Assembly (NCBI GenBank): GCA_015272325.1
Contig: JACYLU010000020.1
Span: 1-64,000 of the forward strand
DNA: 64,000 bases
Reading direction: 5' to 3'
Origin: Synechococcales cyanobacterium C42_A2020_086
GTDB lineage: Bacteria > Cyanobacteriota > Cyanobacteriia > Elainellales > Elainellaceae
The position numbers were made by a program, and so were the translations under genes. The notes beneath the pieces were generated by a model, which saw nothing but the letters and a program-made list of their open reading frames with translations, did no database searches and was not told the origin of the DNA. This document shows, in pieces, positions 1-64,000 of the stretch (within the stretch, counting starts at the first letter, position 1; every line of letters begins with the position of its first letter).

Positions 1-60
1 GATAGTCGGAGGGCAGCCTCCCGCAAAAATAGCTCGGTGCCAGGACTAATATTGACTAAG

Positions 61-90
61 GGCTTCCCGCAGATATGTTGGGGAGCCTTT
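61..90 (+). terminator. hairpin, probable terminator of the gene left of the window
   Basis: Arms 61-68 and 80-87 pair over 8 bp with one G-U wobble and an 11-nt loop, followed by TTT. It lies upstream of ruvA, so it most likely ends whatever gene precedes the window. A second imperfect hairpin follows at 91-119 (AGCACT with AGTGCT, inner TAAAG with CTTTA). Confidence 0.4.
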
Positions 91-266
91 AGCACTTTAA
101 AGCCACTTTACGTAGTGCTTTTAGTGCTTTAACTTCTTTAATGAAATAGCCCTTGTTGATTGGCGCTGAAATTAAAGATAAAAGATTAAAAGATAAAACT
201 GAATCTGGTTCAATCAACGGTGCAGGCTAGTAGTAATGTTCTATGAGAATTGCTTTTTAGAAATGG

Positions 267-893
267 ATGATTAGTTACTTAAAGGGTCTAATCGCAGCGA
301 TTCAAAAGATTGGCAATGGGCGGGTTGTACTGACGCTAGAGGTCAATCAGGTTGGGTATGACTTACAGGTCACTCCCCGGTTGCTGCAACAACTGCCCGC
401 AATAGGAGAATTTACTCAAATCTTTACGCATCAACACATTCGGGATGACCAAATGGTGTTGTTTGGGTTTGGGTCACTGGCTGAGCGGGACCTGTTTCGG
501 CAGTTGATTAGTGTTAGTGGGATAGGTCCACAAATCGCTATGGCGTTATTAGACGGTATGAGTTTGCCTGACCTCGTCCAAGCTATTGTGACTGGCAATA
601 CTCGTCTACTGTCTCGCACTCCAGGAATTGGTGTTAAAACAGCAGAGCGGATTTCTCTTGAGCTTAAAACGAAATTAGCAGAGTGGCGTATGCAGGCTGG
701 GTTGACAACTAGTCCTGAGGCTGGACCGGCAGGCACTGTTCAAGAAGAAGTTGAAATGACGTTGATTGCTTTGGGCTACACCAATAGCGAAATTATTCAG
801 GCCCTACGAGCAGTGGGACAGAATTTAGCTCTCTCTAAGAGTGCAAATGCCGAAGAATGGATTCGAGAAGCAATTGCTTGGTTGAGTCAGTGA
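267..893 (+). CDS. ruvA: Holliday junction branch migration protein RuvA
   Basis: RuvA binds four-way DNA junctions and loads the RuvB motor for branch migration in recombinational repair. The 208-residue product has the usual length and order: an N-terminal OB-like domain (about 1-65), two helix-hairpin-helix motifs (SVSGIGPQI near 82-90 and RTPGIGVKTAERIS at 117-130), a variable linker near 145-155 and the small C-terminal RuvB-binding domain (ending ALGYTNSEI...). ATG 267 gives the classic MISYLKG start; another ATG 4 nt upstream (263) is out of frame. ruvB lies 8.7 kb away at 9630, so the two are not an operon here, which is common in cyanobacteria. Confidence 0.97.
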   Translation: MISYLKGLIAAIQKIGNGRVVLTLEVNQVGYDLQVTPRLLQQLPAIGEFTQIFTHQHIRDDQMVLFGFGSLAERDLFRQLISVSGIGPQIAMALLDGMSLPDLVQAIVTGNTRLLSRTPGIGVKTAERISLELKTKLAEWRMQAGLTTSPEAGPAGTVQEEVEMTLIALGYTNSEIIQALRAVGQNLALSKSANAEEWIREAIAWLSQ

Positions 894-1254
894 AATAAAT
901 CTTTGCAGTTCCTAGGCGACTTCAGACGAACAGCTTTAAGCACTGCCGCAAAACGCCAATCTTCAGTAGTGACTCGACCGCTTGATAGTTCGAATCGGTA
1001 GTTCGTTTGTTTTCATTGACTCGAGACGCCTGTGACGTTTCTTTCTGAGTTTGGGACTCTAGAAAACATTTTTTTATTCTATTCTGTGGTCTAAATCGTG
1101 ATGGACCCCAAGAGTGTGCAATGATTAAGCACATTTAGATACAGGTAGATACAGGTTAGATACCGACAACGTAATCTGCCTGAACCTGCTTCCCTGCAGG
1201 TGATTTTGATTCCCCTTTTACATGTTTTGAAGCGTGAGGATAGGTCTCAAGTCC
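894..1254. other. intergenic region with a tandem decamer
   Basis: No convincing gene. The only clear structure is AGATACAGGT twice head to tail (1137-1146, 1147-1156) followed by T and a partial third copy, about 100 bp upstream of the binding-protein gene. A 70-codon minus-strand ORF at 922-1134 has no recognisable family and no good ribosome site. Confidence 0.4.
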
Positions 1255-2592
1255 ATGAAACAGAGTCATTCTACAGGCACACCTAAACCCCGACATGCGC
1301 TTGCGTTTGCCTTGGCTGTCTTAGCTACGGGCGCTTTGGTGGCCGCCTGTCAACAAACTCCCACCGATACGGCCAGCAGCCCTACCGCAGCTGAGAGTCC
1401 GGCGGGTACGACCAGCACAGGCGGACTTAAGCTAGGCGCATTGCTGCCAGCAACAGGCGATTTGTCGTCGATTGGGCAACCCATGCTGAAAGCTCTGCCG
1501 CTTTTGGTCGAAACGGTAAATGCCTGCGGTGGCGTAAATGGAGAGCCAGTAACGCTGGTCATTGAAGACGACCAAACGGATCCAGCCGCAGGCACCGAAG
1601 CCATGACCAAGCTAACAGAAGCTGACAAGGTTAATGCTGTGGTGGGGGCCTTCGCCAGCAGTGTGTCCACGGCAGCCCTCGATGTGGCTGTGCGCAACCA
1701 AGTGCCGATGATTTCTCCTGGCAGTACCAGCCCCGTCTTCACCGAGCGGGCCAAGAAAGGAGAATTTCAAGGTTTCTGGGCGCGAACGGCTCCACCAGAT
1801 ACCTACCAGGCAGCAGCACTCGCCAAATTAGCTATTGACAAGGGCTTAACAAACGTCTCGACGGTCGTGATCAACAACGATTATGGCGTGGGCTTCGAGA
1901 AGGCATTTGTGGCCGAGTTCGAGAAATTGGGCGGTACGGTGCTCAATAAGGCGAACCCCACCCGCTATGATCCCAAGGGAACTACGTTTGATACAGAAGC
2001 CGCAGCCGCCTTCAACCCCGGCGGACAAAAGCCCGATGCGGTGGTTGCGGTCCTCTATGCCGAAACGGGTAGCATTCTTTTGAAAGCTGCCTACGAGCAA
2101 GGCTTGACCGACGGCGTACAGGTGCTGCTGACCGACGGCGTGCAAACCGAAGAATTCCCGCAGGATGTTGGCAAAAGGGCAGATGGGAGCTTTATTCTCT
2201 CGGGAGCGCTCGGTACGGTTCCGGGAGCGGGTGGTCCAGCTCTAGCGGACTTTACCAAGCTCTGGCAGGAGAAAGAAGGATCGGCACCGGGAGCCTTTGT
2301 TCCCCATACCTGGGATGCGGCGGCGTTGCTGGTGCTGGCAGCGCAAGCGGCTGGTTCCAATGACAGCGTAGCAATCAGAGACAAGCTGCGCGAGGTGGCT
2401 AGCGGCGGCGAAACGGTCACCGATGTCTGCCAGGGACTCGCGTTGTTGAGGGAAGGCAAGGACATCAACTATGACGGAGCTAGTGGCAAGGTAGACATCG
2501 ACGAAAATGGCGACGTGGTGGGCAATTACGACGTCTGGACCGTGAACGACCAGGGCAAGATTGACGTGATCGATCAGGTAACGCTGAACTAA
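1255..2592 (+). CDS. ABC transporter substrate-binding lipoprotein, Leu/Ile/Val (periplasmic-binding type 1) family
   Basis: Periplasmic solute receptor that would hand an amino acid or related ligand to an ABC importer. The N-terminus is a type II signal: basic residues, a hydrophobic run, then LVAAC with the acylated Cys at about residue 32, followed by a Ser/Thr/Ala-rich linker. The mature part begins KLGALLPATGDLSSIGQP, typical of the LivJ/UrtA-like fold, with ATALDVAVRN-like lobe segments after it. ATG 1255 is preferred over GTG 1234, because it leaves a signal peptide of normal size and places AGG about 10 nt upstream. No permease or ATPase gene is adjacent, so ligand and partner are unknown. 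A strong terminator follows. Confidence 0.88.
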   Translation: MKQSHSTGTPKPRHALAFALAVLATGALVAACQQTPTDTASSPTAAESPAGTTSTGGLKLGALLPATGDLSSIGQPMLKALPLLVETVNACGGVNGEPVTLVIEDDQTDPAAGTEAMTKLTEADKVNAVVGAFASSVSTAALDVAVRNQVPMISPGSTSPVFTERAKKGEFQGFWARTAPPDTYQAAALAKLAIDKGLTNVSTVVINNDYGVGFEKAFVAEFEKLGGTVLNKANPTRYDPKGTTFDTEAAAAFNPGGQKPDAVVAVLYAETGSILLKAAYEQGLTDGVQVLLTDGVQTEEFPQDVGKRADGSFILSGALGTVPGAGGPALADFTKLWQEKEGSAPGAFVPHTWDAAALLVLAAQAAGSNDSVAIRDKLREVASGGETVTDVCQGLALLREGKDINYDGASGKVDIDENGDVVGNYDVWTVNDQGKIDVIDQVTLN

Positions 2593-2627
2593 CCGCGCAA
2601 ACCACGCCAGACCCAATCGTGGATCAG

Positions 2628-2658
2628 CTAGGGAGGGCTAGATGCCTTCCCTAGTTTT
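2628..2658 (+). terminator. rho-independent terminator after the binding-protein gene
   Basis: CTAGGGA at 2628-2634 pairs with TCCCTAG at 2648-2654. The stem extends inward by a G-U and two G-C pairs to a 7-nt loop and is followed by TTTTGTCT. It lies 36 nt after the stop codon. Confidence 0.85.
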
Positions 2659-2798
2659 GTCTCCTCGCTAGCCTGTAGATTGGCCCATGGAAGGAAGCAT
2701 GATCCACCTTTGGGACCATCAATATTAGTCAGTTTCAATATAATATTTCTTAAAAAAGTGTGAGTTGCCCTGTGCTGTCGCGATTGAAACGACTGAAA

Positions 2799-2820
2799 AG
2801 CTAATTTTTTAGCTATTTTT
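2799..2820 (+). other. AT-rich hairpin with T-run
   Basis: AGCTAA (2799-2804), TTTT loop, TTAGCT (2809-2814), then ATTTTT; A-rich sequence precedes it. It could be a weak terminator or an operator upstream of pncB. The 11-mer TCGCGATTGAA occurs just before it (2778-2788) and again at 2918-2928. Confidence 0.3.
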
Positions 2821-2864
2821 AATCAGTCCTGTCAACTAACACTACCCCAAAACGCAGAGTAGGG

Positions 2865-2893
2865 CTGCCAGTTTTGGTCATTTTCACTATAAT
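2865..2893 (+). promoter_or_regulatory. predicted sigma-70 promoter of the NAD cluster
   Basis: CTGCCA at 2865-2870 and TATAAT at 2888-2893 with exactly 17 nt between them, about 85 nt before the pncB start. The -10 is consensus; the -35 matches 4 of 6. A second TATAAT at 2739-2744 has no recognisable -35. Confidence 0.5.
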
Positions 2894-2978
2894 CAATATG
2901 TCTTTAGTTCGATTAGATCGCGATTGAAGGCTGGTTTGCTCTGACCTTCCTGCTGTTTTACTTCCGTACTTCTGCTTT

Positions 2979-4313
2979 ATGAATGCCTCGCTGCTGCTCT
3001 CTCCCTCGGACTACAGTCTGTTAACGGACTTGTACCAGCTCACGATGACAGCCTGCTATGTTGGCGAGGCAGTAGAGCAGCGCCCTGCGAGTTTTGAGCT
3101 GTTTGTGCGGCGATTACCCGAGGAGTTTGGCTATTTGGTGGCAATGGGATTGGCGCAGGCCCTGGAGTATTTAGAGCAGCTCCACTTCAGCGCCGAGCAG
3201 ATTCAGGCTTTGCAAGCAACCGGCATTTTTAGCCAGGCCCCCGAGCGCTTTTGGGAGCTATTGGCGACAGCACGTTTTAGTGGCGATGTCTGGGCAGTAC
3301 CTGAGGGCACCGTCGTCTTTGCCAATGAACCCCTGCTGCGGATCGAGGCTCCTCTCTGGCAAGCGCAGATCGTGGAAACCTATCTGCTGAATACCCTCAA
3401 CTATCAGACGCTGATTGCCACCCGTGCTGCTCGACTACGCGATGTTGCTGGAGCCGAGGCTACGCTGCTAGAGTTTGGTACTCGCCGTGCCTTTAGTCCA
3501 CAGGCGTCGCTCTGGGCAGCCCGGGCCGCTTTGGCTGCTGGTTTGAATGCCACCTCAAATGTGTTGGCAGCGCTGCAGCTTGGGCAGAAGCCTAGCGGTA
3601 CCATGGCTCACTCACTGGTCATGGCACTCACAGCCTTGGAAGGCACTGAAGATCAAGCCTTCGCAGCATTCCACCGCTACTTCCCCGGTGCGGCTCTGTT
3701 GATTGACACCTACGATACGGTGGCTGCGGCCAAACGGCTTGCTGCCAAAGGACAGCCCCTAACCGCAGTGCGGCTTGATTCTGGAGATCTGGTAGATCTG
3801 TCGCAGCAGGTGCGGCGGCTGCTGCCTGACGTAGCGATTGTGGCCAGCGGCGACCTCGATGAATTCGAGATTCTGCGCCTGCAGACTGCTGGAGCTACAA
3901 TTGACGCCTACGGGATAGGCACTAAGCTCGTGACTGGCGATCCTGTCAACGGCGTGTATAAACTAGTCGAAATTGACGGCATTCCTGTGATGAAGGAATC
4001 GAGCAGTAAACGCACCTATCCTGGGCGCAAGCAGATTTTTCGGACCCACTCTAGCGAACAGATCGAGTGCGATCGACTAGGACTGATCAGTGAACCGGCC
4101 CTGCCCAGCGAGCAGCCCCTGTTGCAGCCAATGATGATCCACGGCAACCGCCTTGCTCCTCTTGAGGACCTATCTACCATTGCTCATCGCACCCGCGCCA
4201 ACGTCATGAGTCTTCCGTCTGCTGTCCGCCAGATTCAGCAGCCTGCTTCCTTTCAGCCCACTATTTCTCCTGCCCTGCAAGCACTTACGGATCGCATCCA
4301 CCACGTTCCCTGA
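2979..4313 (+). CDS. pncB: nicotinate phosphoribosyltransferase
   Basis: Converts nicotinate and PRPP to nicotinate mononucleotide, the entry to NAD salvage (Preiss-Handler pathway). The 444-residue protein shows the family start LTDLYQLTMTACY, the LLEFGTRRAFSPQ segment, GTMAHSLVMA, the phosphate-binding VRLDSGDL and the C-terminal GIGTKLVTG. It is the first gene of a plus-strand NAD cluster: nadD starts 33 nt after its stop, then nrtR overlaps nadD and nadE follows. This physical linkage makes co-regulation likely. The ATG at 2979 fits the family N-terminus. Confidence 0.95.
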   Translation: MNASLLLSPSDYSLLTDLYQLTMTACYVGEAVEQRPASFELFVRRLPEEFGYLVAMGLAQALEYLEQLHFSAEQIQALQATGIFSQAPERFWELLATARFSGDVWAVPEGTVVFANEPLLRIEAPLWQAQIVETYLLNTLNYQTLIATRAARLRDVAGAEATLLEFGTRRAFSPQASLWAARAALAAGLNATSNVLAALQLGQKPSGTMAHSLVMALTALEGTEDQAFAAFHRYFPGAALLIDTYDTVAAAKRLAAKGQPLTAVRLDSGDLVDLSQQVRRLLPDVAIVASGDLDEFEILRLQTAGATIDAYGIGTKLVTGDPVNGVYKLVEIDGIPVMKESSSKRTYPGRKQIFRTHSSEQIECDRLGLISEPALPSEQPLLQPMMIHGNRLAPLEDLSTIAHRTRANVMSLPSAVRQIQQPASFQPTISPALQALTDRIHHVP

Positions 4314-4346
4314 TGTCTTTCGTCCACCCATTGACTTTTCTCTGCT

Positions 4347-4961
4347 ATGGTCTCCATTGCTCTCTTTGGCACCAGCGCCGATCCCCCTACCGCCGGACAC
4401 CAGACGATTCTTTGTTGGTTAGCCGATCACTTTGACGAGGTGGCAGTTTGGGCAGCCGACAATCCGTTTAAGTCGCACCAGACGCCGTTAGCGCATCGGG
4501 CTGCCATGCTGCAACTGTTGATTGACGATATCGATCCGCCGCGTCGAAATCTGCATTTGCTGCAGGAGTTAAGCTCGCCACGAGCCTTGGTGACGGTGCA
4601 ACGGGCTCAACAACGGTGGGTAGGAGCAGATCTAACGCTGGTGGTGGGTGCTGATCTGGTGCCGCAGTTGCCGCGCTGGTATCGCGCTCAGGAGCTATTG
4701 CAGCACGTGAAATTGCTGATTGTGCCGCGACCAGGCTATGAGCTGAAGGAGGCAGAACTGAATGTGCTGCGGCAATTGGGTGCTACTCCCACCCTGGCTG
4801 ATCTTTCGGTTCCAGCGGTCTCGTCCACGGCGTATCGTGAAGAAGGAGATCCGGAAGTAGTCACCCCTCCAATTGAGGAGTACATTCATCGGGAGCATTT
4901 GTACGAATGCCAGGACGCACCCCACGACACGCTGCTGGCTCATCCGCGCGGCGGATTCTAG
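4347..4961 (+). CDS. nadD: nicotinate-nucleotide adenylyltransferase
   Basis: Transfers AMP from ATP to nicotinate mononucleotide, giving deamido-NAD. The nucleotidyltransferase signature appears as GTSADPPTAGH near the N-terminus: the usual HxGH motif is TxGH, a substitution I associate with cyanobacterial NadD. The second motif, VSSTAYR near the C-terminus, corresponds to ISSTxxR. The product of 204 residues is of family length. It sits between pncB and nrtR, and its last 55 nt overlap the start of nrtR in another frame, so the two are probably translationally coupled. Confidence 0.93.
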   Translation: MVSIALFGTSADPPTAGHQTILCWLADHFDEVAVWAADNPFKSHQTPLAHRAAMLQLLIDDIDPPRRNLHLLQELSSPRALVTVQRAQQRWVGADLTLVVGADLVPQLPRWYRAQELLQHVKLLIVPRPGYELKEAELNVLRQLGATPTLADLSVPAVSSTAYREEGDPEVVTPPIEEYIHREHLYECQDAPHDTLLAHPRGGF

Positions 4962-5650
4962 CAGATTTCAAAGTTGGTGTAGACAACGTGATTTTCTCAG
5001 TGGATACGGCCCAAAATCGGCTCTTAGTGCTGCTAGTGATGCGCCATGAAGATCCGTATGTTGGGCAGTGGTGCTTACCAGGAACGCTAGTGCAGCAGGG
5101 AGAATCCCTAGAAGACGCCGCCTACCGGGTGCTAGCCGAAAAAATTCGTGTCGAGAACCTGTATCTGGAACAGCTATATACCTTTGGTGGTCCCAACCGC
5201 GATCCGCGAGAAGCTAAAACCAGCTTTGGAGTGCGCTATTTGTCGGTGAGTTACTTTGCTTTAGTGCGGTTTGCCGAGGCAGAACTGATTGCGGATGGGG
5301 TCAGCGGCATTGCGTGGTATCCGTTGAAACAGGTGCCGCCGCTTGCCTTTGACCATAATCAAATTCTGGAGTATGGTTACCGCCGCCTGCGCAACAAGCT
5401 GGAGTACAGCCCGGTTGCGTTTGAGGTGCTGCCCGATTTGTTTACCCTCAGCGATCTCTATCAGCTCTATACCACAGTGCTTGGCGACTTCTCCGACTAC
5501 TCCAACTTTCGCTCGCGGCTGCTGAAGCTGGGCTTTCTGCACGATACTGGCGTCAAGGTATCGCGGGGAGCTGGTCGCCCGGCCAGCCTGTATCGCTTTG
5601 ATGCCGACGCCTTTGCGCCGTTCAAGGATAAACCTCTGGTGTTTATTTAG
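4907..5650 (+). CDS. nrtR: NrtR-type Nudix-related transcriptional regulator of NAD metabolism
   Basis: NrtR proteins join an N-terminal Nudix-fold ligand domain, which in studied members binds ADP-ribose, to a C-terminal winged helix, and repress NAD genes. Here residues about 20-150 form the Nudix domain (KVGVDNVIFSVD, QWCLPGTLV) and 160-247 the winged helix (DLYQLYTTVLGDFSDYSNFRS, then GRPASLYRF). The Nudix box is degenerate: GESLEDAAYRVLAEKI lacks the leading Gly in position and two Glu of REUxEE (V and K instead), so hydrolysis is unlikely and a sensor role likely. The ATG at 4907 inside nadD is supported by the conserved run ADFKVGVDN soon after it. Target operators were not identified. 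Confidence 0.85.
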   Translation: MPGRTPRHAAGSSARRILADFKVGVDNVIFSVDTAQNRLLVLLVMRHEDPYVGQWCLPGTLVQQGESLEDAAYRVLAEKIRVENLYLEQLYTFGGPNRDPREAKTSFGVRYLSVSYFALVRFAEAELIADGVSGIAWYPLKQVPPLAFDHNQILEYGYRRLRNKLEYSPVAFEVLPDLFTLSDLYQLYTTVLGDFSDYSNFRSRLLKLGFLHDTGVKVSRGAGRPASLYRFDADAFAPFKDKPLVFI

Positions 5651-5695
5651 CAGTCTACGGGTCTTCGTTCAGGTTCTCAGTTCACGGATAGCCCT

Positions 5696-7462
5696 ATGAA
5701 AATTGCAATTGCTCAACTCAACCCTACGATTGGGGATTTGACCGGCAACGCTCAGCAGATTCAGGCAGCGGCAGCAACGGCTCAATCCCAGGGAGCGCAC
5801 TTGCTACTGACTACCGAACTTTCGCTCTGCGGCTATCCACCTCGCGATCTGCTGATGCAGCCGGCTTTTGTAGACGCAATGGATCGGACGCTGCTGCAGT
5901 TGGCTCAAGATTTGCCACCCCAGATCGCCGTGCTGGTGGGAACCGTGGTGCCAAATCATCGCTCGCTGCAATTCGGCGGCAAACCGCTGTTTAACAGTAC
6001 AGCCCTGCTCTATGGCGGTACGGTACAACAGCAATTCCACAAACGCCTGCTGCCCACCTATGACGTGTTTGACGAAGATCGCTACTTCGAGCCGGGGTCC
6101 TCGAGTCATACCTTTGAGCTAGAGGGCGTACGGATTGGCGTCACGATTTGCGAGGATCTGTGGAACGACGAGAACTTTTGGGGCAAACGCAACTACGCTA
6201 CAGATCCGCTGAATGAGCTAGTGAGCCAAGGTGCAGAGCTGATCGTCAACCTTTCGGGGTCGCCCTATAGCGTCGGCAAGCAGGTGCTGCGGGAGGCGAT
6301 GCTGCGACAGGCAACCCAAACCTACGGGCTGCCAATTCTCTACGCCAATCAGGTGGGCGGCAACGATGACTTAATTTTTGACGGCAGTAGTGTGGGTTTG
6401 AACCGACAGGGTGAAATTGTCTGCCGAGCGCAGGCGTTCGCCTCGGATCTGGTGCTGGTGGAGTTCGATCCCATTTCAGGCGATTTGCAGAGCGGCACAA
6501 TTGCGCCTCAGCCAGAGAGCGAAGAAGCAGAAATTTGGGCGGCTCTGGTGCTGGGTGTGCGAGACTATGTCCGCAAGTGCGGCTTCTCGAAAGTGGTGCT
6601 GGGCTTGAGCGGCGGCATCGATTCGTCGCTGGTGGCGGCGATTGCAGCGGCGGCCGTGGGTGCAGATCAGGTGTTAGGGGTGCTGATGCCTTCGCCCTAC
6701 AGCTCGGATCACTCAATCAACGATGCTCTAGCGCTGGCTGAGAATCTTGGCATCCAAACCCAAATTCTCCCGATTGGCAATTTGATGAAGGCGTACGATC
6801 AGACCTTTGCCGAGCTGTTTGCCGGCACCCAATTTGGGCTAGCCGAAGAGAACATCCAGTCCCGGATTCGCGGCAATTTGCTGATGGCAATCTCCAACAA
6901 ATTTGGGCATCTGCTGATCTCCACCGGCAATAAATCTGAAATGGCGGTTGGCTATTGCACCCTCTATGGCGACATGAATGGCGGTCTGGCTGCCATTGCC
7001 GATGTTCCTAAGACCCGGGTCTACTCGATCTGCCACTGGCTCAACCAGCAGACCCAAATCTTCCCCGAGTCTCGGCACCGTGCGGGCAGCATCATCCCGC
7101 CCAACGTCCTGACAAAAGCGCCTAGCGCTGAATTGAAGCCCGGTCAGGTCGATCAAGATTCCCTGCCGCCCTACGAAATCCTAGACGCCATTCTCTGCCA
7201 GTTCATTACGCTACATAAATCCCCAGCCGAAATTGTCGCCGCCGGCTATGATTCCACTACCGTGGATCGGGTGATCAAGCTGGTGACCCGGGCCGAATTT
7301 AAGCGCAAACAGGCTCCTCCCGGTCTAAAAATTACCGACCGCGCCTTTGGCACGGGCTGGCGGATGCCGATTGCGAACCGCTGGCTACCCACTAGCCATC
7401 TGCCGCAGCCGCCTGTCGCTTCATCGGCGATGGCCATGACTAGTTCGGTAGCTCCTACCTAA
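5696..7462 (+). CDS. nadE: glutamine-dependent NAD+ synthetase
   Basis: Amidates deamido-NAD to NAD using ammonia released from glutamine. The N-terminal nitrilase-like glutaminase domain (about 1-265) keeps the Glu-Lys-Cys triad: E41 (TTELSLCGY), K116 (FHKRLLPTYDVFDE), C152 (TICEDLW). The C-terminal synthetase domain (about 280-560) carries the ATP P-loop SGGIDSS at 305-311 and STGNKSEMAVGYCTLYGDM. At 588 residues it is normal for the two-domain form. It closes the pncB-nadD-nrtR-nadE cluster, 45 nt after nrtR, and converges on ccmK4. The last ~25 residues are low-complexity and probably unstructured. Confidence 0.96.
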   Translation: MKIAIAQLNPTIGDLTGNAQQIQAAAATAQSQGAHLLLTTELSLCGYPPRDLLMQPAFVDAMDRTLLQLAQDLPPQIAVLVGTVVPNHRSLQFGGKPLFNSTALLYGGTVQQQFHKRLLPTYDVFDEDRYFEPGSSSHTFELEGVRIGVTICEDLWNDENFWGKRNYATDPLNELVSQGAELIVNLSGSPYSVGKQVLREAMLRQATQTYGLPILYANQVGGNDDLIFDGSSVGLNRQGEIVCRAQAFASDLVLVEFDPISGDLQSGTIAPQPESEEAEIWAALVLGVRDYVRKCGFSKVVLGLSGGIDSSLVAAIAAAAVGADQVLGVLMPSPYSSDHSINDALALAENLGIQTQILPIGNLMKAYDQTFAELFAGTQFGLAEENIQSRIRGNLLMAISNKFGHLLISTGNKSEMAVGYCTLYGDMNGGLAAIADVPKTRVYSICHWLNQQTQIFPESRHRAGSIIPPNVLTKAPSAELKPGQVDQDSLPPYEILDAILCQFITLHKSPAEIVAAGYDSTTVDRVIKLVTRAEFKRKQAPPGLKITDRAFGTGWRMPIANRWLPTSHLPQPPVASSAMAMTSSVAPT

Positions 7463-7507
7463 AGCAAGTCCTGAAAAAACGTCAAGGTTAAGAAGGTTGA
7501 GAGACGC

Positions 7508-7864
7508 TTAGCGGGTTCCTGCTCCACCTTGACCCGGAATCAGCGGCATTTCTACCGAGTCGCGGAAACGCTGCACCGAATCGGGAAAATCGATTGGCAA
7601 TACCACCTCGACGTTTTCGTGCGGGCGCGGAATAATCACCCAGGATTCCAACGTGCCGCCATAGCAGCTTTCGGCCGCCTCTACACCTGCCGCCATCGAC
7701 GTTTTCACCTCCGAGACATCGCCGCGAATAATCACGCAAAACCGGGCACTACCGCAGCGCAGGTAGCCCACCAGCGTCACCCGTCCGGCTTTAACCATGG
7801 CGTCGGCTGCCGCCAAAATCCCCGGAAAACCTTTGGTTTCAAGTGCTCCAACCGCAACAGGCAT
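7508..7864 (-). CDS. ccmK4: carboxysome shell protein CcmK4-type (BMC domain)
   Basis: Single BMC-domain shell protein; such proteins tile as hexamers in the beta-carboxysome facets. The start MPVAVGALETKGFPGIL, the AADAMVKAGRVTLVGY helix, the pore-lining YLRCGSARF and the C-terminal SWVIIPRPHENVEVVLP match CcmK4 (family motif RAGSARF), not CcmK1/2 (KIGSGR). It has 118 residues, with a short tail rich in Gly after the BMC core. It lies 185 bp downstream of ccmK3 on the same strand, the satellite arrangement seen in beta-cyanobacteria, away from the main ccmKLMNO operon. Confidence 0.92.
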   Translation of the reverse strand: MPVAVGALETKGFPGILAAADAMVKAGRVTLVGYLRCGSARFCVIIRGDVSEVKTSMAAGVEAAESCYGGTLESWVIIPRPHENVEVVLPIDFPDSVQRFRDSVEMPLIPGQGGAGTR

Positions 7865-8049
7865 CGTTGTCTCCTCGTCGTGAACTGGTGAACGCCAACC
7901 TTATTCTACTGAGTCGATAGGTCAACTTCTATTGAAACAATTCGTTTCGTCTGGCTTGGCAGATTAAATATCGCAAATGCGTCATTAAGAAAAACTAAAC
8001 AGCGTAACGAAATCAACGAAATTTGGATAGAAGCAGCTTTGCGGCGGCG

Positions 8050-8364
8050 TCACATCCAGCGGAACTGCTCGACTCGCTCGCTGTACTGAATTGGTAACAC
8101 CTCTACCACATTCTCCGGCGGATTCGGCACGATGTAGTAGGTCACCAGCTTGCCATTGGGAGGCGCTTTACCTGCAGCTTCAATTCCTGCTTCCATCGCC
8201 GGCTTCACCTCCGACACCGGACCCCGAATCGCTACCACCTGCTCACCGCTTTCAGCAATATCGTAGTAGACAATCGTGACTCGTCCTGCCTTGACCATTG
8301 CATCTGCGGCGGCCAGCACTGCCGGAAACCCCAGCGTTTCAATTACCCCCACTGCTTCGGGCAT
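8050..8364 (-). CDS. ccmK3: carboxysome shell protein CcmK3-type (BMC domain)
   Basis: BMC-domain protein of 104 residues. MPEAVGVIETLGFPAVL, the segment IAESGEQVVAIRGPVSEVKPAMEAGI and YIVPNPPENVVEVLPIQYSE are characteristic of CcmK3, which lacks the usual pore loop Arg/Gly arrangement (AESGEQ here). From published work on the family, CcmK3 does not form stable homohexamers and is thought to mix with CcmK4, so the adjacent ccmK4 is the expected partner. It is the upstream gene of the pair; 91 bp separate it from the histidine phosphatase gene upstream. Confidence 0.92.
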   Translation of the reverse strand: MPEAVGVIETLGFPAVLAAADAMVKAGRVTIVYYDIAESGEQVVAIRGPVSEVKPAMEAGIEAAGKAPPNGKLVTYYIVPNPPENVVEVLPIQYSERVEQFRWM

Positions 8365-8455
8365 GCTTCTTCCTCAGTCTCTCGTAATCAAGTCTTACAC
8401 CAGGATACTACTCTGGTTGAAATTGAATTGATTAGAATTGAATTCCTCTACGCCT

Positions 8456-9115
8456 TCACTCCTCTGCACTTCCGCTCTGTGGCTCGCTCAAGTGCGCCGT
8501 CGTAATTTCGCCAAACCAAACGTCAGACGATCGCCACCGCACCGGCAAGATCGCGCCATTGGGCACGGCAAAGGCGTTAATAAAGGCATAGAACTGGCGA
8601 AATCGCTTGGCGTTGACCTCCAGCGAGCGCGTTAGGCAGGACCAGAGAAACGCCCGCATAAACCGACCGTGGCTGAATATCAGCACAAACTTGGCATCCA
8701 GCTTATTCAACTGGTGGTGCACGTCTTGAACGCGCTGCATCAGGTCTGCAAAGGACTCAGCGCCAACGCCATCCACATGCATCGGGTCGCACCGTTGCCA
8801 GTAGGCATCGCTGAGGGGACGCCGCTCATGGACGGTGGTGTTTTGGTAGCGGTTGGGACAGAGATAGGTGAATTCCTGCACGCGCCATTCTTCCTGAGTT
8901 GCTGCTGGGAAACGCGCGATCGTCGGTTGGGCAGTTTGCTTGGTGCGCCAGTAGGGAGATGTGACGATCAGATCAGGAGGAGCGGTCACGGCTTGGGCAA
9001 TCTGCTGAGCTTGGTGATGTCCTCGCTCGGTGAGTTGCGTGGTTTTGGGATGGGTTGTAGGCAATCCAGCATTGGCTTCGCTTTCCCCATGTCGAACAAA
9101 CCAAACGGTAGTCAT
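8456..9115 (-). CDS. histidine phosphatase (phosphoglycerate mutase-like) family protein
   Basis: Member of the His-phosphatase superfamily, which uses a phosphohistidine intermediate. The product begins MTTVWFVRHGESEAN: the RHG triad with catalytic H9, preceded by a beta strand. The second conserved His is in FSHGRFMRAF. At 219 residues it resembles small phosphatases of unknown substrate. The ATG at 9115 is chosen over an in-frame start 21 codons upstream because it puts the RHG motif directly after the first strand. It lies upstream of ccmK3 in the same direction; no functional link is evident. Confidence 0.85.
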   Translation of the reverse strand: MTTVWFVRHGESEANAGLPTTHPKTTQLTERGHHQAQQIAQAVTAPPDLIVTSPYWRTKQTAQPTIARFPAATQEEWRVQEFTYLCPNRYQNTTVHERRPLSDAYWQRCDPMHVDGVGAESFADLMQRVQDVHHQLNKLDAKFVLIFSHGRFMRAFLWSCLTRSLEVNAKRFRQFYAFINAFAVPNGAILPVRWRSSDVWFGEITTAHLSEPQSGSAEE

Positions 9116-9629
9116 GCTGTTTGCGCCTTGATAATGCTTCACGATCATAGAGCTACAGGAGTTCTGCGGTCCTCCCAAATTGGAACAGGTCCCTTCAGCG
9201 CTCCAACGGCTGAACTGTAGAATGTATAGCAGGACTGCTACGACCGACGCAAACCAGGTCTTTCCCCTACTAGAGTTTCAGCCTGACTGCAAACCCCCTG
9301 ACTGAAAACGATATGATGCATCAGCTCGGTGACCGAGTCAGTGGGCGCTTTCGCCCTTGGCATTGCAATCTCGACCTAGTCTTCAAACCGTTGCTTTGTT
9401 GGTCCCTCTAAGTCCAATAGGGGAGGCGAATGCACGAGTCTGAGCTAGGTGCGTCACAGCATCAAGCCCAACTTGGGGCAGTCAGATCGCCAAAACCTGG
9501 CAACCCGTTAGCAGCACAGTAATTGCAGTACTGCAATGAGAGACCCTGCAACCGGACTATCCCGAGCTATTGACGTTAAGATCAGCTTGGGTAGTCCAAC
9601 TGTACTGCCTTGAGCAGAGTGACTGAATC
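9116..9629. other. structured intergenic region upstream of ruvB; possible ncRNA or leader
   Basis: No coding ORF. TATGAT (about 9311-9316) could be a -10. Downstream are two tight hairpins, CTCGG-TGA-CCGAG and GGGCG-CTTT-CGCCC, then ACCTAG and CTAGGT far apart that could pair, and a perfect 16-bp palindrome at 9522-9537. I could not match it to 6S RNA, tmRNA, RNase P RNA or SRP RNA from memory. Confidence 0.35.
9522..9537. promoter_or_regulatory. perfect 16-bp palindrome, candidate operator for ruvB
   Basis: ATTGCAGT followed by its exact reverse complement ACTGCAAT, 92 bp before the ruvB start. The core AGTACT recalls LexA-type sites proposed for cyanobacteria, but the match is partial. 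Confidence 0.35.
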
Positions 9630-10769
9630 ATGGCCATCATCTCGTCCAAGTCTCAACCGCCCGACCGCGAATCTTCGAGAGCAAAGCTTCCTGCTGAACC
9701 AGCGACGCAATCCGCGCAGCTCAGTCTAGCTACTGGTTCGCTACCGATCGACGAGGCGCTGCTGAAACCCGACGCCACCCTCGACGAAACTGGCAAGCAG
9801 GAAGAAAAAATTCGACCGCAGCGGTTGCGGGAATATGTCGGGCAGAAATCCCTCAAGGAAGTGCTGGATATCGCGATTCGGGCAGCGCAGTCGCGGCAGG
9901 AAGTGCTCGACCATCTACTACTTTACGGTCCGCCCGGCTTGGGGAAGACCACAATGGCGCTGATTCTGGCGGCGGAGATGGGCGTCAACTGCAAAATTAC
10001 CACCGCTCCCGCTCTCGAACGCCCGCGTGATATTGCCGGATTGCTCGTCAGCTTGCAGCACGGCGACATTCTGTTTATCGACGAGATTCACCGTCTGCCC
10101 CGCGTCACGGAAGAAATTCTCTACCCGGCAATGGAAGACTTCCGGCTGGACATCACGATCGGCAAAGGGCAAAATGCCAAAACCCGGAGTCTGCCGCTGC
10201 AGCGCTTTACACTGGTTGGTGCTACCACTCGGGTCGGTGCCCTGACCTCTCCCTTACGCGATCGCTTCGGCTTGGTACAGCGGCTGCGTTTCTATGAACT
10301 CGACGAGCTGTCGCAAATTGTGCTGCGCACGGCCGCCATCCTCTCAACGCCGATCACCGAGACTGGAGCTGCCGAGATTGCCCGCCGCGCCCGAGGCACC
10401 CCCCGCATCGCCAACCGCCTGCTGCGCCGCGTCCGGGATTATGTGGAAGTCAAGGCAACCGGCACCGAAATCACGGAAACCCTAGCCGCCGAAGCCCTAG
10501 AACTGTTTAACGTAGACCCCTGCGGCCTTGACTGGACCGACCGCCGCCTGCTGACGATCATGATTGAAAATTTTGCGGGTCGTCCGGTCGGTTTGGATAC
10601 CCTTGCGGCAGCGACTGGCGAAGATGCCCAAACCATCGAAGAGGTCTACGAGCCTTACCTGCTGCAAATTGGCTACTTGCAGCGGACGCCGCGCGGTCGT
10701 GTCGCCACTCCGGCTGCCTGGAAGCATCTGGGCTATCAGCCGCCGGAAAGTCAGCTGGCGCTGCTCTAA
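9630..10769 (+). CDS. ruvB: Holliday junction branch migration ATPase RuvB
   Basis: AAA+ motor that forms hexameric rings on RuvA-bound junctions and pumps DNA. Walker A GPPGLGKT is at about 100-107, Walker [10 protein letters not shown] at 146-154, sensor and arginine-finger region [17 protein letters not shown] follow, and the C-terminal winged helix ends with [15 protein letters not shown]. The 379 residues include an N-terminal extension of about 50 residues rich in Pro/Ser/Ala before the conserved core ([11 protein letters not shown]), common in cyanobacterial RuvB. A long, structured intergenic region precedes it. Confidence 0.97.
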
Positions 10770-10840
10770 GGCTCTTCCACCAGCTCAAGAGACCACTGGG
10801 GACGATTGCCCTCCTATCCATTGCCTGTCATGATCAGGAT

Positions 10841-11653
10841 ATGGTGAAATTACTGGTTAGTTTGCTCTTTACAGTCCTGCTGACACTATCTGGCTGGGTT
10901 GGGACGATTCCGGCTGGCTTCGCGGCAACAGAGCCTACTCCAGCATCTGTGGAATCGATTGAAGACCTGAGAACCAAAGCCTTTGAAGCCACAAATCGCG
11001 GCGATTTTGCCCGTGCCGAAACCTACTGGACGCAGTTGCTGGAGCAACTGCCCAACGAGCCGGCCATTTGGAGCAATCGCGGCAATGCGGAGGTCAGCCA
11101 AAACAAGCTGGAAGCAGCCATCGCCGACTATAACCGCGCCATTGAGCTGGCTCCCGACGCACCGGACCCTTATCTGAATCGTGGCACGGCTCTGGAAGGA
11201 CTGGGTCAGTGGGATGCCGCTATTGCCGATTACAATCGCGTCCTAGAACTCGACCCCCAGGATCCGGCAGCCTACAACAACCGGGGCAATGCCGAAGCGG
11301 GACTGGGTCAGTGGGATGCCGCTGCCGCAGACTATCAAAAGGCGGCCGAGCTGGCTCCTGATTTTGCCTTTGCCCGCGCTAATTACACTCTGGCGCTGTA
11401 CCAGCTGGGGCAGGTCGATGAGGCAATCCGCACGATGAAAAACCTGCTGCGCAAATACCCGCAGTTTGCCGATATGCGGGCAGCCCTGACAGCAGCGCTT
11501 TGGGTGAAAGGGGAACGCGGAGAAGCCGAGAGTAATTGGGTGGCAGCTGTCGGCCTAGACCGCCGCTACAAGGATTTAGACTGGGTCGCCCACACTCGCC
11601 GCTGGCCGCCGGCCATGGTGGAAGCGCTGGAGAAGTTTCTCACATTGCAATGA
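10841..11653 (+). CDS. exported tetratricopeptide repeat protein
   Basis: The first ~30 residues form a signal peptide (LLVSLLFTVLLTLSGW, cleavage probably after AGFAA). The rest is TPR: at least four 34-residue units are visible from about residue 45, with WSNRGNAEVSQNKLEAAIADY, PYLNRGTALEGLGQWDAAIADY and YNNRGNAEAGLGQWDAAAADY showing the W/L/G/Y/A/P pattern. TPRs mediate protein binding; similar small lumenal or periplasmic TPR proteins in cyanobacteria assist complex assembly, but nothing here specifies the partner. The gene starts 71 bp after ruvB and may share its transcript. Confidence 0.85.
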   Translation: MVKLLVSLLFTVLLTLSGWVGTIPAGFAATEPTPASVESIEDLRTKAFEATNRGDFARAETYWTQLLEQLPNEPAIWSNRGNAEVSQNKLEAAIADYNRAIELAPDAPDPYLNRGTALEGLGQWDAAIADYNRVLELDPQDPAAYNNRGNAEAGLGQWDAAAADYQKAAELAPDFAFARANYTLALYQLGQVDEAIRTMKNLLRKYPQFADMRAALTAALWVKGERGEAESNWVAAVGLDRRYKDLDWVAHTRRWPPAMVEALEKFLTLQ

Positions 11654-11718
11654 GATCAAAATGAGATCAAGCAGAGATCATTGTCCAAGTTTGTGCAGCA
11701 TCGTCGCCGTGAAACCTG

Positions 11719-11954
11719 ATGTCCAACCTGTACGAGACCGACTTTCACACCTGGACTCAGCAGCAAGCTGACTTCCTTCGCAGCCAGAAGTGGAGCCAGC
11801 TCGATCTGCCTAACTTGATTGACGAAATCGAAGCCTTGGGGAAGCAACAGCAAGCTGACCTTCCCGTCAAGCTGCCCCTATAGTGTGACGGCATAGTGTG
11901 ACGGCGATTCTTGATAACCACTTCTATCCCGGTGAACCCAGCGATCTAGAGTAA
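11719..11954 (+). pseudogene. remnant of a DUF29 family gene
   Basis: The first 54 codons (11719-11883) read MSNLYETDFHTWTQQQADFL... DLPNLIDEIEALGKQQQ, the N-terminus of DUF29 proteins, which are normally about 140-150 residues. It then stops at TAG 11881. The expected middle is missing, and the family C-terminus (ILDNHFYPGEPSDLE, stop TAA 11952) is found at 11907-11954 in a different frame. At the junction a 12-bp sequence, TAGTGTGACGGC, occurs twice (11881-11892, 11894-11905). So an internal deletion plus a short duplication has destroyed the gene. Confidence 0.85.
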
Positions 11955-11956
11955 CT

Positions 11957-12760
11957 ATGAAACATCCCCTGCGCCGCATTGTCCGCATTGCCGGTACGCT
12001 GATTTCGGTATACTACGCCTACATGCTGGAGTATCGAGCCGAGCTGTTATTGTGGGTGCTGTCGGGGAGTTTGCCGCTAATTCTGATGGGCGTCTGGGTT
12101 GAGGCGGCTCGCGGCGGCGAGTTTGGCTTGTCGCCGGTAGATTTTATTCGCTATTTTTTGGCGGTGTTTCTGGTGCGGCAGTTCACCGTGGTTTGGGTGA
12201 TCTGGGAGTTTGAGCGGGAAGTCGTAGAAGGCAAGCTGTCTTTCCGATTATTGCAGCCCCTTGATCCTGGTTGGCACCACTTAGCATCTCATTTTGCCGA
12301 GCGCTTTGCCCGCCTGCCCTTCGCGATTGTGCTGGTAGTGCTGTTCTTCTGGCTGTATCCGCAGGCAATCTGGGTTCCCCGCGTCATGGATTTGCTGTGG
12401 TGTTTGGTGACGGTGCTGCTGGCCTTCGCACTGCGGTTTGTCAGCCAGTATGCCTTTTCGATGTTGGCCTTCTGGATCGAGCGAGCCTACGCCATCGAGC
12501 AGTTCTGGTTTTTGTTCTACCTGTTTCTTTCTGGGCTGGTGGCTCCACTGGAGGTGTTTCCACCCTTGGTGCGGCAGATGGTGCTGTTCACGCCCTTTCC
12601 CTACATGATCAATTTTCCCGCCAGCATTCTGATTGGGCAGCCCACAGTGCCAATCGCCCAAGGTATTGCCATCACCCTTGGCTGGATTCTCGCCTTTTGG
12701 GGGCTGAACCGCTGGCTGTGGAGCAAGGGATTAAAACACTATTCCGGCATGGGGGCCTAG
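11957..12760 (+). CDS. ABC-2 type transporter permease
   Basis: Inner-membrane permease of 267 residues with about six hydrophobic segments: near 30-50, 60-80, 115-135, 140-165, 185-205 and 235-255. The pattern (ISVYYAYMLEYRAEL at the start, EVVEGKLSFRLLQPLDP in the first cytoplasmic loop) fits the DUF990-like ABC-2 permeases, which normally occur as two permeases with an ATPase. Here no partner gene is adjacent, so ATPase and substrate are unknown. ATG 11957 lies 2 nt after the DUF29 remnant's last stop. Confidence 0.8.
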   Translation: MKHPLRRIVRIAGTLISVYYAYMLEYRAELLLWVLSGSLPLILMGVWVEAARGGEFGLSPVDFIRYFLAVFLVRQFTVVWVIWEFEREVVEGKLSFRLLQPLDPGWHHLASHFAERFARLPFAIVLVVLFFWLYPQAIWVPRVMDLLWCLVTVLLAFALRFVSQYAFSMLAFWIERAYAIEQFWFLFYLFLSGLVAPLEVFPPLVRQMVLFTPFPYMINFPASILIGQPTVPIAQGIAITLGWILAFWGLNRWLWSKGLKHYSGMGA

Positions 12761-12778
12761 ATCCCCACGCTCGGCAGT

Positions 12779-13252
12779 TTAGAGCTGCAGCAGGTCAAAA
12801 AAGGCATCGTCTAGCTCGTAGCCCAGCTTTTGGGTAAAGAATTTCAGGCGAGTGCGGCTAGAAATACCCTGCTGCGGCAACCACTGCGCTAGCGTAAACA
12901 CCTTGTGCATCACGAAGATCTCTAGCGCTTCTGGGTTGTATTGAATGCCTTCAACTGGGCTGAACTGATGGGGCACCAGCATCGCCGTATAGCGGGCCAA
13001 TTCGCTGGCATCGAGCAGAAACGGCAACCACGGATAGGCCGCATCGAGCCGCACAAACCACAGCCGCACTTCCGGAATCTCCGACAGCTCACGCGGGTCA
13101 TCGGGTTCGCGAACAATCTGGATCTGGAAGCTGAGGTTCTGCTCGTGGCTGGCGATTGCGCCTTCCTGCAGCCAGGTCTCAATGACTTGGCGGGCTGGTG
13201 ACAGATCTAACGAGTGAATGGCTTGGGCATCCAGCGGAATCAGGGTAGTCAT
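12779..13252 (-). CDS. CRR6-like NdhI maturation factor (DUF1817)
   Basis: The 157-residue soluble protein resembles the Chlororespiratory reduction 6 family: SPARQVIETWLQEGAI, the acidic EPDDPRELSEIPEVRLWFVRLDAAYPWLPF block and HKVFTLAQWLPQQGISSR. In plants and cyanobacteria this family helps mature NdhI, a subunit of the NDH-1 complex used for cyclic electron flow and CO2 uptake. The gene is isolated, convergent with the ABC-2 permease, and 6.6 kb from ndhCKJ. The assignment is by recalled family motifs. Confidence 0.8.
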   Translation of the reverse strand: MTTLIPLDAQAIHSLDLSPARQVIETWLQEGAIASHEQNLSFQIQIVREPDDPRELSEIPEVRLWFVRLDAAYPWLPFLLDASELARYTAMLVPHQFSPVEGIQYNPEALEIFVMHKVFTLAQWLPQQGISSRTRLKFFTQKLGYELDDAFFDLLQL

Positions 13253-13684
13253 AGCTGGCGTTCCTGCGTACTTTCTTTAGTCACTGCTTATTCTCTGCTT
13301 ATTCTCTGACCGATCGGACCCTTTTGCGTATTGGCTAGCATCTAGGACGTGCCTGCCACCCTGCACCGAGGCTTCTAGGCTGCGGCGTCCACCGTGAGAG
13401 AAAGCTGTGGGAGGAAGCCATGAGAGAAAGCAATGATTCAAACCGCTCAGGGAATTCTAGGGTTGATTTCCAGCTGTAAATGCCTGTTGTTGTCGGGCAA
13501 GAACCTGAACCCCTACCTAACTTGCTGCCAGCAACGCCATTGAAATTCGCTATGAAAGTCGATAAAAGTCGATTACAGTCAATCTCATCCCACTGCATTA
13601 CTAAATCTTAGATGAGTCCGAAAGGAGGCGGTCTGAAGCACCGTTCTCTCTATCGAACTTTTCCACCCGCCGTGAGCCACGCTT
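13253..13684. other. intergenic, nothing coding recognised
   Basis: Contains GAGAGAAAGC repeated 18 bp apart near 13394-13430, a strong Shine-Dalgarno-like AAAGGAGG at 13621-13628 with no start codon at the right distance, and no recognisable gene. It must hold the promoter of the 13685 gene. Confidence 0.4.
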
Positions 13685-13990
13685 ATGATCAATCCGCGTC
13701 AGTCAGACTCCAACGAAGGTGTGGGCAGCAATCCTGCTCCGCCGGCTTCTATCACTCTCCATTTATCGCCCGATCTGGCAGCAGCGCTGCATCGCTACAG
13801 TCAGCAATCGGGGCAGTCGCCAGCGGCAGCTATTACGGGGTTGCTCCGCTCTGCGTTGCAGTTAACTCCATCAACGTCTGTTCCTCCGGCGTTGATAGAG
13901 GAAGTACAGCGGCTTCAGGATCGCCTCAGTCAACTGGAAGAACTGATTCCTAAAGTCGAGGCGCTCGAGGGAAAGTGGCTCGCCTTCTGA
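13685..13990 (+). CDS. RHH-like/coiled-coil protein, zero-frame product of a two-ORF gene
   Basis: Unrecognised protein of 101 residues. After a polar N-terminus, residues about 22-57 (ITLHLSPDLAAALHRY... AAITGLLRSAL) look like a ribbon-helix-helix: one strand and two helices. Residues about 69-97 (LIEEVQRLQDRLSQLEELIPK) form a short coiled coil. The stop TGA at 13988 falls inside a stem-loop. At 13969-13975 the in-frame G GGA AAG heptamer lets a -1 shift continue into the zinc-ribbon ORF at 13975, giving a 236-residue fusion. An in-frame stop at 13673-13675 rules out starts further upstream than 13676; ATG 13685 is the first candidate. Confidence 0.65.
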   Translation: MINPRQSDSNEGVGSNPAPPASITLHLSPDLAAALHRYSQQSGQSPAAAITGLLRSALQLTPSTSVPPALIEEVQRLQDRLSQLEELIPKVEALEGKWLAF

Positions 13991-14018
13991 GAAGCCAAGC
14001 CTCCCCCTCTCAGAAGGC
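13969..14018 (+). promoter_or_regulatory. candidate programmed -1 ribosomal frameshift signal
   Basis: GGGAAAG (13969-13975) lies in X XXY YYZ register of the upstream ORF: codons GGA 13970 and AAG 13973. Six nt later a perfect 11-bp stem begins: 13982-13992 (GCCTTCTGAGA) pairs with 14008-14018 (TCTCAGAAGGC) around a 15-nt loop. Slip, spacer and stem match the known architecture of bacterial -1 signals. The -1 frame opens straight into the zinc-ribbon ORF. Confidence 0.6.
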
Positions 14019-14394
14019 AGACTCTCCTTCATCTCCGGCTGCCCCCCGTTCTAACCCTGCCTCCGAGCCAACCCGACCCCCTGCCGAGGTGAATCCTGGA
14101 TCGTCGGTGGCAACTCTCTGGATGCAGGTCAACCAAGATGATCATCCCCCTGCCTCTATTCCCTCGACGTTGCAGCCGTTGGCGCAATGTCCGCAGTGTG
14201 GGCAGTCGCTGGCACCGCCACTGCAGTCGAGCGGTCGCCAAGTTTGCAGGCAATGTGGCTGGTCCAATCGCCCTCGTAGTAGTTCCGCTGCCGCCGAATC
14301 TCAGAGTACGCTAGAGCTGAAACGGCTGTTGCAGCAAGCAGCTTCAGAGTCTCTAGAAAATATGAAACCTCGCAAGCAGAAACGCAAGGAGTAG
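13975..14394 (+). CDS. zinc-ribbon domain protein, -1 frame part of the two-ORF gene
   Basis: The 139-codon frame has a Pro/Ser-rich linker (about 1-65), a zinc ribbon with CPQCGQ and CRQCGW (two CxxC pairs about 20 residues apart), and a basic C-terminal tail (KPRKQKRKE). It overlaps the upstream ORF by 16 nt. Its only early start is GTG 13975, which is also the first -1 codon after the slippery site, so expression by frameshifting as the C-terminal half of a 236-residue protein is likely. Reinitiation at GTG with the close GAGGG is the alternative. Function unknown; RHH plus zinc ribbon suggests nucleic-acid binding. Confidence 0.65.
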   Translation: MARLLRSQASPSQKADSPSSPAAPRSNPASEPTRPPAEVNPGSSVATLWMQVNQDDHPPASIPSTLQPLAQCPQCGQSLAPPLQSSGRQVCRQCGWSNRPRSSSAAAESQSTLELKRLLQQAASESLENMKPRKQKRKE

Positions 14395-14482
14395 TTCAAG
14401 ACCCCAATCAGGCTGAACGTTTCGGAATTGATAACTAATAATTTTGTCAGAAATCAAGAAATAAGGGCAGCAGTGAATTACC

Positions 14483-14500
14483 ATAAGCACTTATGCTTAT
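14483..14500. promoter_or_regulatory. 18-bp inverted repeat upstream of the PsiE-like gene
   Basis: ATAAGCA, CTTA, TGCTTAT: perfect 7-bp arms, about 95 bp before the start at 14595. A second small palindrome, ATCGAT-TGA-ATCGAT, follows at 14509-14523. Either could be an operator. Confidence 0.4.
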
Positions 14501-14594
14501 TAAAGGAGATCGATTGAATCGATAAGGTTAGACAGAGCGCCAGGCTTTGAAGCAGCGCCTGCCAGATGCGTGCCACCCTTACCGCAGTCCTTCA

Positions 14595-15089
14595 ATGTCA
14601 TTCCTGAGAAAGCTAGCCCGCTCGCTGACTTCTGCTGCCAGTGATGAACTGTTCTTGCAGATGATTAAGAAGGTGGAGACGATTGTTTCCAAACTTCTCT
14701 CGATCGTCATGATCGGGGTGTTGCTGGTGTCGGTGCTTGAGCTTTGCTTTTACCTAGTGCGGGAAATTATGTTTAACAACCGGTTTGTTAACCCGGAGCA
14801 GTTTTTTACGGTTTCCCTGATTCAGGTGTTTGGCTTGTTTTTGAATATCCTGGTGGCGCTGGAAATCTTGGAAAACATTACGGCCTACCTGCGCAAGCAT
14901 GTGGTGCAGGTGGAGCTAGTGATTGTCACCTCTTTGACGGCCGTAGCGCGTAAAATCATCATTTTTGATTTCACCAAGTCTACGGGGCTAGACCTAGTGG
15001 GTTTAGGGACAGCGGTGGTCGCGCTAGCTGCCAGCTACTGGATTATTCGCCGCTCCAACGCTACCCACGGCAAGCGTCCCGAAGAATAG
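14595..15089 (+). CDS. PsiE family (phosphate-starvation-inducible type) membrane protein
   Basis: About 164 residues with four predicted membrane helices (near 35-57, 75-97, 105-125 and 135-157) and a short basic C-terminus. The topology and segments SIVMIGVLLVSVLELCFYL, FLNILVALEILENITAYL and VARKIIIFDF match the PsiE/phosphate-starvation family, whose biochemical role is unknown. ATG 14595 is chosen; the longer reading needs a TTG start at 14547. It is followed 89 bp later by speA in the same direction. Confidence 0.8.
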   Translation: MSFLRKLARSLTSAASDELFLQMIKKVETIVSKLLSIVMIGVLLVSVLELCFYLVREIMFNNRFVNPEQFFTVSLIQVFGLFLNILVALEILENITAYLRKHVVQVELVIVTSLTAVARKIIIFDFTKSTGLDLVGLGTAVVALAASYWIIRRSNATHGKRPEE

Positions 15090-15178
15090 TCGATGCATCG
15101 AGGCATACCCACAGGAGCTAGAAGAATGCGATAGACTGGCCATTCAGATCTTTTCGATTGCGAGGTCAACAGTAAAGG

Positions 15179-17257
15179 ATGGGAAAACAGCCAGGAGTAG
15201 CCGCAGCCAAGATTGAGAAATCCGAGTCCGATCATCTTTCGTCTTCGCCCCAACTCAATCATCGCTCGGAAACCGCGAACCGAGCTGCTGCCAAACTGGA
15301 GCCTCAGCCTCCTGCCGGCGAGAATCGCTGGACCATTGAAAAAAGTGAGGAGCTGTATCGGATTCAGGGCTGGGGCGAGCCGTATTTTTCGATCAATGCC
15401 GCGGGGCATGTCACCGTATCTCCCCAAGGAGACCGGGGTGGCTCCCTTGATCTCTATGAGCTAGTGAATGCTCTGAAGCAGCGCAACTTGAGCCTGCCAC
15501 TGCTGATCCGTTTCTCCGATATTCTGGAAGACCGAATTGAGCGACTCAACGCCTGCTTCGCGAGAGCCATTGCCCGCTACAACTATCCCGGCGTCTATCG
15601 CGGTGTGTTTCCTACGAAATGCAACCAGCAGCGCCATCTGATCGAAGATTTGGTGCGGTTCGGCAAGCCCTATCAGTTTGGCTTAGAGGCCGGCTCCAAA
15701 CCGGAGCTGATGATTGCCTTGGCGACCCTCGACACGCCCGGAGCACTGCTGATCTGCAATGGCTACAAAGACCGCGAGTATATAGAAACCGCCATCCTGG
15801 CACAGCGGCTGGGGCATATCCCGATTATCGTGCTGGAGCAAGTCGAAGAAGTTGAGCTAGCCATTGCGGCCGCTCGTAAGCTGGGCATCAAGCCAATTCT
15901 GGGTGTGCGGGCTAAGCTGAGCGCTAAGGGGATTGGTCGCTGGGGCACCTCGGCGGGCGACCGCGCCAAGTTTGGGCTGACGATTCCCGAGATTATTCAG
16001 GCGGTAGATCGGCTGCGAGCGGCAGATTTGCTCGATTGTTTGCAGCTCTTGCATTACCACATCGGCTCCCAGATTTCGGCAATCAGCGTTATCAAAGACG
16101 CCATCCGCGAAGCTAGCCAGATCTACGTCGAGCTGGTGCGGCTGGGAGCAAATATGAAATATCTAGATGTGGGCGGTGGCTTGGGCGTAGACTACGACGG
16201 CTCCAAGACTAATTTCTACGCCTCCAAAAACTACAGCATGCAGAATTACGCCAATGATGTGGTCGTGGAGGTGAAGGAGACCTGCGAAGAGCGCCAAATT
16301 CCGGTGCCGACCCTGGTGAGCGAGAGCGGTCGCGCCATTGCTTCCCATCAGTCGGTGCTGGTGTTTGATGTGCTGGGTACCAGCGATGTGCAGGCAGAAG
16401 TGCCGACGCCGCCGAGCGACAAAGATCCGCTGATCATTCGCAACCTCTATGAAACTTACGAGTCGCTGAGCGCCGAAAACTACCAGGAGGCCTACCACGA
16501 CGCCACTCAATTTAAGGAAGAGGCAATTAGCTTGTTTGGCTTTGGCTACCTCAGCCTCACCGATCGCGCCCGAGCTGAGCGGCTGTACTGGTCCTGCTGT
16601 GCCAAAATTTTGGAGATCGTGCGCCAGCAAGACTATGTGCCAGACGACCTGGAAGACCTGGAAAAAATCATGGCGTCGATTTACTACGTCAATCTCTCGG
16701 TATTCCAGTCTGCGCCCGATAGCTGGGCAATCGATCAGCTTTTCCCGATTATGCCGATCCACCGGCTCGATGAGGAGCCAACCCAGCGCGCCACCCTAGC
16801 TGACCTCACCTGCGATAGCGATGGCAAAATTGACCAGTTCATTGATCTGCGGGATGTCAAGTATGTGCTGGAGCTGCATCCGCTCAAACCCAAAGCCAAC
16901 CCGAACGATAACTCCACCGAAGCCTTCACTACGGCTCACGAACCGTATTATCTCGGCATGTTTCTGAATGGCGCCTATCAGGAGATCATGGGCAACCTGC
17001 ATAACCTGTTTGGTGATACGAATGCCGTTCACATCAAGCTCACTCCTAAGGGCTATCAGATCGAACATGTCGTTAAAGGCGACACAATGACCGAAGTGCT
17101 GGGCTACGTGCAGTACGATTCCGAAGATCTGATCGAAAGTATTCGTCGCCGTAGCGAGCAGGCATTGCAGGAAAACCGGATTACCCTGCAAGAAGCGCAA
17201 CTGCTGCTGCAAAACTACGAGCACAGCCTCAGCCGCTATACTTACCTGTCGTCCTAA
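15179..17257 (+). CDS. speA: biosynthetic arginine decarboxylase
   Basis: PLP enzyme that decarboxylates arginine to agmatine, the first step toward putrescine and spermidine. It has 692 residues, with a variable N-terminus to about 45. The PLP lysine is K147 in GVFPTKCNQQRHLIEDLV; LQLLHYHIGSQ and YLDVGGGLGVDYDGS form the alpha/beta-barrel active site; SESGRAIASHQSVLVF lies in the beta domain. The large mid-region insertion typical of SpeA is present. The same window holds argZ, a second and different arginine-consuming enzyme. Confidence 0.95.
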   Translation: MGKQPGVAAAKIEKSESDHLSSSPQLNHRSETANRAAAKLEPQPPAGENRWTIEKSEELYRIQGWGEPYFSINAAGHVTVSPQGDRGGSLDLYELVNALKQRNLSLPLLIRFSDILEDRIERLNACFARAIARYNYPGVYRGVFPTKCNQQRHLIEDLVRFGKPYQFGLEAGSKPELMIALATLDTPGALLICNGYKDREYIETAILAQRLGHIPIIVLEQVEEVELAIAAARKLGIKPILGVRAKLSAKGIGRWGTSAGDRAKFGLTIPEIIQAVDRLRAADLLDCLQLLHYHIGSQISAISVIKDAIREASQIYVELVRLGANMKYLDVGGGLGVDYDGSKTNFYASKNYSMQNYANDVVVEVKETCEERQIPVPTLVSESGRAIASHQSVLVFDVLGTSDVQAEVPTPPSDKDPLIIRNLYETYESLSAENYQEAYHDATQFKEEAISLFGFGYLSLTDRARAERLYWSCCAKILEIVRQQDYVPDDLEDLEKIMASIYYVNLSVFQSAPDSWAIDQLFPIMPIHRLDEEPTQRATLADLTCDSDGKIDQFIDLRDVKYVLELHPLKPKANPNDNSTEAFTTAHEPYYLGMFLNGAYQEIMGNLHNLFGDTNAVHIKLTPKGYQIEHVVKGDTMTEVLGYVQYDSEDLIESIRRRSEQALQENRITLQEAQLLLQNYEHSLSRYTYLSS

Positions 17258-17300
17258 CCCTGGAACAGAGATCGCGGGATGCCTGCTACCTAGATGTCCT

Positions 17301-18803
17301 TTAGGGCGTTAGTGTGATTCCCTGCGGAGTCGCCGTTTCGGTGAGGATGCGATATACCTGGGCGGGCGTTAGGTCAGGATTGGCACTCAGCATCAGCGCC
17401 ACAATTCCCGAGACATGGGGTGTTGCCATCGAGGTACCATCCAGTAGCCCCAACTGTCCAGCCGGAAAAGTAGAATGCATTATTGAACCCGGAGCGACGA
17501 CAAAAGGACCCGGGATCCGGCCAGCCGGATTTGAGAACCGCGTCATGGTACGTTGGAAGTCCAGCGCTCCCACGACAATGCCTAGATTGCTGACCATAGC
17601 CCGCTGAGCAAGCTGCGAGGGCTGCACCATACCGCCAGTTTCTCGCTCGTTGCCCGCGGCAATCACCACAACGGCTCCCGCTTGGTTAGCCCGCTGCAGA
17701 GCCGCGCCCAGCTCGAATTCATAGCGATAGCCTTTGTTGAGGCTGAGGTTAATCACCTGCGCTCCCATTTGCACCGCATAGTCGATGCCCCGGATCAGGG
17801 CGATGTTTCCCGTAGGATCGGCTGGGTTGGCTTGCCGGCTCAATACTCGAATGGGCAGCAGAGTCGCATCTGGCGCCACTCCGGTTATGCCCATCTCATT
17901 CTGAGCAGCGGCAATCAGTCCGGCAACATGGGTACCGTGACCATCGGTATCGCTAGGGTCGTTATCGTGATCGACAAAGTCCCAGCCCTGCACGTCGTCT
18001 ACTAATCCGTTTTGGTCATCGTCGAGACCATTGCCAGCGATTTCTCGGGAATTGACCCAGATATTGGGCTGCAGGTCAGGGTGGGTACGGTCTACCCCGG
18101 TATCAATGACAGCGACGGTTACTCCTTTGCCGGTGATCTGCTGCGCCCAAAGGGCTGGGGCATTCACTAGGTGGCGTCCCCAATCGTCATTGCTCAACGA
18201 ACGGACTTCGAGAGGAACGGTCTCCCCAGGAGAGCCAACCAAAGCACTGGCAACAGCCGCCGCAGCATCAACCAGACCAAATCCGTAGAAAAAATTGAAG
18301 GACGCTGAGGAAGCTGGATAGATGCGGCAGGTGAGCTTGTAGCGCCCCTGGGCACGAGGGGTTTGGCTGCTGACGCGCAGACGGTACTGCCTCTGAGGTT
18401 GCACACTAAACACCAGCCGGGCATCTGGGGTGAATCCCTCACCGGTGGTTCGGGTATCGAGTCCGGTCAGCAGCGGTTTTCTGCGCCGGGTGCGAGTGTC
18501 GGTCAGATACAGGTAAGCGTCAAACTGGCGAGATTGCAGCGTAACTTCTACTAACTGTCCAGCTTGGATGCCCCGAGGAAGATGCCAGTCGTCTACGTAG
18601 TAGCGTTTGGGAAAGTTGCGGTCAATTGCGTCGAATGCATCGAGCCGACCACGTCCTTGAAAACGTCCTTGTCCCAGCCGGACAAACGAACTCACCTGCG
18701 GATGACCCCGCCGATGGGCTGTAGCCCGAGAACCGCTCGATCGGGCGAAGTGGCGCTGCATACGAGGAGTGAGGGCAGAGCAGCGGCCGCAGACCCGAGG
18801 CAT
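17301..18803 (-). CDS. S8 family (subtilisin-like) serine peptidase with N-terminal accessory domain
   Basis: The catalytic triad is visible: Asp in VAVIDTGVD (about 234), His in DGHGTHVAG (about 289) and Ser in LDGTSMATPHVSG (about 458), with the oxyanion Asn in VVVIAAGNE (about 385). About 190 residues precede the protease domain. They include a beta-rich PPC-like region (QLVEVTLQSRQFDAYLYL... FSVQPQRQYRLRV) and a GFGLVDAAAAVASAL segment that in many subtilases follows the catalytic Ser. No signal peptide is obvious. ATG 18803 is preferred to GTG 18815. The protein ends soon after the Ser helix. Divergent from trmD. Confidence 0.88.
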   Translation of the reverse strand: MPRVCGRCSALTPRMQRHFARSSGSRATAHRRGHPQVSSFVRLGQGRFQGRGRLDAFDAIDRNFPKRYYVDDWHLPRGIQAGQLVEVTLQSRQFDAYLYLTDTRTRRRKPLLTGLDTRTTGEGFTPDARLVFSVQPQRQYRLRVSSQTPRAQGRYKLTCRIYPASSASFNFFYGFGLVDAAAAVASALVGSPGETVPLEVRSLSNDDWGRHLVNAPALWAQQITGKGVTVAVIDTGVDRTHPDLQPNIWVNSREIAGNGLDDDQNGLVDDVQGWDFVDHDNDPSDTDGHGTHVAGLIAAAQNEMGITGVAPDATLLPIRVLSRQANPADPTGNIALIRGIDYAVQMGAQVINLSLNKGYRYEFELGAALQRANQAGAVVVIAAGNERETGGMVQPSQLAQRAMVSNLGIVVGALDFQRTMTRFSNPAGRIPGPFVVAPGSIMHSTFPAGQLGLLDGTSMATPHVSGIVALMLSANPDLTPAQVYRILTETATPQGITLTP

Positions 18804-18970
18804 TGCTTGCGGCACTGGAAACCCACCGCTCGGTCAAGGAAGATTGCTAAAATAGTCCATTGCCTTTGCCCTTCCGACTGTTCCCTTGCTTGTGCCCAGA
18901 GCCTAGGTTGCCCATCTCATTTGGAGCATTACCCACCGTTGGATTCATCACTTCTGGATAATCACCCACC

Positions 18971-19684
18971 GTGCGCTTCGATATTGTCACCCTTTTCCCC
19001 GATTTCTTTACATCGCCGCTCCGTTCCGGGTTGCTGGGCAGAGCGCTGACAAAGCAGATTGCCTCGGTGCATCTGGTGAATCCCCGCGATTTCACCACCG
19101 ACAAACATCATAAAGTCGATGACGAACCCTACGGCGGCGGGGTTGGGATGCTGCTGAAGCCGGAGCCGATTTTTGCAGCGGTGGAATCTCTGCCCGTGCT
19201 GCCCCCTCGCGAAGTGCTGTTGATGACGCCCCAAGGGCAGCCGATGAGCCAGCCTTTGTTTCAGGAGTTGGCTACTCAGATGCAGCAGATCGTGATCATT
19301 TGCGGGCACTACGAAGGCGTCGATGAGCGGGTGCTGCATTTGGTGACGCGGGAGGTTTCCCTAGGAGATTTCGTCCTCACCTGCGGCGAGATTCCAGCTT
19401 TGGCTCTATTGAACGGCGTGATCCGTCTGTTGCCGGGCACGGTGGGCAAGGAAGAATCGCTGAAACTGGAAAGCTTTGAAGCGGGCTTGCTGGATTATCC
19501 GCAATACACCCGCCCGGCAGAGTTTCGCGGTTGGCGTGTGCCGGAGGTCTTGCTGTCGGGCAACCATCAGGCCATTGCAGAGTGGCGGAAAGCGCAGCAG
19601 ATCGAGCGTACCCGCCAACGCCGTGCCGATCTTTGGGCTGCCTGGGTCGAGCAGCATAGCGCCGACGAATCTGCCCAATCCTAA
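18971..19684 (+). CDS. trmD: tRNA (guanine(37)-N1)-methyltransferase
   Basis: Knotted SPOUT methyltransferase that makes m1G37 in tRNAs reading CNN codons and prevents frameshifting. The GTG start gives MRFDIVTLFPDFF; the conserved DDEPYGGGVGMLLKPEP, ICGHYEGVDERVL and SLGDFVLTCGEIPAL segments, and the C-terminal LLDYPQYTRPAEFRGW, are all present. Length 237 is normal. The 9-mer ACCCACCGT occurs at 18931-18939 and again at 18964-18972, overlapping the start codon. Confidence 0.96.
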   Translation: MRFDIVTLFPDFFTSPLRSGLLGRALTKQIASVHLVNPRDFTTDKHHKVDDEPYGGGVGMLLKPEPIFAAVESLPVLPPREVLLMTPQGQPMSQPLFQELATQMQQIVIICGHYEGVDERVLHLVTREVSLGDFVLTCGEIPALALLNGVIRLLPGTVGKEESLKLESFEAGLLDYPQYTRPAEFRGWRVPEVLLSGNHQAIAEWRKAQQIERTRQRRADLWAAWVEQHSADESAQS

Positions 19685-19710
19685 CCGATCCTGAAGAAAC
19701 TCTAAATCTA

Positions 19711-19733
19711 GTCGATAAGGTGTTTCTATCGAC
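19711..19733. promoter_or_regulatory. inverted repeat between trmD and ndhC
   Basis: GTCGATA (19711-19717) and TATCGAC (19727-19733), perfect 7-bp arms with a 9-nt spacer and no T-run. It is either a trmD 3' hairpin or an operator for ndhCKJ. A consensus TATAAT lies just downstream at 19755-19760, about 55 nt before ndhC, without a good -35. Confidence 0.4.
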
Positions 19734-19814
19734 CAGCAACCCAAGCACATTTTCTATAATGTAAAAAACAGGTAACATTAGGGGAGTCACCCTACGTAGG
19801 CAGCGATTAGCACT

Positions 19815-20177
19815 GTGTTTGTTCTTAGCGGCTACGAATATTTCCTCGTTTTCCTGCTGGTTTGTAGCGTTGTGCCTCTTTTGGCGTACGGCATGTCGGC
19901 TCTGTTGGCTCCACGGCGCAAGGGGGTTGAACGCAAGCTCACCTATGAATCTGGTATGGAGCCGATTGGCGGAGCCTGGATTCAGTTCAACATCCGGTAC
20001 TACATGTTTGCCCTGGTCTTTGTGATTTTCGATGTAGAAACGGTGTTTCTGTATCCCTGGGCAGTCGCGTTCAATCAGTTAGGACTCCTAGCATTTGTGG
20101 AAGCCCTGATTTTTATTGCCATCTTGGTTATTGCTCTCGTGTACGCTTGGCGCAAAGGAGCTCTGGAATGGTCATGA
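19815..20177 (+). CDS. ndhC: NAD(P)H-quinone oxidoreductase subunit 3 (NdhC)
   Basis: Membrane subunit of the thylakoid NDH-1 complex, which takes electrons from ferredoxin to plastoquinone. The 120 residues contain three membrane helices (near 8-28, 62-85 and 90-110) and the conserved loop [20 protein letters not shown] plus [15 protein letters not shown]. The start is GTG 19815 (cyanobacterial NdhC typically reads MFVLSGYEY). First gene of the ndhC-ndhK-ndhJ operon. Confidence 0.96.
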
Positions 20178-20908
20178 ATCCCCCGTCGTCTACTTCGGAC
20201 AATCTGATGCAAGAGCTGCTGAATCCGATTGGGCGACCCGAAGTTACAAAGGATCTTTCAGAAAACGTCATCCTGACCACCGTTGACGACCTGCACAATT
20301 GGGCCCGGCTGTCGAGCCTGTGGCCAATGCTCTATGGGACTGCCTGCTGCTTCATTGAGTTTGCGGCTCTGATCGGCTCCCGCTTTGACTTTGACCGTTT
20401 TGGGCTGCTGCCCCGGTCTAGCCCTCGTCAGGCCGATCTGATCATTACTGCCGGCACAATCACAATGAAGATGGCTCCAGCCCTAGTGCGGCTCTACGAA
20501 CAGATGCCCGATCCGAAATACGTCATTGCAATGGGAGCCTGCACCATCACTGGCGGTATGTTCAGCATGGATTCACCGTCGGCGGTACGCGGTGTCGATA
20601 AATTGATCCCAGTCGATGTCTACATCCCCGGATGCCCGCCGCGCCCAGAGGCAATCATCGATGCCATCATCAAGCTGCGCAAAAAGATCGCCAATGAGGC
20701 GCTGAGTGAGCGGGGTCAGGCGGCACAAACCCATCGCTATTACACTGTGAGTCATGCTCTGAAGCCAGTACCTGAGATTCACACGGGTCAATATTTGCAG
20801 GCAGCATCTCGGCAAGCGCCGCCCAAGGAGCTAATGGAAGCTATGGGCATGCCGGTGCCGCCAGTGCTACAGCAGCAAGCCGAGAAGGAGGAAAGCAGCC
20901 GTGGCTGA
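20168..20908 (+). CDS. ndhK: NAD(P)H-quinone oxidoreductase subunit K (NdhK)
   Basis: Peripheral-arm subunit homologous to NuoB that carries cluster N2. Cys ligands are visible in [10 protein letters not shown], in GACTITGG and in [13 protein letters not shown] 20168 is favoured: AAGGAG at 20155-20160 sits 7 nt upstream and the start overlaps the end of ndhC by 10 nt. ATG 20174, which overlaps the ndhC stop as ATGA, is the alternative. The product is 246 residues with a variable tail after [11 protein letters not shown]. It overlaps ndhJ by 8 nt. Confidence 0.96.
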
Positions 20909-21422
20909 TGAAGAACTGCAGGCATCGCAGGCGACTCAGTTAGTTGAGGCGGGGAAAACCTCGCGCTGGTTGACCGAAAATGGCTTTGAGCATGAGGTTC
21001 TAGCATCCGATCACCAAGGGGTAGAGGTGGTCCGAGTCGAACGGGAATTTCTGCTACCGTTCTGTACAGCACTCTACGCCTACGGCTTTAACTATTTGCA
21101 GTGCCAGTGTGCCTACGATACCGGTCCGGGGGGCGACTTGGTGAGCGTGTATCACCTGATCAAAGTCAGCGACAATGCCGATCGCCCAGACGAGTTGCGG
21201 GTGAAGGTGTTTGTGCCTCGAGACGATGCTCGGGTGCCGTCGGTGTACTGGATTTGGAAGGGTGCCGATTGGCAAGAACGCGAGAGCTATGACATGTATG
21301 GCATTGTCTATGAAGGTCATCCCAACCTAAAGCGCATCTTGATGCCCGAAGATTGGGTTGGCTATCCGCTGCGCAAAGACTATATCTCACCCGATTTCTT
21401 TGAGTTGCAAGACGCCTACTAA
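20901..21422 (+). CDS. ndhJ: NAD(P)H-quinone oxidoreductase subunit J (NdhJ)
   Basis: Homologue of NuoC, part of the NDH-1 peripheral arm. It has 173 residues, with [27 protein letters not shown]-like central strands and the diagnostic C-terminal block [44 protein letters not shown]. The GTG start at 20901 lies within the last 8 nt of ndhK, which supports translational coupling. Its stop codon overlaps, on the opposite strand, the end of the histidine-kinase gene. Confidence 0.96.
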
Positions 21423-22807
21423 CTCTCCGCTGCTCGGTGCAGGGGCAAGGTGACTGTTACGATGGTTCCTTGGTGCAGCTTGCTTTCTACCTGAATCTGC
21501 CCGTGGTGGTTTTCAGCAATCACTTTGGCGATGGCTAGCCCTAACCCCGATCCGGTTGTGGCTTGTCGCTGCGTAGCCGTACTGCTTGAGGTGCGAGCCG
21601 GATCAACTCGGTAGAAGCGATCAAACAGGTGCGGCAGAGATTCAGCCGGAATTCCAATTCCTGTATCTTTAACCTGCACCTGTATAACAGGTAAGCCTGC
21701 AACTTTCAGCCGCTGCCGCTTCACCTCGATCTGCCCCTGATTTGGCGTATATGCAATGGCGTTGCTGATCACATTGGTAAACAAGCGCGTGAGCTGATCG
21801 GCATCGCCCTGAACCACTGCTGCAGGTCCGTCGAGATCAAGGCTAAGCTGCAACGATTTCTCGGCGGCAATGACCTGCTGCTCTTCAATGACCTCGTGCA
21901 GCAGCTGATCGAGTGATACGGTGCCCATTTGCAACGGTGACATGCCGCTATCCTGTCGTGCCAGAAACAGCAAATCATCGACCAATTTGCCAAGCCGCCG
22001 CGTCAACCGCTCCACAACCCGCAGTTGGTCTTGCTGCAGCGTTGGGTCCGGATCGGCCAAAGCGACCTGCACATTGGTTTGAATCACAGCAATGGGATTT
22101 CGCAGCTCGTGGGAGGCGTCGGCAGTGAATTGCTTGAGGCGCTGATAGGAGTCGTGGACCGGAGCCATTGCCAGTCCCGAGAGAAACCAGCCGATAGCGG
22201 CCACTGCACCCACAACCAGCACAACGCCTAATCCCAGATCGCGAATGAGTTGCCGACTCGGTTTGGTGACTTCAAACCAGGGATGACTCACCCGCAAATA
22301 GCCTAAAAGCTGGTCTGCAACCTGCACCCGCTGGGTAATCTGCCGCAGAGCAAATAGGGAAGGATCCAGCCAAGGGGTTTCTGCTGTCTCAGGAGGGGGG
22401 CTGAGTTTGAGATGTCCATAAACCGTTTCGCCTTTATTCTCGCCTTTATAGTTGACATGCAGCGGCAAATCAAGCGGGGCCGAAAAGGTAGACCAGAGCA
22501 GTTCCCCCGTAGGACTAAACCACTCCAAATCAATATGGTCATCTTCAACCGCATCGGCGTTGCTGCGAAAACTGGCCTCTAAATTGACGCGTAGCGTTGA
22601 TTCAGCCGTCGAAGGGTCGGCTCCCTCCACTGGCTCAATCACGAGCGAGCGCTGCACCACCTCTGCAACGTGGCTCAGGGTATCATCGATACGTTCGATC
22701 AACGTATTGCGAACATATAAATAAAATCCACTGGCAAACAGCAGCAGTAAAACGGCTGTAACCGTGGTGTACCAGAGTGCCAAACGACGACGAGTAGCCT
22801 GAAACAT
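21419..22807 (-). CDS. orphan membrane sensor histidine kinase
   Basis: Two membrane segments (about 11-32 and 190-212) flank a periplasmic sensor region of about 155 residues rich in acidic residues ([22 protein letters not shown]). Then come HisKA with H233 in [12 protein letters not shown], and HATPase with [14 protein letters not shown] (N box), [22 protein letters not shown] (G1/F) and [10 protein letters not shown] (G2). At 462 residues it resembles cyanobacterial metal-sensing kinases such as NrsS/RppB and ManS in architecture, but the ligand cannot be told. No response regulator is adjacent. The gene converges on ndhJ with a 4-bp overlap. Confidence 0.87.
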
Positions 22808-22860
22808 TGAGATGACTCAATCAGGATGTGCAAACAGGACCTTAAAAGACCTTAAGAAAT

Positions 22861-22901
22861 AATAAAAAATAAAAAAGGTAGGAGTAACCACCCCTACCTT
22901 T
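22861..22901 (-). terminator. terminator of the CsbD gene
   Basis: On the minus strand, AAAGGTAGG (22901 down to 22893) pairs with CCTACCTTT (22882 down to 22874), and the stem is followed by a long T/A tract. It ends the csbD transcript and separates it from the sensor-kinase gene downstream. Confidence 0.8.
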
Positions 22902-22959
22902 AGCCTATTCGACCTGCGTTAACTCAATCAGACTCAAGACTTGCAGACGGCATACAAAA

Positions 22960-23142
22960 CTAGTCAATCGCCCGCTTAATGTCATCTTTAACGTTCTCAA
23001 CCGAATGCTGCACCTGAGCTTCGGCTTGCTTGGCTTGCCCTTCGGCCTTTGCCTTAGGATCTCCCGTCACTTCTCCCACCGCTTCCTGCAGCTTACCTTC
23101 CACGTTCTTGGCTGTAGCGTTCAAACGATTCTCAAGACTCAT
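22960..23142 (-). CDS. CsbD family stress protein
   Basis: Small hydrophilic protein of 60 residues: SLENRLNATAKNVEGKLQEAV, then GEVTGDPKAKAEGQAKQAEAQ, the signature of CsbD-like general stress proteins, predicted to be helical or disordered. Family members are induced by general stress in bacteria; molecular function is unknown. A good Shine-Dalgarno (GGAGGC on the minus strand) lies just before ATG 23142. Monocistronic, with its own terminator. Confidence 0.9.
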   Translation of the reverse strand: MSLENRLNATAKNVEGKLQEAVGEVTGDPKAKAEGQAKQAEAQVQHSVENVKDDIKRAID

Positions 23143-23303
23143 GATATGCCTCCAGAGATTTCAAAACTTATTAACAATTAGGGTTTAGCAAGCAACTCTG
23201 AACAGTGTCCTGGACAATCCTGAATGCATAGTTTTGCAAGCCTGTACAGGCGATATTCAGCAGCTTTTACGCCCTTACTATGTTCAAAGTACTGTGTTCC
23301 TGA

Positions 23304-24617
<1,314 letters not shown>

Positions 24618-24700
24618 ACGATCTACAGCTATCGATCACCAATCGGGGTACTAACAACGCTGATAGCAACTAACAAAAAAAATAAATAGGTGATAGCTCT

Positions 24701-25099
24701 ATGCATGTTCTGAAACTGGCTTTGGCTTATTTTGCGATGGTCTTTGCGGCAGGATTTATTTTGGGAGCCTTGCGCGTACTGGTGCTGGTTCCTCAAGTGG
24801 GTAGCCGCACCGCCGAACTGCTAGAGATGCCCCTGATGCTGATCGCCATAGGACTGGGGGCACGGTGGGTGAAGCAACACAGTAACACAACCCATGCCCA
24901 GACTCTCCTCAGCATTGGTTTGCTAGCACTGGTATTTTTGCTGTTGGCTGAGGTAGGCGTCGGGGTAGGGCTGCGAGGACTCTCGCCTTTAGAATCGTTA
25001 ATTAATCCGGATCCCATATCGGGCACCATTTATTACATCCTACTTGGCATCTTCGCAATCATGCCGTGGCTGTTTACCCGGCACCAAGCCCCTTCCTGA
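24701..25099 (+). CDS. small four-helix membrane protein, function unknown
   Basis: 132 residues with four hydrophobic segments: about 5-30 (LAYFAMVFAAGFILGALRVLV), 42-58, 68-92 (LLSIGLLALVFLLLAEVGVGVGL) and 108-126. There is a short Arg/His/Pro tail. I do not recognise a named family beyond uncharacterised cyanobacterial or proteobacterial membrane proteins. The start is ATG 24701, after GATAG-rich sequence with a weak ribosome site. It follows the tocopherol cyclase gene by 83 bp, so co-transcription is possible. Confidence 0.65.
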   Translation: MHVLKLALAYFAMVFAAGFILGALRVLVLVPQVGSRTAELLEMPLMLIAIGLGARWVKQHSNTTHAQTLLSIGLLALVFLLLAEVGVGVGLRGLSPLESLINPDPISGTIYYILLGIFAIMPWLFTRHQAPS

Positions 25100-25311
25100 C
25101 GTATCCCCCCCAACAAGGGGTAGTTTAATCTACGGAGCGATCCACGCGGCAGAGATGTTTCATTTCTTCCGGAGCACTCTGCACCAGCATCGAATACTGT
25201 TTTGGTACTCATCGCTACGGATTCCATGTATCTACCGCAACACTCTAGATGCTCCTCACTGAAGCAATCCGCCTCGATGATGACTTGCAAAATCTGCACT
25301 TGGTAGTTCAC
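25033..25311 (-). CDS. doubtful small ORF of 92 codons
   Basis: Starts with GTG and reads NYQVQILQVIIEADCF, SEEHLECCGRYMESVAMSTK and so on. The amino-acid mix is protein-like, without the Arg/Ser-rich composition of most antisense frames. Its last ~22 codons lie antisense to the membrane-protein gene and no good ribosome site precedes it. It fills most of an otherwise empty 335-bp gap. I do not recognise it. Confidence 0.28.
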   Translation of the reverse strand: MNYQVQILQVIIEADCFSEEHLECCGRYMESVAMSTKTVFDAGAECSGRNETSLPRGSLRRLNYPLLGGIRQEGAWCRVNSHGMIAKMPSRM

Positions 25312-25362
25312 CTGGGCTTTTCCTGAATCAGGGGGAAAGCAAAGACCCTAGGTGGAATGCAC

Positions 25363-25387
25363 GGTTTACATCGCGCTGATGTAGACC
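25363..25387 (+). other. leader hairpin before the RTX gene
   Basis: GGTTTACATC (25363-25372) and GATGTAGACC (25378-25387) form a 10-bp stem with one G-U and a GCGCT loop, 48 nt before the start codon. No T-run follows, so a 5'-UTR element is more likely than a terminator. Confidence 0.45.
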
Positions 25388-25435
25388 CAATTTGCGCTGG
25401 CAACAAACCAATGAATTTTAAGGAGAAACCTGATT

Positions 25436-26455
25436 ATGGCAACTGGAAGAACCGTCATTGGTACAATCAACGATGACATTTTATTCGGCACAGTAGGTGA
25501 TGACATCATCTCGGGTAATGGTGGTAACGATTACATCCGCGCAACCCAAGGTGGCAATGACAACATCGATGCTGGATCCGGCGATGATGTGGTTGAAACT
25601 GGTTTAGGTAATGACACGATCCAGGGCGGTGATGGTAACGATATCATCGTCGATCAAGGCGGCAACAACACCATCAACGGTGGACTCGGAGATGATCAAA
25701 TCACCACAGGTGCTGGTGCGGATGTCATCTTTGGTGGAGATGGTAATGACCGCATCAATGGTGGCAACGGCAACAATCGCATCAATGGCGAACTCGGAGA
25801 TGATCGCATTACTACCGGCAGCGGCAGAGACCAGTTGGACGGTGGAGCGGGCGATGACGGAATAGCCAGCGGTGGGGGTGATGATATCATCTTTGGTCGG
25901 GATGGCGTAGACACCATCGATGCTGGCTCGGGCAACGACACCGTCTATGGCAACTTGGGCACTGATTTCATCAACGGAGAAGACGGCAACGACTTCCTGT
26001 TTGGCGATGCGGGAGCCGACACCATCACCGGCGGCAGAGGTGATGATTTCTTGTCGGGAGGAGCTGATGCCGACATCATCAATTCCCATGCCAATCTGTT
26101 TAACTCTACGGTGGCCGAGAAGGATGAAATGTTTGGTGGAGCAGGGGCCGACACATTCAATCTGCGCTCCAACTATCGAGGCGGCAGGCAAGCCCTCACC
26201 TCAACCGCTGATCAGGCTTATGCGATTCTGCGCGACTTCAGCATCGCAGACGGTGATCGCCTGAATCTGTTGAACCCAATCGGAACCTATACCTTTGTAC
26301 AAGGGGATCTCAACGGCGATGGTGTGGTCAACGACACTTTCATCACCGAACTCTACACCAACGGTACGATTCTGACGCAAAACCTCGTCGCGATCGTCGA
26401 AAACACCAACGCTGCTGCCCTGCTAGCATCGGGCTTGGTGGGTCAAGTCGTCTGA
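25436..26455 (+). CDS. RTX (hemolysin-type) calcium-binding repeat protein
   Basis: 339 residues, of which roughly 10-215 are some 18 nonapeptide units of the GGxGxDxUx type (GGDGNDIIV, GGLGDDQIT, GGDGNDRIN, GGAGDDGIA). These fold into a calcium-filled parallel beta-roll. The C-terminal ~110 residues (AYAILRDFSIADGDRLNLL... GDLNGDGVVND) resemble the capping/secretion region of RTX proteins and include an EF-hand-like DLNGDGVVND loop. There is no signal peptide and no enzymatic domain; type I secretion is the usual route, but no transporter is nearby. AAGGAG precedes ATG 25436. Surface or matrix role is inferred only. Confidence 0.88.
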   Translation: MATGRTVIGTINDDILFGTVGDDIISGNGGNDYIRATQGGNDNIDAGSGDDVVETGLGNDTIQGGDGNDIIVDQGGNNTINGGLGDDQITTGAGADVIFGGDGNDRINGGNGNNRINGELGDDRITTGSGRDQLDGGAGDDGIASGGGDDIIFGRDGVDTIDAGSGNDTVYGNLGTDFINGEDGNDFLFGDAGADTITGGRGDDFLSGGADADIINSHANLFNSTVAEKDEMFGGAGADTFNLRSNYRGGRQALTSTADQAYAILRDFSIADGDRLNLLNPIGTYTFVQGDLNGDGVVNDTFITELYTNGTILTQNLVAIVENTNAAALLASGLVGQVV

Positions 26456-26481
26456 CAATGCTCGTGAATTAGCTGCTTGCT

Positions 26482-26505
26482 CAAGCTAGCAGACAAGCTA
26501 GCAGA
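26482..26505. repeat. 12-bp tandem duplication
   Basis: CAAGCTAGCAGA occurs twice head to tail at 26482-26493 and 26494-26505, in the 3' untranslated region of the RTX gene. Confidence 0.8.
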
Positions 26506-26561
26506 TTCGATTGCACGAACGCATATTTCCATTTATCTCCGTTGAAGAGATATGAACAGAC

Positions 26562-26597
26562 AAAGGGCGCGAAGTTGTATCTAGCTATGCGCCCTTT
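26562..26597 (+). terminator. terminator-like hairpin after the RTX gene
   Basis: AAAGGGCGC (26562-26570) pairs perfectly with GCGCCCTTT (26589-26597) around an 18-nt loop. The arm ends in TTT and only a short U-tract follows. It separates the RTX gene from the tRNA. Confidence 0.6.
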
Positions 26598-26703
26598 CGT
26601 GTCAGTGCGTTTATTCTGGGTTTTTCTCTGGGTTTTTCTTCTGGATCGTTGACTGCTCTAGGTCCTTCGGTTGAGCGTGGGTCTGTTATGATGGCATCAG
26701 TTT

Positions 26704-26777
26704 GGGGCTGTAGCTCAGCTGGATAGAGCGAGCGCCTCCTAAGCGCTAGGTCGCGCGTTCGAATCGCGCCAGTCCCG
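26704..26777 (+). tRNA. tRNA-Arg (anticodon CCT)
   Basis: 74 nt without encoded CCA. The acceptor GGGGCTG/CAGTCCC has one G-U; D stem GCTC/GAGC; anticodon stem AGCGC/GCGCT with loop CTCCTAA, so anticodon CCT reading AGG; T stem GCGCG/CGCGC with loop TTCGAAT; discriminator G. TATGAT at 26687-26692 may be its -10. The minus-strand frame across it is a known type of false ORF. Confidence 0.96.
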
Positions 26778-26970
26778 TCAGTTAAAAAATCAGTTAAAAA
26801 ACTGCAGCCGCTAAAGCGCTGGCTTGGCAATCTGAGTGTGTCCCTATACCTTCCATATACAGTCGAGAGCCGCCCTGATAGCTAAGACCAAGGCGATTGC
26901 TGCGAGCCTTACCGCGGTTCTCTTTTTTCTGAGAGAATTGTGGATGTTCTCACGCAAGAGGAACTCAGAT

Positions 26971-27660
26971 ATGTCTCTTCGGCAGCAACTTGATGCCATT
27001 GTGGCGCAAAAGCACTTGCTCACCCACCCGTTCTATGTAGCTTGGACAGAAGGTCAGTTAACCCGTGAGCACCTGAAAGAATATGCCAAGCAGTATTTCC
27101 ATCATGTGCTGGCGTTTCCTACCTACATTAGCGCCGTGCACTACAACACGCCGCATTTAGCGGTACGGCAAGAGCTGCTGGAGAATTTGGTGGGTGAAGA
27201 ACAGGGCGAGAAGAATCACCCCGCACTCTGGCGCAATTTTGCCCTGGCTCTAGGAGCAACCACAGATGAGCTAGAAACCGCTCCGCTGCTGAATTCTACC
27301 CAAAATTTGATTTCCACCTTCCGCTATCTCTGCCTGAATTCGCCGTTCTATGCGGGCTTGGCTGCTCTGCATGTCTACGAATCGCAGATTCCAGAGGTGG
27401 CAAGTGTCAAAATCGATGGGCTGAAGCGGTTCTACGGGATGGATAACCCGGCAGACTATGAATTCTTTAGCGTGCATCAGGTGGCAGATGTGTATCATGC
27501 TGAGTCCACTGCGCGGCTCATCGAAACCCATGCTGTGACAGACGAACAGCAGGCTGAGGTCAAGCAGGTAGCCGAAACCGCGGCTGAAGCCCTCTGGCAC
27601 TTCCTCGACGGGATCTACGATACCTACTGTCAGGATGTGAAGACTGCTGTCACCGTTTAG
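26971..27660 (+). CDS. CADD/TenA-like haem-oxygenase-fold oxidase
   Basis: All-helical protein of 229 residues beginning MSLRQQLDAIVAQKHLLTHPFY. QYFHHVLAFPTYISAVH, EEQGEKNHPALWRNFA, LHVYESQIPEVA and FSVHQVADVYHAES carry the Glu/His/Asp residues expected of the diiron haem-oxygenase-like (HDO) fold. This pattern fits the CADD group, which includes Chlamydia CADD and proteins tied to p-aminobenzoate formation, better than true TenA thiaminase. That function is inferred. ATG 26971 with AGAGGA about 8 nt upstream is preferred over an in-frame ATG 45 codons earlier, whose extension has no family match. Confidence 0.8.
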   Translation: MSLRQQLDAIVAQKHLLTHPFYVAWTEGQLTREHLKEYAKQYFHHVLAFPTYISAVHYNTPHLAVRQELLENLVGEEQGEKNHPALWRNFALALGATTDELETAPLLNSTQNLISTFRYLCLNSPFYAGLAALHVYESQIPEVASVKIDGLKRFYGMDNPADYEFFSVHQVADVYHAESTARLIETHAVTDEQQAEVKQVAETAAEALWHFLDGIYDTYCQDVKTAVTV

Positions 27661-27784
27661 TCGGGGTTTAGTCGGGCTGAATTGACTGCCCAATAAACAC
27701 ATAAACACCAGCCAATCCGGTCAATTTGACCCATCAACTCAAGACTCTGGGCGCCCCTATTGAGGCAAGCGCCCTTTTTGCTGC

Positions 27785-28135
27785 TCATGCTGTTGCTGGT
27801 TCTGTTGCCGCATTCCACTGCGGATGAAGTCGCGGATGGAGCAGTGCCGCTACAGTCCGATTGCCCCGCAAATGCTGCTCCACAATTGGTTCAATATCAG
27901 GCGGCTGGATGCGACAGTACCAGATGCCATCGGGCATGACCCGCACTGTCGGTCCGGAAGCACATTGCCCCATACAGTTGCTGTCGCTAACTAGCACTCC
28001 TATCGGAACTGCGGCTTGAAAAGCAGCTAACACCTTGGCAGCGCCTTGGCGTTGGCAGGAGCGATGCTGACACACGAAAATACAGCGTTCAGTAACCGTT
28101 GTCTGCTCTGTTTGTTGTGCTTGTTTTGCCGTCAT
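27785..28135 (-). CDS. thioredoxin-like [2Fe-2S] ferredoxin domain protein
   Basis: 116 residues. CIFVCQHRSCQRQGAAKVLAAF and, about 25 residues later, VSDSNCMGQCASGPTVRVMPDGIWY give the C-x(n)-C ... C-x3-C cysteine pattern of thioredoxin-fold [2Fe-2S] ferredoxins such as the NuoE/HoxE-like small proteins. It would be a soluble electron carrier or sensor. The start ATG 28135 overlaps the stop of the upstream 2TM gene by 4 nt, so the two are translationally coupled. The longer frame upstream is only the overlap with that gene. The C-terminal 20 residues are variable. Confidence 0.85.
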   Translation of the reverse strand: MTAKQAQQTEQTTVTERCIFVCQHRSCQRQGAAKVLAAFQAAVPIGVLVSDSNCMGQCASGPTVRVMPDGIWYCRIQPPDIEPIVEQHLRGNRTVAALLHPRLHPQWNAATEPATA

Positions 28136-28599
28136 GCCACACCCAGCCAACGATTCACCCAGCTGGTCACAGAGCGCTTGAGCTGCTGCCGCTGCCGCCA
28201 ACGCAAAAAGGCCTCCTCGTAAGCCTCTCGACTCAATCCGTAGGTTTTCCAGGCATCGAGCGCCACGCCAATGCCCCACAGCAGCAGAATAAACAGCGAC
28301 CAGCGATGCCAGCCGGTCAACAGATCAAGGGCGATCAGGAAGGCTCCTATAATCAAAAACCGCCCGCAGCGATGCCAAAACCTGCCGCGCCGCATTCGGT
28401 CAAAAACGCGCTTTTCTTCTAGCTCACCACGCCGCAGGTGCCACTCTTGTTCGGCCATCAGCAGATCGTCGGGAGCAATATTTAATTCGGAGGCGATCTC
28501 AAAGAGTTGCTGGCGGGTCAGTTCCCCGGCATCGGCTTGGCGAGCAATGGCGATTTGCAGAATTTGCTGCGCGTCTTCGGAACGATAAATTTCAGTCAT
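28132..28599 (-). CDS. 2TM domain-containing protein
   Basis: 155 residues. The N-terminal ~60 are a helical SHOCT/ribosome-like domain (RSEDAQQILQIAIARQA, GELTRQQLFEIASELNI). Two membrane helices follow (about 82-98, RFLIIGAFLIALDLLTG, and 101-118, SLFILLLWGIGVALDAW). A basic amphipathic C-terminus ends the protein (RWRQRQQLKRSVTSWVNRW). This matches the uncharacterised cyanobacterial 2TM family. It overlaps the ferredoxin gene downstream by 4 nt and is probably the first gene of that two-gene unit. Confidence 0.8.
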   Translation of the reverse strand: MTEIYRSEDAQQILQIAIARQADAGELTRQQLFEIASELNIAPDDLLMAEQEWHLRRGELEEKRVFDRMRRGRFWHRCGRFLIIGAFLIALDLLTGWHRWSLFILLLWGIGVALDAWKTYGLSREAYEEAFLRWRQRQQLKRSVTSWVNRWLGVA

Positions 28600-28706
28600 G
28601 ATTTATTGGAATGCCATGAATGCGTACGACGACGTCGGTTCAGATCGCGGCTCAGCGATCGTCCTTCTTCCAGTTATACGAAAAATTCAGCTTGATGGGG
28701 CAGCAC

Positions 28707-30230
28707 CTACCCGATCCAATGCTTGGCTCGCTCTACGGCTTTCTGCCACTGGGCAAAGTTGGCTTGCACGGCAGTTGCGGCGGCGCTAGGCTGAAACACC
28801 CGATCAATCTGGCGCTGATGAACTAGGGTATCGTAATGATGCCAGATGCCGCTAGCCAGCCCCGCTGCGAAGGCTGCTCCTTGAGCCGTTGCATCGAGGA
28901 TGGCTGGTCGCTCCACCGGAATTCCTAGTGCATCTGCCTGAAACTGCATCAGGAAGTTATTCTGACAGGCTCCGCCATCTACCTTAAGCTGATGCACCGG
29001 CTGTCCTATATCGGACTGCACCGCCTGCACAACTTCTTTCACTTGGTAGGCAATCGCTTCCAAAACAGCCCGCGCCATATGCTCACGCCGCACTCCGCCT
29101 GTAATTCCCAAAAACGCACCGCGAGCGTCCATGTCCCAATGGGGTGCCCCAAGTCCACTCAGGGCTGGCACAAAGTAGACGCCGCCATTATCTGCGATCT
29201 GAGTTGCCAACTGCTCGGTATCGCTGGCCGCCGTAATCAGCTGCAGCCCATCCCGTAGCCATTGGATGCAGGCTCCTGTAGTAAACATGCTGCCTTCTAG
29301 GGCGTAGCCCACTCGCTGGGTTGGGGGCTGAGTTGCATCTTGAGCGGTGTCTGTCCAGGCAATCGTGGAGAGCAGCCGATGCCGCGACCGAGCAATCTGG
29401 CAGCCAGTGTGGGCGACTAAGAAACAGCCCGTGCCGTAGGTGCATTTCAGCAAGCCTGGACGATCACAGCCGTGGGCAAATAGGGCTGCCTGCTGATCCC
29501 CCAGAATGGCCATCACAGGAATTGCCGCACCCAACAGATCGGGCTGAGTGGTGCCAAACTCGCTGAGACTAGGCTGAATCCGAGGCAAAATTGTGGCAGG
29601 GATATTGAAGAGCTTGAGCAGCCACTCATCCCACTGGAGGGTTTTCAGATTCATCAGCAGGGTGCGGCTGGCATTGCTGTGATCCGTGGCATGAACGCTA
29701 CCGCCGGTTAAATTCCAGAGAACCCAAGTGTCGATTGTCCCTGCCAAAATGTGGTCGAGATCGACCGGCGGACTCAGGGTTTGGATGTGCTCTAGCAGCC
29801 AGGTCAGCTTGGTCGCCGAGAAGTAGGCATCTACCGTCAGCCCGGTTCGCTCAGAGATATCGTGAGCATGTCCGGCTTCCACGAGCTGCTGACAGTGGGC
29901 AGCCGTGCGGCGGTCTTGCCAAACAATAGCGTTGTGGAGAGGGCGACCTGTGGTTTTGTCCCAGAGCAAACAGGTTTCTCGCTGCACGGCCATACCAATA
30001 GCGGCAATTTGGCTAGGCTGGATGCCGGCTTTGCGAATGGCAGTCTGCATTGCCCAGCAGGTATCCTGCCAAATCTGGCGCGGGTCATGCTCTAGCCAGC
30101 CGGGCTGCGGGTAGTATTGCGTCAGCTCGCGGTAGGCTTGCCCCACAATGTTACCCGCTCGATCAAACACCAGGGCCCGATTGCCTGTGGTGCCGAGATC
30201 GAGCGCCATGACATAGTGCGGCGTGGTCAT
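28707..30230 (-). CDS. glpK: glycerol kinase
   Basis: FGGY-family kinase phosphorylating glycerol to glycerol-3-phosphate. The 507 residues start YVMALDLGTTGNRALVFD (phosphate-binding), with AIVWQDRRTA, DGGACQNNFLMQFQAD (catalytic/hinge region), YGTGCFLVAHTG and ALEGSMFTTGACIQWLRDGL. The last residues overlap nothing; the DUF4346 gene starts upstream, 13 nt before the glpK start codon, so they probably form one transcript on the minus strand. Confidence 0.94.
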   Translation of the reverse strand: MTTPHYVMALDLGTTGNRALVFDRAGNIVGQAYRELTQYYPQPGWLEHDPRQIWQDTCWAMQTAIRKAGIQPSQIAAIGMAVQRETCLLWDKTTGRPLHNAIVWQDRRTAAHCQQLVEAGHAHDISERTGLTVDAYFSATKLTWLLEHIQTLSPPVDLDHILAGTIDTWVLWNLTGGSVHATDHSNASRTLLMNLKTLQWDEWLLKLFNIPATILPRIQPSLSEFGTTQPDLLGAAIPVMAILGDQQAALFAHGCDRPGLLKCTYGTGCFLVAHTGCQIARSRHRLLSTIAWTDTAQDATQPPTQRVGYALEGSMFTTGACIQWLRDGLQLITAASDTEQLATQIADNGGVYFVPALSGLGAPHWDMDARGAFLGITGGVRREHMARAVLEAIAYQVKEVVQAVQSDIGQPVHQLKVDGGACQNNFLMQFQADALGIPVERPAILDATAQGAAFAAGLASGIWHHYDTLVHQRQIDRVFQPSAAATAVQANFAQWQKAVERAKHWIG

Positions 30231-30242
30231 GATAGTTCTGCT

Positions 30243-30635
30243 TTAGTCCTGGACGTACTCCTGCCCACTCAGCAGCGCTAGCTCTGCCCGCACAAACTCT
30301 CGCCCGAGATAGGCGGCATGGTCGAGATAGCGAACGGGGCAGGGCTTTGTGGCTTCAAAAATCTGAATGCAGAGTTCCTTGGCAGTTCTGCCGCTAAAAA
30401 CAGCGGTGGGAACCCGCTTCAGGCTGCCATTGCAGGGCAGCGGTTTGCCCGTTTCTGGGTCGCAGGCTAGACCTTGGTCGTTGATGGTGTTGCTGTAGTG
30501 CTCGGCGCATAGGCGCTTGGCATCTCGATCAACGTAGATAATGAAATATCCGTCTGGATCGAGATCGATGTGGCGATTGGAGTACTGGTTATCGAGGGCG
30601 GTCAGTTCGTCCGCCAAAGAATTGGTGGTATACAT
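30243..30635 (-). CDS. DUF4346 domain-containing protein
   Basis: 130 residues, cytoplasmic. HIDLDPDGYFIIYVDRDA, LCAEHYSNTINDQGLACDPETGK and VFSGRTAKELCIQIFE match the DUF4346 family of cyanobacteria, found alone or fused to dihydropteroate-synthase-related proteins; its function is unknown. It precedes glpK by 12 nt and is likely co-transcribed with it. Confidence 0.78.
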   Translation of the reverse strand: MYTTNSLADELTALDNQYSNRHIDLDPDGYFIIYVDRDAKRLCAEHYSNTINDQGLACDPETGKPLPCNGSLKRVPTAVFSGRTAKELCIQIFEATKPCPVRYLDHAAYLGREFVRAELALLSGQEYVQD

Positions 30636-30767
30636 AGCTGAAAAAGGCTGAAAAAAGAAGGGATAGTTACTCTATCCCACTGATACGTTTATCACTTCTG
30701 ATGATCTAGTGTAGCTTCCTACTCCGCCGCTCGCTGCACTGATTAGACAAGGGTTAGACAAGGGGAG

Positions 30768-31925
30768 CTAGGGAGCCGGTGGGCGAACAATAGACCAGGG
30801 AATGGTTTGATCTTGAGCTAGGAAGAAAGCGACCGCTCGGGCCCCATGGCGGTTGATGTGGCTAGGGTCGGCAAAATACCCATCTTGCATCAGCTCGGGC
30901 TGCTGACTGAGATCGCGGAACATAAACCGCTCCTGGGCCGCCAACTGCCACATGTGCTGCTGAAATTGTGCTTCGTAGCGGCGACGAGTTGGATCGAGGT
31001 AGCTTCGGGTCAGCGGCAAGTTGACAACGACCAGCGTGATCCCCTGCTGACGGGCAAAGCGAGCGATTTCCACGGTTGCTTGGGTTTGCTCGCCCTGGAG
31101 GTTAAAGTTGGCATAGCTGTTATCGTATATTCCGGCTACGCGAGGATGCTGGCGATAGTAACTCTCGGGGTTAAATCGCTCGGAAACGGCTTGGAAACCG
31201 CTGGCGTCGAGATCGGGAGCCACAGGCTGATCCGGAAGCGCTGCCTGAGCCGAAGCCGCCAGGGATTTGTTATGGGTCGTGACAAAGGTGGGAATTTCCC
31301 ATTCGGTCGTGCGGGAAGAAATTGGGCGATCGCCCTGCTGCACCTGCCGATAGCCCTGAGAACGGACGATACTTTCAAAGGTGCGATCGGGACGGCCGCT
31401 ATTGAAGGCTCGTGAGCCATCGCCCCAGATAATCAGGCGCGGTAACTGATCTGGAGCCAAAATGTCGCGCACCAGCAGATTCATCACCTGCGCCGTAGCG
31501 CCATTAATACCCAGATTAAACACCTTAATATCCGGGTAGCCCTGAGCGGCAAGAGCTTCCTGCAGAGCCGTTGGGTCAATGCCCTGCAGCGACCGCGAGC
31601 TGCCCATAATCAAAATATCGGGCTTACCGTGAGTGCGAAGATATTCTAAATAAATTTGCAATGCCTGATCGAGGCGCTGACTATCGAACGAGGGGAAATC
31701 GTAGGGCGGCAGCAGCAGCTCCGGCACAATCAGCGGCGGCAGCGGCAAAATTAGGTTGGAGAGCCGAGAAGGCGGAACAGAGCCTTCAGCCGACACACCT
31801 AAACTTTCTCCCGCAACGACAGGTTCCCCAACCGGTTGAGCTGGTTCTTCTGCAGAGTTCGCTCCTCCCAACCCGTGGGTTAGCCCCATGAGCAAGACAG
31901 ACAGCAGCACCTTTTTGAATAGCAT
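30768..31925 (-). CDS. exported SGNH-fold (DUF1574-like) protein
   Basis: 385 residues with a signal peptide (residues 1-25, LLSVLLMGLTHGLGG). The first block of an SGNH hydrolase is seen as ILIMGSSRSLQGIDP (GSS at about 108-110) and the last as DPSHINRHGA near 360, with Asp and His. The second block (FNLGINGATAQ) keeps a Gly/Asn. These features fit DUF1574/AlgX-like acyl- or glycan-esterases that act on the cell envelope; the substrate cannot be inferred. A Pro-rich linker separates signal and catalytic core. Confidence 0.75.
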   Translation of the reverse strand: MLFKKVLLSVLLMGLTHGLGGANSAEEPAQPVGEPVVAGESLGVSAEGSVPPSRLSNLILPLPPLIVPELLLPPYDFPSFDSQRLDQALQIYLEYLRTHGKPDILIMGSSRSLQGIDPTALQEALAAQGYPDIKVFNLGINGATAQVMNLLVRDILAPDQLPRLIIWGDGSRAFNSGRPDRTFESIVRSQGYRQVQQGDRPISSRTTEWEIPTFVTTHNKSLAASAQAALPDQPVAPDLDASGFQAVSERFNPESYYRQHPRVAGIYDNSYANFNLQGEQTQATVEIARFARQQGITLVVVNLPLTRSYLDPTRRRYEAQFQQHMWQLAAQERFMFRDLSQQPELMQDGYFADPSHINRHGARAVAFFLAQDQTIPWSIVRPPAP

Positions 31926-32101
31926 CGCGCTTTGACTACCTATGTCAACTCAGCAAACTCAACTGCGCTTGCACCAGTCACCTCAAGGAGAACTAGTCTT
32001 AACCTATCGCTAAGCGACAAACAGGGTCAACTACACCAGATACAATTCGATTGGACAGACCCGTACCATAGGCAGTCCGGTGACGGCTGCTAAGTTGGGA
32101 G

Positions 32102-32242
32102 GTGGTTTTGACCGCAAACAACCGCGAACAGCAAAGGCTGCCTTGCAGCAGCCTGAATGAGCAACACTCCATTGCCGAATTCAATCGCAGAATTGCGCAG
32201 AACTTGAAGATCAAGACAGCTCGCTATCGTCACCTTGACTAG
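32102..32242 (+). CDS. possible small protein of 46 residues
   Basis: GTG 32102 or, better, TTG 32108 with GGGAGG at 32097-32102 opens a frame reading LTANNREQQRLPCSSLNEQ, SIAEFNRRIAQNLKIKTARY, ending TAG 32240. The C-terminus is basic. It overlaps the 3' end of mraY by 4 nt on the opposite strand. No family recognised. It is the only plausible occupant of the 313-bp gap 31926-32238. Confidence 0.35.
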   Translation: MVLTANNREQQRLPCSSLNEQHSIAEFNRRIAQNLKIKTARYRHLD

Positions 32243-33363
32243 AGCAGCAGCAGCCCGAGCACTGCCAACACGGCGGCAACCCAATAGAAGCGGCTGACTA
32301 CCTGAATCTCTGTCCAGCCGGATAGCTCGAAATGGTGGTGCAAGGGAGCCATCTTAAACAACCGCTTGCCGACGCCATTTTCGTCCTTTGTGGCTTTGTA
32401 ATAGCCGACTTGAGCAATCACCGACAGCGTTTCTACTAGAAAAACACCGCTGAGCAGCAGCAGCCCAAACAGCGAGTTTGTCAATAGTGCTACCGCCGCC
32501 AAGGCACCGCCCAGCGCCAGTGAGCCGGTATCGCCCATGAACACGCGAGCCGGATTGTGATTATGCGCCAGAAAGCCGAGGCAACCACCGCTAAGGCAAG
32601 CACAGAAAATCATCAGCTCAGGAGAGGTAGGGGCAACTAACGCTCCCAATCCGAGTAAGGCGATGGCAGCGGTTCCTCCGGCCAATCCATCGAGTCCATC
32701 GGTGAGGTTCGTGGCATTGCTTTCGGCCACCAGCGCAAACCAGCCCAGCGGCAAAAAGAGTAAGCCCAGCGGCAGGCTCAACCCCAGCGGCAGCACCAGA
32801 GTAGTAATACTAGGCGGCTGAGTCCAGAGTAGCCAGAAACAGAACAGCCCGCCGAAGACAATTTGCAAGGCCAGCTTCGTACGGGGAGAAATGCCTTTAT
32901 TCGACCGCTTGCGCAGGATCTGCCAGTCATCTAGCCAGCCGATGCCGGCATAAGCCAAGGTTAGAGCCGATACCGCAGTCACCGAGGCGGCAAAGCCAGA
33001 CCAGAGCAGGGCAATCCCGACTGCTGTTGGCACAAAGAAAATGCCTCCCATGGTCGGCGTTCCTGCTTTTTTGAGGTGCGCCTGCGGCCCATCCTGACGG
33101 ATCACCTGCCCCGCTTTGAGATCGCGCAGCAGAGGAACAGCCCAAAACCCGATACCTGCGGTTATCAGAGCACTAACACTCAGCGGCAGCGACAAGCCTA
33201 TGCTCGGGATCCGCCCAGCAGCCCAGTCGAGAACAAGAGCCGCCAAAATCAATGCTGTTGCGAGCGCTAAAAACAGGCGATACCCTGACAGACCGATGGA
33301 TTGGTTCGGAACACTAGTCGGAACACTAGGAAGAGACTTCTCCGGAGTTAGTTTGGCATCCAC
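32239..33363 (-). CDS. mraY: phospho-N-acetylmuramoyl-pentapeptide-transferase
   Basis: Integral membrane enzyme that makes lipid I from UDP-MurNAc-pentapeptide and undecaprenyl phosphate. The 374 residues have about ten membrane helices. Conserved motifs: KKAGTPTMGGIFF, the Asp pair in GIGWLDDWQ, KLALQI, NATNLTDGLDGLAGG, HNHNPARVFMGDTGSLALGG and LFKMAPLHHHFELSGW with its His box. An N-terminal ~25-residue hydrophilic extension precedes the first helix. It stands alone, away from any mur cluster, as is usual in cyanobacteria. Confidence 0.96.
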   Translation of the reverse strand: MDAKLTPEKSLPSVPTSVPNQSIGLSGYRLFLALATALILAALVLDWAAGRIPSIGLSLPLSVSALITAGIGFWAVPLLRDLKAGQVIRQDGPQAHLKKAGTPTMGGIFFVPTAVGIALLWSGFAASVTAVSALTLAYAGIGWLDDWQILRKRSNKGISPRTKLALQIVFGGLFCFWLLWTQPPSITTLVLPLGLSLPLGLLFLPLGWFALVAESNATNLTDGLDGLAGGTAAIALLGLGALVAPTSPELMIFCACLSGGCLGFLAHNHNPARVFMGDTGSLALGGALAAVALLTNSLFGLLLLSGVFLVETLSVIAQVGYYKATKDENGVGKRLFKMAPLHHHFELSGWTEIQVVSRFYWVAAVLAVLGLLLL

Positions 33364-33574
33364 AATCTTTAGATTTCACTCCACACCACACACTACAAAG
33401 CCTACCAGTCAACTTTCGGGAAATCAAAACATTCGTAAATTCTCCCGAGTTGTGCTGAGAATGATGCCACAGAATTGATGAGATGGATCAATCATTCCCT
33501 ACAATCTAGAGTCCTGCATTAGTGTCCTGAGGTTCTGCATTTTTCGCAGATTCCATCTAGAGTCTATTTGCAGC

Positions 33575-33811
33575 TTATTCATCGAGATCCAGCACGTCAT
33601 CGTCATCATCATCGAGATCAAAGGAGCTATCATCGCCCGCCATCAGCTCGTTGATTTCTTCCTCTTCTTCTAGATAGCTAAATTCGTGAGCATCACGGGC
33701 CAACAAGCGACCAGTTCCCTCCAACCAATCTAAGATGGAAGCATCTCGCTGCAGAGGGATCACGGAAGCAGGTTGGCTACGAGGAACTTCGTGCAGTGCA
33801 GGATTATGCAT
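33575..33811 (-). CDS. DUF3134 family acidic small protein
   Basis: 78 residues beginning MHNPALHEVPRSQPASVIPL, with the central motif SILDWLEGTGRLLARD and a strongly acidic tail (runs of Asp and Glu from about residue 55 on). This matches the cyanobacteria-specific DUF3134 proteins of unknown role. ATG 33811 is chosen because the family starts at MHNP; a TTG 21 nt upstream would add seven residues. The tail is encoded by GAT/GAC repeats. Confidence 0.85.
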   Translation of the reverse strand: MHNPALHEVPRSQPASVIPLQRDASILDWLEGTGRLLARDAHEFSYLEEEEEINELMAGDDSSFDLDDDDDDVLDLDE

Positions 33812-33872
33812 AGGAGTCCAAATAAAGTCCAAATAAAATTAGCAGGTTCAGTGGGTAGTCGGACCGTAACCG

Positions 33873-33908
33873 AATCCATAACTGGCTGGAAATCCATAAC
33901 TAGCTGGA
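33873..33908. repeat. 18-bp tandem repeat between divergent genes
   Basis: AATCCATAACTGGCTGGA (33873-33890) is followed directly by AATCCATAACTAGCTGGA (33891-33908), one mismatch. It lies 62 bp upstream of the DUF3134 gene and 245 bp upstream of the fibrillin gene. The rest of gap 33812-34153 shows nothing else clear. Confidence 0.8.
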
Positions 33909-34153
33909 ATCGGTAAGCAGACGGAGCCAACAGGCACTGCTACCCAGTAAACACTGGATACTAGTAGCTTAAATTCTGTGCGTTGTCAAGGCAAACTCGT
34001 CGCCTTGGCTGAACTAAGAATTGAGTGAGGGTTTGCAGAGGCGCTGTGGCTAAGATCCACCCGTCCAGATTCCCAAGAAGCTCGGTCTAGATTCCGCTTG
34101 ACCTACATCTTGACATATATTTCAGAGGCCAGTGATGGTCAGAGGTAAGCACT

Positions 34154-34741
34154 ATGCTTGGTAAATCAACCCTGTTAGAAGCAATTGCCGGTAAGAATCG
34201 GGGGCTATTAGCCACTGAAACTGATCAGCAGGCGATCATGGCAGCTATTGCCCAGCTCGAAGATCGCAATCCCACTCCCAACCCCGTGACCGCCCTCGAC
34301 AAACTCGACGGCGACTGGCGACTACTCTATACCACTAGTCAGGGGCTGCTGCGATTTGACCAACTGCCGCTGCTGAAGCTGGGGCAAATTTACCAGTGCA
34401 TCCGGGCAGCGACAACCCAGCTCTACAACATCGCTGAACTATACGGCGTGCCGTTTCTAGAAGGGCTAGTCAGCGTGGCGGCGCGATTTGAACCGCTGTC
34501 AGAACGTCGCGTCAAGGTCAATTTCGAGCGTTCAGTGATTGGTCTGCAGCGCCTAGTCAATTACCGTTCTCCAGCAACCTTTATTCAAGATATGGAAAGC
34601 GGCAGAAAGTTTCCGGCTATTGATCTCAACATCGGCAATCGCGAGCAGCGGGGTTGGCTCGACATTACCTATTTAGACGACGATCTGCGGATTGGGCGCG
34701 GCAACGAAGGCAACGTGTTTGTGCTGACCAAGGTGAAGTAG
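34154..34741 (+). CDS. PAP/fibrillin family lipid-associated protein
   Basis: 195 residues related to plant plastid-lipid-associated proteins (plastoglobulins/fibrillins), lipocalin-like proteins of thylakoids and lipid bodies. Motifs: LLEAIAGKNRGL at the N-terminus, NPTPNPVTALDKLDGDWRLLY (family hallmark), and the C-terminal GWLDITYLDDDLRIGRGNEG plus NVFVLTK. The PD-(D/E)XK-like gene starts 4 nt after its stop, so the pair is an operon. Confidence 0.88.
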   Translation: MLGKSTLLEAIAGKNRGLLATETDQQAIMAAIAQLEDRNPTPNPVTALDKLDGDWRLLYTTSQGLLRFDQLPLLKLGQIYQCIRAATTQLYNIAELYGVPFLEGLVSVAARFEPLSERRVKVNFERSVIGLQRLVNYRSPATFIQDMESGRKFPAIDLNIGNREQRGWLDITYLDDDLRIGRGNEGNVFVLTKVK

Positions 34742-34745
34742 CTCT

Positions 34746-35516
34746 ATGCGCCTCTCGCCCGAATCGATGCGAGTGCTGGCAATCTGCCCGCGACAATTCC
34801 AGCATCTCTATGTTGATCAGCTTACGGTGCCGGTCCCGCGAGAACAACAGCAGCAGGTGCTCCACCACCATCGCTTGCAGCTCCGATTGCGGCAGGTTGA
34901 ACTGGGCTTGCCCATCCCTGACGCTATTGCTGTAGCAGAAGACGTTGCGGTGCAGCAGGCAGTCAGCCGACTCCTGACCGCGGTTCCTGAACTGACGGCG
35001 GAGGGCGTCGTTCGCGAGGGCGAGCATCAGCGGACTGTGGTGCTGCACAACCACCGACTCACCGTGAGCTATGATTGGGTGATTTGGGACGACCAGCAGG
35101 CTCAAATTCTGGTCTGGTCTACCGACGCATCTCTCGATCCAAGCAGCCTCGCCCAAGACTGGCAATCTCGCTTGGCGCTGTTTGTTCTCGCTGAAACCAG
35201 CTCTTATACTCCTGAGCAGCTCTCGCTGACCCATTGGACGGTGCCGCTGGTCGCAGAGCGGCTCCCTACTGCCTATCCGTTGAGCTACAGCACGGCACAG
35301 CATCAGCAGACTCAGGCAGAGCTAATCCACTGGCTGAATGACCTCACCTACTGGCTACAGCAGTACGATGCCGGTACCGCCTTTCCCCAAACGCCTGATC
35401 TAGAACCCTGTTTCGCCTGCGCCTTTGCCCGTCGCTGTCAGCGGGGACCCTTCTCGCCGGATTCGCCGCATCATTTGCCCGAGTTGACCAACATCGAAGA
35501 AGTGCCCCTGGGCTAG
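34746..35516 (+). CDS. PD-(D/E)XK family protein with Cys cluster, catalytic motif degraded
   Basis: 256 residues. The family shape is CPRQFQHLYVDQL at the N-terminus (C14) and CFACAFARRC near the C-terminus (C222, C225, C231), which together resemble the four Cys holding an Fe-S cluster in AddB/Cas4-type nucleases. The core shows YDWVIWDDQQAQILVWST: D110 may be the first acidic residue, but the expected D/E-x-K (usually DWK) reads VWS. So nuclease activity is doubtful, or residues have migrated. Cytoplasmic; 4 nt after the fibrillin gene, whose role gives no obvious clue. Confidence 0.75.
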   Translation: MRLSPESMRVLAICPRQFQHLYVDQLTVPVPREQQQQVLHHHRLQLRLRQVELGLPIPDAIAVAEDVAVQQAVSRLLTAVPELTAEGVVREGEHQRTVVLHNHRLTVSYDWVIWDDQQAQILVWSTDASLDPSSLAQDWQSRLALFVLAETSSYTPEQLSLTHWTVPLVAERLPTAYPLSYSTAQHQQTQAELIHWLNDLTYWLQQYDAGTAFPQTPDLEPCFACAFARRCQRGPFSPDSPHHLPELTNIEEVPLG

Positions 35517-35624
35517 TCTGCAACGGCGGAACGGCAGAAAGTTAGTCCCGGACGACAGCGGCGAGCTAGGTTCGCTAAGGTGAACCTATGGCTTCGCACG
35601 GTCGATGGTATTCTGATAACCCCT

Positions 35625-36056
35625 ATGAACCCCACCTTATTTCATCTAGCTTTTCCTGTGAACGATATCGCCCGCACCAAAGCCTATTACGCTACAGGTT
35701 TGGGCTGCGCGATTGGACGAGAAAACGCTCAGTCAGTGATTCTCAACCTCTACGGGCATCAGCTCGTGGCGCATCTCACTGAGGAACCGCTGCTGTCCCA
35801 GAAAGGCATTTATCCCCGCCATTTTGGACTGATTTTCACCACCGAATCGGATTGGGAGGCATTGTTAGAGCGCGCCCAGCGACAGGGACTGACCTTCTAC
35901 CAGTCGCCTAAATATCGCTTCACTGGGCTACCGCTAGAGCACCGCACTTTTTTCCTAGAAGATCCCTTCCACAACCTCATGGAGTTCAAGTACTACGCCC
36001 ATCCCGAGGCGATTTTTGGCGAGGCGTCCTTCACCCAGATTGGGGATCGGGTATAG
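35625..36056 (+). CDS. VOC (glyoxalase/dioxygenase-like) family protein
   Basis: 143 residues forming two beta-alpha-beta-beta-beta halves: FHLAFPVNDIARTKAYYATGLG... and, after RHFGLIFTTESDWEAL, RTFFLEDPFHNLMEFKYY. The metal-ligand pattern is H8 in the first strand, H in RHFGL and E in NLMEFKYY. These are mostly uncharacterised dioxygenase-like proteins in cyanobacteria. ATG 35625 (MNPTLFHLAF) is preferred to the in-frame ATG 15 codons upstream. Confidence 0.85.
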   Translation: MNPTLFHLAFPVNDIARTKAYYATGLGCAIGRENAQSVILNLYGHQLVAHLTEEPLLSQKGIYPRHFGLIFTTESDWEALLERAQRQGLTFYQSPKYRFTGLPLEHRTFFLEDPFHNLMEFKYYAHPEAIFGEASFTQIGDRV

Positions 36057-36175
36057 CTGGCACCCCGGTCGATTCCCTGCTAAATTGCCTACCCTAGAAA
36101 TCGCTAAACATCGCCAAATAGTGCCAAATATTTTCTGTTTTTTATTGGGTTACTCAGTTAGATCCGCTCACCGGC

Positions 36176-37018
36176 ATGACATCAGTTCCCCATCTGCCCA
36201 ACCTGCAAGCAAAAGTGAGGTTCTACTTTGAAGACATTGAAACCCCGATGGGGAAGCTGATCAATTTCGCGATCACCGGCTTGGTCCTGCTATCGTCGGC
36301 TATCTTTGTTGCAGAAACCTATCCGCTGTCGCCGGAGGTTCGCGCTGCCCTGGGTTGGCTCGACACTCTGATTCTGCTGATTTTCACGCTGGAGTATGGA
36401 CTGCGCTTCTGGAGCGCTGAGCACAAGCTGCGGTTTATCTTTAATCTCTACTCGTTAATTGATCTGGTCGCAATTCTGCCGTTTCTGTTCACGGCGCTAG
36501 ATATCCGCTTTATTCGCATCTTCCGCTGGTTTCGGATTTTGCGGCTGATTCGCTTTTTTGAGGGGCGCACGATTATTGGCTACGTCACCCGGGAAGACAG
36601 CGCCATCTTTGCTCGCATCCTGTTCACGATTTTCACGATTATCTTTGTCTACTCAGGGTTGATCTACCAGGTGGAACATCCCAGCAATTCGGAGGCATTT
36701 GCCACATTCTTGGATGCGGTCTACTTCTCAGTGGCCACCATGACAACCGTGGGCTTTGGCGACATTACCCCAGCGTCTCAAGTGGGGCGGCTGCTGACAG
36801 TGCTGATGATCTTGACCGGCATTGCCCTGATTCCCTGGCAGTTGGGTGATTTGATCAAGCAGCTCGTGAAAACCTCGAATCAGATGGAAACCCTCTGCCT
36901 CAACTGTGGTCAGGACACCCACGATATCGATGCTCGCTTCTGCAAAATTTGCGGGCATCAGCTAGCTCGCGTAGGTGACACCTGCCAGATTCCTAGCGCT
37001 ACGCCGGAAAAGCGCTGA
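36176..37018 (+). CDS. voltage-gated potassium channel-like protein with C-terminal zinc ribbon
   Basis: 280 residues: six membrane helices (S1 near 28-46, S2 61-78, S3 86-107, S4 111-128, S5 145-165, S6 205-222) and a P-loop with filter TVGFGD (191-196), the K+ signature. S4 is RFIRIFRWFRILRLIRFF, with Arg every third residue, so it should sense voltage. After S6 a ~35-residue tail has CLNCGQ and CKICGH (C241, C244, C256, C259), a rubredoxin-like zinc ribbon. This tail is unusual for a Kv channel and may be regulatory. Confidence 0.88.
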   Translation: MTSVPHLPNLQAKVRFYFEDIETPMGKLINFAITGLVLLSSAIFVAETYPLSPEVRAALGWLDTLILLIFTLEYGLRFWSAEHKLRFIFNLYSLIDLVAILPFLFTALDIRFIRIFRWFRILRLIRFFEGRTIIGYVTREDSAIFARILFTIFTIIFVYSGLIYQVEHPSNSEAFATFLDAVYFSVATMTTVGFGDITPASQVGRLLTVLMILTGIALIPWQLGDLIKQLVKTSNQMETLCLNCGQDTHDIDARFCKICGHQLARVGDTCQIPSATPEKR

Positions 37019-37054
37019 GCCATTGTCAACCCAGACATAGACCAAGACACACCG

Positions 37055-38974
37055 CTAGCTGACTACAAAACCCCGTTCAGCCTGCCGCATCCGAATCGTG
37101 TCGAGGTTACCGGTGGGGATAGCCGCGATCAGTTGCCGGGTATAGGGTTGCTGCGGCTCACGATAGATAGATTCCGCCGTGTTGATTTCTTCGATCTTGC
37201 CGCGATTCATCACCATGATTCGGTCACTCATGAACTTCACAACGCTCAAGTCATGGGAAATGAAAATATAGGTGAGATTCAATTCGGCTTGCAGCTCCTT
37301 CAGCAAATTCAACACCTGTGCCTGGACTGACACATCGAGCGCCGACACCGACTCATCACAGATGATGAACTTGGGGTTGAGTGCCAAGGCCCGAGCGATG
37401 CAGATGCGCTGTCGCTGTCCACCAGAGAATTCGTGGGGATAGCGGTTGCTGCAGCTCGGATCAATGCCCACCCGATCCAGCAGATAGGACATGCGCTCGC
37501 GCCGATCGCGGAGGGTTTGCCCCACTTTGTGGATCTTCAGTGGCTCCATCACCGCCTCACCGATCGAGATGCGCGGATCAAGCGAACTAAAGGGATCTTG
37601 AAAAATAATTTGCATGTCGCGCCGCAGCTCGCGCAACTCGGAGGCAGGAAGCCGCGTAATGTCTCTGCCTGCAAAGCCAATCCGCCCGCTCATCTCTTTA
37701 ACTAGCCGCAGCAGTGTTCGCGCCAGAGTGGTTTTGCCGCAGCCCGACTCGCCCACTAGTCCTAGCGTTTCACCAGGATAGACCTCAAACGAGACGCCAT
37801 TCACCGCCATGACATAACGGCGCGTTTGCCCAAACATGCCTCGCACCGGAAAGCCCACCTGCAAATTTTCTACTGTGAGTAGCGGCGGTTGCCGCATCAG
37901 CTCGTGACAGCGCCCATCTGCCGCATCACTGCTGACTTCGCTATTCAGCCGTAGTGCTTCCTCAACACTCAAGGGCTTTTCTTGAATCAAGGGGTTGCCG
38001 TCGGGATCGACCGTGACTTCCATAAAGTCAGCAATGATTGGCAGCTGCTTCAGCTTCCGGTCGAGCTGCGGGCGGCAGGCCAGCAGTCCCTTCGTATAGG
38101 GGTGCTGGGGATTCGAGAAAATCTGCCATACCGAGCCAAACTCGACGATTTTGCCGCGATACATCACCGCCACCCAGTCAGCAATTTCAGCAATAATTCC
38201 CAGGTCGTGAGTGATAAACATAATTGACATGCCGCGCCGGTCCCGCAGTTCCCGCAGCAGATCGAGGATGCGAGCCTGCACAGTGACATCGAGCGCGGTG
38301 GTCGGCTCGTCAGCAATGAGCAGTGATGGGTTGCAGCAGATCGCCATCGCAATCATCACCCGCTGAATCTGCCCGCCCGACAACTCGTGGGGATAACGGT
38401 CGAGCATCGCTTGCTTTTGCTGATTCACCCGCTGCATCAGCTCTCGATCTGAAGGTGCACCATTTGGCTGGCTTTTCTGCCATTCCTCTAGGCAGCGTTG
38501 CTCTAGCTCTGCATCACTCGGCAGCAGCTTCACCTCTTGCAGCAGAGTCATTGCTCGGCGGCGGGCTTCGGCAGCAGAGATCGCCGAGTTATGTTGTCGG
38601 ATCGCTTCCGTGAGCTGGTAACCGCAGGTATACACCGGATTCAGCGAACTCAGCGGCTCTTGAAAAATCATCGAGATCTGCCCACCTCGGTAGGCTCGAA
38701 GCTGCTCCTGCGATAGGCTCAGCAGGTTAACAGGGTCACCAGCTGCTTGCCCTCGGAACCAGATTTCACCGCCCGTAACCTTTCCCGGCGGATTCGGCAC
38801 CAACCCCATCACCGAAAGTGCCGTTACGGATTTACCGGAGCCGGATTCCCCCACAATCCCCAACGTCTGTCCGCGTCTCACTTCAAAGGAAATACCATTT
38901 ACCGCCGGAATCAGCGCTTCATGGGTTTCAAATTGCACACGCAGGTCACGGACGTTAAGGATAGTGTCAGACAT
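37055..38974 (-). CDS. fused double ATP-binding subunit of a peptide/nickel-type ABC importer
   Basis: 639 residues containing two complete ABC ATPases, like DppD and DppF joined (GsiA-like). Unit 1: Walker A GESGSGKS at 42-49, signature LSGGQIQRVM, Walker B LLIADEPTTALD, and the oligopeptide-transporter tail KGLLACRPQLDRKL. Unit 2: Walker A GESGCGKT, signature FSGGQRQRI, Walker B FIICDESVSALD, ending with QQPYTRQLIAAIPTGN. It would power import of oligopeptides or a related solute. No permease or binding protein is adjacent, so those subunits are encoded elsewhere. Confidence 0.93.
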   Translation of the reverse strand: MSDTILNVRDLRVQFETHEALIPAVNGISFEVRRGQTLGIVGESGSGKSVTALSVMGLVPNPPGKVTGGEIWFRGQAAGDPVNLLSLSQEQLRAYRGGQISMIFQEPLSSLNPVYTCGYQLTEAIRQHNSAISAAEARRRAMTLLQEVKLLPSDAELEQRCLEEWQKSQPNGAPSDRELMQRVNQQKQAMLDRYPHELSGGQIQRVMIAMAICCNPSLLIADEPTTALDVTVQARILDLLRELRDRRGMSIMFITHDLGIIAEIADWVAVMYRGKIVEFGSVWQIFSNPQHPYTKGLLACRPQLDRKLKQLPIIADFMEVTVDPDGNPLIQEKPLSVEEALRLNSEVSSDAADGRCHELMRQPPLLTVENLQVGFPVRGMFGQTRRYVMAVNGVSFEVYPGETLGLVGESGCGKTTLARTLLRLVKEMSGRIGFAGRDITRLPASELRELRRDMQIIFQDPFSSLDPRISIGEAVMEPLKIHKVGQTLRDRRERMSYLLDRVGIDPSCSNRYPHEFSGGQRQRICIARALALNPKFIICDESVSALDVSVQAQVLNLLKELQAELNLTYIFISHDLSVVKFMSDRIMVMNRGKIEEINTAESIYREPQQPYTRQLIAAIPTGNLDTIRMRQAERGFVVS

Positions 38975-39300
38975 GAGACGCCAGCCAAGAATAATGGTTT
39001 ACCTAGAGGGGTGAATCCAGTGTAAACGAGGGTGAAAGGGACGAGAGTCAGGCAAGCTCAATCAGCGTCACGCCAATTGAGCTGGATTGTAGCAGTGTCT
39101 GCTAGCCAATGTTGTAACTGACGAGGTGGTTTGGTTTAATTTCAGGGTACTCCACCGCTGCTATTGCAGACGACACAAGCTAAGTCTGACAGCTTACTGA
39201 ACCCGGGAAAGTTTAGTACTCAACAAAATTGATGAAGAGATCTGCACAGTGGTTCCCCAGATCACCTCAATGGCAGCCAGCAGATGCAGAAAGCAGAAAA
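38975..39300. other. intergenic, promoter region of the ABC ATPase gene; nothing else seen
   Basis: No ORF of interest. It holds the 5' flank of the ABC ATPase gene (minus strand) and borders the ycf35 terminator. GGTGG and CCACC halves near 39124-39153 could form a weak hairpin. Confidence 0.35.
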
Positions 39301-39330
39301 CGGGTTAACCCGTCTTCAAGGATTAACCCG
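39301..39330 (-). terminator. terminator of ycf35
   Basis: CGGGTTAA (39330-39323 read on the minus strand) pairs perfectly with TTAACCCG (39308-39301) and is followed on that strand by TTTTCTGC. It starts 25 nt after the ycf35 stop. Confidence 0.8.
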
Positions 39331-39354
39331 CCGATTTGGGAACGCTGAGAGGGA

Positions 39355-39708
39355 CTACTTTTGCAGCACCAACTTAACGTTAGCGTTTTGCAAGCCAGGG
39401 CGCTTGACTTCTGCCAGGGTCTTGTTAACAGCGTATTTCTGGTTAATGGAGTTGATCAGCTCGGTCTGGTTGTGCTTCTTAGCAACGCCCCAGAGGTCAG
39501 CAATCAGGTCGAAGGAACCATCAGCATTGCGAGACCAGCCCAGGTCATACTCACCTTCCAGAACAGCAACGATGTCAGCGCGAACTCGCTGCCCGTTGTA
39601 ACCGCGCACGTCCGCATCAGTCTTAACGTTGATACCCAGATCCCGCAGAGAGGACTTCAGGATTTCAGCTTCGGTGATCTTGGTGCGCAGAGTGCTAAAG
39701 TGAGACAT
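39355..39708 (-). CDS. ycf35: Ycf35 family protein (DUF1257)
   Basis: 117-residue soluble protein, MSHFSTLRTKITEAEILKSS..., with LNINVKT-like and RADIVAVLEGEYDLGWSRN motifs typical of Ycf35, encoded in red-algal plastids and cyanobacteria. The biochemical role is unknown. GGAGG on the minus strand precedes ATG 39708. ycf46 lies 163 bp upstream on the same strand, the usual cyanobacterial neighbour. The spacer between them contains CTCCTG-TTGGGAG-CAGGAG, a 6-bp hairpin near 39844-39862. Confidence 0.93.
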   Translation of the reverse strand: MSHFSTLRTKITEAEILKSSLRDLGINVKTDADVRGYNGQRVRADIVAVLEGEYDLGWSRNADGSFDLIADLWGVAKKHNQTELINSINQKYAVNKTLAEVKRPGLQNANVKLVLQK

Positions 39709-39871
39709 TTCGGATTTCCTCCTGTAGAGAAGTTGAGAGAAACGACAACGTTTGAAGTGTTAAACGCCGTACAGCCTAGCGGTTGGAATGCCGACTACAA
39801 CGGCTTGTCTGTTAAGCTGCTAGCCGCAAGAGCTAGCCTTTCCTCCTGTTGGGAGCAGGAGAGAAAGCCTG

Positions 39872-41380
39872 TTAGAACTCTAATCGCTGGTATTCCGCGA
39901 TAGAGGCGGCGGCAGGGCGCGCTCGCTGCCGAGCCCAATCTCTGAGGGCTGTCACCTGCTCGCTCATGGTCTTGGAAAGCGGTAGCGTTGCCTTGATCGC
40001 GGCGATGATATCGAGCTGCGTAAACTCGCGATCCTGAGCAAAGGCTTCGTACATGGCGGCAATCAGCGCCTGTTCGATTTCCGCTCCCGAAAAACCATCA
40101 CAAATATTCGCTAGCTGATCCAGATCAAAGCGGGCAATCTCGCGGCGCCGCTTCGTTAAGTGAATGCGGAAGATCTCCTTACGCTCTTCTGCATTCGGCA
40201 GATCTACGAAGAAGATTTCGTCAAATCGTCCTTTGCGCAAGAACTCACCCGGAAGCCGCTCAACTCGGTTGGCAGTCGCCATCACAAAGACCGGAGACGT
40301 TTTCTCCTGCATCCAGGTCAGGAAAGAGCCAAAAATACGGCTCGACGTTCCTCCATCCGAATCAGCGGAGCCTGCACTTCCTGCAAAGGCTTTGTCGATC
40401 TCGTCAATAAACAGAATCGTAGGCGAAATCGACTCAGCAGTCTTAAGGGCATTGCGCAAGTTTGCTTCTGACCGACCGACCATCGAGCCATCGTAGACCC
40501 GCCCCATATCAAGCCGCAGGAGTGGTAGTCCCCAAAGTCGAGAGGTAGTTTTGGCAATCAGTGACTTCCCACAACCGGGCACCCCTAGAATCAACATCCC
40601 TTTCGGTTGAGGCAGTCCATATTCCCGTGCCCGCTCGGTAAAGGCATTTGAGCGTTGACGCAACCAGTGCTTGAGTTCCTCTAACCCACCGACCGATTCC
40701 AGAGTTTCATCCTCTTCAATGTATTCCAGGATGCCATTGCGGCGGATCAACTGTTTCTTCTCGGAGAGAACAATCTCTACTTCAGCTTCGGTCAAGCGAC
40801 CGGCCGTGACATGGGCCTTGCGGTAGACTTTCTCCGCTTCGTCCTTCGTCAGTCCGAGAGCCGCCTTCAGCAGCTTTTCGCGAGTTTCCGTCGTTGGGCG
40901 GCGCACGCGATTCTGCTCCAATTGCTGAGTCAAGACATTATTCAGCTCAGCCATATCCGGTAACGGATAGTCCAGAACCGCAACCTCTTTCTCAAGCTCA
41001 ATGGGCACCGTCTGCACGGGCGACATCAGAATAATGGTCTTACTAGTCTCCTTAAAGCTGGCAATTGCATCACGCAGCCAGCGAGTCACCGCAGGAGAGT
41101 CTACAAATGGATGCAAATCTTTAAATACATATAAACCGGGTTCACGCTGACGAATCACCCACTCAATGGCAGCCTCTGGAGAAACGGTGTTGTGCTGGGT
41201 GATGTTGCGGGGCTGCCCGTACTCTACAATCCCGTGCGTTACCGTCCAGATGAATACCCGCCGTTGAGGCTTTGTCTGAGCAATGGCGGCGATCGTCTGC
41301 TCAGCCCGTTCCTCCTCAGATGTGACGAGGTAGATCAGAGGATATTGAGCCTGAACTAGAATACTAAGCTCTTCTTTCAT
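39872..41380 (-). CDS. ycf46: Ycf46 AAA+ ATPase
   Basis: 502 residues. The N-terminal half (1-230) is a RecA/sensor-like domain without a good P-loop (YPLIYLVTSEEERAEQTI, GLYVFKDLHPFV); the second half is AAA+ with Walker A GVPGCGKS (266-273) and Walker B TILFIDEID (321-329), a sensor 1 NRVERLP region and arginine fingers in FLRKGRFDEI. Plastid-conserved; in Synechocystis a homologue has been linked to inorganic-carbon use. It precedes ycf35 and is preceded by the RHH gene on the same strand. Confidence 0.94.
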   Translation of the reverse strand: MKEELSILVQAQYPLIYLVTSEEERAEQTIAAIAQTKPQRRVFIWTVTHGIVEYGQPRNITQHNTVSPEAAIEWVIRQREPGLYVFKDLHPFVDSPAVTRWLRDAIASFKETSKTIILMSPVQTVPIELEKEVAVLDYPLPDMAELNNVLTQQLEQNRVRRPTTETREKLLKAALGLTKDEAEKVYRKAHVTAGRLTEAEVEIVLSEKKQLIRRNGILEYIEEDETLESVGGLEELKHWLRQRSNAFTERAREYGLPQPKGMLILGVPGCGKSLIAKTTSRLWGLPLLRLDMGRVYDGSMVGRSEANLRNALKTAESISPTILFIDEIDKAFAGSAGSADSDGGTSSRIFGSFLTWMQEKTSPVFVMATANRVERLPGEFLRKGRFDEIFFVDLPNAEERKEIFRIHLTKRRREIARFDLDQLANICDGFSGAEIEQALIAAMYEAFAQDREFTQLDIIAAIKATLPLSKTMSEQVTALRDWARQRARPAAASIAEYQRLEF

Positions 41381-41531
41381 GATCGTTGACCAACCTAAGA
41401 GACGGTGCAGACATCGTAGAAACTATGATTGCTGAGATAAGAGAATTGCCTGAAGATTAGCAACAATCCCTTCAACCCAATTGGGACTAACCCTAAAAAA
41501 TAGGCAATTTGTCTAACTGACCTTGAATAAA

Positions 41532-41885
41532 CTAGCAGGGAACAAGTTCTCCCTCGCCAAACTGATCGGAATCAGAACAACTTCCCTGCACCCGAGCAAC
41601 TGGAGACTCCTCGTCATCCAGCAGGACACTTGGCTGCTCTTGCATCACAACCATCTCTCCTTTCTCCACTACCAGCGAGCTGGCACAACTCGGACAACTG
41701 TAAACCCGGTAGGACTGTCCGTGGGAAGCCTCAACCTCATCCACTACCTCAGAATGCGTCAGGTAGAAGACGAGCGCCCGCTCAGCAATAGTAGACATTG
41801 GCTCGAGTTCAACCGCAGAGCGAATTTTGAGCTGGCGATGAAGTTCAGGAGGAAGATATAAAGTGACCTTGTGCTTGTCTTGCAT
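41532..41885 (-). CDS. RHH (CopG-like) protein with CxxC motif
   Basis: 117 residues. The N-terminus KVTLYLPPELHRQLKIRSAVEL followed by MSTIAERALVFYL is a ribbon-helix-helix DNA-binding fold. The middle has YRVYSCPSCASSLVVEKGE, half of a zinc ribbon with a single CxxC, and the tail is acidic and ends in Cys. It could be a small regulator; its position 150 bp upstream of ycf46 in the same direction suggests the ycf46-ycf35 unit as a target or partner. RHH next to a CxxC is the same domain pairing as in the 13685-14394 gene. Confidence 0.75.
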   Translation of the reverse strand: MQDKHKVTLYLPPELHRQLKIRSAVELEPMSTIAERALVFYLTHSEVVDEVEASHGQSYRVYSCPSCASSLVVEKGEMVVMQEQPSVLLDDEESPVARVQGSCSDSDQFGEGELVPC

Positions 41886-42144
41886 AGAACGACTACATGA
41901 TTAATACCCGGGTATGCATGTCAGAATAGTCTGCCCTTCCTAGGGCTGTCAAGACGTTAGACCAGCATGACAGCATTATTGTTACATTCGTTTACAAAAT
42001 AGAGCGCTTAGACTGTGAAGACTCACATCGTTCTAGACGCTGGACCTCGGTGGCAACTCAAAGGTAAATTACAAGCGAATTAGTCCTAGATCCGCCCGAA
42101 TCGGGTTTGAATCTGATTTGCCTCATTGATTTGCCTAATTGGAA

Positions 42145-43296
42145 TCACACAGACGTGCTAGAGTAAACCCGCCACTGCTGCAACACCTGATGGTAAAGCT
42201 CTTCTAAAAGCGTGATGTTGCAATCGAGGGTATAGCGCTCTAGGGCCCGTTGGCGAGCCTTACGCCCCAGCAACAGAGTCAGTTCAGGATGGTCACGGAA
42301 AATGGGCAACAGAGTTTGCAGTTGAGTAGAAACGCGCTGCGTACTCAGGACAATGCCTGCCCCATTTTCCAGGACTTCGCCGTCGGCTCCGGCATCGGTA
42401 GCTATACAGGCCACGCCGCACGCCATAGCTTCCAACAGCGAGAGAGACAGTCCCTCGACCAGAGACGGCAAGATAAACACATCGGAACCCCGCAAAATCT
42501 GGATTCGTTCGTGCTCATCGGCGATAAAGCCCATCCAGACAATGCCATGCTCTTCGCCGTAGGTGCCCATCAGCGATGGAGCCAGAGGACCGTTACCGAC
42601 AATTACCAGCTTGCTCGTTTCGCCCATGTCTGCATGTTTCCAGGCTCGCAGCAGCGATTCGATGTTTTTTTCAACCGCTAGTCGCCCTTGGTAGACAAAA
42701 ATGCGCTGGGCGCCCAGCTGGGTTTTCAGCTTCGAGAGTCCTGGAGAATACTTTTGCGTATCAACCCCATTGGGGATCACTGCCACCTTAGACTTGGGAA
42801 CGCCTAGCCGCACTAGAAGATCGCGCTGGAGCTGCGAGAACACAATTACCCGCTGGTAGTTTGCCAAAAACGGCGCATAGAGCTGATAGGTTAAGTGCTG
42901 CGTACCCGAGGTGAAATTTCTTGGCTTACGGGCAAAGGGCGGATGAAAGGTCGCCACTAGCGGCAGGTCAAGCTCCTCGCAGATCTCGGGCAGCAAAAAA
43001 TCGAGCGGAGACAGCGTCAAAGATGCATGAACAAGATCAGGCTTCAGCTCGCGCAACGCCTTCGTCAAGACTCGGCTCGACCGCAAAGAGGGAATAGTAT
43101 AAATCTGCGATTTGTATAAGAAAGGAATCGGGACTTCCTGACAGTCCCAGCCGCCATCATTGCCGGCATCGTCTTCTTGAGCAAAATGGAGAAAACTAAC
43201 TCGATAGCCGCGGTCTAGTAGGGCATTCGTTACCTCTCGACCGTACGTTACATTGCCGCAAAACGGAGATTTTTTACCCAGCCAAGCGATATGCAT
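42145..43296 (-). CDS. glycosyltransferase family 4 protein
   Basis: 383 residues, GT-B fold. The start MHIAWLGKKSPFCGNVTYGREV has the acceptor-side Gly loop; the donor site shows VAVIPNGVDTQKYSPG, IFVYQGRLAVEKNIESLLRAW and SDVFILPSLVEGLSLSLLEAMACG with the Glu of EX7E. It would transfer a sugar from a nucleotide donor to a lipid or glycan; acceptor unknown. It is the last gene of the minus-strand run deoC-recO-MFS-GT4, with 52 bp between it and the MFS gene. Confidence 0.9.
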   Translation of the reverse strand: MHIAWLGKKSPFCGNVTYGREVTNALLDRGYRVSFLHFAQEDDAGNDGGWDCQEVPIPFLYKSQIYTIPSLRSSRVLTKALRELKPDLVHASLTLSPLDFLLPEICEELDLPLVATFHPPFARKPRNFTSGTQHLTYQLYAPFLANYQRVIVFSQLQRDLLVRLGVPKSKVAVIPNGVDTQKYSPGLSKLKTQLGAQRIFVYQGRLAVEKNIESLLRAWKHADMGETSKLVIVGNGPLAPSLMGTYGEEHGIVWMGFIADEHERIQILRGSDVFILPSLVEGLSLSLLEAMACGVACIATDAGADGEVLENGAGIVLSTQRVSTQLQTLLPIFRDHPELTLLLGRKARQRALERYTLDCNITLLEELYHQVLQQWRVYSSTSV

Positions 43297-43348
43297 TCAA
43301 ATTAATCACTAGATTGAAATTAATCCTGTATTTAAGGATTCTAGTGGT

Positions 43349-45106
43349 TTATGGGGTAATTTTAGTGGCAGGGGGGCGTGAGATAGACCAGGTGAGGAGT
43401 CCACCCACAATGGCTAGAAGCGATAGCCCCAGGAATACTGCTTTTAGTCCAAATAGCGTTTCTGCGACTCCTGCCAGAGCCAGCGGCAAACTCAGGGCAA
43501 TGTTGATGGCGTTATTTTGCAGCCCGAACACCTTGCCACGCATCTCGGCTGGGGTTTCCTCCTGAATGGCGGTCTGCATGGGCACTCCGGCAATGGCAGC
43601 ACAGGCTCCCAGCAACACCAGTAAGAGCAGGGTGGGAAACAGATGGTGGGTAAAGCAAGAAATGGCTGCCAGTGCTGAAGCGATCCCGATTGAGCCATAG
43701 AGACTAAGCTGGGCCCGAGAAAATCGCTGTCCGAACTGCCCTACCAGAATCGAGCCAATAGCCATGCCAACGCCGCCTGCTGCCAGCAGGAAGCCAAATT
43801 GAGAGGCCTTAATTTCCGGCATGACCTCCGCCAAACGCACCGCCAGCACGGCTAAAGCTGCAAAGATTGAAAACAGAATGACCAGCGCTATCAGAGCCGC
43901 CCGCACGCGCCCATGTTGCCTCAAATAGCGAAGACCATCGCGAATATTTTTCCAGACATCTGGCAATTCTTCGTGGGCGTTCACCGTCTTCTCGTGGGTA
44001 CGCAGCAGCATCAACAGCAATCCCGCCACTGTGTAGCTACCGCCCACCAGCAGTTCCTTACCCATATCCAAACTGAAGTGGAATGATGTAGCAATAGGAG
44101 CCAACACCCGATCGGCTAGCGCTAGCAGCGGCTCACCCAACGCAAACCCGACAATCACCGATGCCATCATGGTCATCGTATACAGAGAATTGGCAGACAG
44201 CAAATGCCGCCGCTCCACAATCAGCGGAATCACTGCCTGTTCGGCAGGAGCAAAGAACTGGGTCAGAGTAGACACTAGGAACGTCATCCCCAGCAGCACC
44301 AGAAAGCCGATCGGTAAACCTGCCCACGCCGACCAATCATGGGTGAGCCACAGCAAAATCGGCAGCGCCAGCACCAGCCCCCCCCGCAGCAGATTCGTTG
44401 AAACGAGCACCGCCCGCTTGTGCCAGTGATCGACAAACACCCCCGCGACTGAACCAAACAGAATCGCCGGGATCGTAAAGGCAATCATCAATGAAGAAAC
44501 CCAGCCGCTAATGCTCTGACCTTCCGTTTGGAAGCGGCTGGCAATCAACGCGATCATCAACACCAGGTAGACTTTATCAGCGAGCTGGGAGAAAACCTGC
44601 CCGCCCCACAGGGTCAGGAAATTGGTGTTGCGCAGCACCGGCAACAGGCCTCGCTCAGGCTGCTCATCCTCTGCGGTCGCTCCATTTTCAGAGGGTGGCA
44701 AGCTGCCATTGCCAGCGATCGCGTTTGATCCTGCCTCGGTTCTTGGGGGGTGAATGTCGTGATCGGCATCTGTGCCGTCTTTAGAAGGGGTGCGGGCAGC
44801 CAGCTTCATGGCCTCGTCTAGGGGAATGGCTTCGCTAGGATGAGGTTGATGCAGTTCTGCCGATTCGTCTGCCGATCGTTCTGCCACAAAGTCTTGGGGA
44901 GTTGCTTCTGGAGGGTTCACCGGCGAGCGTTCGGGTTCTATGCGGTCCACACGCAGCATCGAATGCCCTAACGTCTCCTGCGGTCCTCGGTAGCCGCCAT
45001 TCCAGATTCCTAGACGTTGTTGGGGTCCTTGACCCGTTGAACAGGTCAGAGGGCTGGGAGCCGTTCGGACGTCTAGCGTCGGGTTTGAGTTAAACGATCG
45101 CATCAT
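43349..45106 (-). CDS. MFS transporter with long disordered N-terminus
   Basis: 585 residues. The first ~150 are Pro/Ser/Glu-rich and probably unstructured; the MFS core starts at LLPVLRNTNFLTLWGGQVFSQLADKVY and has about 11-12 helices, with motif-A-like GSVAGVFVDHWHKR between helices 2 and 3. Such proteins in cyanobacteria are annotated as MFS exporters; substrate unknown. Its ATG overlaps the end of recO by 17 nt, so the genes are coupled. The true start may lie downstream (Met 49 also fits). Confidence 0.85.
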   Translation of the reverse strand: MMRSFNSNPTLDVRTAPSPLTCSTGQGPQQRLGIWNGGYRGPQETLGHSMLRVDRIEPERSPVNPPEATPQDFVAERSADESAELHQPHPSEAIPLDEAMKLAARTPSKDGTDADHDIHPPRTEAGSNAIAGNGSLPPSENGATAEDEQPERGLLPVLRNTNFLTLWGGQVFSQLADKVYLVLMIALIASRFQTEGQSISGWVSSLMIAFTIPAILFGSVAGVFVDHWHKRAVLVSTNLLRGGLVLALPILLWLTHDWSAWAGLPIGFLVLLGMTFLVSTLTQFFAPAEQAVIPLIVERRHLLSANSLYTMTMMASVIVGFALGEPLLALADRVLAPIATSFHFSLDMGKELLVGGSYTVAGLLLMLLRTHEKTVNAHEELPDVWKNIRDGLRYLRQHGRVRAALIALVILFSIFAALAVLAVRLAEVMPEIKASQFGFLLAAGGVGMAIGSILVGQFGQRFSRAQLSLYGSIGIASALAAISCFTHHLFPTLLLLVLLGACAAIAGVPMQTAIQEETPAEMRGKVFGLQNNAINIALSLPLALAGVAETLFGLKAVFLGLSLLAIVGGLLTWSISRPPATKITP

Positions 45107-46043
45107 GGCTTATGGCAACAGAAGGGGCATCGACAGCATTAAAGCAGACATCAATTAGACTGGCAGAGCGAATCGGGCGATCAAAATGATACTGAGCATA
45201 GTGACGCAGCACTCGTTCTAGCACCAACCAATGATGCCGATGTGCAGGCTGCAGCAACAATTCATCGGCTTGCAAAAAATCTTGAATCAGACGGGGTTGA
45301 GATAACTGTTGCAGCAAGCTCAGCTCTATGGCATCTAGCTGGATAAATAATTCAGGAGTTTTGGGGAGAAAGCGACCGGATACAGCCGCCTGAGCCTCTC
45401 GTTGCCAGTAGCTGCCCGCAGTATCTGCGGCTCGGTCAGGGGATGGGTGGGCAGCCGCTTCAACTCTCGCTTGCTCCATTGCCTCTAGCGTCACCGTGCC
45501 TCCTGCCGTGATGCTGAAGCCGATGCGCCAATCTGAGTGAGTAAAATCAGGCTGAATCGGCTCTTGGCTGAGGCAGCAGGACTGCACCTGCGGCGCGACA
45601 CCCGCCAACACTAGCAAATGGAAGGTGGCATGGGTTAGGCTGGGCAGCGTAGCCCCTGCGGGAAACTGCTCTAGGCGGCTGAGGTGTTCTCGCAGCAGAT
45701 GAAAAAGCTCGCTTTGGGGTTGGTCGCTGAGTGCCTGATAGAGGGCCAATTCTGCTAGGTATTGCCCAGCGGTTAGCTTCGCGAGATCCTGACTTAGCCC
45801 TGGGTAGGACTCGACACTTTCGGCTTGGATGATCTTGTCTAGACTCTTGCCCCGCGCCAGCAATAGCTGATTCACCACAAACAAACTACTGCGCCCTCCC
45901 AAGCTCGACTTATGCTTGCGGGATCCGGGTGCGACAACTCGCAGCAAGCCAAACTCTTCGGTTAAAACAGTCAGCAGGCGATCCGACTCCCCCAATGGGG
46001 AACTTTTGAGATTGATACCAATCGCCTTGTAGGTTCCACTCAT
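45090..46043 (-). CDS. recO: DNA repair protein RecO
   Basis: Acts with RecR to load RecA on SSB-coated DNA in gap repair. The 317-residue protein starts YKAIGINLKSSPLGESDRLLTVLTEEFG, the N-terminal OB fold, with VAPGSRKHKSSLGG; the rest is the helical RecO_C domain, which here lacks an obvious four-Cys zinc site, with only scattered Cys (VQSCCLSQEP). It is longer than typical RecO (about 240-260), as in other cyanobacteria. deoC lies 211 bp upstream; the MFS gene overlaps its 3' end. Confidence 0.92.
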   Translation of the reverse strand: MSGTYKAIGINLKSSPLGESDRLLTVLTEEFGLLRVVAPGSRKHKSSLGGRSSLFVVNQLLLARGKSLDKIIQAESVESYPGLSQDLAKLTAGQYLAELALYQALSDQPQSELFHLLREHLSRLEQFPAGATLPSLTHATFHLLVLAGVAPQVQSCCLSQEPIQPDFTHSDWRIGFSITAGGTVTLEAMEQARVEAAAHPSPDRAADTAGSYWQREAQAAVSGRFLPKTPELFIQLDAIELSLLQQLSQPRLIQDFLQADELLLQPAHRHHWLVLERVLRHYAQYHFDRPIRSASLIDVCFNAVDAPSVAISHDAIV

Positions 46044-46254
46044 AAACGAGGCTTGTTGATCATGGGTTTGGTGCTCAGCCGCAAGCAGCTAAAGGGTATG
46101 AGGCCGCAGTCTGGGCAGCTAGGGCAGCAGGGGGTCGCGATCGCGTTCATCTTTAAATTCAGGGGATCCAGGATCAGCAGATTCGCTGCTGCGATACCGA
46201 TTGCAATGGAATGACATCCTGCAGCACTCGATGCCCTCCTGAATGTTGACTGCT

Positions 46255-46947
46255 TTATTTGCTTCCCGTTTGCTTCTCTTTTTCCAGAGTATCGCGTTGG
46301 CGCACCAGATCGGGCCCGCGAGAGGTGCCTAGGCGAGTCGCTCCTGCCAGAATCAGCTTGATGGCTTGTTCTGCCGTGCGAATCCCTCCCGAGGCTTTGA
46401 TTTGCACTCGGTCTTTGGTCACCGCTTTCAGCAGGCGGATATCTGCAACCGTTGCTCCACCGTACCAGCCGGTATGAGTCTTTAAAAAAGCGGCTCCTGC
46501 ATCCATAGCTACCTCGGCGGCTAGCATTTTTTCCTCATCCGTCAGCAGATTCATTTCCAGAATTGCCTTAACGGGTTGGCCCAGCTCGCAGATTGCCGCC
46601 AGTTCTCGATATATCTCGTTGGTTTTGCCCTGCTTCAGCCAGCCGAGATTGATCATGACGTCCAGTTCGCGAGCGCCGTTGTCAATTGCTTCTTCAGCCT
46701 CGTAGCGTTTGACAGCAGCAGTGGTAGCGCCCGACGGAAAGCCAATGACGGTGCAAACCACGGGTCGTTTCTTGTGCAGCAACTCGACCGCTAGCCTCAC
46801 ATAGCTGGGAAACACACAGACCGTAGGAAAACCAAACCGATCCGCTTCGGTGCACCAGCGAGCGACCTGTTCAGAGGTTGCCGTCGGGTCGAGCAGCGCA
46901 TGATCGATAAATTCTGCTAAATCGATTTCGGCATCCAGCTGACTCAT
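46255..46947 (-). CDS. deoC: deoxyribose-phosphate aldolase
   Basis: Cleaves 2-deoxyribose-5-phosphate to acetaldehyde and glyceraldehyde-3-phosphate in nucleoside catabolism. [27 protein letters not shown], the Lys of [13 protein letters not shown] and the Schiff-base region [11 protein letters not shown] are all present. Start ATG 46947 ([10 protein letters not shown]), with GGGAG 8 nt upstream, gives 230 residues, the family norm; the open frame runs 38 codons further upstream without family match. First gene of the minus-strand run to recO. Confidence 0.93.
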
Positions 46948-47215
46948 GCGTTTGCTCCCGACCGCTCTGTTAACACTTGTATCAGAAACTTGTATCAGAA
47001 GCGGCAGGCGCTGCTGAATTCTCGTGGCACGATAGAGGAAATGGGAGCTGTCGGTAACCATCTCTAACCATCCCAGTTGGCGGCTGCGCTATCGTGAGAC
47101 TAGACGCTGCGTCCTGTAGCGGCACGATGGCAGCTTTCGTACTTTTTATAAATTTTTATAAATCCTTTAGCGTCGTTTCTGTGTCGTTGCTTCTCTGCTC
47201 TTTCTCGAGGTTTGT

Positions 47216-47416
47216 ATGGCTTCTGTTTCTTCACTCAACAGCCCATTTTCAGAAGAGATGACTTGGGAGAGCCTGCAGCAGGCAATTGCGGCCAGCTCAG
47301 GTTTTCAGCGCTGGTTAGCAGAGCGGGCAATAACTAATGCTCAGATGCGGTCCCTCAGTCAAGAGCAGCTGGTTAGCCGCTACCTGCGGGAAACCTTGGA
47401 AACCTTGGCCTACTAG
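47216..47416 (+). CDS. small conserved-type protein of unknown function
   Basis: 66 residues: a Ser-rich start, then a helical part (MTWESLQQAIAASSGFQRW, LRETLETLAY at the end). The even amino-acid mix and good spacing (GAGG about 5 nt before ATG 47216) suggest a real gene. I recall similar short cyanobacterial proteins, but no function. It stands alone between deoC and the 47710 gene. The following 293 bp to 47709 show no gene. Confidence 0.65.
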   Translation: MASVSSLNSPFSEEMTWESLQQAIAASSGFQRWLAERAITNAQMRSLSQEQLVSRYLRETLETLAY

Positions 47417-47709
47417 CTGGCTCTATTTGGTTGTCGTGTATTTTAAGAGTTTTGTGATGCAGTCTGTCATCAGGTGTCTAGTTCACTCACGAACGCGGCA
47501 CAGACGACCTGTCTTCAATGGTCTGAGAATGGTCTGAGGCTTGGCTGATGGGTTGGCAGAGGCTAGACTTACTGTCTGGACAACCCTTGCGCTTGATGAA
47601 TGTTGAGATATCCCCCGCATCGACCTGTAGCTATCAACCTGCAAGCACCAACCTGCAACCAAGACCTCAGGCAACCCTCGAGAAGATAGAGCAGGTCTAG
47701 AATAAAAAT

Positions 47710-48294
47710 CTAGAACAGATTCAAATCGCGTAAGATTTCGTTGAATCGCCCTTCTAGTAAACCATCCACTCGACTATGCAACGCTTCTAATTGGCGATAG
47801 GTAGACATGAGGCGGTTGCCATTCACATGTATTTCCCGAGTGGGGTAGTTTTGCAGCACCTCAATCAGGTTAATCCGGTCGTCCTCCTCGGCTGATCGCA
47901 GCAGTGCTGCCCGCAGGGAGGCTCGGTCCGTTTCTCGCGAGCGGGTGTGAACAAACTGACTGATCTCATCCAGGAAGAGATTGCTGGCAGGATTAGCGAG
48001 GATTCGATCCAGAGTGCGAGCGCTAATCTGCACATCTTGCGTTAAAATCTGCCGCACTTGCTCAGGATCTTGATTGGACCACCTCAAATAGCGGCGCAAC
48101 TGACGGGTCGTTTCTCCGGTTTCAGCAAAATGAGCCAAGTCTTCGACCGGCAGCGTCGCGCGAAAGATACGGTATCGCAATACAATCGATTCGGCGGCAA
48201 TTGCAGCAGGCTGGCACCCCAGCCACAGCGCTATGCCTAACCCAACAACTAGATAGCGGGCTTGCAGCCCCTTTGCTTGGCGATTCCACCCCAT
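47710..48294 (-). CDS. exported alpha/beta-hydrolase-associated (DUF1400) protein
   Basis: 194 residues with a signal peptide to about residue 34 (YLVVGLGIALWLGCQPAAIAA). After it, SIVLRYRIFRATLPVEDLAHFAETGETT begins the DUF1400 domain, which in cyanobacteria precedes alpha/beta hydrolases. Here only this domain is present, with helices to the end (LLEGRFNEILRDLNLF). No catalytic Ser motif is seen, so the gene encodes the accessory part alone. Isolated, between the small ORF and mtnP. Confidence 0.78.
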   Translation of the reverse strand: MGWNRQAKGLQARYLVVGLGIALWLGCQPAAIAAESIVLRYRIFRATLPVEDLAHFAETGETTRQLRRYLRWSNQDPEQVRQILTQDVQISARTLDRILANPASNLFLDEISQFVHTRSRETDRASLRAALLRSAEEDDRINLIEVLQNYPTREIHVNGNRLMSTYRQLEALHSRVDGLLEGRFNEILRDLNLF

Positions 48295-48401
48295 TGCGCT
48301 CTCCCGGTCTAACTGTTCGACCCTCTTAGTTCGACTATCTCAGATAGTCCCTGCTTCGTCCGACGCCCTCGAGCAGGCAGAGTTCCCGCTGAACGCCGAT
48401 T

Positions 48402-49277
48402 CTAAAGGTACTTTTGCAGCAGCAGGCTTAGCCTGTCTTTGGTTGCCGCAGGGGCTTTATCGAGGGGCGTAATGATCGCGTATTTAAGGGCAGAATGAGC
48501 GTCGGAGGCAGGCGGATTTTCGCTGATGCGCCGCACGGTTTCCCGAATCACCTGCTGAGCATTGACCGCATTTTTAGTTAAGTTCTGGATCACCATCTCG
48601 ACGGTGACGCTGTCGTGATCGGGGTGCCAGCAGTCGTAGTCAGTGACCAAGGCGAGAGTGGCATAGGCAATCTCTGCCTCACGAGCCAGCTTGGCCTCCG
48701 GCAAATTCGTCATGCCGATCACCGTCGCGCCCCAGCTCCGGTAGAGGTTGGACTCGGCTTTGGTCGAGAACGCTGGTCCTTCCATGCAAACATAGGTGCC
48801 GCCTCGATGTAGCGTTACGTCGGATAGGTTGAGACTGGCAATGGCGTCGGCCAGGATCCCAGCCAACTGCGGACAAACCGGGTCACCAAAGGCAATATGC
48901 GCCACTAGCCCTTCGCCAAAAAAGGTGGAAACACGATTTTTGGTGCGGTCAATAAACTGATCAGGGACGACCATATCCAGCGGCTTGGCTTCTGCCTTCA
49001 GCGATCCCACCGCCGATGCCGAAATCAAATACTCCACACCTAGCGATTTCATGGCGTAGATATTCGCTCGAAACGGCAGCTCCGATGGCATCAAAGTGTG
49101 GTTGCGACCATGCCGCGCCAGAAAGGCCACACGGGTACCATCCAGCGTTCCCAGGATCAGGGCATCCGAGGGAGCACCAAAGGGCGTATCGATTTGCACT
49201 TCCTCGACGTCCTTCAGGGCTTCCATTTTATAAAGACCGCTGCCGCCAATAATGCCGATCTTGACCTGCTCCATCAC
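48402..49277 (-). CDS. mtnP: S-methyl-5'-thioadenosine phosphorylase
   Basis: Cleaves methylthioadenosine, a by-product of polyamine synthesis, to adenine and methylthioribose-1-phosphate. It starts [39 protein letters not shown] and [22 protein letters not shown], and the Asp in VTDYDCW, are typical. Length 291 is normal for the trimeric MTAP type. It fits functionally with speA (polyamine synthesis) elsewhere in the window, though not as an operon. Confidence 0.95.
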
Positions 49278-49331
49278 CGCTACTTCCCTTGTGACACCGC
49301 AAGCTATTCTATCGAAAAGCGGCGAGGAGAC

Positions 49332-50165
49332 CTAGTCACGTTCCCACTGCAGCAGCCAGAATCCCGTATAGGTCCTGCCAGAATCGTCCGGCTGGATCAG
49401 CAAAAAGTGCAGCCCCTTGGCGGCGGCTTGGCGGTCACGGAAGCTGCGGGCGGCATTGATGACCTCTGGATCGGTGAAGGTCGTCAGCACCCAGCGTTCT
49501 ACTAAGCCTGCCTCTAGAATCAAGCCATCGGGATCGCCGGGAATATAGGTCAACGCTACGGGGCGAGATCGCTGCATCCAGCGTGCTAGAGCCATTGCCT
49601 GCCGCCCGCCATCGATCACCACGCCCGGAATTGAAATCGTTGAGGGGAGCTGTAGATTCACCGGCAGCAATTCCTCGGGTAGTTCTCGAATGGGGATTGG
49701 GCGGTTCTGAATAGCGGGCAGCAGATCCAGGGCTGCAATAGTAGCAAACCGCCACTGGTCGCCCCAGAGGGACTCGGGCAGCGGCACGGGGGGTGGCGAG
49801 TCGAGCTGTAGGGGGTCGTAGGGCGGATTGCTGGGTGGATACTGGGTTGCCTGCTGGCGCAAGAGCTGCTTCAGGGCGGGAGTGCGACGAGTTGGCTCCA
49901 CGGCAATTCCCAGCGGCTGGCAGGCAGCTTGCAGCAAACTCACCGACTGCGGGCGAAACACCTGAATTCGCTGGGGCGTCCCCCCCGCACGTTCGGCTAG
50001 TTGCTTGAGCTGATTGGTCAACCAGGCGGCATTGGCATCGGTTTGGGGACATAGAGCCGAAGCACTGAAGCCAGTGGTCGGATTACACACCAGCAACTCC
50101 CACAGAGCATTGCCAGCCGCATCTTGCAACGGACGACGGTAGAAATCAGCCTGCCAGATCGTCAT
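49332..50165 (-). CDS. Tab2/Atab2-like RNA-binding protein
   Basis: 277 residues. TIWQADFYRRPLQDAAGNALWELLVCN at the N-terminus and GLVERWVLTTFTDPEVINAA near the C-terminus are hallmarks of Tab2/Atab2 (DUF1092). In Chlamydomonas Tab2 is needed for translation of psaB; the cyanobacterial role is inferred to involve photosystem I expression. ATG 50165 (MTIWQADF) is preferred over the start 6 codons upstream. Three 12-bp direct repeats begin 19 nt upstream of the start. Confidence 0.87.
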   Translation of the reverse strand: MTIWQADFYRRPLQDAAGNALWELLVCNPTTGFSASALCPQTDANAAWLTNQLKQLAERAGGTPQRIQVFRPQSVSLLQAACQPLGIAVEPTRRTPALKQLLRQQATQYPPSNPPYDPLQLDSPPPVPLPESLWGDQWRFATIAALDLLPAIQNRPIPIRELPEELLPVNLQLPSTISIPGVVIDGGRQAMALARWMQRSRPVALTYIPGDPDGLILEAGLVERWVLTTFTDPEVINAARSFRDRQAAAKGLHFLLIQPDDSGRTYTGFWLLQWERD

Positions 50166-50183
50166 AGAGTCGCCATAGAGCAC

Positions 50184-50219
50184 AGTTCACAAAAAAGTTC
50201 GCAAAGAAGTTCACAAAGG
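50184..50219. promoter_or_regulatory. three 12-bp direct repeats upstream of tab2-like gene
   Basis: AGTTCACAAAAA, AGTTCGCAAAGA and AGTTCACAAAGG stand head to tail at 50184-50195, 50196-50207 and 50208-50219. The core AGTTCNCAAA has one variable base. They start 19 nt upstream of the tab2 ATG, so they would sit at or before the promoter. Confidence 0.6.
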
Positions 50220-50662
50220 GCTGGTTGCATTTTCTCCAGAGGGCTGTCGCTTTGCAAGGGTTTGATGACTTTTGCCCAACCATTTTTGGCGAGAGAAGTT
50301 TGCTAGCGTAATAAGATAGGAAGTTGGCTTGCCGATCGGGATTGAGCCATCCCGTTGGCGACGGAATGACTATTGCTTAAGTGGCTGAGCCGATCAGGAT
50401 AACGCCAGACGACAATTGCAGCTCCCTAGTTTTTATCTAGTCCACTTGCTGATGGACTGCCGACTCCGGTTCAGGACTCGGATGCGTAGGGGTTGAACAG
50501 ATGCGATAACTGAGTCTGTATTGCCCCCGTGCTGTTTTTACCGTCCTCCTGCGGAGATCCCGCCTTTGATGCGCGGCACAACCCACAGTTTTCTCGTTTT
50601 GTTTTCTTGTTGGTATCTGCCAACATCATCGGTTGATTCAGGTTTCTTTTCAGGTCTACTTT
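50220..50662. other. intergenic, leader of argZ; one hairpin seen
   Basis: No gene. CGGGAT-TGAGCC-ATCCCG forms a 6-bp hairpin at 50337-50354. No NtcA box (GTAN8TAC) or glutamine-riboswitch motif was found, although nitrogen control of argZ would be expected. Promoter not located. Confidence 0.35.
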
Positions 50663-52786
50663 ATGAGTAACTCTGCCATTCGTTTTCTCATGTGTCCACC
50701 GCGTCACTACGACGTGGATTATGTGATTAACCCCTGGATGGAGGGGAACGTCCACAAATCCTCCCGCGATCGCGCTGTGGAGCAATGGGAAAAGCTATAT
50801 CGCGTCTTGAAAGAGTACGCCGTTGTGGATTTGATTGAGCCGCAGATCGGCGTGCCCGACATGGTGTTTACCGCCAATGCTGGACTCGTGCTGGAAAATA
50901 CTGCTGTGCTCAGCCGGTTCTATCACAAAGAGCGACAGGGCGAAGAGCCGTTTTTCCAGCAATGGTTTGAAGACAACGGGTTCACAGTGCACACTCTGCC
51001 CAAGGATCTGCCCTTTGAAGGCGCGGGCGATGCCCTGCTGGATCGGGAAGGACGCTGGCTGTGGGCGGGTTATGGCTTCCGTTCGGAGTTGGATTCCCAT
51101 CCCTATCTAGCCAAATGGCTCGATATCGAAGTGCTGTCACTGCGGTTGATGGACGAGCGCTTCTATCATCTCGATACCTGTTTCTGCCCCCTCAGCGATG
51201 GCTATTTGCTGTATTACCCGCCCGCCTTTGACTCCTACTCCAACCGCCTGATCGAGATGCGGGTCCCGGAAGCCAAGCGGATTGTGGTGGAGGAGCCAGA
51301 TGCGGTCAACTTCGCCTGCAATGCCGTCAACGTCGATCGTACGATCATCCTGAATCAAGCCAGCGACGAGCTGAAGCAACGCCTCACCGCCATTGGTTTT
51401 CAGGTGATCGAGACGCCGCTGACCGAGTTTCTGAAAGCTGGCGGAGCTGCCAAGTGCCTGACGCTGCGAGTCACCGAGTCGCTGATTCCGCTGCACCATG
51501 CGGCTGCCACAATCGAGAGTCGCGTCTTGGTTCTGGAAGGGCATCTGCTCGATTCCGGGCTAATGAATCGGGCACTAGACCTGATTAGCGAAGGCGGCGG
51601 CAGCTTCCAAGTGCTGAACTTCCACCTAGGCGAGCAAAAGCAGAGCACCTCAACGGCCGAAATTCGCGTGAGTGCTCCCTCCCACGATGTGATGGAAAAA
51701 ATCGTGTCGCAGCTGATCGATCTAGGAGCGGTGCCGCGGCCGCAGGAAGTTTGCGATAACCCGCTGGAGGTCGTCACCCAAGATGGCGTGGCTCCCGATG
51801 ATTTCTACGTCACGACGATTTACCCCACAGAGGTACGGGTGAACTGCGAGTGGGTGCGGGTGCAGAATCAGCGCATGGACGGCGCGATCGTCGTGTCTCA
51901 AACTCCGGAAGGCGTAGTCGCAGAATGCAAACTGCTGCGGGATCTGCGTCAGGGCGACCGGGTGATCGTCGGTGTTGAAGGTATTCGCACTGTGCGCGAC
52001 ACGGCCTCGCGAGAGCAGCGCACCAGTAACGACAAGGAATTCGGTTTCATGGGATCGGGTGTGTCGAGCGAACGACGTGTAGAGCTAGTGGTGGAGCAAA
52101 TTGCCTGGGAGCTGCGCCAAATCCGTGATCGGGGCGGCAAGGTGGTGGTGGTCGCTGGTCCGGTCGTGATCCACACTGGCGGGGCCGAGCATCTGTCTCG
52201 CCTGATCCGCGAAGGTTATGTGCAGGCGTTGCTGGGCGGCAATGCGATTGCGGTGCATGATATCGAGCAGGCGTTGATGGGCACGTCGCTGGGAATGGAC
52301 ATGAAGCGCGGCGTTTCCGTGCGGGGTGGGCATCGGCACCATCTGAAGGCAATCAACACCATTCGCCGCTGCGGCAGCATTGCTCAGGCTGTGGAACAGG
52401 GCGTCCTCACCAGCGGCATTTTCTATGAGTGCGTTAAGAACAACGTGCCCTTCTCCCTGGCCGGCTCGATCCGCGATGACGGACCGCTGCCCGATACGCA
52501 GATGAATCTGATTGAGGCTCAGGCAGACTACGCTCGCCTGATTCGAGGAGCCGACATGATTCTGATGTTGTCCTCGATGCTGCACTCAATCGGCGTCGGC
52601 AATATGACTCCAGCAGGCGTCAAGATGGTTTGCGTCGATATCAACCCTGCCGTAGTTACCAAACTCAGCGATCGCGGCTCGGTGGAGTCGGTGGGCGTTG
52701 TCACGGATGTTGGCTTGTTCCTCAGCCTGCTAAATCAGCAGCTCAATAAGCTGACTAGCCCCTATCGTTTGACTCAAATGGTATAG
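50663..52786 (+). CDS. argZ: arginine dihydrolase/ornithine cyclodeaminase (ArgZ/AgrE type)
   Basis: The N-terminal ~280 residues are a guanidine-modifying-enzyme fold that hydrolyses arginine to ornithine, CO2 and two NH3. They start IRFLMCPPRHYDVDYVINPW and carry H169 (ERFYHLDT) and the nucleophile C265 (GGAAKCLTLR). Residues about 300-700 are the LOR/SDH-like half with an NAD-binding core (GGKVVVVAGPVVIHTGG), corresponding to the ornithine cyclodeaminase part of AgrE, which makes proline. At 707 residues it matches Synechocystis ArgZ and Anabaena AgrE. ATG 50663 is chosen because family members start just before the CPPRHY motif. It belongs to a nitrogen-recycling route. Confidence 0.93.
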   Translation: MSNSAIRFLMCPPRHYDVDYVINPWMEGNVHKSSRDRAVEQWEKLYRVLKEYAVVDLIEPQIGVPDMVFTANAGLVLENTAVLSRFYHKERQGEEPFFQQWFEDNGFTVHTLPKDLPFEGAGDALLDREGRWLWAGYGFRSELDSHPYLAKWLDIEVLSLRLMDERFYHLDTCFCPLSDGYLLYYPPAFDSYSNRLIEMRVPEAKRIVVEEPDAVNFACNAVNVDRTIILNQASDELKQRLTAIGFQVIETPLTEFLKAGGAAKCLTLRVTESLIPLHHAAATIESRVLVLEGHLLDSGLMNRALDLISEGGGSFQVLNFHLGEQKQSTSTAEIRVSAPSHDVMEKIVSQLIDLGAVPRPQEVCDNPLEVVTQDGVAPDDFYVTTIYPTEVRVNCEWVRVQNQRMDGAIVVSQTPEGVVAECKLLRDLRQGDRVIVGVEGIRTVRDTASREQRTSNDKEFGFMGSGVSSERRVELVVEQIAWELRQIRDRGGKVVVVAGPVVIHTGGAEHLSRLIREGYVQALLGGNAIAVHDIEQALMGTSLGMDMKRGVSVRGGHRHHLKAINTIRRCGSIAQAVEQGVLTSGIFYECVKNNVPFSLAGSIRDDGPLPDTQMNLIEAQADYARLIRGADMILMLSSMLHSIGVGNMTPAGVKMVCVDINPAVVTKLSDRGSVESVGVVTDVGLFLSLLNQQLNKLTSPYRLTQMV

Positions 52787-53024
52787 GGTATCCCACTGGC
52801 ACCCATGGTTTAGGTATGGTTTAGGAAAGAAGACCGTCCGCCGGTTCTGGACTATCTTTTCTGAACCACCTTTTCTGGACTATGGGTGCCTTGATAGGGG
52901 GGCAGGTGTGCCGGCAGACTGCTGTGCGACCAGTTCAGGCGATGGGGTATGAGTGACCTCCTTGGGTTGGGCTAACTGGCGCTATACCTTCAGGGCAGCC
53001 AAGAATCAAGAGAATCCAAAATCC

Positions 53025-53861
53025 ATGACTTCAGGAACCCTGTATCGGCTTGCGGCATTTACCATGAATCCCGAGGGAGGCAATCCGGCTGGTGTTTGGG
53101 TCGGAGAGGTGCTTCCCGATTCAGAAACTATGCAGCGCCTCGCCGCCGAAGTGGGCTTTTCAGAGACAGCCTTCGTTGCTCCTAGCACTGGCTCGAACCG
53201 CACCATTCGTTACTACAGTCCCGAGATAGAAGTTTCCTTTTGCGGTCATGCCACCATTGCTACTGGCGTTGTGTTGGGCGAGACCAGCGGTGAGGGAACC
53301 TATCACCTGCAGACCGCCGTTGGCATGGTACCCGTAATGGTACGGCAGCGAAACGGCCAGTATGAAGCTTCGCTGACGTCAGTCGAGCCTACCTCTGAAC
53401 TTGCCCCTCCAGCACTGATTCATGAGGCTCTAGCCGCCCTAGGGTGGACCCTCAATGACCTCGATCGCTCGATTCCTCCTGCCCGCGCCTACGCTGGAGC
53501 TTGGCATCTGGTGCTAACCGTCAGCACGGCGCAACGCCTAGCCACCCTGAACTATGATTTCGAGTTGCTCAAGGCGCTGATGCTGCGAGAGGGACTAACG
53601 ACGTTGCAGCTCGTGTGGCGAGAGAGTTACACCGTCTTCCACTCGCGCAATCCGTTTCCGGTTGGGGGCGTTGTGGAAGATCCGGCAACTGGAGCGGCGG
53701 CGGCGGCCCTCGGCGGCTATCTGCGAGCGGCAAAACTCATCACCGTGCCCACCACGATCCAAATTCGCCAGGGAGAAGCCATGGGTCGCCCCAGCCAGCT
53801 GACGGTACATATCCCGGCTCAAGGCGGCATTGAGGTAACGGGCACAGCCGTTCACCTTTGA
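53025..53861 (+). CDS. PhzF family isomerase-like protein
   Basis: 278 residues. It starts TLYRLAAFTMNPEGGNPAGVWVG (PhzF glycine-rich start), with Glu in GFSETAFV as the candidate general base, FCGHATIATGVVL and the C-terminal PVGGVVEDPATGAAAAALGGYL. The two-lobed diaminopimelate-epimerase-like fold is likely. Most members outside phenazine clusters have unknown substrates, and no phenazine genes are nearby. ATG 53025 is preferred to GTG 52953, whose 24 extra residues do not match the family. Confidence 0.9.
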   Translation: MTSGTLYRLAAFTMNPEGGNPAGVWVGEVLPDSETMQRLAAEVGFSETAFVAPSTGSNRTIRYYSPEIEVSFCGHATIATGVVLGETSGEGTYHLQTAVGMVPVMVRQRNGQYEASLTSVEPTSELAPPALIHEALAALGWTLNDLDRSIPPARAYAGAWHLVLTVSTAQRLATLNYDFELLKALMLREGLTTLQLVWRESYTVFHSRNPFPVGGVVEDPATGAAAAALGGYLRAAKLITVPTTIQIRQGEAMGRPSQLTVHIPAQGGIEVTGTAVHL

Positions 53862-53883
53862 GGGCAAATACCCCTTGCTTGGG

Positions 53884-55686
<1,803 letters not shown>

Positions 55687-55852
55687 GATTTGAGCAGCTC
55701 AGAAAAGATGGAAGTATGTCTGTTAAGAAAACTGTTCTATTGTATCTGGACTTCTGCGCAATCCCGCGCCTTCTTTGGGTGGGCTAGAGAGCTGGGAGAG
55801 GCAGTAGCACTGTCGCAGCATGGCTCTGTATCGTCATTCAAAAGGTTGTCAC

Positions 55853-56641
55853 TCAGAGGGAATCAGGATCAATGCCTAGTTCCCGCAGGCGCTCGGCTAA
55901 TCGCTCGGCTCGCTGGCGTTCTTCTTCAGCCCGTTGGCGCTCTTGTTCAGTCCGTAAACGCTCTTGTTCGATTTGTTGTGCCGCTCGTTCTAGCGGCGTT
56001 GGTATCCAGTTGCCCTGTGCATCGAACCAGCGCAGCCACAGCCGCTCTACGCTTCGGTAGCTGCCCTGCCACAGTCCGAGTCCGAGCTGCACCTCATCTA
56101 ACCAGAGGCGGGGGGAGGAAGACTCAACCGCTTGGTAGCGGCGGCCTTCTAGGCGAAAGGCTCGCAGGGTATCCGTGTAACGATCGAAAACTACGTAGTA
56201 GAGAACGCGCAGGATCTGTTCGTATACATCCCATTTCGACGGCGGCTGGTTGAGATCGCGCAAAGTTTGCCCGAGGTCCTCGTTTTCGGTGCCTGGCGAG
56301 AGCAGTTCCACAACCACAATCGGGCTGACTTCCTCTTGCCAAATTACATAGCTCAGCCGCAGCTCGCGCTGTTCGTAGAGGCGCGGCACCCCCACCACAG
56401 CAAACCAATCAGGGCGCTTGTACCACTGAGTGTGGCGCAGGTCGTAGTATAGGTTCAGATCTGTGGCGGTGAAGACCTGCTCGGCTGGGTAATTGGGTGG
56501 CACAAAAGTCTCGTCGAGCAAACGCGGCTGAAACAGGTGGAACTCATCCGGCAAACCAGGCTCCTGCGGATCTTCACTTGGGAGATCATACATTGTGGGC
56601 AGGGTGTCCTGAGGCGAACGCGGCGGATCGGTTTGATACAT
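55853..56641 (-). CDS. Uma2 family (PD-(D/E)XK-like) protein
   Basis: 262 residues. The core shows NLYYDLRHTQWYKRPDWFAVVGV, then SPIVVVELLSPGTENEDLG, with the Asp and the E-x-K-like VVELLSP characteristic of Uma2, a restriction-endonuclease-like fold very common in cyanobacteria. A C-terminal coiled coil is rich in Glu/Arg/Gln (QIEQERLRTEQERQRAEEER). Biological role unknown; copies are typically numerous in cyanobacterial genomes. ATG 56641 with GGAG 9 nt upstream is the favoured start. Confidence 0.85.
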   Translation of the reverse strand: MYQTDPPRSPQDTLPTMYDLPSEDPQEPGLPDEFHLFQPRLLDETFVPPNYPAEQVFTATDLNLYYDLRHTQWYKRPDWFAVVGVPRLYEQRELRLSYVIWQEEVSPIVVVELLSPGTENEDLGQTLRDLNQPPSKWDVYEQILRVLYYVVFDRYTDTLRAFRLEGRRYQAVESSSPRLWLDEVQLGLGLWQGSYRSVERLWLRWFDAQGNWIPTPLERAAQQIEQERLRTEQERQRAEEERQRAERLAERLRELGIDPDSL

Positions 56642-56817
56642 AACGGTGTCTCCGCAGGATGAGTCAGCAGGTCTCCTCAACCGGTCTCCTCAAATTGTAC
56701 GAGGCAAATGCGAGGCAAATCGGACGAGGTTCCTCTTCGCTTCCGTGCCAGTATCGCGCAGTCGCTCATAGCTCGGTCCAATCGGCTCGAATCCAGCCTA
56801 AAATTTTTTGCGTCCCC

Positions 56818-57669
56818 CTAGGCGCTGAGACCCAGCTCTTGCTCTAAACGCAGCAGGTTCTGAATCCGCGCTTCCGTGGAGGGATGGGTGGAAAACAAAT
56901 TGCTGAAGGCCTGCCGCTGAATGGTGTTGATAATCAGCAACGGAGCAAAGGCAGGATTGGCCGCAATCGGAGCTTGGCGCGCACTGCCTTCTAGTCGCTG
57001 CAATGCCCGAGCCAAAGCGCGGGGATGGTTGGTTAGGCGAGCTGCACCGGCATCTGCCTCAAACTCGCGAGTCCGAGAAATCGCCATCTGAATCACAGTT
57101 GCAGCTAGGGGTGCCAGAAAGATCGCCAACAAGACTCCTAACGGATTAGCCTCGCGGTTGCGCCCACCGCCAAACATCATGCCAAACTGCATCACCTGGG
57201 CCAAGTAGGAGATCGCGCCTGCAATTGTGGCGGCTACAGCTTGAGTCAGCGTATCGCGATTTTTGATGTGGCTCAGCTCATGGGCAATTACAGCTTCTAG
57301 CTCATCGGGCGGCAGCAGCTTGACAATGCCCTGAGTGACGGCCACCGCAGCATGGTTGGGGTCGCGCCCAGTAGCAAAAGCATTGGCGCCTGGAGTGGGA
57401 ACTACATACAGTCGAGGCATTGGCAGGTTGGCTCGCTGACAGAGCCGCTCAACCATAGCATACAGCTCGGGAGCTTGCTGCGGGGTCAGGGGCTGCGCTC
57501 GGTAGGCTGCCAAAGCAATCTTGTCAGAGGAATACCAAGAAAACAGGTTTGTAGCAGCGGCAATAATCAGCCCAATCAAGGCACCGCCGGAGCCACCTAG
57601 ACCGTAACCAATCGCGACCAGCAGACCGCTCAGTAATCCCAAAAGCGCAACGGTTTTAAATTGATTCAT
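56818..57669 (-). CDS. htpX: HtpX-type M48 membrane metalloprotease
   Basis: 283 residues. Two N-terminal membrane helices (about 5-21 and 27-44) are followed by the catalytic domain with zinc motif HELSH (130-134) in AVIAHELSHIKNRD, and the downstream Glu (EFEADAGAARL) as third ligand. TPGANAFATGRDPNHAAVAVT is family-typical. HtpX degrades damaged membrane proteins. The C-terminal FSTHPSTEARIQNLLRLE completes the fold. Monocistronic as far as can be seen. Confidence 0.94.
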   Translation of the reverse strand: MNQFKTVALLGLLSGLLVAIGYGLGGSGGALIGLIIAAATNLFSWYSSDKIALAAYRAQPLTPQQAPELYAMVERLCQRANLPMPRLYVVPTPGANAFATGRDPNHAAVAVTQGIVKLLPPDELEAVIAHELSHIKNRDTLTQAVAATIAGAISYLAQVMQFGMMFGGGRNREANPLGVLLAIFLAPLAATVIQMAISRTREFEADAGAARLTNHPRALARALQRLEGSARQAPIAANPAFAPLLIINTIQRQAFSNLFSTHPSTEARIQNLLRLEQELGLSA

Positions 57670-57857
57670 CGTGTCGTTCCCCTACTCGCACTGTAATCTA
57701 GACTGCAACTCAGGTAGTGTGCCTGTGTAGTTTATTGTTCGTTCTGATGCCTAATTCTGATTCAAATTCTACCGAGCGACTTTGATGTTTGCAGGGGAAA
57801 TTCACGAACGTATTCGGTCGGGTTTCCCGTTCAGATATCGCGAGAAACCCGCTGATC

Positions 57858-58088
57858 CTACTCGTTAGGCACAGCCTCTAGGTACTGGCTATCCATCAAA
57901 AAGGCTCCTTTAGCAAAGCGCACTCCCCAAAAGCCACCAGGACGCCGATCGAGGACGATGCCTTCTTCGCCCAAGCGCACAACATTCGGAGGGCGCAGCA
58001 TTGGCATCGGTTCAGCCGTCTTGACATAGGGAGGGATGGCAATCACCCGTACCCGCTCGCCTACTGTAAACTCTTTAGCTTCAGACAT
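57858..58088 (-). CDS. sipA: SipA/CRR42-like (DUF3148) small protein
   Basis: 76 residues of SH3-like fold: VGERVRVIAIPPYVKTAEPM, PMLRPPNVVRLGEEGIVLDR and GGFWGVRFAKGAFLMDSQYL. This matches SipA, which binds the sensor kinase NblS in cyanobacteria, and the plant CRR42 NDH-1 assembly protein; both belong to the same family, so its exact role here (stress signalling or NDH-1 assembly) is open. Start ATG 58088. Confidence 0.88.
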   Translation of the reverse strand: MSEAKEFTVGERVRVIAIPPYVKTAEPMPMLRPPNVVRLGEEGIVLDRRPGGFWGVRFAKGAFLMDSQYLEAVPNE

Positions 58089-58227
58089 ATGCTTCAGACT
58101 CAGTTGCTTCAGACTCAGTCAGACTAACCAGAAGTCAGACTGATCGGTACACTGTAGCTCGCTACTTGGTACCCATCAGACGGTTATGCCATCGATCATG
58201 CCATCAATTCATGCCATCGATGCTGCC

Positions 58228-59349
58228 CTAGGGCACTTGCCAGATTCTTTGATGATACTGGGCGGGTTCGGCATAGGGGTCCTTGGCAGCATGGGAATGC
58301 CCGTGATCGTGATTGTGATCATGATTGTGTCCGTGACTGTGATCATGACTGTGATCATGACCCTGACTATGCCCGTGATCGTGAGTCTGATCGTGCCCGT
58401 GCTCATGACTATGCCCGTGGGGTCTCGCCTGACTCACTGCCGCTAAACGGAATTTGCACAGTTCACAGTTCATCTGGACCTGACCGAGCTGGGTTTCAAT
58501 TTCTCGCTCGCGCAGCACTTGAAAGAGCTGGGGATGCAGCCCCATTTCCGGCAAGCAGACTATCGACAGTTCGGGATGCTGCTCTTGCTGTTGGGCTGTG
58601 ATATTGAAAATCTTTTTGACGAGCGCCCCGGTAAATAAAAAGTAGGGCAGGACAATAATTCGCTGAGGCTGATAGAGGCGAGCGCGGCGGAAGCCTTCTT
58701 CGAGCCGCGGATGGGTAATGCCGATAAAGCAGGTTTCCACCGTCTGATAGCCGCTGCCTTCCCAGAGCATCCGCGCCATCTTGAACACATCGCCATTAGC
58801 ATCGGGATCACTAGAGCCGCGACCAACAAACAGTAGCACGGTGTCTTCGCGAGCAATGCCCTGCGGATTCCACTTTGGCTGATCTAACAAGGTCAGGCGA
58901 GTTCGCCATAGATCCAGCAGCCCGGGTGTGATCCCAAAATGGCGACCGTAGTGGAATTTCACCTGGGGGTGGCGCTGTCGTGCTCGATCGAGTTCGTTGG
59001 TGACATCAAACTTATTGTGGCGAGCGGCAAACAGCAGGACTGGCAGTGCCGACAGGTCGGTATATCCCAGCTCAATGCAGTGATCGACGCCTTGCTGAAT
59101 CGAGGGTTCGGTGAGTTCTAGGAAACAAGGAACCACGGGACGAGAAGCGTCAAGCGCCTGATAGGCCGCGGCAAAGTCAAGTAATGCTTGCCGTCCTTCG
59201 GGATCGCGACTGCCATGCCCAATCAGCAGCACCGGCCGCTGCAAGGGTAACGGCGGCAAAGAGACTAGCTCAACGGCCGCATCGATAGGCATCGAAGTCA
59301 GGGAATCGGCACGAGCCGTTAAGTCAAAAGAGTCGGTTGAAAGAAGCAT
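58228..59349 (-). CDS. cbiX: sirohydrochlorin cobaltochelatase CbiX, long form with MxCxxC and His tract
   Basis: 373 residues of the CbiX class II chelatase type: [17 protein letters not shown] (H45 proposed metal ligand), [12 protein letters not shown] (H111), then a second repeat [20 protein letters not shown]. At 293-298 MNCELC gives the MxCxxC iron-sulphur motif of the long CbiX of Bacillus megaterium. Residues about 311-352 are a tract of some 20 His alternating with Gly/Asp/Ser, a metal store or metallochaperone region. A cobalamin riboswitch lies upstream, so cobalt insertion for B12 is the likely role, not siroheme. Confidence 0.92.
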
Positions 59350-59390
59350 GTCGAATCAGAACTCCGTTCCTGTGCATCGCAGGACATAGA

Positions 59391-59545
59391 GTGAAGCAGC
59401 AGTCAGTCGGCATTCTGGCTTGGATTATGCAAAATCCTCACAGCTGCGGCACAGCGCCGGATTCTTTTGCTGCCAACGCAAAGCAAACTAACGCTGCCTG
59501 CTAGACCACAAAACCACCGGACTTTCCCGAAAAACTGCGATTCAC
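59391..59545 (-). ncRNA. cobalamin riboswitch upstream of cbiX
   Basis: Read on the minus strand: GTGAA..GCAGT (59545-59534) pairs with ACTGC..TTCAC (59403-59391) as P1. Inside, in order, are CGGGAAAGTCCGGTGG, GAATCCGGCGCTGTGCCGC, AGCTGTGA and AAGCCAGAATGCCGACTG, the conserved blocks of the B12 element (GGGAA, GGTG, AATCC, GCxCTG, CAGxGCCGACTG region). The cbiX start lies 42 nt beyond the 3' end. Confidence 0.85.
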
Positions 59546-59657
59546 GTGTGCTTCGCTATCTTATCCCATCCCTCGTGTACCCCAGTACCGGGGTGGGGGA
59601 TTGAGATCCTGCCAGAAAGCCATAAAGCCATCTGAATTGAATTTGAACTGAAAGCAA

Positions 59658-59966
59658 TCACCGGACTCGGGACGTTCTAGCGCTGGGATTGAGCCAGTAC
59701 TCGGTGGCAGGATGCGGCAGGGTTCGGCTGTGGTGCGACGGAGCCGCTAGTCGAGACATGCCTTGATGAGCGGGTGATTTGGCGTCCGCAGCCAGCCACT
59801 TAGCCACGACCGGCACACTGCCAAACAGCACAAACGTACCGCAAGCCGACACCGCTAACAAACTCACCGCCAATAGGGTGGTTTGAACTGAAGACTTTGT
59901 TGCAGGATGCTGAGCCGAAGGGCGTTGAGCAGGAGCTTGAGATGATTGCAGGCGCATGGGTGCCAT
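59658..59966 (-). CDS. small membrane-anchored protein, unknown
   Basis: 102 residues with one hydrophobic segment (about 29-53, TLLAVSLLAVSACGTFVLFGS, then VPVVAKWLAADA). The rest is Ser/Pro/His-rich and low-complexity. No family recognised. ATG 59966 follows AAGGACAAGG on the minus strand. It could be genuine but weakly conserved; if the ATG at 59957 is used, three residues are lost. Confidence 0.5.
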   Translation of the reverse strand: MAPMRLQSSQAPAQRPSAQHPATKSSVQTTLLAVSLLAVSACGTFVLFGSVPVVAKWLAADAKSPAHQGMSRLAAPSHHSRTLPHPATEYWLNPSARTSRVR

Positions 59967-60253
59967 CCTTGTCCTTACTTCGGGTCCTAACACTTGCGGA
60001 GTGATACAGCTAAATCGATCGGTTTTCCTGGAAATTGTACACTTATGTTAAGAAAAAATTTTAATTTATATGTCGGTTTTTTAACACTACGCGAGTAACG
60101 CTTCGTCAGATTGCCGTCAAAATCGCTTATTATCACAAAATGATCTGCCACCTCGGGGTCTCCCCTACGGCAAATTGGCTCTACATGAGCTTGTAGGCTA
60201 AGGCACTTCAGGCTAGCCTAGGGGCTGATTCGCGTCGTTTCCCGAGATCTGCA

Positions 60254-60880
60254 ATGGATATTTCGCTCTTTATTAGGACGTTTATCGCAGTGTTTGTCCT
60301 GGCGGATGCCCTGGGCAATCTGCCGATTTTTCTGGTTCTGACAAAGGGCATGGAACCTGAAGAGCGCAACCGGGTGGTGGATCGGGCCGCAATTGTAGCC
60401 ACCAGTGTGCTGATCGCCTTTGTGTTTCTGGGGCAGCCGATTCTCAACTACCTGCACATCAGCATGGCGTCTTTGGAGGTGGCAGGTGGGCTACTGCTGC
60501 TGCTGATCGCCTTAGATATGCTGAAAGGCGAGCTAGATACACCAGTAGTGCAGCAGGGGCGAGATGTAGCCATTACACCATTGGCACTGCCGCTGCTGGC
60601 TGGTCCGGGCACCCTAACAACGGTGACGCTTCTGGTAGCGAGTGATTCAGACAGTATCTACATGAATTACGTCAGCGTAGTTGCGGGCATTGTGGCGGCA
60701 ATGCTCATCACCTGGCTGATCGTCCGCCAGTCGGACCGCATCGACAAATGGATTGGCGCAGAGGGAGCCACCATTGCTACCCAGCTTTTAGGGTTTTTGC
60801 TGGCAGCATTAGCAATTGAGATTGGTGTGGGCGGTCTGAAAGAACTGTTTCTAGCGTCCGGTCCTCTAGGTTGGGCTTAG
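60254..60880 (+). CDS. MarC family integral membrane protein
   Basis: 208 residues with six hydrophobic segments; starts MDISLFIRTFIAVFVLADALGNLPIFL. Family marks include the first-segment DALGN-P and the later ALPLLAGPGTLTTVTLL. MarC proteins have no established substrate; the early link to multiple antibiotic resistance was not upheld. The gene stands before ychF with 98 bp between. Confidence 0.88.
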   Translation: MDISLFIRTFIAVFVLADALGNLPIFLVLTKGMEPEERNRVVDRAAIVATSVLIAFVFLGQPILNYLHISMASLEVAGGLLLLLIALDMLKGELDTPVVQQGRDVAITPLALPLLAGPGTLTTVTLLVASDSDSIYMNYVSVVAGIVAAMLITWLIVRQSDRIDKWIGAEGATIATQLLGFLLAALAIEIGVGGLKELFLASGPLGWA

Positions 60881-60978
60881 GGATGGGCCTGCGCTCCTCT
60901 TCTCTCCCCCGTCCTAACCAAAACCTGTCACACTGGAGGGTGGATCATTAAGTTTCGTGAGCAAAAGCGGTTGCTGTC

Positions 60979-62070
60979 ATGTTGAGAGCTGGAATTGTTG
61001 GGTTGCCTAATGTCGGTAAATCAACGCTGTTTAATGCCGTAGTTGCCAATGCCAAGGCACAGGCGGCAAACTTTCCTTTCTGCACCATTGAACCCAACGT
61101 CGGCGTCGTGGCCGTGCCGGATGAGCGATTGCAGGTGTTGGCGAAGATATCTGAATCGGCCCAGATCGTCCCGGCTCGCATTGAATTTGTCGACATTGCC
61201 GGACTGGTGAAGGGCGCGAGCCAAGGGGAAGGACTCGGCAACCAGTTTTTGGCTAACATTCGGGAAGTGGACGCGATTATCCACGTGGTGCGCTGCTTTG
61301 AGAACGATGACATTATTCATGTGTCGGGATCGATCGATCCACTGCGCGACATTGAGGTGATTAATCTAGAGTTGGGTCTATCGGATTTGGCGCAGATCGA
61401 GCGGCGCATCGAGCGCACCCGTAAGCAGGCGAAGACCAGCAAAGAAGCGCAGGCAGAACTGGCGGTATTGGAAAAACTGGCGGCCGCCTTGAATGAGGGC
61501 AAGCAGGCGCGCCAAGTCGAGCTAAACGAAGACGAAGCCGCCCTCATCAAACCACTGGGGCTGCTAACCCGTAAGCCAGTTATCTATGCGGCTAATGTCT
61601 CTGAAGAGGATCTGGCCAGCGGCAATGCCTGGGTGGAAGCTGTGCGGGGCGTGGCGGCCCAGGAACAAGCACAGGTAGTGGTTGTCTCGGCCCAGGTGGA
61701 ATCCGAGCTGATCGAGCTGCCAGAAGAGGAGCGTGCTGAGTTTTTGCAGTCTCTCGGCGTGGAGGAAGGCGGCTTAAAGTCCCTGATTCGCGCTACCTAC
61801 GAGCTGCTGGGGCTACGCACCTACTTCACCACCGGACCAAAAGAAACCCGCGCCTGGACAATCCATGCCGGTATGGTAGCTCCGCAGGCGGCCGGCGTCA
61901 TCCACTCCGACTTTGAACGCGGCTTCATTCGCGCCGAAACAGTTGCCTACGATGATTTAGTGGCTCAAGGTTCCATGACTGCCGCCAAAGACAAAGGGCT
62001 GGTGCGCAGCGAAGGCAAGGATTATGTGGTGCAGGAAGGCGACGTGATGCTGTTCCGCTTTAATGTGTGA
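60979..62070 (+). CDS. ychF: redox-regulated ATPase YchF (Obg family)
   Basis: 363 residues. G1 [10 protein letters not shown]2/G3 region [19 protein letters not shown], and the C-terminal TGS-like domain with [15 protein letters not shown] and [13 protein letters not shown]. Although built like a GTPase, YchF/OLA1 prefers ATP because the G4 motif differs: [13 protein letters not shown] stands where NKxD would be. It associates with ribosomes and stress responses. Convergent with the amidase gene. Confidence 0.95.
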
Positions 62071-62118
62071 TTGATTAATGCGCAATTGATAGGGTGTGAT
62101 TTATTTTCTGACCGTCCT

Positions 62119-64000
62119 CTAGTGGCTGCCAGCTAGTGCCTGCTGCTGGAGATACTGCAAAATGCCGCGAGCAATGGCTGTAGCCATCTGACTTTGAAAA
62201 CTGGCATTGGCTAAGCGGGGGGCATCTTCGCTGCCGGTAACAAACCCAGTCTCCACTAGAACGGCCGGCATGGAGGTGCGTCGCAGCACATAGAAGCGGG
62301 CTTGGCGGATGCCGCGATCGGTCATGCCGAGGGAGCTAATGATGCTGTCCTGAATGGTCTGGGCAAGCTCGGCTCCGCTAGCGTAGTAGTAGGTTTCAAC
62401 GCCGTTCACATCCGGGCGATCCATCCCCATCGAGTTCGCATGAATGCTGACAAACAGGGTGGCGTTTGCCCGCTCAGCCATCTGCACCCGCGGCTCTAAA
62501 TCGATTTCTATATCGCTATTGCGCGTCAGCACAGCCTGGATCCCTTGCTGTTGCAGCAGCGAAGCCACCTGCTGTGAAATGGCTAGCACCACATCTGCCT
62601 CATGGATATTGCCAATGCCTACGGCTCCCGGATCGCCGCCGCCATGACCTGGATCAATAACGACGACAATGCGACCATTCGGCGTGACGTTGGGCAAGGG
62701 CTGATTGGGCGTGCGGCTCGGAGTACTGACCGTGGGAGCCGGCCGCTGCATTTCGAGAGAGAGTAACTGCGGTGTCACTAGATTCAAAGCGCCAAACTGC
62801 ACGCCAGCCGCCGGATGAATTGAAATCACCACGGTTTGCTCATTCTCTTGCCGCAGCCGCAACCGCCGCAGCGGATCGGTGGGCATAAGCTGGGGTCCGG
62901 TGACTCGTTCAGCCAACTGAGCGGGAGTCAGCGTCAGTAAATAGACGCCGCCCTGCCATCGGCCTTGGTGGCTCACTGGGCGATCGGTTTGAATCAGCAA
63001 TTGTCGGCCGTTAGGGTCTAGCTCGATGCCTTCAATCGTGGCAAGCTGCTCTTGAGGAGGTGACTGCGACGAGCGACGAGGTAGAACGGGTGCGGCAGCC
63101 ACTGTATTGGAGGCAGGTTCCTCTGGTGATGCGGCAGCGGGTGCAGCAGATGCGGCTCGTGTTGATGGTAGTCTCTCTGAGCTTGCGGAGTTAGACGAAT
63201 TCGCAGATTGTGCCCGAGTAGGTTGTGTCTGAGTAGATTGGGAGCGAGCCGACGTCCGACGAGCCAAAATCGATTGAGCTGCCAGGGTAGAACGATCAGA
63301 GCGAGTAGAACGATTAGAGCGGGTAGAACGATCGTTTGAGGCGGACTCCGGTTTGGGCAGCAGATCAATGCCGCCTAGTTCACTGATTGCGGCTTGCCAA
63401 TCGGGGCTGCGACGCGATACCTCTAGCTCGATTTCCACCACCGGCGGCCGCTCCGAGGCTTGACTGACCCGAATTTCCCTAATCCCGTGCCGATCGATCG
63501 ACCGCTGACGCTCGACAAACTGAGGCGATAGCCGGGCCTGAGCAATGCGCACCGTAACCGAGCGGCGGTCGCGACTGCGTTCGGTTGTTATGTTGGCTGC
63601 CAGATTGGGTGTGCCACCCTCCGTGTTGATAAACAGTCCCGATTCCGTAACCTGCACAGCGTTGATTTCCGTCAGCGATGCTGCAACTAACGAGGCAGGG
63701 GAAGTAGCGGGTGCTGGCGGGGTAGCCGAACGAGATGGAGCTGTTGGTGCGGCGGGATTCGGTGCAGCAGGATTTTCAGAGGCGGTCGCCGGCCTCTCTG
63801 GAGTTGCGTCTGAGCGAGACGCCGTTGCGGGCATGAGCTGCGGCTGGGGAAGCTGCACCTGCCACTGAGTCGGCGAGATACCTCGAAACTGAATGTGCTG
63901 CGGGTCAAGGGTGTAGCCAGGGGCAAGTTCCACCACAACGCGGGTGGTTTGAGCGTCAAACTGCCCGATGCGGACTCGCTGCACTGCCCCTCCGAGTAAC
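62119..64000 (-). CDS. AMIN domain/N-acetylmuramoyl-L-alanine amidase, cut by the right edge
   Basis: The frame stays open to position 64000: codons before GTG 63984 read LLGGA, so the start is outside the window. The N-terminal part (VRIGQFDAQTTRVVVELAPG) is an AMIN domain; a second beta-rich, AMIN-like stretch (VEGIELDPNGRQLLIQT-like) follows a long Ser/Arg/Thr-rich linker. The C-terminal ~185 residues are Amidase_3: VVIDPGHGG, NIHEADVVL, VSIHANSMGM and LVETGFV supply the zinc ligands and catalytic Glu. It cleaves peptidoglycan at the septum or cell junctions. Strand-specific neighbours are absent; ychF converges on it. Confidence 0.92.
   Translation of the reverse strand, partial: LLGGAVQRVRIGQFDAQTTRVVVELAPGYTLDPQHIQFRGISPTQWQVQLPQPQLMPATASRSDATPERPATASENPAAPNPAAPTAPSRSATPPAPATSPASLVAASLTEINAVQVTESGLFINTEGGTPNLAANITTERSRDRRSVTVRIAQARLSPQFVERQRSIDRHGIREIRVSQASERPPVVEIELEVSRRSPDWQAAISELGGIDLLPKPESASNDRSTRSNRSTRSDRSTLAAQSILARRTSARSQSTQTQPTRAQSANSSNSASSERLPSTRAASAAPAAASPEEPASNTVAAAPVLPRRSSQSPPQEQLATIEGIELDPNGRQLLIQTDRPVSHQGRWQGGVYLLTLTPAQLAERVTGPQLMPTDPLRRLRLRQENEQTVVISIHPAAGVQFGALNLVTPQLLSLEMQRPAPTVSTPSRTPNQPLPNVTPNGRIVVVIDPGHGGGDPGAVGIGNIHEADVVLAISQQVASLLQQQGIQAVLTRNSDIEIDLEPRVQMAERANATLFVSIHANSMGMDRPDVNGVETYYYASGAELAQTIQDSIISSLGMTDRGIRQARFYVLRRTSMPAVLVETGFVTGSEDAPRLANASFQSQMATAIARGILQYLQQQALAGSH

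Follow-up and report, generated by a model that had tools for sequence, protein, structure and literature searches.

The window analyzed here, a 64,000-nucleotide stretch of a contig from the Synechococcales cyanobacterium C42_A2020_086, contains two overlapping open reading frames that are read in different frames of the same strand (Table 1). ORF1 encodes a short protein that combines a ribbon-helix-helix (RHH)-like region with a predicted coiled coil, and ORF2 runs open in the -1 frame until the TAG at 14392-14394. With the -1 frame closed at 13951-13953 and the zero frame closed at 13988-13990, a protein joining the two parts would require a shift within positions 13954-13990, and GGGAAAG is the single slippery heptamer inside this interval. 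The first-pass annotation had placed this heptamer in the X XXY YYZ register (G GGA AAG), followed after 6 nt by a perfect 11-bp stem with a 15-nt loop, had located the zero-frame TGA in the stem, and had described a -1 frame of 139 codons with two CxxC pairs; all these elements can be read directly in the window.

Table 1. Coordinates of the features at the two-frame locus of the window and of a second candidate signal in another genome
Feature	Position	Strand	Evidence or remarks
ORF1 (zero frame, 101 aa, short product)	13685..13990	+	ends GK-WLAF-stop; homologues, AlphaFold2 model
RHH-like region, residues 21-58	13745..13858	+	model helices 29-42 and 46-58; Foldseek; profile matches
Long helix/coiled coil, residues 68-100; extended with VARLL in the shifted frame	13886..13984	+	model, alignment
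TAA closing the -1 frame upstream; left bound of the shift window	13951..13953	+	
Slippery heptamer G GGA AAG	13969..13975	+	alignment: invariant, 15/15 species
6-nt spacer; first position T invariant	13976..13981	+	alignment
Candidate stimulatory stem-loop	13982..14018	+	arms 13982-13992/14008-14018, loop 13993-14007
Zero-frame stop TGA, within the 5' arm	13988..13990	+	same position in 14/15 species
ORF2 (-1 frame, 139 codons), C-terminal portion of the predicted 236-aa long product	13975..14394	+	
Conserved motif PGSSVATLWMQVNQDDHPPASIPSTL	14095..14172	+	alignment
Zinc ribbon, two CxxC pairs	14188..14256	+	alignment; weak profile matches
C-terminal helix containing NMKPR	14296..14373	+	
Second signal, in genome G010	L125, G010:C204:816-900	-	GGGAAAG-TAG, then 12-bp stem

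The neighbors of the gene in the window are the Crr6 and PsiE genes and speA. Conserved synteny with speA was considered and discarded: speA adjoins the gene in the window, and among the relatives examined the pair is split between contigs or separated by a long distance. The two-frame gene of 8 other species stands divergent to a conserved gene of about 205-220 aa (L065:2753-3415, minus strand; equivalents in L067, L071, L073, L076, L078, L118, and L121), in some of them near purA; the members of this divergent family that were tested produced no Pfam or NCBIfam match, and the window genome has Crr6 in its place. A phage, plasmid, or virus origin of the locus was rejected as well, with no matches in searches that included phage records and viral contigs.

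Taken alone, the site in the window could be due to chance. The combination of a slippery heptamer and, 4-9 nt downstream, a perfect stem of at least 10 bp occurs once in the window (128 kb on both strands), at the GGGAAAG site, and the same scan of related DNA, about 450 kb in all, yielded 2 further sites; the folding energy of the window stem is unremarkable (z of -1.3, computed for this single sequence). What exceeds chance is the conservation across species.

Conservation of the heptamer, spacer, and stem

Protein searches covering 60 relatives showed that many genomes belonging to the same family have ORF1 and ORF2 next to each other. The GGGAAAG element is present in the orthologous gene of the window and of 14 other species from 9 genera, all within one cyanobacterial family of the Elainella/Drouetiella/Pegethrix type (NCBI places Elainella in Oculatellaceae, Oculatellales); the named carriers include Elainella saxicola, Drouetiella hepatica, Pegethrix bostrychoides, and Phormidium tenue FACHB-886. 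A degenerate pattern of the heptamer and stem matched 15 of the 390 genomes of the class, once in each and always at this gene, and the reversed pattern, run as a control over the same 390 genomes, gave 0 matches. When about 85,000 species were scanned with a free first position in the heptamer, 12 cyanobacterial loci were recovered, every one of them with GGGAAAG and none with another nucleotide in the free position, along with 5 unrelated bacterial matches. A covariance model searched against 380 genomes produced 15 matches with E values of about 1e-19 or lower; the next real match (E 2.7e-7) is in a different RHH-type gene of genome G010 (see below), and matches scoring under about 27 bits are background, some of them echoes of the hairpin on the reverse strand. 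The search for further signal-bearing genes with a relaxed pattern in the 390 genomes returned only 14 copies of the main gene and the one in G010.

In the oriented loci, the heptamer is identical and occupies the same place in all 15 genomes, the window included. The downstream sequence reads GCCTTCTGAG...CTCAGAAGGC, slightly altered at the loop end in two genomes, or, in the genus g17, GCCTCCTGAG...CTCAGGAGGC. The invariant blocks of the alignment are GAGGGAAAGT, GCCT-CTGA, and TCAG-AGGC, and the loop is variable. The hairpin loops of five loci (L008, L009, L017, L020, and L023) contain GCGATCGC, which we take to be HIP1, the highly iterated palindrome of cyanobacteria. Glu-Gly-Lys can be encoded in 16 ways; given the codon usage of the window, GAG GGA AAG is expected in a fraction of about 0.05 of the codings and is used in 15 of 15. 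As judged by eye, GAGG overlaps the heptamer in all the sequences, and a GGAGG-like sequence is present farther upstream in some only.

A stem of 9-11 bp follows the 6-nt spacer in each of the 15 species, with nine pairs intact in all of them, and when the 3' partner is slid by 1-3 columns, pairing falls from 87% to 33-49%. One of the pairs, U-A in 12 genomes, is C-G in the three of g17, a compensatory change that replaces Phe with Ser in the zero frame and Lys with Glu in the -1 frame while the pairing is kept; this covariation amounts to one event in one genus and supports the stem without proving it. Part of the conservation of the stem could be due to coding because both arms also encode protein. 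Judging from the alignment and the codon choice, the heptamer and the stem are apparently conserved beyond the coding need, and comparison of relatives at the nucleotide level, the test set beforehand for the proposed signal, found heptamer, spacer, and stem together in all 15 two-frame species.

The proposed frameshift and the single-frame relatives

The reading we favor, with a probability of roughly 90%, is that the locus is one gene in which a programmed -1 frameshift yields a short and a long form of an RHH-coiled-coil protein. Most ribosomes would read GGA AAG in the zero frame and reach the stop four codons on, releasing the 101-aa RHH-coiled-coil protein. The stem of 10-11 bp located 6 nt downstream would hold a fraction of the ribosomes at G GGA AAG, where tRNA-Gly and tRNA-Lys would slip in tandem to GGG AAA, with decoding resumed at GTG. 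The resulting 236-aa product would extend the coiled coil as VARLL and continue through a linker, the LW...PPASIPSTL motif, the zinc ribbon, and the terminal helix. We infer that ribosomes do slip here in the cell, that the product made without a shift predominates, and that both forms exist. In E. coli, G_GGA_AAG shows a strong tendency to shift (PMC5009743), and it has been employed as a slippery site in single-molecule studies (PMC9307594). The spacer found here falls within the usual range of 5-9 nt (PMC5009743). The initial remark gave a slippery heptamer 5-8 nt before a stem as the layout of bacterial -1 signals.

In two other lineages, g6 (G005 and G023) and g20 (G019 and G028), the RHH region, the coiled coil, and the zinc ribbon are encoded in one frame without the heptamer, and G035, which lacks the coiled coil and the ribbon, has a single-frame gene in which the LW motif immediately follows the RHH region. 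When the g6 and g20 proteins are aligned with the predicted shifted products, no gap appears through the junction (aligned strings LEGK-VDRLL, IEKN-VNDFT, METR-LDDLA, and LQAE-VDRLL). Homologs in a single frame without heptamer and stem, which the first-pass annotation had set against its own proposal, thus occur only in other lineages and are gap-free at the junction. The genome comparison indicates that the long protein is in all likelihood a real product of selection; the claim that one gene gives a short form and a 236-residue long form gains support from the conservation of the signal, from the selection described below, and from this gap-free alignment. The arginine decarboxylase tree strongly supports g6 as the sister group of the frameshift genome G006 and distributes the frameshift genomes over several deep branches; the direction of change between the two forms is not fixed because the root and the deep branches are weakly supported.

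The single-frame relatives also bear on the possibility, which we consider unlikely, that slippage at this site is a "savior" that compensates for an old frame change, one that became fixed early in the history of the family, with the short form being a by-product; the stem may then partly serve otherwise, for example, as a protein-binding RNA site. This explanation shares the mechanism of frameshifting with the programmed device and differs in purpose only. The g6 and g20 genes and the shortened gene of G035 show that, on the present set of genomes, the short form would be dispensable in places and not essential everywhere, but the heptamer, the spacer, and the stem are kept together at the spacing of known stimulators, and the two-frame form persists on several deep branches instead of being repaired.

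The zero frame ends at the same in-stem TGA (+19) in 14 species and at a TAG directly after the heptamer (+7) in G033, and the -1 frame is closed by a TGA immediately before GGG in 6 of the 15 species. From the heptamer onward, the residues of the -1 frame are conserved (V-D-R-L-L...PQKA). Pairwise dN/dS of ORF2 lies at 0.14-0.27, changes at third positions being in excess, and for both ORF1 and ORF2 the ratio is below 0.4 in all pairs with computable dS; together with the conserved -1 residues, these values imply that both frames are coding. In a competing arrangement, ORF1 and ORF2 would be two genes, the second one translated by coupling or reinitiation without any frameshift, for which a GTG overlapping the heptamer (13975 in the window; also in g17) could provide the start. 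We regard this arrangement as very improbable: in 8 of the 15 species, no ATG, GTG, or TTG is found in the -1 frame between the upstream stop and about +80, so that a conserved ORF2 start at the junction is absent and reinitiation fails to account for the joined protein of most species, even though VDRLL...PQKA is still conserved. Coupling, moreover, requires no X XXY YYZ heptamer, and the natural fusions join the two parts exactly at the junction. Transcriptional slippage, by which the two frames would likewise be joined in mixed products, is a still poorer explanation, given that slippage of this kind is not known in bacteria without A or T runs far longer than the longest runs here, just GGG and AAA, and that it leaves the conserved stem 6 nt downstream unexplained. 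The plain frameshift mutation kept open at the first pass, and likewise a pseudogene in decay or a faulty assembly, could be read into the single-frame relatives and the eroded C-termini of some species; these readings are effectively excluded by the persistence of the two-frame arrangement over nine genera in 15 separate assemblies (including the single-contig genome G002), by the purifying selection on both frames, with the low dN/dS of ORF2, and by a heptamer and stem seemingly kept beyond the coding need.

Predicted protein products and a second candidate gene

ORF1 and ORF2 were modeled separately, both with moderate confidence. In the AlphaFold2 model of ORF1 (mean pLDDT 66), two short helices follow a presumed strand and are in turn followed by the long helix. 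The top Foldseek matches are mostly RHH proteins (VapB, CopG, Arc), all weak (E 0.07 or higher); the profile matches include VapB26, NikR, and Mnt (E 0.01-0.25), and Pfam RHH_1 matched the window ORF1 with E 0.13 and a g17 member with E 0.013, both under the gathering score. ORF1 would thus resemble RHH antitoxins and repressors (VapB, CopG, Arc, NikR, Mnt) in its predicted beta-helix-helix-like N-terminus and differ from them in the coiled coil and in the optional, frameshift-encoded tail; no toxin gene was recognized among its neighbors in the window. We infer a role as a DNA-binding regulator, with a tail that is active in the long form only, and that RHH pairs would form mixed oligomers of short and long subunits.

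The product of ORF2 consists of a linker, the motif PGSSxAxLWxxVxQxxxPPASIPSTL, the zinc ribbon, and a helix with NMKPR, in this order. The ribbon of the window, with the knuckles CPQC...CRQC (two CxxC), falls below every Pfam cut-off and resembles, in weak profile matches, the S27ae/eS31 and RpoM ribbons. G006 lacks the ribbon, G022 has a degenerate one, and in G030 a stop interrupts it; the LW motif is missing from g17, where the ribbon is retained. On this distribution, the shifted frame would deliver a modular tail. The zinc ribbon noted at the outset in the -1 frame is real in the window genome, but it is not a universal payload, having been lost in some lineages that keep the frameshift, so that its role would not be a fixed one.

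In Elainella saxicola (G030; L063/L021), a TGA replaces the second cysteine of the first CxxC (YPQ-stop), so that the long form would end before the ribbon. The terminal NMK helix of ORF2 lies in another frame in G017 (L007), pointing to a recent indel in the last part of the long form. Elsewhere in the family, in a separate clade, a related ribbon and the NMKP helix make up a small stand-alone protein. The ribbon CPxCxxxLGxPLxSGRQVCxxCGWS occurs in several otherwise different cyanobacterial proteins, often at the N-terminus (L092-L104 and L106-L108), and thus appears to be a shared module. A class-wide search with the zinc-ribbon profile retrieved, as distant matches, other ribbon proteins, none with the RHH-coiled-coil-ribbon architecture.

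The extra match in G010 comes from an RHH-type gene that ends in ...ALEGK at GGAGGGAAAG-TAG and continues into a 12-bp stem (TGCCTCTCTCAG/CTGAGAGAGGCA) unrelated in sequence to the main stem. Its closest homolog, in G068 (L141), a member of another family, is encoded in a single frame and matches the shifted product: LEALERKFESLSQVVQELKEAI of G068 aligns with the shifted VAALEGK-VDCLSQTILELREAI of G010, the coiled coil continuing in the -1 frame. We treat this case as a lead, a single sequence from a fragmented assembly. Tentatively, and with considerable doubt, frameshifting could be a recurrent device of the RHH-coiled-coil proteins of this family that sets the ratio of short to long subunits, with the GAGGGAAAGT-spacer-GCCT layout having arisen, or been transplanted, again in G010.

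Known frameshift genes and implications

To our knowledge, conserved -1 signals in ordinary, non-mobile chromosomal genes of bacteria are few: dnaX, copA, csoS2, and some chelatases. The likeness to dnaX of E. coli and other bacteria lies in the chromosomal location, the heptamer with a stem-loop at 5-8 nt, and the two protein forms. In contrast to dnaX, where the heptamer is A AAA AAG, the site here is GGGAAAG, the shift would give the long form, inspection by eye shows no conserved Shine-Dalgarno sequence upstream, and the proteins are unrelated. In its logic, the locus is similar to phage lambda G/GT, where standard decoding gives the short product and a -1 shift the long one; the lambda heptamer is G GGA AAG as well, but the gene in the window has cellular neighbors, with no phage tail context and no phage genes identified around it. 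The same G GGA AAG is used by the g-t gene of HCTV-5 (PMC5009743). The csoS2 gene of alpha-carboxysome operons is likewise a chromosomal, non-mobile case of -1 frameshifting with two protein forms (PMC5009743), although it is a different gene and its shifted product is the shorter form. The magnesium chelatase and other GeneTack fs-gene clusters, described in a large 2013 survey (PMC3711429), resemble the present family in that the ORFs are adjacent in some genomes and fused in relatives, with measured frameshifting of up to 63%; the chelatase sites tested there, in contrast, are A-runs, and the parts of the survey consulted name neither the present gene nor any RHH regulator or cyanobacterial case of such kind. 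In the papers searched, no report of the present gene was found.

The slip site, invariant over nine genera, would add to the few chromosomal, non-mobile cases of -1 frameshifting, in a gene that annotation pipelines likely split into two hypothetical proteins. The single-frame versions in sister lineages represent a natural control for the purpose of the short form. The frameshift would give a likely DNA-binding protein a different tail depending on decoding and, if the device is indeed recurrent, the ratio of short to long regulator might respond to translation conditions.
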